32,355 bases of DNA, taken from Acidobacteriota bacterium. GTDB taxonomy: Bacteria > Acidobacteriota > Thermoanaerobaculia > UBA5066 > Gp7-AA6. How positions within the stretch are numbered: the stretch's first letter is position 1; every line of letters begins with the position of its first letter. Position numbers and translations under genes: made by a program. Shown here piece by piece: positions 1-32,355 of this stretch. The notes under the pieces were generated by a model that saw only the letters and a list, made by a program, of their open reading frames with translations, did not search any database and was not told the DNA's origin. Location: positions 14,942 through 47,296 of the forward strand of contig QHVV01000109.1 in NCBI GenBank assembly GCA_003222385.1, read 5' to 3'.

Positions 1-22
1 TCCGCTCGATTCTGAAAGAGGC

Positions 23-256
23 CTAGGCTCCGTCGTCTCCGATCGCTTCCACCGGGCACGAGTCCATGGCCTCCTGGCACTGCGCTTCCTCTTCGGCACC
101 GCCCGGCTGCCGGAAAACGTACGAATATCCTCTGGTCTCCTCGCGCTGGAAGTTGGCGGGCGCCGTGACCCGGCAGACGTCGCAGTCGATGCACTGCGAA
201 TCCACGTAGTAACGGCCGGCGACGTTGTCGGCGACCTTGTCCTGCGGGTCGGCCAC
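23..256 (-). CDS. single-cluster [4Fe-4S] ferredoxin
   Basis: Small electron carrier of the cytoplasm. The protein (77 aa from this start) has the ligand pattern C-x2-C-x2-C-x38-C-P (CIDCDVC, then SCPVEAI). This is the layout of ferredoxins that bind one [4Fe-4S] cluster. A further cysteine lies seven residues before the last ligand; in related ferredoxins it can form a disulfide, but the usual partner position after the third ligand is alanine here (CRVTAPANF), so that bond is probably absent. The open frame runs on to 382, but the extra N-terminus is Arg-rich and unlike the family. I chose the GTG at 256, which has GAGGGG about 11 nt upstream; the start is uncertain. It is transcribed away from the cytochrome gene at 407. 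The redox partner is not evident here. Confidence 0.85.
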   Translation of the reverse strand: MADPQDKVADNVAGRYYVDSQCIDCDVCRVTAPANFQREETRGYSYVFRQPGGAEEEAQCQEAMDSCPVEAIGDDGA

Positions 257-392
257 GGTTTTAGCGGCCCCTCGACGGGGCCGGAAGAGAGTAAACGGCC
301 GCGACGCAACATCCCATGGCAGAAAACGATTATCCGTCGGCTCGATCCGCTGAGAAATCTCTGAAGACCCTTTTTGTCTCAAACCCCGACGC

Positions 393-398
393 TAGACT
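393..398 (+). promoter_or_regulatory. -10 element TAGACT, probably giving a leaderless mRNA
   Basis: TAGACT ends 8 nt before the TTG at 407. Transcription would start at or next to the start codon. The same spacing is seen at several other genes in this window, which supports TTG 407 as the start. No clear -35 hexamer is visible. Confidence 0.45.
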
Positions 399-406
399 GA
401 GACCCC

Positions 407-784
407 TTGCTCTGTCGCAATCTTCTCGTGCTCTTCGTCGTCTCGGCGCTTCTGGTGATCGGGTGCAGGGACCGCCGTCTTCCCGAGGGGGACGCCCGCG
501 GTGGAGACCTCGCGGCGGGCCGCCGGATCTTCGAGCGAAAGTGCGCGCGTTGCCACTCTCCCCGGGGCGACGGCAAGACCGTAGTGGCCGGCCGGTTCCC
601 CTACGCGAACCTGATCGACGGCGTCTGGCGCTCGGACGGCTCCGCCGAGGCGATCGAGAAACAGATTCGACGGGGGCACGACCCGATGCCGAGCTTCCAG
701 GGCAAGTTGACCGACGAAGAGATCCGCCAGACCGTGGTTTACGTGCTGGAGCTGACCGGGGGCAAGAGGGGTCCCAGACGTTGA
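407..784 (+). CDS. class I cytochrome c lipoprotein
   Basis: Predicted periplasmic electron-transfer protein of 125 aa. Residues 1-20 form a hydrophobic signal ending in VIGC, a lipobox-like motif, so the mature protein probably begins with lipidated Cys20. The haem-binding motif is CARCH at 46-50, and the Met in DPMPSF (about residue 94) is the likely distal haem ligand. The C-terminal LTDEEIRQTVVYVLEL is the usual last helix of small mono-haem cytochromes. The start codon is TTG; no Shine-Dalgarno site precedes it, but a -10 hexamer lies 8 nt upstream. The stop codon overlaps the TTG of the next gene (TTGA). The electron donor and acceptor are unknown. Confidence 0.85.
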   Translation: MLCRNLLVLFVVSALLVIGCRDRRLPEGDARGGDLAAGRRIFERKCARCHSPRGDGKTVVAGRFPYANLIDGVWRSDGSAEAIEKQIRRGHDPMPSFQGKLTDEEIRQTVVYVLELTGGKRGPRR

Positions 785-1425
785 CTCTCCGGCGCATCCC
801 GATCTTTCCGTTGCCGGGCGTGGTGCTGCTGCCCGGCACGATGCTGCCGCTCCACATCTTCGAGCCGCGCTACCGCGCCATGGTGGCCGACGCGCTCGCG
901 GGCGAGCGGACGATCGGAATGGCAATGATCAAACCGGGATGGGAGAGCGCGGGCCCGACTCCCGACATCCATCCGATCGGAGGCGCCGGGCGCATCGTCG
1001 AGGCCGAGGAGTTGCCCGACGGCCGGTACAACATCGTGCTCCAGGGCGAGTTCCGCTATCGAGTCGTCTCGGAATCGCCGCCTGCGCCCTATCGGGTGGC
1101 GGAAGTGGAGGAAATCGCGACGATCCCGTTCGCCGACGCCGGGGAGGCGCTCAAGATCTCGACGGAGGCAACCCTCCTTTTTCGAGCGATCGCGGCGTCG
1201 ATGGAGGCGCCGCCGCTTCCGGACGAGATCCTCGACCCGGAACGACTCGCCTCCGAGCTCGCGGTCCGCCTTCGATACGATCCTTCGGAGCTCCAGGTGC
1301 TTCTCGAGACCGACTGGGTCGCGGCGCGTTTCGAAGCGCTCCTCTCGCGGATGCGGGACTGGAGCGGCCGGATCGAGTTCCTGTCACCGTTCCGGCGGAA
1401 AGAAGACGACCCTTCCAGGAACTGA
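781..1425 (+). CDS. LON substrate-binding domain protein
   Basis: Protein of 214 aa that matches the N-terminal substrate-recognition domain of Lon protease (LON/PUA-like fold), without the AAA+ or protease domains. Typical features are IPIFPLPGVVLLPGTMLPLHIFEP near the N-terminus, read in two parts (IPIFPLPGVVLLPG and LPLHIFEPRYRAM), then GRIVEAEELPDGRYNIVLQG, followed by a helical C-terminal half. Stand-alone LON proteins of this size are widespread; their function is poorly known. The TTG at 781 overlaps the TGA of the cytochrome gene and is preceded by a purine-rich AAGAGG, so translation is probably coupled. The open frame upstream of 781 is a shadow of the cytochrome gene. The stop codon lies in the first palindrome of the downstream repeat. 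Confidence 0.88.
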   Translation: MTLRRIPIFPLPGVVLLPGTMLPLHIFEPRYRAMVADALAGERTIGMAMIKPGWESAGPTPDIHPIGGAGRIVEAEELPDGRYNIVLQGEFRYRVVSESPPAPYRVAEVEEIATIPFADAGEALKISTEATLLFRAIAASMEAPPLPDEILDPERLASELAVRLRYDPSELQVLLETDWVAARFEALLSRMRDWSGRIEFLSPFRRKEDDPSRN

Positions 1426-1520
1426 TCCGCGAAGCGGATCATCCCGAGCGAAGCGAGGGATCTCTCCCGCGAAGCGGATCATCCCGAGCGAAGCGAGGGA
1501 TCTCTCCCGCGAAGCGGATC
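1424..1520. repeat. 40-bp tandem repeat of palindromes between convergent genes
   Basis: A 40-nt unit occurs twice in full and a third time in part; the core GAAGCGGATC starts at 1431, 1471 and 1511. The first copy begins with a perfect hairpin, GATCCGC-GAA-GCGGATC (1424-1440); later copies keep only CCGC/GCGG. The second module, ATCCCGAGCGAAGCGAGGGAT, begins at 1441 and 1481 (written here as ATCCC, GAGCGAAGCGA, GGGAT) and is bounded by a 5-bp inverted pair. The element fills the whole gap between two convergent genes, so it may act as a bidirectional terminator or protect the mRNA 3' ends. It looks like a dispersed extragenic palindrome rather than part of either gene. Confidence 0.85.
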
Positions 1521-1524
1521 CCGC

Positions 1525-3012
1525 TTACGCGCGCGAGGCGTTCAGCGCGCGCTCGTGCGCCCAGCTCCGGATCGCCTTGATCTGTTCCTCCATCGTCACG
1601 GAGAGCGGCACCGTCGCGGAGATCATCTTGTAAAGATCGTCCTCGCCGATCTCGCGCTTCTCGGAGTAGGCGTCCACGACCGCGGAGATCACGGCCTGTT
1701 CGATTTCCGCACCGTTCCATCCATTCGTGGCCTTCGCGAGAAAGACCAGGTCCAGCTTCGAGACGTCACAGCGGTTCTTGGTCAGGTGGATCTGGAAGAT
1801 CTGCTTGCGTTCCTCCTCCAGCGGGAGATCGACGAAAAAGACCTGGTCGAAGCGGCCCTTGCGGATGATCTCCGCGGGCAGGAGGTGGATGCGGTTCGCG
1901 GTCGCGGCGACGAAGACGAGGGCGCTCTTTTCCTGCATCCATGTCAGGAAGCCCGAGAAGATCCGGGACATCGAGGCGTCCTGGCCGTCGCGGTAACCGC
2001 CGACTCCCATCTCGATCTCGTCGATCCACAGGACCGCCGGCGAGACGGCCTCGACGGATCGAAGTGCCTTCAGGAACGTGGCCTCCGGGTTGTCGGTCCC
2101 GAAGATCGCGTTCATGTCGAGCCGGAAGAGCGGCAGGTTCCACTCGGTCGAGATCGTCTTGACGCAGAGGCTCTTGCCGCAGCCCGACACTCCCATCAGG
2201 AGGATGCCGCGCGGGATCGGGATTCCGGCGTCCAGCGCCTCTCGCGAGAAGAGTTTCTGCCTCTTCTCGAGCCAGGCCTTCAGGACCGCGTAACCGCCGA
2301 CGTCGTCGAGCGAGACGCGCGGAGGAACGAACTCGAGGACCCCCTCCTTGCGCGACATCTGCTCTTTTTCCGACAGGATTTCGCGGAAAGCGTCCTCGTC
2401 GAAGCTCCGACGCTCGGCAAACGTCTTCGAGAGGACGTGCCCGATCTCGTCGGCGGTCAGACCGCGCAGGGCGAGCGCGAGCCTCTTCGAATCGGTCTCG
2501 TTGATGCCGTCCGCTCCTAGCCGTCGCTTGAGAGACGAATCGAGGATGCGGGCGATCTCCGACTCGTCGGGGAGTTCGTACTCGACGACGTAGACCTCTT
2601 TCTTCGCGTCTTCCGGAATCACCAGCCGCGGCGAGACCAGAAGGACGTGCCGGCCCCGGTCTTTCAGGCCGCGGTAGACGTCCCGCAGCCGGCGGACGAT
2701 CTCGGGCCGGCCGTCAGCGCCGAAATCCTTCATCAGGTAGAAACCTTTGCCGTCGCCGGCGAGGATCGCCTCGAGGGCCGCGAGGGGATCGTGCGTGTTC
2801 GGCACGGGCTGGCCGTCGACGGACAGGCCTTCCACGACGGACCAGACCCCATACGCCACCGGCGCTCCGTAGAACGTCTTCGCCAGGTGCTGCGCGAGCC
2901 GCTCGACTCGCGTCTCCTCCCACGACTGGACGTAGATCAGCGGGTGACCGCCCACGAGCGCTCGGCGGATGCGCTCCATCGCCTTCTGGGGGGCCGCGAT
3001 CGTGGCTTTCAT
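1525..3012 (-). CDS. Ycf46-like AAA+ ATPase
   Basis: Protein of 495 aa with an N-terminal degenerate P-loop-like region (about 1-200: HPLIYVQSWEETRVE, then HVLLVSP) and a C-terminal AAA+ domain. The Walker A motif is GVSGCGKS (274-281), Walker B is VLWIDEIE (327-334), sensor 1 is ATANR (369-373), and the Arg-finger region is IRKGRFD (383-389), followed by a helical lid. This two-part layout matches the Ycf46 family of cyanobacteria and plastids, which also occurs in other bacteria. In cyanobacteria it has been linked to inorganic-carbon responses; there is no evidence for that role here. The ATG has a TAAAAT -10 only 7 nt upstream and is divergent from the pentapeptide-repeat gene, so the two share a 56-bp promoter region. 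Confidence 0.85.
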   Translation of the reverse strand: MKATIAAPQKAMERIRRALVGGHPLIYVQSWEETRVERLAQHLAKTFYGAPVAYGVWSVVEGLSVDGQPVPNTHDPLAALEAILAGDGKGFYLMKDFGADGRPEIVRRLRDVYRGLKDRGRHVLLVSPRLVIPEDAKKEVYVVEYELPDESEIARILDSSLKRRLGADGINETDSKRLALALRGLTADEIGHVLSKTFAERRSFDEDAFREILSEKEQMSRKEGVLEFVPPRVSLDDVGGYAVLKAWLEKRQKLFSREALDAGIPIPRGILLMGVSGCGKSLCVKTISTEWNLPLFRLDMNAIFGTDNPEATFLKALRSVEAVSPAVLWIDEIEMGVGGYRDGQDASMSRIFSGFLTWMQEKSALVFVAATANRIHLLPAEIIRKGRFDQVFFVDLPLEEERKQIFQIHLTKNRCDVSKLDLVFLAKATNGWNGAEIEQAVISAVVDAYSEKREIGEDDLYKMISATVPLSVTMEEQIKAIRSWAHERALNASRA

Positions 3013-3068
3013 CCATACGATTTTACGCCGAGAAGACGAGCGACCCCCGGCGGTTACAATCGCAGCGC
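3013..3068. promoter_or_regulatory. divergent promoters with -10 boxes next to both start codons
   Basis: On the minus strand TAAAAT (3025-3020) ends 7 nt before the ATG at 3012. On the plus strand TACAAT (3055-3060) ends 8 nt before the ATG at 3069. Neither gene has room for a Shine-Dalgarno leader, so both mRNAs are probably leaderless. The two -10 elements are about 30 bp apart, so the promoters overlap and could interfere with each other. Confidence 0.5.
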
Positions 3069-4505
3069 ATGGCGAACCCCGAACACCTCCGCCTCGTCCT
3101 CTCGAACGACTGGAACGACTGGCGCAACCGCAACCCCGGCGTGACCCCGGACCTGACCGGCGCGGATCTCTCCGGAAAGGACGTCTCGGGCCGGGACCTG
3201 CGGCGGGCGGACCTGACGCGGGCCAATCTCTCCGGAGCGACGCTGGCGGGCACGGATCTGACCCGGGCGACGGTCACCATGGCGCGGCTCGACGGGATCT
3301 CGGCGCCCGGGGCGATCCTGGAGCATTGCGACCTCGACTTCCTCGACCTGACCGGAGTCTTCCTCGCCGGGGCCCGCCTGCGCGGGGCGTCGCTCCAGAG
3401 CTGCAGCCTGCTCCAGGCGAATTTCGCCGGCGCGGACCTGACCCTCACGAAGCTCGAAGGCTCCGACTTAAACGGCGCCAACTTCGCGGGGGCCACGCTC
3501 TGCGACGTGAACTTCCGGGGGGTCAAGCTCTTCGGAGCTCACTTCGACGGCGCGGACCTCTCGCGTTCCCTTTTCGAAGGTGTTGCCGCGCCGCAGGGCT
3601 CGTTTCCCAACGCGAATTTCGCCCGCGCCAACCTGAAGTCCGCCGACCTGACCGGGGCCGACCTGCGCCGCGCGAAGTTCGTCGGCGCGGTCCTCCGCCA
3701 GGCGTCGCTCAACGCCGCAGACTGCGAGCGGGCAGACTTCGCCGAGGCCGACATGGAGCTGACGTCCGCGGTGGAAGCCAACTTCAGCGGGGCGCAATTC
3801 GATCGGGCGCGCCTCCGCAAGGCGGACCTGCGAGGCGCCCAGTTCTTAGACGCCGGAGGCGACGACGTCGGCTTCTCGGACGCGAGGCTCGTCGGGGTGG
3901 ACCTTCGGACGGCGCGGTTCGATCGCGCGAATTTCCGCGGCGCCGATCTCTCCAAAGCGGTCCTGCGCCGGATCAACCTGAAACCGTACTCGTTCCCGGG
4001 CGCCAAGTTCGCTCAGGCGGACCTGTCGGAGGCCCAGGCGGAGGGCGTCGACTTCTCTCGCGCCGACCTCTCCTTCGGCAATTTTCGCCAGGCGAACCTG
4101 AAGCGGGCCAACTTCTCGCACGTGCTGGCGGTGGAAGCGGATCTCTCCGGGACGCTCTTGATCGGAGCGAACTTTCAGGGCGCGAACCTGCAGGATGCGG
4201 ACTTCCGCTTCTCCCGCGCGATCGGCGCCGATTTCACGAAGGCGCAGCTGGCCGGCGCGGATTTCGGCAACTCGGATCTCTCGGAGGCGAAATTCCGGGG
4301 GACCAAGTTCTGGGGCGCCTCCGCGCGCCGCGCGAAGATCCCGAAGGGCGCAGGGACGATGCTCTGGGTCTCGACGATCTTCTCGAAGGCGAAAGAGAAG
4401 CAGGTCGAGGTCGAAGACGTCAAGGAGAAGGCGAGACAGAAGAGGATCGAAGAGCTGGGCGCGCGCGCGGAGAAGCGGCCCCCGCACGTGACCGGCAAGA
4501 GGTAG
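3069..4505 (+). CDS. long pentapeptide-repeat protein
   Basis: Protein of 478 aa built almost entirely of A(D/N)LXX-type pentapeptides from about residue 28 to 415 (for example GADLSGKDVSGRDLRRADLT). Such repeats fold into a right-handed four-sided beta-helix. The N-terminus has a short cap with WNDWRNRNP before the first repeat, a motif seen in similar repeat proteins. The last 60 residues are charged and helical (KAKEKQVEVEDVKEKARQ), possibly a coiled coil. No signal peptide or membrane segment is visible, so the protein is probably cytoplasmic. Some pentapeptide proteins mimic DNA and protect gyrase (Qnr, MfpA), but most have no known function, and this one is much longer than Qnr. It is divergent from the AAA+ gene. 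Confidence 0.92.
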   Translation: MANPEHLRLVLSNDWNDWRNRNPGVTPDLTGADLSGKDVSGRDLRRADLTRANLSGATLAGTDLTRATVTMARLDGISAPGAILEHCDLDFLDLTGVFLAGARLRGASLQSCSLLQANFAGADLTLTKLEGSDLNGANFAGATLCDVNFRGVKLFGAHFDGADLSRSLFEGVAAPQGSFPNANFARANLKSADLTGADLRRAKFVGAVLRQASLNAADCERADFAEADMELTSAVEANFSGAQFDRARLRKADLRGAQFLDAGGDDVGFSDARLVGVDLRTARFDRANFRGADLSKAVLRRINLKPYSFPGAKFAQADLSEAQAEGVDFSRADLSFGNFRQANLKRANFSHVLAVEADLSGTLLIGANFQGANLQDADFRFSRAIGADFTKAQLAGADFGNSDLSEAKFRGTKFWGASARRAKIPKGAGTMLWVSTIFSKAKEKQVEVEDVKEKARQKRIEELGARAEKRPPHVTGKR

Positions 4506-4527
4506 CCTCTACCCCTGACGGCTTGGA

Positions 4528-5901
4528 CTACCTCGTCGGCTTCGGCGTCGCCGGCGCGGACGTGACCGGCGGCGCCGCCGCCTTCTCGATCGATTCGCGG
4601 AGACGGTCGGCCGCGTCTTTGGCGACCAGGAAGGCTCCGGGACGGTTCGCAACGGTCGCCGCGAAATCCCCGCGGAACGGCAGGAGCTTCACCGTCCATC
4701 CGGGTCCTTTCGTGAATTTCACGGTGATCGTCCACTCCGCCGGCCTCTCCGAGAGCGCCCGCGCGGTCGGGTCGTCCAGGAAGGACTGGCTCGCGACGTC
4801 TGAGAGCGACGTCATCAGATCGTCGGCGGTCGAAGCGAGCACGGCGCGTCCATCGACCGACCAGCCCGCCTGGTTCCGCGCGAACGCGTGTCGAACCGGA
4901 CCGCTTACGATATCGATCCCGGAGACGTCGGACCTCTCGAAACGGACGAGCCGCTTGTCGCGGAACGCCGTCGCCTCCTTCGAGAGGTCGTCGACCGTCG
5001 AGTTGGCGACCGTGAACACCTGGCCCTGTTTCGAGGCATAAACCGAGTTTCCGTCGGAGCGCGTGGACCCCAGGTCGAGGACGTTCCTGCCCCCCCTGGC
5101 GTCGCTCAACGTGACGCGAAAGATCGGCGGTGACAGCCCGAGTGACGGAAGGTCGCCTGCCTGCGCTTTCGGCACGAACTCGGTCACGCGCAGAGAGGAC
5201 AGGTCGCCGGCGAGCCGGTCGGCCACCTCCCGATCCGCGAGGTCGGAGATCGGCTGCTCGATCCACCAGATTCCATTCTTCTTCGCCAGAACGAGCCTCC
5301 CCCGTCCACGCGACACGTCGATTCTGGCGACGTCGAGAGGGGGGGCACCGCCGAAGACGTCCTTGCTCTTGAAGTCGTCCGCTCCTTTTCGGACGGACGA
5401 GGCCAGGCTCGCCGGCACGAACAGGATCTCCGATTTTCCGGCGATTCTCGCAGCCGACAGGTCGGTTCCCGGAATGTCGAGCCCGAACTCGACGGTGCGC
5501 GAGGACTTCTGTCCCGGTTTCTTCGGATCGGTCCACGCGAACGTCGCCCTCGCCGACGGTTTGGCCAACCCGTAACCCTCGGGATTTCCCTCGGCCTGCG
5601 ACTCCCCCGCCGGCTTCTTCGGGCCGGCCAGCTGCGACGCGAGATCGGAGACCGCGTTCGCGTCGGCGGGGTATGTCTCCGGCTTCACGAGCTTCCACGT
5701 TTCCCCGGACTTCGCGAGCTCCACGCTCTCCGAACCGTGATCGAGCCGGATGCTTTCGACGCGATCCGCCGGAACTTCCCAGTAGAGGTCGCCCTTCTGC
5801 TCCCGCTCGGAGGTCGTGGGCATCCTGCGCTCGAAGAAGAAGATGAACGCGAAGAGTGCGACCACGACCCCGGTCAGAGCGAGGAGCTTCCGCGACGACA
5901 T
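4528..5901 (-). CDS. DUF4340 domain protein, membrane-anchored
   Basis: Protein of 457 aa with one N-terminal membrane segment (about residues 6-24, LLALTGVVVALFAFIFFFE) and a large beta-rich extracytoplasmic part. The early segment PADRVESIRLDHGSESVELAKSGETW is typical of DUF4340 (quoted as VESIRLDHG and ETWKLVKP), and the W-x-hydrophobic pattern recurs (GIWWIEQPI, AGWSVDGRA), as expected for repeated DUF4340 units. The C-terminus is Ala/Pro/Thr-rich. It is the last gene of a four-gene operon, 10 nt after the GldG-like gene. DUF4340 proteins often accompany GldG/ABC-2 systems; their substrate is unknown. It converges on the pentapeptide-repeat gene with a 22-nt gap and no visible terminator. 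Confidence 0.85.
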   Translation of the reverse strand: MSSRKLLALTGVVVALFAFIFFFERRMPTTSEREQKGDLYWEVPADRVESIRLDHGSESVELAKSGETWKLVKPETYPADANAVSDLASQLAGPKKPAGESQAEGNPEGYGLAKPSARATFAWTDPKKPGQKSSRTVEFGLDIPGTDLSAARIAGKSEILFVPASLASSVRKGADDFKSKDVFGGAPPLDVARIDVSRGRGRLVLAKKNGIWWIEQPISDLADREVADRLAGDLSSLRVTEFVPKAQAGDLPSLGLSPPIFRVTLSDARGGRNVLDLGSTRSDGNSVYASKQGQVFTVANSTVDDLSKEATAFRDKRLVRFERSDVSGIDIVSGPVRHAFARNQAGWSVDGRAVLASTADDLMTSLSDVASQSFLDDPTARALSERPAEWTITVKFTKGPGWTVKLLPFRGDFAATVANRPGAFLVAKDAADRLRESIEKAAAPPVTSAPATPKPTR

Positions 5902-5911
5902 GTCGTTCCGA

Positions 5912-7369
5912 CTAATCCCGGCGCCGGTACCAGACCCACACGCCGAGGACGACCGCGAAGGCGGGCAATCCGAGGACCGAAAAGAGCCCGATCCGGCGGA
6001 CCTGGCCCCGGGTCAGCGTGAGGGAGGCCTGCTCCGGGGTCTTCGGAGCGATCCCGACCTGCTTCTCGGCTCCCGTCAGCCAGTGGATCGAGTTCAGGAA
6101 CAGGTTCGCGTTGCCCGCGGTAGCGAGACCTCCCGCGGCCGCGAAGCGGGAGTTGCCGATCACGACCAGCCTCGGCGACTTCGCCGACGGTTTCTCGTCC
6201 CCAGAGCCGACGGCGACCGCCAGCGAAACCGGGCCCGGGGTGTCCTGCGGGTCTTTCTTGACCTGCTCCTCGAGGCTGGCGAGCGAGGTCTCTCCCCACC
6301 CTTCCGCCGAAGTTTCGACGAGCGTCACGGGGGACGCGGGCGATCCGGCCGCGGCCTTGCTCACGGACCTCGCGAGCGGAAAGATGACCGGCAGACCCTC
6401 CGCGGAAAGGGACCGCACGATCGGATGGCTTCCGTACTGCTTCGCGAAAACGGTCTCTGCGCACACGAGAGGCAGCGCGTTCGCAGGATCGACGACGATG
6501 TCGTTTCCGAGCTTCACTCCGTTTCCCGAGAGGAGCTTGCCGAGAGCGAAGTCGGCGGGCGGCGCCCCGGCCGCCGGCAGGACGGGATCGAGAAGGAGCA
6601 GGACGCGGCCGCCACCCGCGAGATATTTCGCGAGCGCCCCCGCCTCCGGCTCGAGGAAGGCCGTCCGCGGCCCGGCCACGACGATCGCGTCGGCGTCCGC
6701 GGGGACCGAGTCCTTCCCGAGCGACTCCCACTTGGCCACCGCCAGGTTGTCGCGTTCCAGCAGCTGTTTCGCGTCTGCGTATCCCTGCCCCCGCTCCCCG
6801 GAGTCCAGCGACGCTTCTCCGTGGCCGGAGGTGAAGTAGACATGGGGTGTGCGCGCCTCGGTCACCGAGAGAATCGCTGAGGTGAACGCCTCTTCTCCCT
6901 TGAAGTTCTTGATCTCGGGTGCTCCGCGGCCCATCTGCGCGCCCGTGAAGTCGAAATCGGCGAGCTTGTCCTCCTCGACGCACTTCTTCCGATCCCCCGA
7001 GCGGAAGACGACCGTGTTCTGGCGGATCCCGAACTCGCGCACGAGCGCCTCCGCTCGGGCCAGGTTCCGCTTCGGGTCGAGCTCTTCGACTTCGATCTTC
7101 GGAGAGAGGGCCCGGTATCGGGAGAGGAGCTCGGTGACCGGCATGTAGAGGCGGGAGTCGCGGTCCATGAAGACCGTGACCCGGACCGGTTTCGAGAGGC
7201 CTCCGACGAGCTTTTTCGTCGTCGCCGAAAGGCTGTAGAGGCGCGTCTTCGTCCAGTCGCCGCGCGACCAGTGGCGCGAGCCGAGCCAGTTGACTCCCAG
7301 GAGGATCGCCGCGGCGAGTGCGATCGCCGCCGCGGAGACTCCGGCGCGAGCCGCGCTGCCGCGGCTCAC
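5912..7369 (-). CDS. GldG-like ABC transporter auxiliary protein
   Basis: Protein of 485 aa with an N-terminal membrane segment (about 8-30), a long soluble domain and a C-terminal membrane segment (about 459-479) followed by the basic tail YRRRD. The soluble part carries features of the GldG/ABC_transp_aux family: TRLYSLSATTKKLVGGLSKPVRVTVF (short form SLSATTKKLV), YFTSGHGEASL, ADAIVVAGPRTAF and VVIGNSRFA near the end. Family members in Bacteroidota work with GldA and GldF in gliding; homologs elsewhere occur in organisms that do not glide, where the role is unknown. The start is a GTG that overlaps the stop of the permease gene (GTGA), which shows translational coupling. Confidence 0.87.
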   Translation of the reverse strand: MSRGSAARAGVSAAAIALAAAILLGVNWLGSRHWSRGDWTKTRLYSLSATTKKLVGGLSKPVRVTVFMDRDSRLYMPVTELLSRYRALSPKIEVEELDPKRNLARAEALVREFGIRQNTVVFRSGDRKKCVEEDKLADFDFTGAQMGRGAPEIKNFKGEEAFTSAILSVTEARTPHVYFTSGHGEASLDSGERGQGYADAKQLLERDNLAVAKWESLGKDSVPADADAIVVAGPRTAFLEPEAGALAKYLAGGGRVLLLLDPVLPAAGAPPADFALGKLLSGNGVKLGNDIVVDPANALPLVCAETVFAKQYGSHPIVRSLSAEGLPVIFPLARSVSKAAAGSPASPVTLVETSAEGWGETSLASLEEQVKKDPQDTPGPVSLAVAVGSGDEKPSAKSPRLVVIGNSRFAAAGGLATAGNANLFLNSIHWLTGAEKQVGIAPKTPEQASLTLTRGQVRRIGLFSVLGLPAFAVVLGVWVWYRRRD

Positions 7370-8106
7370 GGCGTCTCCTTCTTCGCGGAGAGCGTCACCG
7401 TCGTCAGGAAAAGGAAGAACGCGGTCGCCGAAAGGTAATAGACGACGCGGCGCGTGTCGACGACCCCCCGGGAGAACTCCTCCATGTGGTCCCAGAGGTT
7501 CAGGTACCCGAGGGTGTCACGCTTGCCGGGGTCGTTCGAGAGCGACTCGAGGAGCCCGGCCGAAAAGACCGGGATCAGCATCGCGAACGCCAGGATCGCC
7601 GCCACGATCTGGTTCTTGGTGAGCGTCGACGCGAACGTCCCGATCGAGAGGAAGTACGCCCCGATGAGCGCGATCGCGAGATACCCGGCCGCAACCGGCC
7701 CCAGGTCGATCGGGGTCTGCGAGCGGAGAATCAGGACGTAGACGAGCGTCGGTGCCCAGAGCGTCAGGAAGAAGCCGAGAGCGCCCGTGAACTTTCCGAG
7801 CACGACCGTCGTCTCCGAGACGGGGGACGTCAGCAGCGTCTCGATCGTCCCGCTCTTCCTCTCTTCGGCGAAGAGCCGCATGGTGATGATCGGGACCACG
7901 AAGAGGTTGAAGATCCAGAAGTACGTGTTGGTGAAGAGAAACGGCAACGCCTGTCCCTTCGGCGCGCCCGGCGTGCTCAGGAACGACACGATCGCCGCGA
8001 AGATCATCCCGTTCATGAGCAGAAAAGCGGCGAGGATCACGTACGCGAGCGGAGAAAAGAAATACGCTCGCCACTCCCGCCCTACGATCGCCAGGAACTT
8101 CCTCAC
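7366..8106 (-). CDS. ABC-2 type permease (GldF-like)
   Basis: Integral membrane subunit of 246 aa with about six predicted membrane segments. The first cytoplasmic stretch, REWRAYFFSPLAYVI, and the segment EERKSGTIETLLTSPVS are hallmarks of the ABC-2/GldF permeases. I placed the start at GTG 8106 because it overlaps the stop of the ATPase gene (GTGA) and has GGAG upstream; the frame reads further upstream only as a shadow of the ATPase gene. It should pair with the ATPase encoded just upstream and with the GldG-like protein encoded downstream. Confidence 0.88.
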   Translation of the reverse strand: MRKFLAIVGREWRAYFFSPLAYVILAAFLLMNGMIFAAIVSFLSTPGAPKGQALPFLFTNTYFWIFNLFVVPIITMRLFAEERKSGTIETLLTSPVSETTVVLGKFTGALGFFLTLWAPTLVYVLILRSQTPIDLGPVAAGYLAIALIGAYFLSIGTFASTLTKNQIVAAILAFAMLIPVFSAGLLESLSNDPGKRDTLGYLNLWDHMEEFSRGVVDTRRVVYYLSATAFFLFLTTVTLSAKKETP

Positions 8107-9107
8107 GACGGGATCTCCTCGGGCGCTTCCCCTGCCGCCTCCCCGACCGTATCCTCCGAAGGGGCCGGCGCCGGCGCGATCTCCTCGTGCCGGGTCAGGC
8201 GCACGAAGACGTCTTCGAGCGAGACCGATTCCAGGACGAGCTCGCGGAGGATCCAGCCTCGCGCGACCGCCGTGCGGAAGACCTCCTCGCGGGGGTCGGC
8301 GCGCGCGGCGCACTCGAGCCGCACGCGGGTCTCGCCGTCGGCGGACGTTTCGGAGACCGAGGTGACACCGGGCAGGCCGGCGAGCGTATCCCGCGCCTCG
8401 ATCTGCCCGGCGAACGAAGCCCGCACCACCGGCGCGCCGGCCAGCCGGCTGCGCAGCTCCGCGGCGGTCCCTTCGGCCACGATCGAGCCGCGGTCGATGA
8501 TCAAGACCCGGTCGCAGACCGCGTCCACCTCCGGAAGGATGTGCGTGGAAAGGAGGACCGCGCGTTCGCGGCCGAGCAGGCGGATCGTCTCCCGGATCTT
8601 GATGATCTGCATCGGGTCGAGCCCGACGGTCGGCTCGTCGAGAACGAGAACGGGAGGACGGTGGACGAGCGCGCCGGCGAGCGCGGTCCGCTGGCGGAAG
8701 CCTTTCGAGAGGTTCTCGACCTTGCGATCCGCCACCTCTTCGAGCAGGCAGTTGTCGATCGCTTCGCGCACGCGCCGCGCGACTTCCGCGCCCCGGACGC
8801 CCTCCAGCCGCGCGCGGTAGGCGAGGTACTCGCGCACGCGCATTTCCGGGTAGAGCGCCGCCGACTCCGGCAGGTAGCCGAGGCTCGCGCGAGCCTGCTC
8901 CGAGCGCGTCACGACGTCGTAGCCGGCCACACGCGCGGTTCCCGACGTCGGGGGGAGGAACCCTGTCAGGACCCGCATCGCGGTCGTCTTCCCGGCGCCG
9001 TTGGGCCCCAGGAAGCCCACGATCTCCCCTTCCTTGACCGAGAACGAGACGTCGGAAACGGCGAGCTGGGTCGGGAAGCGCTTGGTGAGGTTCTCGACTT
9101 CGATCAT
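8103..9107 (-). CDS. ABC transporter ATP-binding protein (GldA-like)
   Basis: Nucleotide-binding subunit of 334 aa. Walker A is GPNGAGKTT (34-42), the signature region is NLSKGFRQR (a variant of LSGGQ), Walker B with its catalytic Glu is VLVLDEPTVGLDP, and the switch His is in LSTHILPEVD. The C-terminal 100 residues form a separate beta-rich domain common in ABC-2 exporters, followed by an Ala/Pro/Glu-rich tail that looks disordered. It is the first gene of the four-gene operon. The ATG at 9107 has a possible -10 (TTAGAT, 9137-9132) 24 nt upstream and a weak AGG near the start. The upstream extension of the frame overlaps the divergent ABC gene and is not real. Confidence 0.92.
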   Translation of the reverse strand: MIEVENLTKRFPTQLAVSDVSFSVKEGEIVGFLGPNGAGKTTAMRVLTGFLPPTSGTARVAGYDVVTRSEQARASLGYLPESAALYPEMRVREYLAYRARLEGVRGAEVARRVREAIDNCLLEEVADRKVENLSKGFRQRTALAGALVHRPPVLVLDEPTVGLDPMQIIKIRETIRLLGRERAVLLSTHILPEVDAVCDRVLIIDRGSIVAEGTAAELRSRLAGAPVVRASFAGQIEARDTLAGLPGVTSVSETSADGETRVRLECAARADPREEVFRTAVARGWILRELVLESVSLEDVFVRLTRHEEIAPAPAPSEDTVGEAAGEAPEEIPS

Positions 9108-9170
9108 CCGGCCTGTCGAAAAGCGCGCGGAATCTAACACGTATTCCCGGTCACGTAAGATGAACGAAAG
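9108..9170. promoter_or_regulatory. 63-bp divergent promoter region between two ABC systems
   Basis: Both operons must start here. On the plus strand TAAGAT (9156-9161) ends 9 nt before the ATG at 9171, which suggests a very short or absent leader. On the minus strand TTAGAT (9137-9132) lies 24 nt before the ATG at 9107. No clear -35 boxes or operator palindrome were seen. Confidence 0.4.
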
Positions 9171-10082
9171 ATGATCGCCGTCGCCGGAGTGTCCAAAGCG
9201 TTCGGGCGCTTCGGCGCCCGCCGCGTGCAGGCGCTCGACTCGGTCTCCCTGGAGGTCCGCCGCGGAGAGACGCTCGGTCTGATCGGCCCGAACGGAGCGG
9301 GAAAGACGACGCTCCTCTCCTGTCTTCTCGGGTTCCTGAAACCGGACCGGGGCACGATCACGGTCGACGGAAAGACTCCGGACGACCTCTCGGTCCGCGC
9401 CCGAACGGGCTACCTTCCGGAGCGGCTGGGCTTCGATCGGGACCTGCCCGGGAGGGCCTTTCTCGCGTTCCACTGGCGGCTCGCCGGCGGCGCTCGCGCG
9501 CTCGCCCATGCCGGGGTCGAGGCCGCGGCGGATCGCGTCGGTCTCGAGCGGTCCGCTCTCGCGCGACCTTTGCGAGGTTATTCGCGCGGGATGCTCCAGC
9601 GGATCGGGCTCGCCCAGGCGCTGCTCCGCGACCCCGAGTTCCTCTTCTTGGACGAGCCGGCTTCCGGCACCGATCCGCGCGGAGTCGCGCTCGTCCGGGA
9701 GCGGATTCTCGAAGCGAAAGCCCGCGGCGCGACGATCGTCTTGAATTCTCACCAGCTCGCGGAGGTCGAAAAGGTGTGCGACCGGGTCGTCTTCATCGAG
9801 AGCGGCCGCCTGACCCGGAGCGAGACCCTCCGAGGAGATCGCGCGACGCGGCGCCGGGGACTGGTCCGCGTGCCCCCCGCCCTCCTCGAGAACGCCGCGG
9901 CGATCCTCGCCGCTGAACAACTCGGGCCGGCCGGCGACCCGCCCGGCTCTCTGCGTTTCGCGGTCGGCTCGGACGACGACATGGCCCGAGCCGTCCGCGC
10001 TCTGGCTCTCGCGGACGTCCCGGTTTACGAAGCGCGGGTCTCGGCGGAGCTCGAAGAGCTCTTTTCGGAGAGCGGGCCATGA
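9171..10082 (+). CDS. ABC transporter ATP-binding protein, second system
   Basis: ATPase of 303 aa. Walker A is GPNGAGKTT (39-47), Walker B is FLFLDEPASGTDP, and the switch His lies in LNSHQLAEVEKVCD. The signature motif reads YSRGMLQR rather than LSGGQ; the S-x-G-M form is common in exporters coupled to ABC-2 permeases. The C-terminal 80 residues form a variable domain. The gene is co-transcribed with a permease through an ATGA overlap. It is not a close copy of the ATPase encoded across the divergent promoter, so the two operons look like separate systems rather than a recent duplication. The substrate is unknown. Confidence 0.9.
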   Translation: MIAVAGVSKAFGRFGARRVQALDSVSLEVRRGETLGLIGPNGAGKTTLLSCLLGFLKPDRGTITVDGKTPDDLSVRARTGYLPERLGFDRDLPGRAFLAFHWRLAGGARALAHAGVEAAADRVGLERSALARPLRGYSRGMLQRIGLAQALLRDPEFLFLDEPASGTDPRGVALVRERILEAKARGATIVLNSHQLAEVEKVCDRVVFIESGRLTRSETLRGDRATRRRGLVRVPPALLENAAAILAAEQLGPAGDPPGSLRFAVGSDDDMARAVRALALADVPVYEARVSAELEELFSESGP

Positions 10083-10777
10083 TCGAAATGGTCCGCCGTT
10101 ACCTGCGTCAGAAATACGGCTCGGTCGGTTTTTCCCTGGCGCTCGGGATCCTGGCGATCATCGAGACGTTCACTTTCGCCAACGGCGGAGGTCGCGGCGG
10201 GTTCGTCGTCGTGCACTGGGGGATCTTTCTGCTCGCGGCAGGATCCGTCTCGCGTGACGTCTCGAGCGGCGCCCTGCAGATGATCCTGTCGCGGCCGATC
10301 CGCCGGACCGAATACCTGTTCGGCCGGTATCTGGGGATCCTCGCGTCGTACGGCCTGTTTCTCATGGCCACGAGCGCCGCCATCTTTCTCGTCGTCCGAC
10401 TGACGTCCGGCCCCGCCCGCGAGGAGGCCTCGCTCGCCTCGCTCGCGCTCCTGGCCGGAGACGCCTTCCTGGACGGCGCCTTCCAAGCCGCGATCCTCCT
10501 GATGTTCTCGACGTTTCTGCCGGGGATCGCGGACCTGCTCGGCCTTCTCGTTCTCTTCCTCGTCCTTCATCTGCCGCCGTGGAACCGGACCTGGCTGCGC
10601 AACGCGTCCGACGCGGCCAAGGACAACCTGCTCCCCCAGGTCTCCTGGAATGAAGCGCTGCGCGGAGACGGTATTCTGGGAGCGGCGACCGGCCGCTGGG
10701 TTTTCGCGCTGACGGTTTACCTGGTGGTCGCCGCCCTGATCTTCAGCCGAAGGGAGCTGCCCTATGGACAGGACTAA
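10079..10777 (+). CDS. ABC-2 type permease, second system
   Basis: Membrane protein of 232 aa with about six hydrophobic segments. The short loop SRDVSSGALQMILSRPIRRTEYL (key part SSGALQMILSRPI) is the conserved ABC-2 cytoplasmic motif that contacts the ATPase. The gene starts within the stop of the ATPase gene (ATGA) and its end overlaps the thioredoxin gene by 14 nt, so all three are one transcriptional unit. The protein may export or extrude a small molecule or assist membrane-protein handling; nothing in the sequence fixes the substrate. Confidence 0.88.
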   Translation: MIEMVRRYLRQKYGSVGFSLALGILAIIETFTFANGGGRGGFVVVHWGIFLLAAGSVSRDVSSGALQMILSRPIRRTEYLFGRYLGILASYGLFLMATSAAIFLVVRLTSGPAREEASLASLALLAGDAFLDGAFQAAILLMFSTFLPGIADLLGLLVLFLVLHLPPWNRTWLRNASDAAKDNLLPQVSWNEALRGDGILGAATGRWVFALTVYLVVAALIFSRRELPYGQD

Positions 10778-11351
10778 GACCGCCCCGCTCGGCAACAGCG
10801 TTCCGCCCGAGCCCGGGACGGACGGGGGCAAGCGTGTCCGCTCGGGCTCGCAGGCGAAGCTCTCTTCGGTGTTCCTCTGGGTGCTGCTCGCCGCCGCGCT
10901 CTTCCGGCTCGTGACGTCGGTGACCTCGAAGAAAGACGCGGGCGCGGGAGGTCTCGTGCACTGGGTCTCCCCGACCGCGGCCGCGGCCGCCGCGCGGGCG
11001 TCGAACAAACCGGTCCTCTACGACTTCACCGCCGAGTGGTGCGGGCCGTGCCATGTCCTCGACTCGGACGGGTGGACCGACTCGAAGGTCGCGGCGATCG
11101 TGGACGCGTCGTACGTGCCCGCGCGCGTCGTCGACCGGATGCGCGAAGAGGGGACGAATCCCCCGTGGTTGGACGAGCTCCAGCGCCGCTACCGCGTGGA
11201 GGCTTTTCCCACTCTCGTGGTCGCGGCCCCCGACGGCCGCGAAATCGCGATCGCTCAGGGTTACGCCGGAAAGCAGAAGCTCCTGGCGTTTCTTCAGAGC
11301 TCGGCCACGGCGCCGCCCCGGACGGACAATCCCGCGCCTGCGCCCCGGTAA
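10764..11351 (+). CDS. membrane-anchored thioredoxin-like protein
   Basis: Protein of 195 aa with a polar N-terminus, one membrane segment (about 34-52, SSVFLWVLLAAALFRLV) and a thioredoxin fold. The active site is WCGPC (Cys93, Cys96) in FTAEWCGPCHVLD, and the cis-proline is in FPTLVV (Pro149). The spacing resembles the C-terminal domain of DsbD or Thioredoxin_7 proteins. With more positive charge before the segment, the catalytic domain is probably outside the cytoplasm. The C-terminus is Pro-rich. AGGGAG about 7 nt before the ATG gives a good ribosome site inside the permease gene. It may reduce disulfides in an envelope protein or help cytochrome maturation; the partner is unknown. It converges on uvrA with an 8-nt gap. 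Confidence 0.85.
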   Translation: MDRTKTAPLGNSVPPEPGTDGGKRVRSGSQAKLSSVFLWVLLAAALFRLVTSVTSKKDAGAGGLVHWVSPTAAAAAARASNKPVLYDFTAEWCGPCHVLDSDGWTDSKVAAIVDASYVPARVVDRMREEGTNPPWLDELQRRYRVEAFPTLVVAAPDGREIAIAQGYAGKQKLLAFLQSSATAPPRTDNPAPAPR

Positions 11352-11359
11352 CCGACCCG

Positions 11360-14302
11360 CTACATCCCGCTCCGGTCTTTCGCGCGGGCTCTCCGGTCTT
11401 CCTCCGGAGGCGGAACGGGCTCCGTCTCGGCGAGGAAGCGTCCCGTCAGGCTGGCGGAAGCCCGCCGAATCTCCTCGGGAGGTCCCTCGGCCACGATCCG
11501 GCCCCCCTCGTCACCCCCTCCCGGTCCCAGGTCGATGATCCAGTCGGAGGCCGCCAGGAACTCCAGGTGGTGCTCGACCGCGACGACGGAGTGGCCGCGG
11601 GAAATGAGCCGGCGGAAGGTCTTCAAGAGCCGGTTCACGTCGGAGGCGTGAAGACCGGTGGTCGGCTCGTCGAACAGAAACAGAACGCCGCGCGCCGTGG
11701 CCGGCCGGATCTCCAGGAACGAAGCGAGTTTCAAGCGCTGCGCTTCGCCGCCCGAAAGAGTGGCGGTGGGCTGGCCGAGCGGGAGATAGCCCAGACCGAC
11801 CTCCGCGAGCGGCGCCAGGCGCCGAACGATCGCAGTCTCGTCCGAGAAGAACGACATCGCCTCGTCCACGGTCATCGCGAGAACGTCGCCGATGTTCTTC
11901 CCGCGGTGCCGCACGGCGAGAACCCGTCCCTGGAACCGCCGCCCGTCGCAGACGTCGCACCGGACGGTGACGTCGGCTAAGAACTGCATGTCGATCGTCT
12001 GCCAGCCGGTCCCTTTGCACACCTCGCAGCGGCCGCCCGGCGAGTTGAACGAAAAGTCGCGCGCGGTGATCCGGCGCGATACGGCGCGCGCGGTCCGCGC
12101 GAAGACCTGCCGGATGTCGTCCCACGCCTTGGTGTAAGTGACCGGGTTGGACCGCGCCGATCGACCGAGCGGGCTCTGGTCGACGAGCAGGATGTCGGAG
12201 ACGAGCTCCAGTCCCTCGATCCGATCGTGTGCCCCGACGTCCAGCTGCACGGTTCCCTTGAAGCGCCGTGCATAGGAGTTGTGCAGGATGTCGCGCACGA
12301 GAGTCGACTTCCCGGATCCCGAGATCCCCGAGACCGCGACCAGGCGCCCGAGAGGGAACCGCACCGTCAGGTTCTTCAGGTTGTGCTCCCGCGCGCCGAC
12401 GACCGTCACCGCTCCTTCGGCGCGCCGGAAGGCGACCACGCGGCCGCCCCGCAACGTCCGCGTCGGAACCGCCGGGCCGCGGGGCGCCGGCCCGGCCTTC
12501 CCCTTCCCGGGGAGACCCCGGCGCCGCAGGAGCTCCCCCGTCGCCGAAGACTTCACCCGTGCGAGCGCGCGCGGCGTTCCCTCGAAGAGGAGCTGTCCGC
12601 CGAGGCTGCCGGCGCCGGGACCCAGGTCGATGACGTGGTCTGCCGCCTCGATCGCCTCGGGATCGTGCTCGACCACGACGACCGTGTTTCCGCGGTCCGC
12701 GAGGCGCCGCAGGATCGCGAGGAGACGCCGCGTGTCCACTGCGTGCAGGCCGATCGTGGGCTCGTCGAGCACGTAGAGGGTCCCCGTCAGAGAGCCTCCG
12801 AGCGCCGAGGCGAGACCGATCCTCTGGGACTCTCCCCCCGAAAGTGTTCGCGCCGCGCGCGAGAGCGTCAGGTACTCGAGCCCGACGTCGTTCATGTACC
12901 GGACGCGGGAACGGATCTCCGACACGACTGATCCCAACCGATCTTCTTCGGACGGATTGAGCGACAGCTCGTCGAACCACTTCTTCAAGTCCCGGAGCGA
13001 GAGATCCACCAGATCGGAGATCGTGCGTCCGCGGAACCGGACCCACAGCGACGGCGGGCCCAGGCGGGCGCCCCGGCAGTCGGGGCACAGGCGATATGCG
13101 CGATATCTCGCGAGCAGGACCCGGACGTGGATCTTGTAGCGCTTCGTCTCGAGCCACTCGAAGAAACCGTTGACGCCGTAGAACTCTCCCCTTCCCTTGA
13201 TCAGGACTTCCCGCTCGTGCGCGGAGAGCCGCTCGACCGGCACGTCCGTGCGGACCGAGTACCGCCGGCACGCGCGGAAGAGATCGTCGTAGGCGGACTC
13301 GTAGGCCGGCGTGTTCCAGGCCGCGACCGGACGCTCGTCCAGCCTCAGGCTCGGGTTGGGAATCACTTTCTCCAGATCCACTCCGATCACCCGCCCGAAG
13401 CCCTGGCAGGTCGGGCACGCCCCGAGCGGCGAGTTGAAGGCGAAGAGCGGGGGCGTCGGGTCGCGGAACTCGCAGCCGCAGGAGGGGCAGTGGAGGCCGC
13501 GGCGGAACGTCCGGGTGCCCGCGTCCGTGCTCGATAGCAGCGAGCCGGACATCGAGAACGCCGCCTCGGCCGCCGCCGCGATCTCGGGGCGCGATTCCTC
13601 CCGGACGATGAAGCGTCCGACGACGACCCGCAGGTTCCCGTCGGCGTCGAGGAGCTCCGCAACCCTTGCCGGGTCGTCCGGGATCTCGACGGTCTCACCC
13701 GACGGAGAAAGCGCCCGGAAGAAGCCGGCCCGCTTCAGCTCCGCGATCCGGAGGGCTTCGTCGCGCTCCTTCTGGCGGCGGCCCCGGCGCTTCTTCTCCC
13801 CGCCGCTGCCCTTCCAGTCGACGGGCGCCGCGAGGACGACGCGGGAACCCTCCTCCGACGTCGCCAGCTCCTCCACGGCGCGGTCGACCCCTCCGGGGAC
13901 CGCGGCGAGGCCGCAGTCCGGGCAAAACGTCGTCCCGCCGTGGGCGAAGAGAAGGCGGAGCGAGTCGTAGATCTCGGTCTGCGTGCCCACCGTCGAGCGG
14001 GCGTTTCGGACTCCGTTCTTCTGCTCGAGCGCGATCGCCGGAGGAACCGGTTCGATCGAGTCGACGTCGGGCCGGTCGAGCCGCTCCAAGAACTGCCGGG
14101 CATACGTGGAAAGCGACTCGGCGTACCGGCGCTGCCCTTCCGCGTAGAGCGTGTCGAAGGCGAGCGAGGACTTGCCCGAGCCGGAGACGCCGGTGACGAC
14201 CGTAATGCGGGAGAGCGGAATCTGGACCGAGATGTCCTTCAGGTTGTGGGTCCGCGCGCCGAGGATGCGGACGACAGGGGCGGGTCGAGGGTGTGACTTC
14301 AT
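11360..14302 (-). CDS. uvrA: UvrA, excinuclease ABC subunit A
   Basis: DNA-damage recognition ATPase of nucleotide excision repair, 980 aa from the ATG at 14302. The first P-loop is GVSGSGKSS (38-46) and the second is GISGSGKST; both halves have UvrA signature and Walker B motifs ([13 protein letters not shown] with [24 protein letters not shown] with [11 protein letters not shown]). Zinc-binding cysteines are visible as CPSCG...CPTCQGFG and CEVCKGTG...CDVCDGRRF. The UvrB-binding region (about 125-245) is present, so this is the main UvrA and not the UvrA2 type, but it holds a basic insert ([11 protein letters not shown]). A TTG four codons upstream (14314) is an alternative start; TAGATT lies 11 nt before the ATG. 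No uvrB or uvrC is in the window. Confidence 0.95.
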
Positions 14303-14320
14303 CGAACCGCTCAATCTACC

Positions 14321-14352
14321 AGAAAGAAAAAGGCCGCGGACGAACCGCGGCC
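14321..14352 (-). terminator. Rho-independent terminator
   Basis: Perfect 8-bp stem GGCCGCGG / CCGCGGCC (14332-14339 and 14345-14352) with a 5-nt loop. On the minus strand it is followed by TTTTTCTTTCT. It lies just after the stop of the secreted PCRLVDTR gene and separates it from uvrA, so uvrA needs its own promoter. Confidence 0.85.
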
Positions 14353-14375
14353 GCTCCGCAGAGAGTCGAGTCGAG

Positions 14376-15845
14376 CTACTCGGGCGAGGGTTGGGGCGTT
14401 GGTCGTTCGCGCTCCGCCCAGATTCGATCCCAGCCGAGTCGCTGCGCCGTTTCCATGTTAACCGTGCCGTCCGCGTTGTACGTGCCGTTCTGAATCAGCA
14501 GCTGCTTCTGGCCTTCTGTCAGGTACTGCGGCATCGTCGCGTCCGCGGACTTCGGCATGTACTCGTTGCCGTCGCCGATCGGCGACGTCAAATGCTTGTG
14601 GGTCCGCCGAATGCCGTTGACCATGTAGTAGAACTCGAGGTTCCTGGAGGACTGGACGACGATCTCGTTCAGGTCCGCCTTCATCACTCCGACGGACGCC
14701 ATTCCCCCGATCGGCGTGATCTGAACGGTCAATCCTTCTGAGTCGGTCACTAGCCGAAAGTCTTCCGGCACGGCGATCCGGGCCATTCCGCGCTCGAATT
14801 TTCCCCGCCCGCGGAAATAGGTCCCCGGCTCGGGCCCTTCGAGGGAGATGTATCGGATGACCTTCGACGCGTCCGTCGGATGAGGCTCGACGAAGAACTT
14901 CGCTCCGCCACCGCCGTAGTTGGCCGTCGACCAGACCCCGTAGCCGGGACCGGTGTTGTAGCCCAAGTATCCCTCCGCCAGCACCGCACCCGAGACGTTG
15001 ACCAGGGAGCCGGCGACCCCGACGACACGGGAAATCCCGAGAACACCCAGCTGGGTACTCTCGCCGCGAACGCCCGCCCCGGGATAGTTTCCGGGAAAGT
15101 TGAAGAAGGGTCCCTGCCGGCCGAACACGCCCGACGAAGCGATGCCGGCGTCGCCGGCGAAACCCGAGATCGCTCTCCCGGCTCCCGTGCTGGCAATGGT
15201 GACGTGTAACCCGCAGGAGCCCGTACAGCCGGTCGAGTTGTTCGCGAAGGTCGCCGTGGGGTTGTTGAACGAATTGTTCACCAGGTAAAAAGTATTCGCC
15301 TGGTTCGTCCACTGTTGCGAAAAGTATCCGTTGATGTCGATGATCAGGTCGGTTCCCGAAACGCCGGCGACGACCGTGATGTCCTGGTCGAGGCCGGCCG
15401 GCACGATCGCCGCGTTCGCGACCGTCTGGCCGGCGACGTAGTTGAGCGTGGAGACCGTCGGTTGAGAGGCTCCTTTTGGATAGATCAGGATGAAGCCGGG
15501 CCCCAGCGTATTCGTCACCGTGATGTTCAGAGAATAGGCGGAGATCACCGAGGGAAGGCCCGGACACGGGCCATTTTCCAGATCGAAGCTCCTCGGAACT
15601 CCGGCCGTGAGCCGGGGCGGACCGAACCCGGCCGGAAAGTTCGGGATCGTCGTCGTGCGCGTGTCGACGAGCCGGCACGGCTGAACACCGATGAAGGGCC
15701 GTGGCTCCGTCACGTCGGCCATTGTCGTGATTCCGGAGGATCGATACGGTGGAACCGTCCAGTTCGAGAGTGGAATGTCGGAAGACTGCGCGAAGAGAGT
15801 CAGGGACAGGAGACCGGTCGCGAGGACCGAGGCCAGAAGTCGCAT
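14376..15845 (-). CDS. secreted PCRLVDTR-type modular surface protein (short paralog)
   Basis: Protein of 489 aa with a signal peptide (about 1-20, ending LFAQSS). Three parts follow: an N-terminal beta-rich module (about 21-175) with [44 protein letters not shown] and [10 protein letters not shown]; a Gly-rich middle with GVxG-type units (GVRGES, GVLGIS, GVAGSL); and a C-terminal module from about 320 with [29 protein letters not shown] and [10 protein letters not shown], ending with [18 protein letters not shown]. The C-terminal part resembles a domain I know from tail-fibre-like bacterial surface proteins; the function is unknown. GGAGGTGAT lies just before the ATG, a near-perfect ribosome site. 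A paralog lies at 26324-27958 in the opposite orientation. Confidence 0.88.
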
Positions 15846-15899
15846 TCATCACCTCCAAAAAAAGAGGGGCGTTTGCGCGAATGCTATGGCGTGTCCCAC

Positions 15900-15934
15900 T
15901 TCGGGGAAAGCCCGAACTGAGGAGGCATCCTCAG
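15900..15934 (-). terminator. two adjacent hairpins at the end of the penicillin-binding protein gene
   Basis: CTGAGGA-ggca-TCCTCAG (15917-15934) covers the stop codon, and TTCGGG-gaaag-CCCGAA (15900-15916) follows directly. Both stems are perfect. No T-run follows on the minus strand, so this is at best a weak or Rho-assisted terminator, or an mRNA-end stabiliser. Confidence 0.45.
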
Positions 15935-18318
15935 TTTCCCGGCGGCCGGTCCCCTTCGTCTTCCGGAAACTCCTCCGGAGGCGGCGTGGGATACGGCTCG
16001 GGCTGCCCGAGGAACCCCTGGTGCTCCGGACAGAGCGCGGTCGGAGCGGTGCCCGCGATGAACACTTCGGTCACGCGCCGCGGACAACCGGGCGTCACGA
16101 GGAACCCGGTGTCCGGGTCGATATCGGCGGTCACGATGTCCGACGGCACGGGAAAACCTTCCGTGAAGAGCTGCGGAGGAAGCGATCGCGAATACTCGGC
16201 GAAGATCGGAACCGCTGCCTGGGCGCCGGACAAGCTCAACCCCCGGTTGTCGTCGTAGCCCACCCAGATCGTCGCGAGAAAACGGGGGGAGAAGCCCACG
16301 AACCAGGCGTCGCGGCCGTCGTTCGTCGTCCCGGTCTTGCCGGCGAGCACGCCGCGGAGACCGCCGGCGCGCGCGCCCGCGGCCGTTCCGCGGTCCACGG
16401 CGCCGCGCAGGATGGAGTCGATCAGAAAGACCGCGTCGGCCGGCAGCGCCTGCTTCAACGGAGTCTCCTTGCGCTCCAGGATGCGGCCGTCGGAGGTCAG
16501 GACCCCGACGATGGCGTTGGGCTCGACCCGGACCCCGCCGTTGGCGAGGACCGCGTAGGCGGAAGCGATCTCCATCGGCGAGATCTCGAAGGCGCCGAGG
16601 GCGACCGAGGGATAGGGCTCCATCCGGGAGCTGATGCCCGCGGCTCGCGAGGCGGCGAGGACCGTGGAGAGGTCGGCGGCCAGGGCCGCGCGCACCGTCG
16701 GGATGTTGATGGAGAGCTCGACCGCCCGGCGCACCGAGATCGGCCCGCGGAAGCCGTTGTCGTAGTTTCGCGGGGTCCAGCGCTCGGACGCTCGCCGGTG
16801 GCCCCATTCGACGGTGATCGGCGAGTCCGAGAGAATCGTCGCGGGAGTCACCGGCGGCGAAAGGTCCCGGCGCGCGAACGCGGAGAGCATGACGAAAGGC
16901 TTGAAGAGCGAACCGGGCTGGCGGTGCGCCTGGGTCACGCGGTTGAACTGCGACAGGCGGTAGTCGCGCCCGCCGACCAGCACCTTCACCGCGCCGGTCT
17001 GCGGCTCGAGCTGGATCAAGGCGCCCTGCAGCGGAGCATGCCGCGCCGCGACCGCGAGGCGCCGATACCGATTCTCGAGCGCCGCCAGGCCTCCCGTGAC
17101 CGCCCTCTGTGCGGCCTGCTGCAGATCGACGTCGAGCGTGGTGTAGATCTGGAGGCCTTGCGTGCGGAGCTTGCCGCCGTACGATTCGGTCAGCTCCGCC
17201 TTGACGAAGTCCACGAAGTGCGGCGCGATGATCTTCTGCGCTCGGCGCACGCGCGGCACGAGCGGGGATGCGATCGCCGACTCCATCTCGGGCCGGCCGA
17301 TCTTTTTCTGCTCCAGCATCTGCGCCAGCACGAGATTGCGCCGGTCGCGTGAACGGTCCGGGCTCCGGAACGGCGAGTAGGAGTTGGGAGCCTTGATCAT
17401 TCCCGCAATCGTCGCGGACTCGGCGAGGTCGAGATCCGAAACCTGCTTGCCGAAGTAGAACCGGGCGGCCTCGCCGACGCCCTTGATCGCGATCGAGCCG
17501 TGCTGGCCGAGATAGATCTCGTTCAGATAGGCCTGGAGGATCTGATCTTTCGAGTACCGCGCGTCGAGCACGACGGCCATCGCGGCCTCGACCGCCTTGC
17601 GGCGCAGCGTGCGCTCCGGAGTCAGATAGACGTTCTTGACGAGCTGCTGCGTGAGCGTCGAACCGCCCTGCACGGTGCCGCCGCGCATGGTCGCCAGAAT
17701 CGCACCGAACGTCCTCTTGATCGAAACTCCCGAATGCCGGTAGAAGTCGCGGTCCTCCGTCACGAGAATGGCGTCCGTCAGCGATTGCGGGACTTCTTCC
17801 AGACGGACCAGGGTCCGATCTTCGAACTCTTCGCCGAAGACCGCGCCGAGCCGCTCCGGCTCGACGACGAGGGCGGGGAGCGCGTCGCCGTGCTCGTCCA
17901 CGACCGAGCGTACGACGTCCCCGGCGAAGGAGATCCGCGCCCGGTACCCGCGAAACTGCCGCCCCGGATAGAAGAAGTCGCGCGTGAAAAGCTCGACGGC
18001 GTCCCCCGAGCGCCGGTAGTGTCCCGGCCTTTCCGGGGAGTCCGCCGACTTTTCGTAGAAGAGCCTTTCCAACTTCGCGACCAGGCGATCCGCGGATCCG
18101 GGGCTGCCGGGCTCGAGCAGGGTCAGATCCGAGTAGATCCGCGAGGGGAGATTCCAGTGCCGGCTGTCGAACCGCGCCGCGACGGCCGACCCGATGAATC
18201 CCACGAGCGCCGCGGCGAGAAGGACGACCGCCGCGCCTCCGAGAAAGACCTCGCTCTGGTGGCGCATCACCCAGATGGGAAGAGAAACGTGACGCGGGCG
18301 CGGCGCCGGAGAGCTCAC
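15931..18318 (-). CDS. bifunctional class A penicillin-binding protein, PBP1b type
   Basis: Peptidoglycan synthase of 795 aa with glycosyltransferase and transpeptidase activities. Order of parts: cytoplasmic tail, membrane anchor (about 25-47), a UB2H-like region (about 55-150, with RIYSDLTLLEPG), a GT51 domain with catalytic Glu in TEDRDFYRH (188-195) and GGSTLTQQLVKN (218-229), then the transpeptidase with S-x-x-K as SLFK (Ser470), S-x-N as SIN (536-538) and KTGTT (661-665). The UB2H-like region favours PBP1b over PBP1a. The C-terminus is Pro/Glu-rich. The GTG start at 18318 has TATGCT 9 nt upstream. It is divergent from the O-antigen ligase-like gene. Confidence 0.93.
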   Translation of the reverse strand: MSSPAPRPRHVSLPIWVMRHQSEVFLGGAAVVLLAAALVGFIGSAVAARFDSRHWNLPSRIYSDLTLLEPGSPGSADRLVAKLERLFYEKSADSPERPGHYRRSGDAVELFTRDFFYPGRQFRGYRARISFAGDVVRSVVDEHGDALPALVVEPERLGAVFGEEFEDRTLVRLEEVPQSLTDAILVTEDRDFYRHSGVSIKRTFGAILATMRGGTVQGGSTLTQQLVKNVYLTPERTLRRKAVEAAMAVVLDARYSKDQILQAYLNEIYLGQHGSIAIKGVGEAARFYFGKQVSDLDLAESATIAGMIKAPNSYSPFRSPDRSRDRRNLVLAQMLEQKKIGRPEMESAIASPLVPRVRRAQKIIAPHFVDFVKAELTESYGGKLRTQGLQIYTTLDVDLQQAAQRAVTGGLAALENRYRRLAVAARHAPLQGALIQLEPQTGAVKVLVGGRDYRLSQFNRVTQAHRQPGSLFKPFVMLSAFARRDLSPPVTPATILSDSPITVEWGHRRASERWTPRNYDNGFRGPISVRRAVELSINIPTVRAALAADLSTVLAASRAAGISSRMEPYPSVALGAFEISPMEIASAYAVLANGGVRVEPNAIVGVLTSDGRILERKETPLKQALPADAVFLIDSILRGAVDRGTAAGARAGGLRGVLAGKTGTTNDGRDAWFVGFSPRFLATIWVGYDDNRGLSLSGAQAAVPIFAEYSRSLPPQLFTEGFPVPSDIVTADIDPDTGFLVTPGCPRRVTEVFIAGTAPTALCPEHQGFLGQPEPYPTPPPEEFPEDEGDRPPGN

Positions 18319-18353
18319 GGGGGCAAAAGCATACCGTCATAACATCGCGCGCC
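18319..18353. promoter_or_regulatory. very short divergent promoter region
   Basis: Only 35 bp separate two divergent start codons. On the plus strand TAACAT (18340-18345) ends 8 nt before the ATG at 18354; on the minus strand TATGCT (18333-18328) ends 9 nt before the GTG at 18318. The -35 region of each promoter would lie inside the coding region of the other gene, and both mRNAs would be leaderless. Confidence 0.45.
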
Positions 18354-19739
18354 ATGGCGAAAAGAGGCCACGCGCGGAGGTCCGCTCGAGCTCCGAGCGC
18401 GCGCGCCGTCGCGCGTCCTCCTTCGCCGGCTGTCGTTCGGATTCCTTTCGCGGACGGCGTGACGGTGATCGGCCTCGTGTTCGTCGTCGTCGGAACCTCT
18501 CTCTTCGTCGACCCCGGGGCGTACGCCTCCTTCGAAGCGCCCAAGCGGCTCGTCGCGCTCGCGGGCGCGGCGGTGTGCGCATTCGCGGCCTTCGGCCTCG
18601 GGCGCGGCGCTTTCGGATGGGTCCGGGCGTGGCGGGAGATCCCGTTGCCCGCCCGCGTCGCGCTCGCCGCCTTTTCTTTCGCCCTCCTCTGGTGCGGGAT
18701 CGCGGCGGTCGCCTCTCCTTTCCGATCCGCGTCGCTCGATACGTTTCGAACGATCCTCCTCTACGCGCTGTTCGTTCCGCTCGGCGCGACGCGCGCCGCC
18801 GCGCGAGGGAAAGGCCTGCTCGTCGGGTCTCTCCTGGCAGCGACGGCGGCCAACGCCGCGCTTTCGCTTGCCCAGAGCCGCGGCCACAGCCCGTTCAAGC
18901 TCCAGACCTTCGGAACCCGAAACGAGACCGGCGCTCTCGCCGGCAACGTCGGGTACCTCGCCCTCGCACTGGCGATCGGCGCCGTTCTGGCTCTCGGTCT
19001 CGGACTGTCGGCCCGGTCCCGGCCGGTCCGCGCCGCCGCGGTCGCCGCGCTTCTCCTCTTTCTGGCGGGGCTCGTCGTGAATCGGAATCTGACGGCGCTC
19101 GTGTCTCTCGCGGCGGGGGGAGTCGTGCTCCTCGCGGTCCGCTTCGGACGGCGCTCGATTCTCGCGATGGTCGCGGTCGTGGCGGCGCTCGCCGCTGCGG
19201 CGGCCTTCTCGGCGCCGCTGCGCCACCGGATCGCCGAGACCGCGGGGATGGTCCGCGCGGGCGACTGGGACCGGTTGACGACGTACCGGACCGGAGCATG
19301 GGTGGCCGCCCTGGACATGGCCCGTGAACGGCCGCTCCTCGGTTGGGGCCCCGGGACGTACGCGGCGGAGTTCGTCCCGCACCGGCTCCAGGCCGAGATC
19401 CGCGCCCGACGCCGGTACGTCAACCCTCTGCTGACGAGCTCCTACTCGGAGGCGCACTGCGACTACCTGCAGGCGTTCGCGGAGACGGGCCTTCCCGGCG
19501 GGCTCGCGGCGATCGCGGCATTCGCCGCCTTGGTCGCCGGTCTCGCGCGGCGGACGGCCGATCCCGCGACTTCTCGCGCCGAACGGGCGATCCTGCTGGG
19601 GATTCTGGCCGCCGGCGCCGCGGCCGCGCTCACGTGGTTCCCGATGCAGCGTCCGATCTCCGCGACGCCGCTCCTGCTCGCGGCCGGTCGCAGCTGGAGG
19701 ATCGCGGCGGCCAGACGCGAAGAGGCGTTCCCGCCATGA
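18354..19739 (+). CDS. O-antigen ligase/polymerase-like membrane protein
   Basis: Polytopic membrane protein of 461 aa with about ten hydrophobic segments after an Arg-rich N-terminus. Near the C-terminus a large loop contains TYRTGAWVAALDMARERPLLGWGPGTYAAEF (core ALDMARERPLLGWGPGTY) and SEAHCDYLQAFAETGLPGG. The pattern P-L-x-G-x-G-x-x-x-F followed by H-(x)-x-x-L-(x)-x-x-x-E-x-G is typical of the WaaL/Wzy (Wzy_C) family, which joins lipid-linked glycans to an acceptor or polymerises them. The sequence cannot tell ligase from polymerase. Next to a glycan operon it probably handles the product of those enzymes. The stop overlaps the next start (ATGA). Confidence 0.85.
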   Translation: MAKRGHARRSARAPSARAVARPPSPAVVRIPFADGVTVIGLVFVVVGTSLFVDPGAYASFEAPKRLVALAGAAVCAFAAFGLGRGAFGWVRAWREIPLPARVALAAFSFALLWCGIAAVASPFRSASLDTFRTILLYALFVPLGATRAAARGKGLLVGSLLAATAANAALSLAQSRGHSPFKLQTFGTRNETGALAGNVGYLALALAIGAVLALGLGLSARSRPVRAAAVAALLLFLAGLVVNRNLTALVSLAAGGVVLLAVRFGRRSILAMVAVVAALAAAAAFSAPLRHRIAETAGMVRAGDWDRLTTYRTGAWVAALDMARERPLLGWGPGTYAAEFVPHRLQAEIRARRRYVNPLLTSSYSEAHCDYLQAFAETGLPGGLAAIAAFAALVAGLARRTADPATSRAERAILLGILAAGAAAALTWFPMQRPISATPLLLAAGRSWRIAAARREEAFPP

Positions 19740-20260
19740 GGGTCGCGCGCGCGATCGGACTGGGCGCCGTGCTCGCTTTCCTCTTCCGGCCCGAGGTCCC
19801 GCGTTACCGCGCGGAACGTCGGCTGGGCGCGGCGAGCGCGGCGTTCGAGTACGTGATCGACCGGCCGACCGAAGTCCAGGGTGCGCCGGCGATCCTCGAC
19901 CGGATCACCGACGCCGCCCTCGCAGCCGCCTCCGATCTGCCGGGCGACACCCGCGGGTGGACGCTCGCCGGCTCCTGCCAGCTCGTCAACGGCAACGCCG
20001 ACCGCGCGCTCGACTATTACCGGGAAGCGCTGGCGATCGAGGAGAGGGCCGAGATCCACCTGAACGTGGGCCGCGCGCACTCGCTGGCCGAAAAGCGGTT
20101 CGCGGCGGAGGCTTCGTTTCTCCGCGCGGTCTGGATCAGCCCCGCCCTCCTGCGCGCGGTGCCCAAGGAGTTTGCCGGATCGATCGAGGCCGAGCTCCAC
20201 CGGATGGAGAAAGAGCTGGCTGCGGGGAGGCTCGCGGCGCCGCCGGCGCGAGCGGATTGA
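19736..20260 (+). CDS. TPR-containing protein, partner of the O-antigen ligase-like gene
   Basis: Protein of 174 aa that starts within the stop of the preceding gene (ATGA), so the two are translationally coupled. The N-terminus (ARAIGLGAVLAFLF) may be a short membrane anchor or signal. Residues about 75-135 look like two TPR helical hairpins (LAGSCQLVNGNADRALDYYREAL, core NADRALDYYREAL; then AEIHLNVGRAHSLAEKRFAAEASFLRAV, core HLNVGRAHSLAEKRF). TPR domains fused to or encoded next to Wzy-type proteins are common and may help assemble glycan machinery; that role is inferred. The gene converges on the glycan operon with a 19-nt gap and no visible terminator. Confidence 0.75.
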   Translation: MRVARAIGLGAVLAFLFRPEVPRYRAERRLGAASAAFEYVIDRPTEVQGAPAILDRITDAALAAASDLPGDTRGWTLAGSCQLVNGNADRALDYYREALAIEERAEIHLNVGRAHSLAEKRFAAEASFLRAVWISPALLRAVPKEFAGSIEAELHRMEKELAAGRLAAPPARAD

Positions 20261-20279
20261 ACGGGACCGCGATCCGCGA

Positions 20280-21080
20280 TCAGCCGGAGGAGTCCCGGGT
20301 CTCGCGGCCGGGAAGCGGGGCGGGCACGGTCGGCGGCGCCGCGGTCCGGAAGATCCGGCTCGACCAGACCCCCCACTCGTGGAGCTTGAAGAGACCCATC
20401 GTCTTCAGGATCGCCAGCCCGTAACGCACCGAAGGTCCGAAAGCGATCTGAGACGCTTCGTCGAAGTACCGCGTCTCGATCGGGATCTCGCGGATCGTCA
20501 GGCCGTGCGCCATGCCTTGCGCGATGATCTCCGTGTCGAAGACGAATCCGTCCGAGTTTGCCTCGAAGTTGACAGCCTCGAGGTACCGGCGCGTGTAGGC
20601 GCGAAACCCGCTGTGGTACTCGGTCAGGTAGATCAGGAACGTCGAGTTCTCGACCGCCGTCAGAAGGATGTTACCGAGGTACTTCCACTTCGGCATTCCG
20701 CCCTGGATCGGCCGGCCCCCGAGCATCCGGCTGCCGAACACCGCGTCGCATCCGGAACGCTGCAGGGTTTCCAGCAGGTCCGGGATGACCCGCGGGTCGT
20801 ACTGGTGGTCGGGGTGGACCATCACGACGATGTCGGCTCCCCGATCGAGCGCCGTGCGGTAGCAGGTCTTCTGGTTCCCCCCGTAGCCGCGGTTCTTCGG
20901 ATGGACCACGACGTGAAGGCCGAGCCGCCGCGCGATCTCGACCGTGCGGTCGCGTGAAGAGTCGTCGACGAGGATGACGTCGTCCACGGAGCCCACCGGG
21001 ATGTCGGCGAACGTCTTCTCGAGCGTGCGCTCCGCGTTGTACGCGGGCATGACGACGGCGATCTTGCCGTGCCGGCCCAT
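20280..21080 (-). CDS. family 2 glycosyltransferase, polyprenol-phosphate mannosyltransferase-like
   Basis: Protein of 266 aa with a GT-A fold and no membrane segments. Key motifs are VVMPAYNAERTL at the N-terminus, VILVDDSSRDRT, HPKNRGYGGNQKTCY, the nucleotide-sugar/metal site VMVHPDHQYDP, and GFRAYTRRYLEAV. This is the pattern of the DPM1-like branch of GT2, which transfers a sugar to a polyprenyl phosphate. The exact donor cannot be read from the sequence. It is the last gene of the glycan operon, 2 nt after the sugar transferase gene. The frame reads further upstream only as a shadow. Confidence 0.9.
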   Translation of the reverse strand: MGRHGKIAVVMPAYNAERTLEKTFADIPVGSVDDVILVDDSSRDRTVEIARRLGLHVVVHPKNRGYGGNQKTCYRTALDRGADIVVMVHPDHQYDPRVIPDLLETLQRSGCDAVFGSRMLGGRPIQGGMPKWKYLGNILLTAVENSTFLIYLTEYHSGFRAYTRRYLEAVNFEANSDGFVFDTEIIAQGMAHGLTIREIPIETRYFDEASQIAFGPSVRYGLAILKTMGLFKLHEWGVWSSRIFRTAAPPTVPAPLPGRETRDSSG

Positions 21081-21082
21081 GG

Positions 21083-22483
21083 CTACACCCCTCGCCGCGT
21101 CAGGATCACGCGCAGGGTCTTGAGCAGGATCGAGAGATCCAGCCCGAAAGACCAGTTGTTCAAGTAGGCGAGATCGTACCGCAGCTTGATCTCGGGCTCC
21201 GTCGAGTACTCGCCGGAAACTTGCGCGAGTCCGGTCAGCCCGGGCCGCACGGATTGGCGCAGGGCCCATCCCGGCACGGTCCGCGTGAACTCGCGCGTGA
21301 ACTCGGGACGCTCCGGTCGAGGGCCCACGAGGCTCATGTCTCCGCCGAGGACGTTCCAGAGCTGCGGGATCTCGTCGATTCGCGCGGAGCGCAACGACCG
21401 ACCGATGCGCGTCATGCGGGGATCCCGGGGGGAGGCGAGGACCGCGCCCGTCTCGACCTCCGCGCCCCTTCGCATCGTGCGAAGCTTCCACAGCTCGAAG
21501 AGACGCCCGCCCCGGCCGACCCGCGTCTGGCGATAGAAGACGCCTCCGACCGACGTGCCGAGCACGGCGAGCGCGGCGAGCGCGAGCACCGGGGACAGAA
21601 GAAGGAGAAGCGTCGACGCGACCACGACGTCGAAGGCGCGCTTGACGAAGGCGCCGAGCGGCCGGAACGGCTGTCGCCGCGCCTCCAGCAGCGGGAGATC
21701 CCCCACGATCCGGAAGCGCAGTCTTCCGATCATCGTCTCGAACGGCGAAGGCCAGACGAGCAGGTCCGCCCGCCAGCCTTCCGGAATCGCCTCCGAGATC
21801 CGGTCCCGCCAGGACGTTTCCTCCCGCGCCAGGATGACCTCGTCGACCCTCTCGTTCTCCACGATTTCCGCCAGCCGGTCGACCGCCCCGAGGTAAGGCA
21901 ACGCGCGGATCGCCTCCGAGGCGTTCGCCACGGCGGCCTCCGGCGAGTCGGAGGCGCTTTCGGCGACGACGCCGACGATCTCGACTCCGCTCCAGGGGTG
22001 ACGCCGGACCGTTTCCGCGATCCGCGCCGCGGCGGGCCCCGTCCCGACGACGAGCGCCCGCCGGCGCGGCAGCGGGAAGAGCCGGTCGAGCGCGGCGCGC
22101 CACGCGGCGAGCAGGATCCCGTCGCCGACCAGGTATCCGACCAGCACGGACCGCGGAAACGAGTACGCGGGCGCCAGGAAGTAGAACGAAGCGAGCGTGA
22201 GCAGCTGGAGAAAGAGAGCTGGCAGCAGCAGCCGCGCGGGCGGCTCCCGGAAGCGCTCGTGCTCTCCGTAGAGCCCGATGAACCATAGCGAGAACACCTG
22301 CACGGCCAGGATCAGGGCGACGTTCCAGATCCCGAAGCGCACGTGGCTGGCGGGGAGCAGCGTCTCCGTGCCCGGAAGCGGGACGCGAGTCCGCAGGAAG
22401 AACGCTCCGTAGAGCGCGGCGAGCGAAATCGCCGCGTCGCCCGCGAGGGCCGCGAGCCGGAACGCGGTATGCGACCGCTTCAT
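21083..22483 (-). CDS. polyprenyl-phosphate sugar-1-phosphate transferase (initiating enzyme)
   Basis: Protein of 466 aa that should start glycan synthesis by moving a sugar phosphate to undecaprenyl phosphate at the inner membrane. The N-terminal part has about four membrane segments, then a nucleotide-binding-like domain (RALVVGTGPAAARIAE), then a membrane segment (KRAFDVVVASTLLLLLSPVL) and the catalytic bacterial sugar transferase domain with FYRQTRVGRGG, LWKLRTMRRGAE, RSARIDEIPQLWNVL, MSLVGPRPERPEF and RPGLTGLAQVSG. This architecture is that of WcaJ/WbaP-type enzymes. The start ATG at 22483 begins the signal-like MKRSHTAFRLAAL; upstream sequence in frame is not protein-like. A 62-nt gap separates it from the preceding gene. 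Confidence 0.93.
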   Translation of the reverse strand: MKRSHTAFRLAALAGDAAISLAALYGAFFLRTRVPLPGTETLLPASHVRFGIWNVALILAVQVFSLWFIGLYGEHERFREPPARLLLPALFLQLLTLASFYFLAPAYSFPRSVLVGYLVGDGILLAAWRAALDRLFPLPRRRALVVGTGPAAARIAETVRRHPWSGVEIVGVVAESASDSPEAAVANASEAIRALPYLGAVDRLAEIVENERVDEVILAREETSWRDRISEAIPEGWRADLLVWPSPFETMIGRLRFRIVGDLPLLEARRQPFRPLGAFVKRAFDVVVASTLLLLLSPVLALAALAVLGTSVGGVFYRQTRVGRGGRLFELWKLRTMRRGAEVETGAVLASPRDPRMTRIGRSLRSARIDEIPQLWNVLGGDMSLVGPRPERPEFTREFTRTVPGWALRQSVRPGLTGLAQVSGEYSTEPEIKLRYDLAYLNNWSFGLDLSILLKTLRVILTRRGV

Positions 22484-22545
22484 CGAGCTTTCTTTTCCGA
22501 TCCGAACCGCCGTCCGTCGCTCCCGATCGACGGCCGACGCTCCGG

Positions 22546-23679
22546 TCAACGAGCGGTCCGTTTCCAGGCGGGTCTCCGATAGCCCGCGAGTCCCGCGACG
22601 ACGCCCGCGGCGAGCGCGAGATTGATCACGCCGAAATAATAGAGCCTGCCCGGCCGGCCGGCGAGGCGCGGCCGGAGGCGGACCGAAGCCGCCAGAACGA
22701 CGAGCACCGCGATGGCCGCGAGCGCGAAGGGGCGCAGCATGGAGGAACCGAGCGCGCAGAGAAGCGCCCCGAGCGCCAGGACCGGCGCGAGCCAGCGTGA
22801 CGCTTTCCGCGAAAGGAATGCGAGAGCGAGGAGCGGCCGCCGGCGGACGTCGAACAGCCAGGTCTCCCGCCGCAGCACGTCGCCCGCACCGAGACCGATC
22901 CGGAATCGGCGCGACGTTTCCGCCGCGACGTTCGCGGGCGCCGTCTCGCGCGCAACGGCGTCGCCCGTGAAGACCACCTTCCGGCCGGACCGGGCGATTC
23001 GCGCGGGGATCAGGAAATCGTCCAGGACGGCGCCGTCTGGGAGCGGTTCGACGAGCTCCCGGCGGGCCGCGTAGATCGCGCCGTTGGCGCCCAGGCACAC
23101 GCCGAGCTTTCCCTCGATCTCTTTCAATCCCGTCTCGCGGTCCCAGAACTCCGTTTCGGGCGTCGCTCCGCTTCCCGGCGGCGCGATGAGGACGAGCCTG
23201 CCGCACGCGGCACCGACTTCGGGATTCGAAAACGATGCCGCCAGGCGCGCCACGGCGTCCGGCTGGAATTCCGAGTTGGCGTCGGTGAAAACGAGGACCT
23301 CCGCGCTCGACGTCCGAACGAGGTCGTTGACGACCGCGGCTTTTCCGCGGCGGCGGTCGAACTCCTCGACCCGGACCCGTCCGTCCCCCGCGGCGCGAGC
23401 GCGCTCCGCGGTGGCGTCGCCGCAACCGTCGCAGCCGACCGCGATCGCGAGACCGCGGACGTACTCCTGCGCGAGCAGGTTCCGGACCCGGGGGCCGATC
23501 GACGCCTCTTCATCGTGGGCGGCGATCACGACCTCGACCGATGGAAGGGCCGGCGAGGGATCGATCGTCCGAACGGGAACACTTCGCGCGAGGCGCGAGA
23601 GAAAGGCGGGATATCCCCAGTACGACCAGGCGACGAGGAGGAGCGCGAGAGCCGCGAGACCGGTCGCCGCTCCGGTCAA
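22546..23679 (-). CDS. membrane-bound family 2 glycosyltransferase
   Basis: Protein of 377 aa with an N-terminal membrane segment (about 5-22), a GT2 catalytic domain and two or three membrane segments at the C-terminus. Motifs are VEVVIAAHDEEASIG, AVGCDGCGDAT, KAAVVNDLVRTS, VFTDANSEF (the DXD equivalent) and LDDFLIPARIARSG. The QXXRW motif of processive synthases is replaced by SRRFRIGLGAG, as in several non-processive relatives. The TTG at 23679 was chosen because it overlaps the stop of the upstream gene (TTGA); the rest of the upstream frame is a shadow of that gene. Confidence 0.88.
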   Translation of the reverse strand: MTGAATGLAALALLLVAWSYWGYPAFLSRLARSVPVRTIDPSPALPSVEVVIAAHDEEASIGPRVRNLLAQEYVRGLAIAVGCDGCGDATAERARAAGDGRVRVEEFDRRRGKAAVVNDLVRTSSAEVLVFTDANSEFQPDAVARLAASFSNPEVGAACGRLVLIAPPGSGATPETEFWDRETGLKEIEGKLGVCLGANGAIYAARRELVEPLPDGAVLDDFLIPARIARSGRKVVFTGDAVARETAPANVAAETSRRFRIGLGAGDVLRRETWLFDVRRRPLLALAFLSRKASRWLAPVLALGALLCALGSSMLRPFALAAIAVLVVLAASVRLRPRLAGRPGRLYYFGVINLALAAGVVAGLAGYRRPAWKRTAR

Positions 23680-24860
23680 CGGCGGGTCTCCGCGCGGCGC
23701 CGGAGCTCGCGGGAGAAAGACCGCCCGATGGAGTCCCAGCCGTAGAGCGCTTCGACGCGACGTCGGGCGGCCACCGCCTGCCGCCGCCGCGCCTCGGCAT
23801 CCGCAAGGAGCTCCGTGACCGCGCGGGCGAAGCGTTCTGCGTCGTCGGCGATCCGGATCTCGCCCGGGTCGGAGAGCTCCAGGCCCTCCGCTCCCACGGA
23901 CGTGGAAACGACCGGGACGCCGCACGCCGCGGCCTCCAGGATTTTCAGCCTCGTGCCGGCCGCTGCCTGGAGCGGCACGACCGCCACCGCCGCGCGCGCC
24001 CAGTGCGGGCGCGTGTCGCCTCCTTCGCCGAGAAAGGCGAACCGCTCCTCCTCGTTCGTGGCGATGGGGGCGCCGCGGCCGAGGACTTCGGCGCGCGCGG
24101 ACGGCCGGGCTCGGCCCACGAGCGGCCAGACCTCTCTTCGGAACCAGGCCATTCCCTGCGCGTGGGGAGGCCAGGCGAGGTCCCCCACGTAGAACACGAT
24201 CTCCTCGCGCGCGGGCTCGCCGCGGAACGGGTACCGCTCGAGATCCACCCCGTTCGGAACGAGCACGCGCGGCACGTCGGGGGCGAGCCGAGCGAGGAGC
24301 GACGCTTCGCGCTGCGACACGCAGGAGATCCCGGCCGCGCGGGCGACCAGGCTCGCCTCGACGCGCGAGACGCGGGGCGCCTGCGACCGCGCGAATGCCC
24401 GCGCGAACCGCGACGAGGCGCTCTCCCCCATGCGGCGCCAGAGCTCCGAATCGAGGTTGTGAAAGTCGATCCAGAGCGGGCCGAACTCGTCGGGCGCGAG
24501 CGGCGCGACGTGGTAGGAGTGCGCGACGATCCAGGAAGGCTTCTCCGTCGACGCGAGATTTCGAAGGCGGGCCGCGAGAGGCCGGGAACGATAGAGAAAC
24601 GGGGAGTACGCGCGCCCGACCGCGCTCGCCGCCAGCGCCGCCGCGCGCCGCACGGGAACGGCCGACTGGGGAAAGCGCTCCCCTTCGACGCCCGCCGGGA
24701 GCTCCTGAGGCAGCTCGCGCAGGTGAGGCGGAAGGAGGACGAAGGCGCGGACGCGGAAGTCGTCGGCGACGGCTCGCAGGAGGTGAAAATTGCGGATCGC
24801 CGACCCGTCCCGCGTGGGATGGGGCGGACGCGGGCAGATCGCGTAAAGGAGCGGCTTCAT
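23676..24860 (-). CDS. family 4-type glycosyltransferase (GT-B fold)
   Basis: Protein of 394 aa with no membrane segments. The N-terminal half has PRPPHPTRDGSAIRNFHLL and IDFHNLDSELWRRM; the C-terminal half has VPNGVDLERYPF, YVGDLAWPPHAQGMAWF, AVVPLQAAAGTRLKILEAAACGVPVVSTSVGAEGLEL (core GTRLKILEAAACGVPVVST). The E-x-x-A-x-G-x-P-V-V pattern is the nucleotide-sugar site of GT4/GT1-type enzymes. The start ATG overlaps the stop of the upstream gene (ATGA). It should add a sugar to the lipid-linked chain; the donor is unknown. Confidence 0.92.
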   Translation of the reverse strand: MKPLLYAICPRPPHPTRDGSAIRNFHLLRAVADDFRVRAFVLLPPHLRELPQELPAGVEGERFPQSAVPVRRAAALAASAVGRAYSPFLYRSRPLAARLRNLASTEKPSWIVAHSYHVAPLAPDEFGPLWIDFHNLDSELWRRMGESASSRFARAFARSQAPRVSRVEASLVARAAGISCVSQREASLLARLAPDVPRVLVPNGVDLERYPFRGEPAREEIVFYVGDLAWPPHAQGMAWFRREVWPLVGRARPSARAEVLGRGAPIATNEEERFAFLGEGGDTRPHWARAAVAVVPLQAAAGTRLKILEAAACGVPVVSTSVGAEGLELSDPGEIRIADDAERFARAVTELLADAEARRRQAVAARRRVEALYGWDSIGRSFSRELRRRAETRR

Positions 24861-25768
24861 GCCCTCCGGGGCGGCCCGGCGAGAGCGGCGCGGTACCGGG
24901 AGCGTCGAAGCCGCCCGCGCTCCCCCGGCGTCAGGAGGGAGATCGCGTAGCGGGCCGCGGCGCCCGCCCGCAGAACGAGTCGTGCGAGCCGCGCCGCTAT
25001 GGTGCCCTGATGGCGGGCAACGTGTTGCGCGAGCCCCTCGTGAAGCTGCCCGAAGAGCGCGTCGCCTCCGGAGCGGCCGCCTTTGTGGACGACGCGTGCG
25101 GACGGCTCGAAAAGAATGCGCCAGCCGCGCCGCCGGAGCCGGGCGCAGAGGTCGCTCTCTTCGGCGTAGAGGAAGAAGCTTTCGTCAAATCCGCCGACCT
25201 CCTCGAACGCGGACCGTCGGATCAGGATTGCAGCACCTTTGACGCATTCGACGGACTGCGGTCGCGAGTGGCCTTCGCGGGTCGCGGAGTGCCCGCGCAG
25301 CGGTCCCCTTCCGCCCGAGAGAAACGCGAGGCCCGAGCTCTCGCAGAAGACGCGCCACAGCGTCGGAAGTCTCAGAATCGACGGCTGGAGAGTTTCGTCC
25401 GGGTTCGTCAGACGCGGCCCAACGGCGGCGGCGCGCGGATCACCGTCGAGCGCCGCGACGAGCGCCTCGACCGCACCGGCCTGGACGAACGAGTCGGAAT
25501 TGAGCATCAGGAGAAAGGGTCTGCTCGTTTCTCGCGCCCCGCGGTTGCAGGCCGCGCCGTAGCCGCCGTTTCGCGCTTCGACGAGGAGCCGGGCCGCCGG
25601 CGTCTCGGCCTGCAGGCGTCGCGCGATGTCGTCCCCCGATGCGTTGTCGACGACGACGACCTCGACGTCCGGCGCGGCCGCGGCGAGCGCCTTCACGGCT
25701 TCGGTCGTCTCCTCCGGCGTCTTGTAGTGGACGATGACCGCGGACACGCGGGCTCCCACGGAACTCAC
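24857..25768 (-). CDS. family 2 glycosyltransferase, WbbL/rhamnosyltransferase-like
   Basis: Protein of 303 aa. Motifs are VSAVIVHYKTPEETT, VVVVDNASGDD, NGGYGAACNRGAR, LLMLNSDSFVQAG (metal/nucleotide site) and GGFDESFFLYAEESDLCARLRRRGW (core FDESFFLYAEESDLC). The FxYxEexDL pattern is characteristic of the WbbL-like branch, several of which are rhamnosyltransferases; that specificity is only inferred. It is the first gene of the glycan operon. The GTG at 25768 is the annotated start; a second GTG three codons later (25759) is possible, and no good ribosome site helps to choose. A TATACT hexamer (25916-25911) about 140 nt upstream may be the operon promoter. Confidence 0.88.
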   Translation of the reverse strand: MSSVGARVSAVIVHYKTPEETTEAVKALAAAAPDVEVVVVDNASGDDIARRLQAETPAARLLVEARNGGYGAACNRGARETSRPFLLMLNSDSFVQAGAVEALVAALDGDPRAAAVGPRLTNPDETLQPSILRLPTLWRVFCESSGLAFLSGGRGPLRGHSATREGHSRPQSVECVKGAAILIRRSAFEEVGGFDESFFLYAEESDLCARLRRRGWRILFEPSARVVHKGGRSGGDALFGQLHEGLAQHVARHQGTIAARLARLVLRAGAAARYAISLLTPGERGRLRRSRYRAALAGPPRRA

Positions 25769-26323
25769 CTTGCCGGCTTGCGCTTCAAAGTCTCGACCGG
25801 TTCATGCGACGAAGGTCGAAGACGACCTTGCCGAAGATCCAGGGCGTTGTGGACGCACCGAACGATAGCGGCGAGGCATCCCTGGCGCCGACTGAGCTCA
25901 TCGTGTCGGAAGTATAGGTTCCGGAAGACCGTCGCACCTTGCTGGTCTTCGCCAGGCGACAAGGGCCCACGGCCCGTTCGCCGAGGCCTTCGCTTTCCGT
26001 TGCTGTTCCTGCGTCGGTCGCTCGCGGGCAGGCCGGGCCACGGAGCTCCTTCTCGACCAGAGTCGCACCGGACCTCGGAAGCGCCTCTTCCGACGGCAGC
26101 GATATGATCTTTTCAATCGCGCGCCGGTCATCCGGCAACGGAATCCGTCTCTTGAATCGTGACACGGAAGGCAGGTTTTGCAGACATCTCCCGCGGCCGT
26201 TTTGTCACGGAAGGAGGTCGTGGATTCGCAGGATGCCTCGGGAGTGCAGGTCGCGAATTCGAGCATCCGATCTCGAAAGCCGAATCAGGTTGCGATCATG
26301 ACCAACAATATGGAGAACGTTCA
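25769..26323. other. 555-bp gap with no convincing gene
   Basis: This divergent gap separates the glycan operon from the second PCRLVDTR gene. The short open frames in it have no recognisable motif and overlap each other, so none is called. Visible elements are a TATACT hexamer on the minus strand near 25911-25916, an inverted repeat GAAGACC / GGTCTTC (25924-25930 and 25944-25950) with a 13-nt loop, and a wider inverted pair CGTGACA / TGTCACG (26158-26164 and 26203-26209). These may belong to a long regulatory leader, a small RNA or a decayed gene; I cannot tell which. Confidence 0.5.
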
Positions 26324-27958
26324 ATGAAGCTCTCGATGTCAAAGTTCTCTCTTTCGTTACTGGCAGGGGTACTCGTCGGCGGCGCGCTCCTCGCCGTCGA
26401 TCTCCCTCTCTCGAACTGGACGGTCCCGCCATATCATCGTGCGGAAGCCTCCGGGGGACTCACCACGATGGGGGACATTACTCCCGGAATTGGTTTCGTC
26501 GGAGTCGATCCGTGCCGGCTCGTGGACACCCGTGCGGCGACGACACCGAACTTCCCGGCAGGATACGGGCCCCCGTCGCTGAGCCAGGGCTCGCCACGCA
26601 ACTTCGACTTGAATTCCGACCCGCAGTGCCCGGGCATACCCGCCGCGGTGGAAGCATACTCGCTCAACATCACTGTTACGAATACTCAAGGTCCCGGATT
26701 CATCCTCATCTACCCTCAAGGAGGCACCCAACCGACCGTCTCGACGGTCAACTACGTTGCCGGCCAGACGATCGCGAACGCAGCGATCGTTCCGGCCGGA
26801 GCGGGCGGCGGTGTGACCGTCATCGCAGGAGTTTCTGGCACCGACTTGATTATCGACATCAACGGGTACTTCACTGGCGAGTACAACCCAGGCGTCCGGC
26901 TTTTTGCGCAGATCACATCGACTGGTGGGGCGGTCCAAGGGAGAAATCTCTCGACCGCCTCGGGCGCCTATGGCGTCGAGGGGAGTATCTCGACGACGTC
27001 AGCTGGATCGGCTTCGGCCGGCGTTCGCGGCATCAACGACGGCACGGGGTCTTCGGGCGTCGGCGTTTGGGGATCCCAGGCCGGTAGCGGGTGGGGCGTC
27101 CTCGGCCAAGCGCCGACGGGCTACGGCGTCGTCGGGAGAGTCGCAACAGAGATCGCCAACAAGGCAGGAGTGATCGGGCAAACGGGATTCGTCAATCCGG
27201 CCGGCAGCTACTCTTCGGCGGGCGTTCGTGGGGAGGGGAGAGAGGGCGTGCTCGGGATTAGCGGAAACTTCCTGGGCGGAGGTGAGGGAGTCGCAGGATC
27301 TCTGGTGGACGGCTTCGGCGCCGAGATCCGATACGGCGCACTTGCAACCAGTTTCGGAACGGACCCCGGCGGCGGCAGCGCACCGTGGGCGGTCTTCGGG
27401 GGTGGCGACATCGGCGCGACCGGTGCCAAGTTCTTCCTCGATCCGCATCCGACCGACGCGACCAAGGAAATCGCCTACATCTCGCTCGAGGGGCCAGAGG
27501 CCGGGACGTATTTCCGCGGGCGCGCGAAGTTCCAGAACGGCATGGCGCGGATTCCTGTGCCCGAGCATTTCCGATTCGTGACGGATCCGGAGGGGCTGAC
27601 CGTCCAGATCACGCCGATCGGGGCAATGGCGACCTTCGCGGTCCTGAAGATGGACTTGAACGAGATCGTCGTTCAGGCGTCCCGCAACGTGGAGTTCTCG
27701 TACCTGGTCCAGGGCGTTCGCGCCAGCTTCAAGGACGTTTCCCCGATTCGGAGCAGCGACTTTCTGCCCCGGTCGGCCAACGCGAAGATGCCGGGGTGGT
27801 TGAGCTCCGCGCAAAAACGGCTGCTCATCCAAAACGGAACCTACCGGGAAGATGGAACGGTCAATACGGAGACTGCGCGGCAGCTCGGCTGGGACAAGGT
27901 CTGGGAGGAGCGTTCGCGGCCCGCGCCGCAAGCCGCTCCGCAGCCAGTGACGCCCTAG
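26324..27958 (+). CDS. secreted PCRLVDTR-type modular surface protein (long paralog)
   Basis: Protein of 544 aa from the ATG at 26324, which has GGAG 8 nt upstream; the frame upstream is not protein-like. A signal peptide (about 1-26) is followed by [44 protein letters not shown] and [10 protein letters not shown], almost as in the paralog at 14376-15845. The middle is about twice as long and has many Gly-rich units (GVEGSI, GVRGIN, GVWGSQ, GVLGQA, GVVGRV, GVIGQT, GVRGEG, GVLGIS, GVAGSL), which suggest a beta-solenoid or fibre. The end again has [40 protein letters not shown] and [15 protein letters not shown]. Probably an exported surface or matrix protein; no anchor signal is visible. Confidence 0.88.
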   Translation: MKLSMSKFSLSLLAGVLVGGALLAVDLPLSNWTVPPYHRAEASGGLTTMGDITPGIGFVGVDPCRLVDTRAATTPNFPAGYGPPSLSQGSPRNFDLNSDPQCPGIPAAVEAYSLNITVTNTQGPGFILIYPQGGTQPTVSTVNYVAGQTIANAAIVPAGAGGGVTVIAGVSGTDLIIDINGYFTGEYNPGVRLFAQITSTGGAVQGRNLSTASGAYGVEGSISTTSAGSASAGVRGINDGTGSSGVGVWGSQAGSGWGVLGQAPTGYGVVGRVATEIANKAGVIGQTGFVNPAGSYSSAGVRGEGREGVLGISGNFLGGGEGVAGSLVDGFGAEIRYGALATSFGTDPGGGSAPWAVFGGGDIGATGAKFFLDPHPTDATKEIAYISLEGPEAGTYFRGRAKFQNGMARIPVPEHFRFVTDPEGLTVQITPIGAMATFAVLKMDLNEIVVQASRNVEFSYLVQGVRASFKDVSPIRSSDFLPRSANAKMPGWLSSAQKRLLIQNGTYREDGTVNTETARQLGWDKVWEERSRPAPQAAPQPVTP

Positions 27959-27985
27959 TCCCTCGGCTTCCCCGGACAAAGAAAA

Positions 27986-28014
27986 GGCCCCGGCTCGCGC
28001 CGGGGGCTTCGTTT
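27986..28014. terminator. bidirectional Rho-independent terminator
   Basis: Stem CCCCGGC / GCCGGGG (27988-27994 and 27999-28005) with loop TCGC, followed on the plus strand by TTCGTTTT and preceded by GAAAAG, which reads CTTTTC on the minus strand. It sits between the convergent secreted-protein gene and groEL and can serve both. Confidence 0.8.
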
Positions 28015-28033
28015 TGGAATCGAAAGAAACCGA

Positions 28034-30124
<2,091 letters not shown>

Positions 30125-32008
30125 TCACGGAACCGGCGCTGGCTTCGCCGCCGCGTCGGCCCGGATCGCCGTCTCCAGATCCGCGGCCAGCCGGTCTCCC
30201 GGATGGCGCTCCTGGAAATTGTGGAGGATCGCCAGGGCTTCGGAGGTCTGCCCGAGAGTTGCCAGGGCCCCGGCGAGATCGCAATAGGCGGCGGAGTAGT
30301 TCGGGTCGAGGGACGCGGCCTTTCGGAAATACGGCACGGCCTCTTCGAGCCGGCCCCGCCACTTCAGGATGACGCCGACGCCCTCATACCCCCCCGCGAA
30401 GGCGGGCCGCAAACGGATGACCTCTCGGTATTCGCTCTCCGCCTCGTCCAGACGCTTCTGGCGCCCGAGGGCAGTCGCGAAGAGATAGCGGAGCTGGCCG
30501 TCCTTCGGCTCGGCTCGGACGGCGGCCCGCGCATGTTCGATCTCCGCGTCGTGGTTGCCTTCCCGCCCGTCGAGGTCGGCCAGCATGCGGGCCGGCCCCT
30601 CGAACGTGGGCGCGAGCGCGAATGCCGCCGACAGCTCCCGGCGGGCTGTCCTCGGGTCCCTGGCCTCGAGCGCGGCCTTGCCGTAGTTGAAGTGGCCGTA
30701 GGCGCTGCGCGGGAAAAGGCTCGTCTCGTGGGCGATCTGCGCCCGCTCGTGCTCGACCGGAAAGTTGCGGCGGCCGGTTCCGATGATCGCGATGAGAAGG
30801 ATCGGGATTCCGAAATAGGCGACTGCGTGGACCGCGTCCCGCACCTGCAAGGCCTTCGGAGAAACGGGCCGCACGGGAACCGTGGCCGGTTCCCCTTCAC
30901 GAATCGCCAGCGCCGCCCGGACCTCTTTGGATCGAACTTTCCAGATGAACGAGTCCACGTAGAAGTGGAGCAGAAGCGACGTCAGCGCGATCGAGCCGAT
31001 CACCTGCATCGTCCGGTTGGCGTCCGCTCCGATCAGCCGGTATCCCGACGAATAGAGAAAGTAGGCCCCGACGCCGTAGAGCGCCGCGAGTCCGGCGAAA
31101 AGAAGGATTCCGCGGCGGCTTCCGAAAAGCCTGCGGTAGAGCGCGCCGGGTCGGGTCGCGTCGCGGCGGATCGAGAGGTTCCCGTAGATCCAGACCATGA
31201 AGAAGTACTGCGAGGCGTGAAAGAGGTTCTGGACCGACTGTGCGCGATACCAGCTCGGAAACTGATACGTCCAGATGAGAACCGAGAAAGCCGCGAGGTG
31301 GAGGAGGTGCTTGTTGGGGGTCGTGATCCTCCTGGTTTTCCAGACCGCGACGGCGTTGGCCACGTAGGCCGCCAGGAGGCCGAGGCTGATCGCGAGGAGC
31401 ACGATCTGGATCCCGCGCCACGCGCCGCGGGACAGCAGGTCGAAGATCGGGAGTCCCGCCTTGCGGAACGAGCGCGCGATCCCCTCCATCCAGGAGTCGG
31501 ACCAGGCGACCACCGTGACGTACCACGTCAGGACGCAGATGAGGTCGAGCCGGGCCGAGCGCCTTGCGACGTCGCCGGCTTTAGCCGCGTAGATGCGCCC
31601 GAAGCCGTGCTGCTGCATGGCGACGTGCCACAGGTCGAAGGCCGCGGCGATCGTCAGTCCCACGACGCCCAGACCGTAGATCGCGGGCAGGACGACGAGC
31701 GCCGGAACCGCGGCGAGAGAGACCCAGAGGCGCGCCTTGTGCCGCTCGTAGACCGCGGGCTCCCCGAAGGCCCGGATCCAACCGGGCACATGGTGCCCCG
31801 TCACGATCAGGCCGAACAGGATCGAGAAGACGGCGAGGTCCGAGAGGCCCGACCACTTCCAGGCCGCCGCCATCACGCCGAGCGCCACGAACGGCGAAAG
31901 AATGATCCAGAAGTTGTCGGGGACCCGGCCCGCGATGAACGAGGACCGGGCATCCGGACGCTCTCGAACGCCGCCTCGAACCGGAATCGCTTCGGCGCGG
32001 GAAGCCAC
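30125..32008 (-). CDS. multi-pass membrane protein with histidine motifs and C-terminal TPRs
   Basis: Protein of 627 aa. Residues about 30-410 contain around ten membrane segments; about 440-610 form TPR units (for example DGQLRYLFATALGRQKRLDEAE, core LFATALGRQKRLDEAE, and YEGVGVILKWRGRLEEAVPYFRKA, core GRLEEAVPYFRKA). In the membrane part histidines recur at segment ends: TGHHVPGW (72-73), DLWHVAMQQHG (128, 134), LFHASQY (264) and LLHFYVDSFIWK (348, with Asp352). This spacing suggests a metal or haem site, but I do not recognise the family. The GTG at 32008 has TAGAAT 6 nt upstream, so the mRNA is probably leaderless. It is divergent from the GDP-mannose dehydratase gene and precedes groES. 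Confidence 0.8.
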   Translation of the reverse strand: MASRAEAIPVRGGVRERPDARSSFIAGRVPDNFWIILSPFVALGVMAAAWKWSGLSDLAVFSILFGLIVTGHHVPGWIRAFGEPAVYERHKARLWVSLAAVPALVVLPAIYGLGVVGLTIAAAFDLWHVAMQQHGFGRIYAAKAGDVARRSARLDLICVLTWYVTVVAWSDSWMEGIARSFRKAGLPIFDLLSRGAWRGIQIVLLAISLGLLAAYVANAVAVWKTRRITTPNKHLLHLAAFSVLIWTYQFPSWYRAQSVQNLFHASQYFFMVWIYGNLSIRRDATRPGALYRRLFGSRRGILLFAGLAALYGVGAYFLYSSGYRLIGADANRTMQVIGSIALTSLLLHFYVDSFIWKVRSKEVRAALAIREGEPATVPVRPVSPKALQVRDAVHAVAYFGIPILLIAIIGTGRRNFPVEHERAQIAHETSLFPRSAYGHFNYGKAALEARDPRTARRELSAAFALAPTFEGPARMLADLDGREGNHDAEIEHARAAVRAEPKDGQLRYLFATALGRQKRLDEAESEYREVIRLRPAFAGGYEGVGVILKWRGRLEEAVPYFRKAASLDPNYSAAYCDLAGALATLGQTSEALAILHNFQERHPGDRLAADLETAIRADAAAKPAPVP

Positions 32009-32086
32009 GTCGCGATTCTAGCGAACCGGGAATCCGGCAGAGCCGCGGCCCATATACTCCCGGCCCACCGCAGTCAGGAGACGAGG
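32009..32086. promoter_or_regulatory. divergent promoter region of the membrane-TPR gene and gmd
   Basis: On the minus strand TAGAAT (32020-32015) ends 6 nt before the GTG at 32008. On the plus strand TATACT (32053-32058) is the likely -10 for gmd, which leaves a short leader containing AGGAG (32076-32080) 6 nt before the ATG at 32087. The two genes thus use a leaderless and a Shine-Dalgarno start side by side. Confidence 0.5.
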
Positions 32087-32355
32087 ATGAAGACCGCGCT
32101 CATCACCGGCATCAACGGTCAGGACGGCTCCTACCTGGCCGAGCACCTGCTCGGGCAGGGCTACAAGGTGTTCGGGCTCGTCCGCCGCACGAGCATCCGC
32201 AACCTCGAGCGGGTCGCGCACCTCGTCGACTCCATCGAGCTCCTGAACGGCGACCTCCTCGACCAGAACTCGCTCATCAATGCGGTCGCGGAAGCCCAGC
32301 CGGACGAGATCTACAACCTCGCCGCGCAGTCTTTCGTCCCGGCGTCGTTCTCCCA
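32087..32355 (+). CDS. gmd: GDP-mannose 4,6-dehydratase, 5' part
   Basis: Only the first 89 complete codons are in the window; the gene runs off the right edge. The N-terminus MKTALITGINGQDGSYLAEH (20 residues) carries the NAD(P)-binding motif G-x-x-G-x-x-G in the form typical of GDP-mannose dehydratases (TGINGQDGSYL). It continues with GLVRRTS, GDLLDQNSL and IYNLAAQSFVPASF, the A-A-Q-S-x-V segment of this family. The enzyme makes GDP-4-keto-6-deoxymannose, the precursor of GDP-fucose and GDP-rhamnose for surface glycans. AGGAG lies 6 nt before the ATG. The product could feed the glycan operon 6 kb away; that link is inferred. Confidence 0.9.
   Translation, partial: MKTALITGINGQDGSYLAEHLLGQGYKVFGLVRRTSIRNLERVAHLVDSIELLNGDLLDQNSLINAVAEAQPDEIYNLAAQSFVPASFS

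Follow-up and report, generated by a model that had tools for sequence, protein, structure and literature searches.

Two genes for predicted secreted, mosaic adhesin fibres flank an independent glycan cluster in an Acidobacteriota genome

We argue that two genes of an Acidobacteriota bacterium are stand-alone genes that likely encode secreted, probably trimeric, mosaic adhesin fibres, which combine a conserved base with an exchangeable tip in a manner resembling the mosaic adhesive trimers of Bdellovibrio. Both genes lie in the 32,355-nucleotide stretch of DNA analyzed here (hereafter the window), which corresponds to G000:C53:14942-47296 of a 3.6 Mb assembly. The first (fibre gene 1; 14376-15845, minus strand; 489 aa) specifies a signal-peptide-like N-terminus, an N-terminal module (N module; 15321-15701, minus) running from PCRLVDTR to DINGYF, a variable, Gly-rich middle with GVxG motifs that is a putative trimeric shaft (14910-15311, minus), a C-terminal module (C module; 14592-14909, minus) and a tail, and is followed immediately 3′ by a terminator-like hairpin of 8 GC pairs and a T run (14332-14352, minus). 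The second (fibre gene 2; 26324-27958, plus strand; 544 aa) has the same architecture, with its N module at 26489-26872 (plus; AlphaFold model m34f206da6542, mean pLDDT 84), a middle with 9 GVxG-type motifs and 26% Gly at 26876-27406 (plus), and its C module at 27407-27733 (plus; AlphaFold model md718a577cc1c, mean pLDDT 88); the terminator-like hairpin 3′ of it (27988-28005, plus) is called on both strands and is shared with the convergent GroEL gene.

The two proteins align end to end with 53% identity (E 3e-179), and their likeness is therefore not a matter of chance. The identity is unevenly distributed, reaching 74% in the N module, 36% in the middle, 71% in the C module and 58% in the tail, which bears out the original observation of two open reading frames with preserved end modules around a diverged Gly-rich GVxG middle, in which the motifs turn out to be irregularly spaced. 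Pfam, NCBIfam and PDB sequence searches with both window proteins returned no match, including no Pfam match to a C-terminal Peptidase_S74 domain (PF13884) in either of them, and a search for related loci with the full-length alignment retrieved no relatives. Export is supported by sequence, as is the homology of the tip described below: signal-peptide-like N-termini are present in 5/5 paralogs of the source genome (G000) that carry both modules (N+C paralogs).

The C module is homologous to the C-termini of phage fibres. It matches the PHROG families phrog_28536 and phrog_17490, both of unknown function (E 6e-13 to 3e-14), as do all 64 aligned members, and no Pfam model matches the module. 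It occurs by tblastn in 47 phage records, mostly of cyanophages, at 28-40% identity, and its phage carriers include cyanophage proteins, a Flavobacterium “tail fiber-like” protein and an Arthrobacter “minor tail” protein, all encoded in tail regions. It was likewise found in at least 549 places in viral contigs, at or near the C-terminus of those ORFs that were examined; its model compares with viral minor-tail and tail-fibre models at a best E of 1.3e-8 and weakly matches the cyanophage Pam1 tailspike and the R2 pyocin fibre. Among bacteria, it is present in 27 genomes of a phylum sample of 247, where it stands behind other N-terminal domains, and is patchy within the order (6/19 genomes). 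Given this kinship, the two genes might be regarded as encoding the tail fibres of a prophage, a tailocin or an extracellular contractile injection system resident in G000. We nevertheless reject such an origin as extremely improbable, for the proteins have signal peptides, the neighboring genes are housekeeping and glycan genes as opposed to a tail-gene cluster, the phage records that we searched lack the N module, and a search for Baseplate_J gave no match in G000 and positive results in three control genomes.

The N module is an all-beta domain of 125 aa, placed after the signal-peptide-like N-terminus and a short linker, in which two Cys residues are invariant across the family. None of 60 members matches a Pfam or NCBIfam model. 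The module is common among named Acidobacteriota genomes and also occurs, at lower identity, in Streptomyces plasmids. In Acidobacteriota it mostly closes secreted proteins as a tandem of two or three copies (79 of about 108 ORFs, loci L190-L263), an arrangement that suggests a role in surface retention or sorting; the domains found on these proteins include BACON, SBBP propeller, Tachylectin, RCC1, Big and protease domains. When it is instead N-terminal, the signal peptide and N module are usually followed by the GVxG middle and C module, by YadA-like repeats and a Peptidase_S74 (S74) domain, or by collagen with or without BclA_C, such that S74, collagen or BclA_C tips are found on the relatives' proteins. 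In a genome of the same family, one locus (L200:9785-13141; contig DAHUXD010000065.1) joins an N module to collagen repeats with five CBM5/12-like inserts and bears no phage-type tip. The best structural match of the N-module model is the beta-sandwich of the Bdellovibrio fibre Bd2133 (8ond, 8ok3; E 1.7e-4 to 5.4e-4), with modest TM-scores of 0.40 by query and 0.52 by target, followed at a weak level by the BC2L-C lectin domain and CBM6/CBM29.

These weak lectin and CBM resemblances, together with the fusion of C-terminal N modules to BACON, Tachylectin, beta-propeller and protease domains, would also be expected if the window proteins were secreted matrix or carbohydrate-binding proteins without a surface anchor, which cross-link the extracellular matrix by binding polysaccharide through both of their end modules. 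We consider this unlikely, since by itself it does not explain why S74, collagen and phage-type tips are exchanged under one and the same N module, even if it is partly compatible with the mosaic fibres that we favor.

The modular architecture and the swapped tips of the mosaic fibres are established by the present comparisons, and the best-supported account of how such fibres might work is as follows. The signal peptide would take the protein out of the cytoplasm, whereupon the all-beta N module would serve as a base that keeps the fibre at the envelope or within the matrix, probably by binding a glycan or some other component of the surface; we infer this retention because the module is used at both N- and C-terminal positions. 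The Gly-rich GVxG middle would form a trimeric beta-helical shaft, a reading based on its Gly content and motifs, the structure models being of single-chain domains, and the C module would cap the shaft as a trimerizing and/or receptor-binding tip. S74 tailspikes are homotrimers, as are collagen and BclA, and it is for this reason that we expect the fibres to be trimeric. We presume that they act in adhesion. By keeping the base and varying the shaft and tip, the paralogs could provide a single cell with several binding specificities, as has been proposed for the Bdellovibrio fibres. Mosaic diversification of this kind fits the presence of the C module in only some genomes of the order, the conserved ends around a variable middle, and the fact that copies on contigs C53 and C148 of the source genome are less identical in their C than in their N modules. 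The earlier description of the pair as secreted surface fibres thus gains support from the signal-peptide-like N-termini, the Gly-rich shaft, the phage tail-fibre C-terminal domain, and the S74, collagen and BclA_C tips of other proteins that carry the N module.

The source genome holds about 24 N-module genes on about 17 contigs, among which eight fibre genes fall at five loci, two of them adjoining glycan genes. Five of the eight are N+C genes, three on C53 and two in tandem on C148, and three encode an N module with Peptidase_S74 (PF13884; contigs C169, C136 and C93). The other N-module proteins, which include GSDH, M12B-protease and PKD/Ig proteins, have the N module as their last domain and end in NGYF or similar. 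The third N+C gene of C53 (G000:C53:48239-49999; L036:8239-9999) lies in plus orientation 0.9 kb past the end of the window, downstream of a GDP-mannose dehydratase gene and of another gene read as a sugar dehydratase. On C148, the neighboring genes resemble those for a large secreted protein, a multihaem cytochrome and AroA (names read from sequence), and the second copy of the tandem pair (L037:6739-8553) has a C-terminal end that runs on in another frame, which points to a frameshift in this copy or to an error of assembly. The three S74 paralogs (L038:6145-7782, L039:6630-8129 and L040:7549-8913) have S-S-x-x-x-K where the S74 motif is S-D-x-x-x-K, and cleavage in them may differ. The one on C93 (L040) is 2.1 kb from a family 2 glycosyltransferase (GT2) gene and near aminotransferase-like and methyltransferase-like genes, which makes it a second fibre gene beside a glycan locus. 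When the flanks of the paralogs were compared, no mobile-element ends in common were detected; the comparison yielded nothing beyond short patches resembling terminators and, on C148, a leader that is duplicated.

Between the two window genes lies a cluster (15931-25768) encoding a PBP1b-type synthase with Transgly, Transpeptidase and UB2H domains, a Wzy_C ligase, a TPR protein and five glycosyl or sugar transferases, which we treat as context outside the fibre system. The two genes do point outward and do enclose PBP1b, the Wzy_C ligase and all five transferases, as originally noted; however, because a third paralog follows 0.9 kb beyond the window, they do not bound a set. The same note had proposed a dedicated unit, in which the fibres would be made with, act on or be modified by the products of the enclosed peptidoglycan and glycan genes. 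In its favor, three N+C paralogs share one contig with glycan genes, a tandem N+C array in genome G178 adjoins GMD-like and GT2 genes, and the S74 paralog on C93 has a GT2 gene nearby. The synteny of the cluster largely refutes it, however. Both other members of the source genome's family, G001 and G002, keep the gene order UvrA, PBP1b, Wzy_C, TPR, GT2a, sugar transferase, GT2b, GT1 and GroEL/ES (the G001 cluster being in two contig pieces, and GT2b and the sugar transferase being called as one ORF in G002), with cluster proteins 45-91% identical to those of the window, and neither has a fibre gene at either site. Where the window has 1628 bp between UvrA and PBP1b (14303-15930), of which fibre gene 1 accounts for 1470, the corresponding gaps are 127 bp in G001 and 217 bp in G002; fibre gene 2 lies in the gap between GT2 and GroEL in the window (25769-28033), whereas the distance from GroEL to the glycosyltransferases is 272 bp in G002 and 4323 bp in G001, where other genes fill it. 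Since both relatives keep the cluster without fibre genes, the cluster does not need the fibres and is independent of them. Given in addition that each fibre gene has its own terminator-like site and that paralogs are scattered through the genome, we regard a dedicated unit as very unlikely.

The adjacency of UvrA and PBP1b (11360-18318 in the window; L177 and L179) is itself kept within the family; near PBP1b in genomes G194 and G249 stands another UvrA paralog, about 42% identical to that of the window. A locus on contig C8 of G178, in which UvrA, a GMD-like gene and glycosyltransferase genes stand beside the N+C array, was considered as a case of shared synteny and discarded: its UvrA shares only 44% identity with that of the window, as against 77-78% for the G001 and G002 orthologs, and it is therefore a separate locus.

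A looser association between fibre and glycan genes would be visible as proximity. Of nine fibre loci, three have a GT2 match within 5 kb, where 0.6 would be expected (P about 0.016; the share of the genome within 5 kb of a GT2 match being 7.8% in G000 and 4.6% in G178, with a rate of 0.05 assumed for G259), which speaks for the dedicated unit as well, but over all N-module loci the count is 3/20 and is not significant (P about 0.17), and the copies on C148, C169 and C136 of the source genome and on C19 and C41 of G178 have no GT2 gene within 5 kb. As the loci were counted after the data had been seen, we take the proximity as a hint of a weak tendency at best. The expected link of the paralogs to glycan genes thus survives in this weak form among fibre loci, while most copies are scattered elsewhere. 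Such a tendency, and the patchy distribution of the fibre genes in the order (exemplified by the C module), could be explained if the cell's own fibres were attracted to the hypervariable regions of surface-glycan genes, in which genes for recognition tend to come and go together, with no mechanistic coupling between the two. We consider this possible though rather doubtful, as the loci are few, were counted post hoc and mostly lie elsewhere.

Taken together, these findings lead us to raise, more tentatively, the possibility that Acidobacteriota own a large mosaic fibre system, in which the N module, a beta-sandwich, would be a universal surface-retention tag, N-terminal on trimeric fibres with phage-type, S74, collagen and BclA_C tips in exchange and C-terminal, often in triplets, on many secreted enzymes and propellers, and which would serve to recognize other bacteria or surfaces, being similar to the Bdellovibrio fibres yet separately evolved and sharing its tips with phages; we would rate this as somewhat less probable than even. 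We found no description of either module in the literature on Acidobacteriota. With the N module present in many copies per Acidobacteriota genome and the C module very common in phage contigs, both without a Pfam model, these modules could allow a large number of secreted proteins now labeled “hypothetical” to be given names together. Should the N module prove to be a surface tag, it would offer a simple way to study by experiment the surface of Acidobacteriota cells, about which little is known. The principle of one conserved end with swapped phage-like tips would likewise be extended to Acidobacteriota, for which we found no such description in the literature.

Among known systems, the phage tail-fibre and minor tail proteins, such as those of cyanophages and of Arthrobacter phage Mufasa8, share the C module (phrog_28536/phrog_17490) in C-terminal position, but have no N module and are part of virions. 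Tailspike-type proteins with Peptidase_S74 (the endosialidase chaperone) are matched by the PF13884 domain of three N-module paralogs in G000, whereas the two window proteins lack it and the paralogs deviate in the motif as described above. Trimeric surface fibres of the BclA/collagen type have counterparts in N-module relatives that carry Collagen, alone or together with BclA_C, and one of these belongs to the source genome's own family (G001), while the window proteins contain no collagen repeat. The MAT (mosaic adhesive trimer) superfamily of Bdellovibrio bacteriovorus, finally, has been described (Caulton et al. 2024, PMC10769870) as comprising proteins with a signal peptide, a conserved beta domain of ~130 aa and a trimeric fibre, the tip of which can be exchanged and is either S74 or non-S74; the structure of their N domain has not been solved (PMC10769870). 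The Acidobacteriota proteins resemble them in having a signal peptide followed by a conserved beta-rich domain of ~125-130 aa and a variable shaft, in carrying S74 and non-S74 tips beneath a conserved N end in many paralogs (five N+C and three N+S74 in G000), and in the likeness of the N-module model to the Bd2133 beta-sandwich tip. They differ in being shorter (489-586 aa, where MATs typically have ~1000), in having the phage SLEGPE-type module as their non-S74 tip, in using the N module also at the C-terminus of other secreted proteins, often in three copies, and in belonging to a host that is not a known predator. We therefore liken them to MATs by their shared plan and not by homology of the N domains, and, without filing them as members of that superfamily, suggest by analogy that these fibres probably work in the same way.
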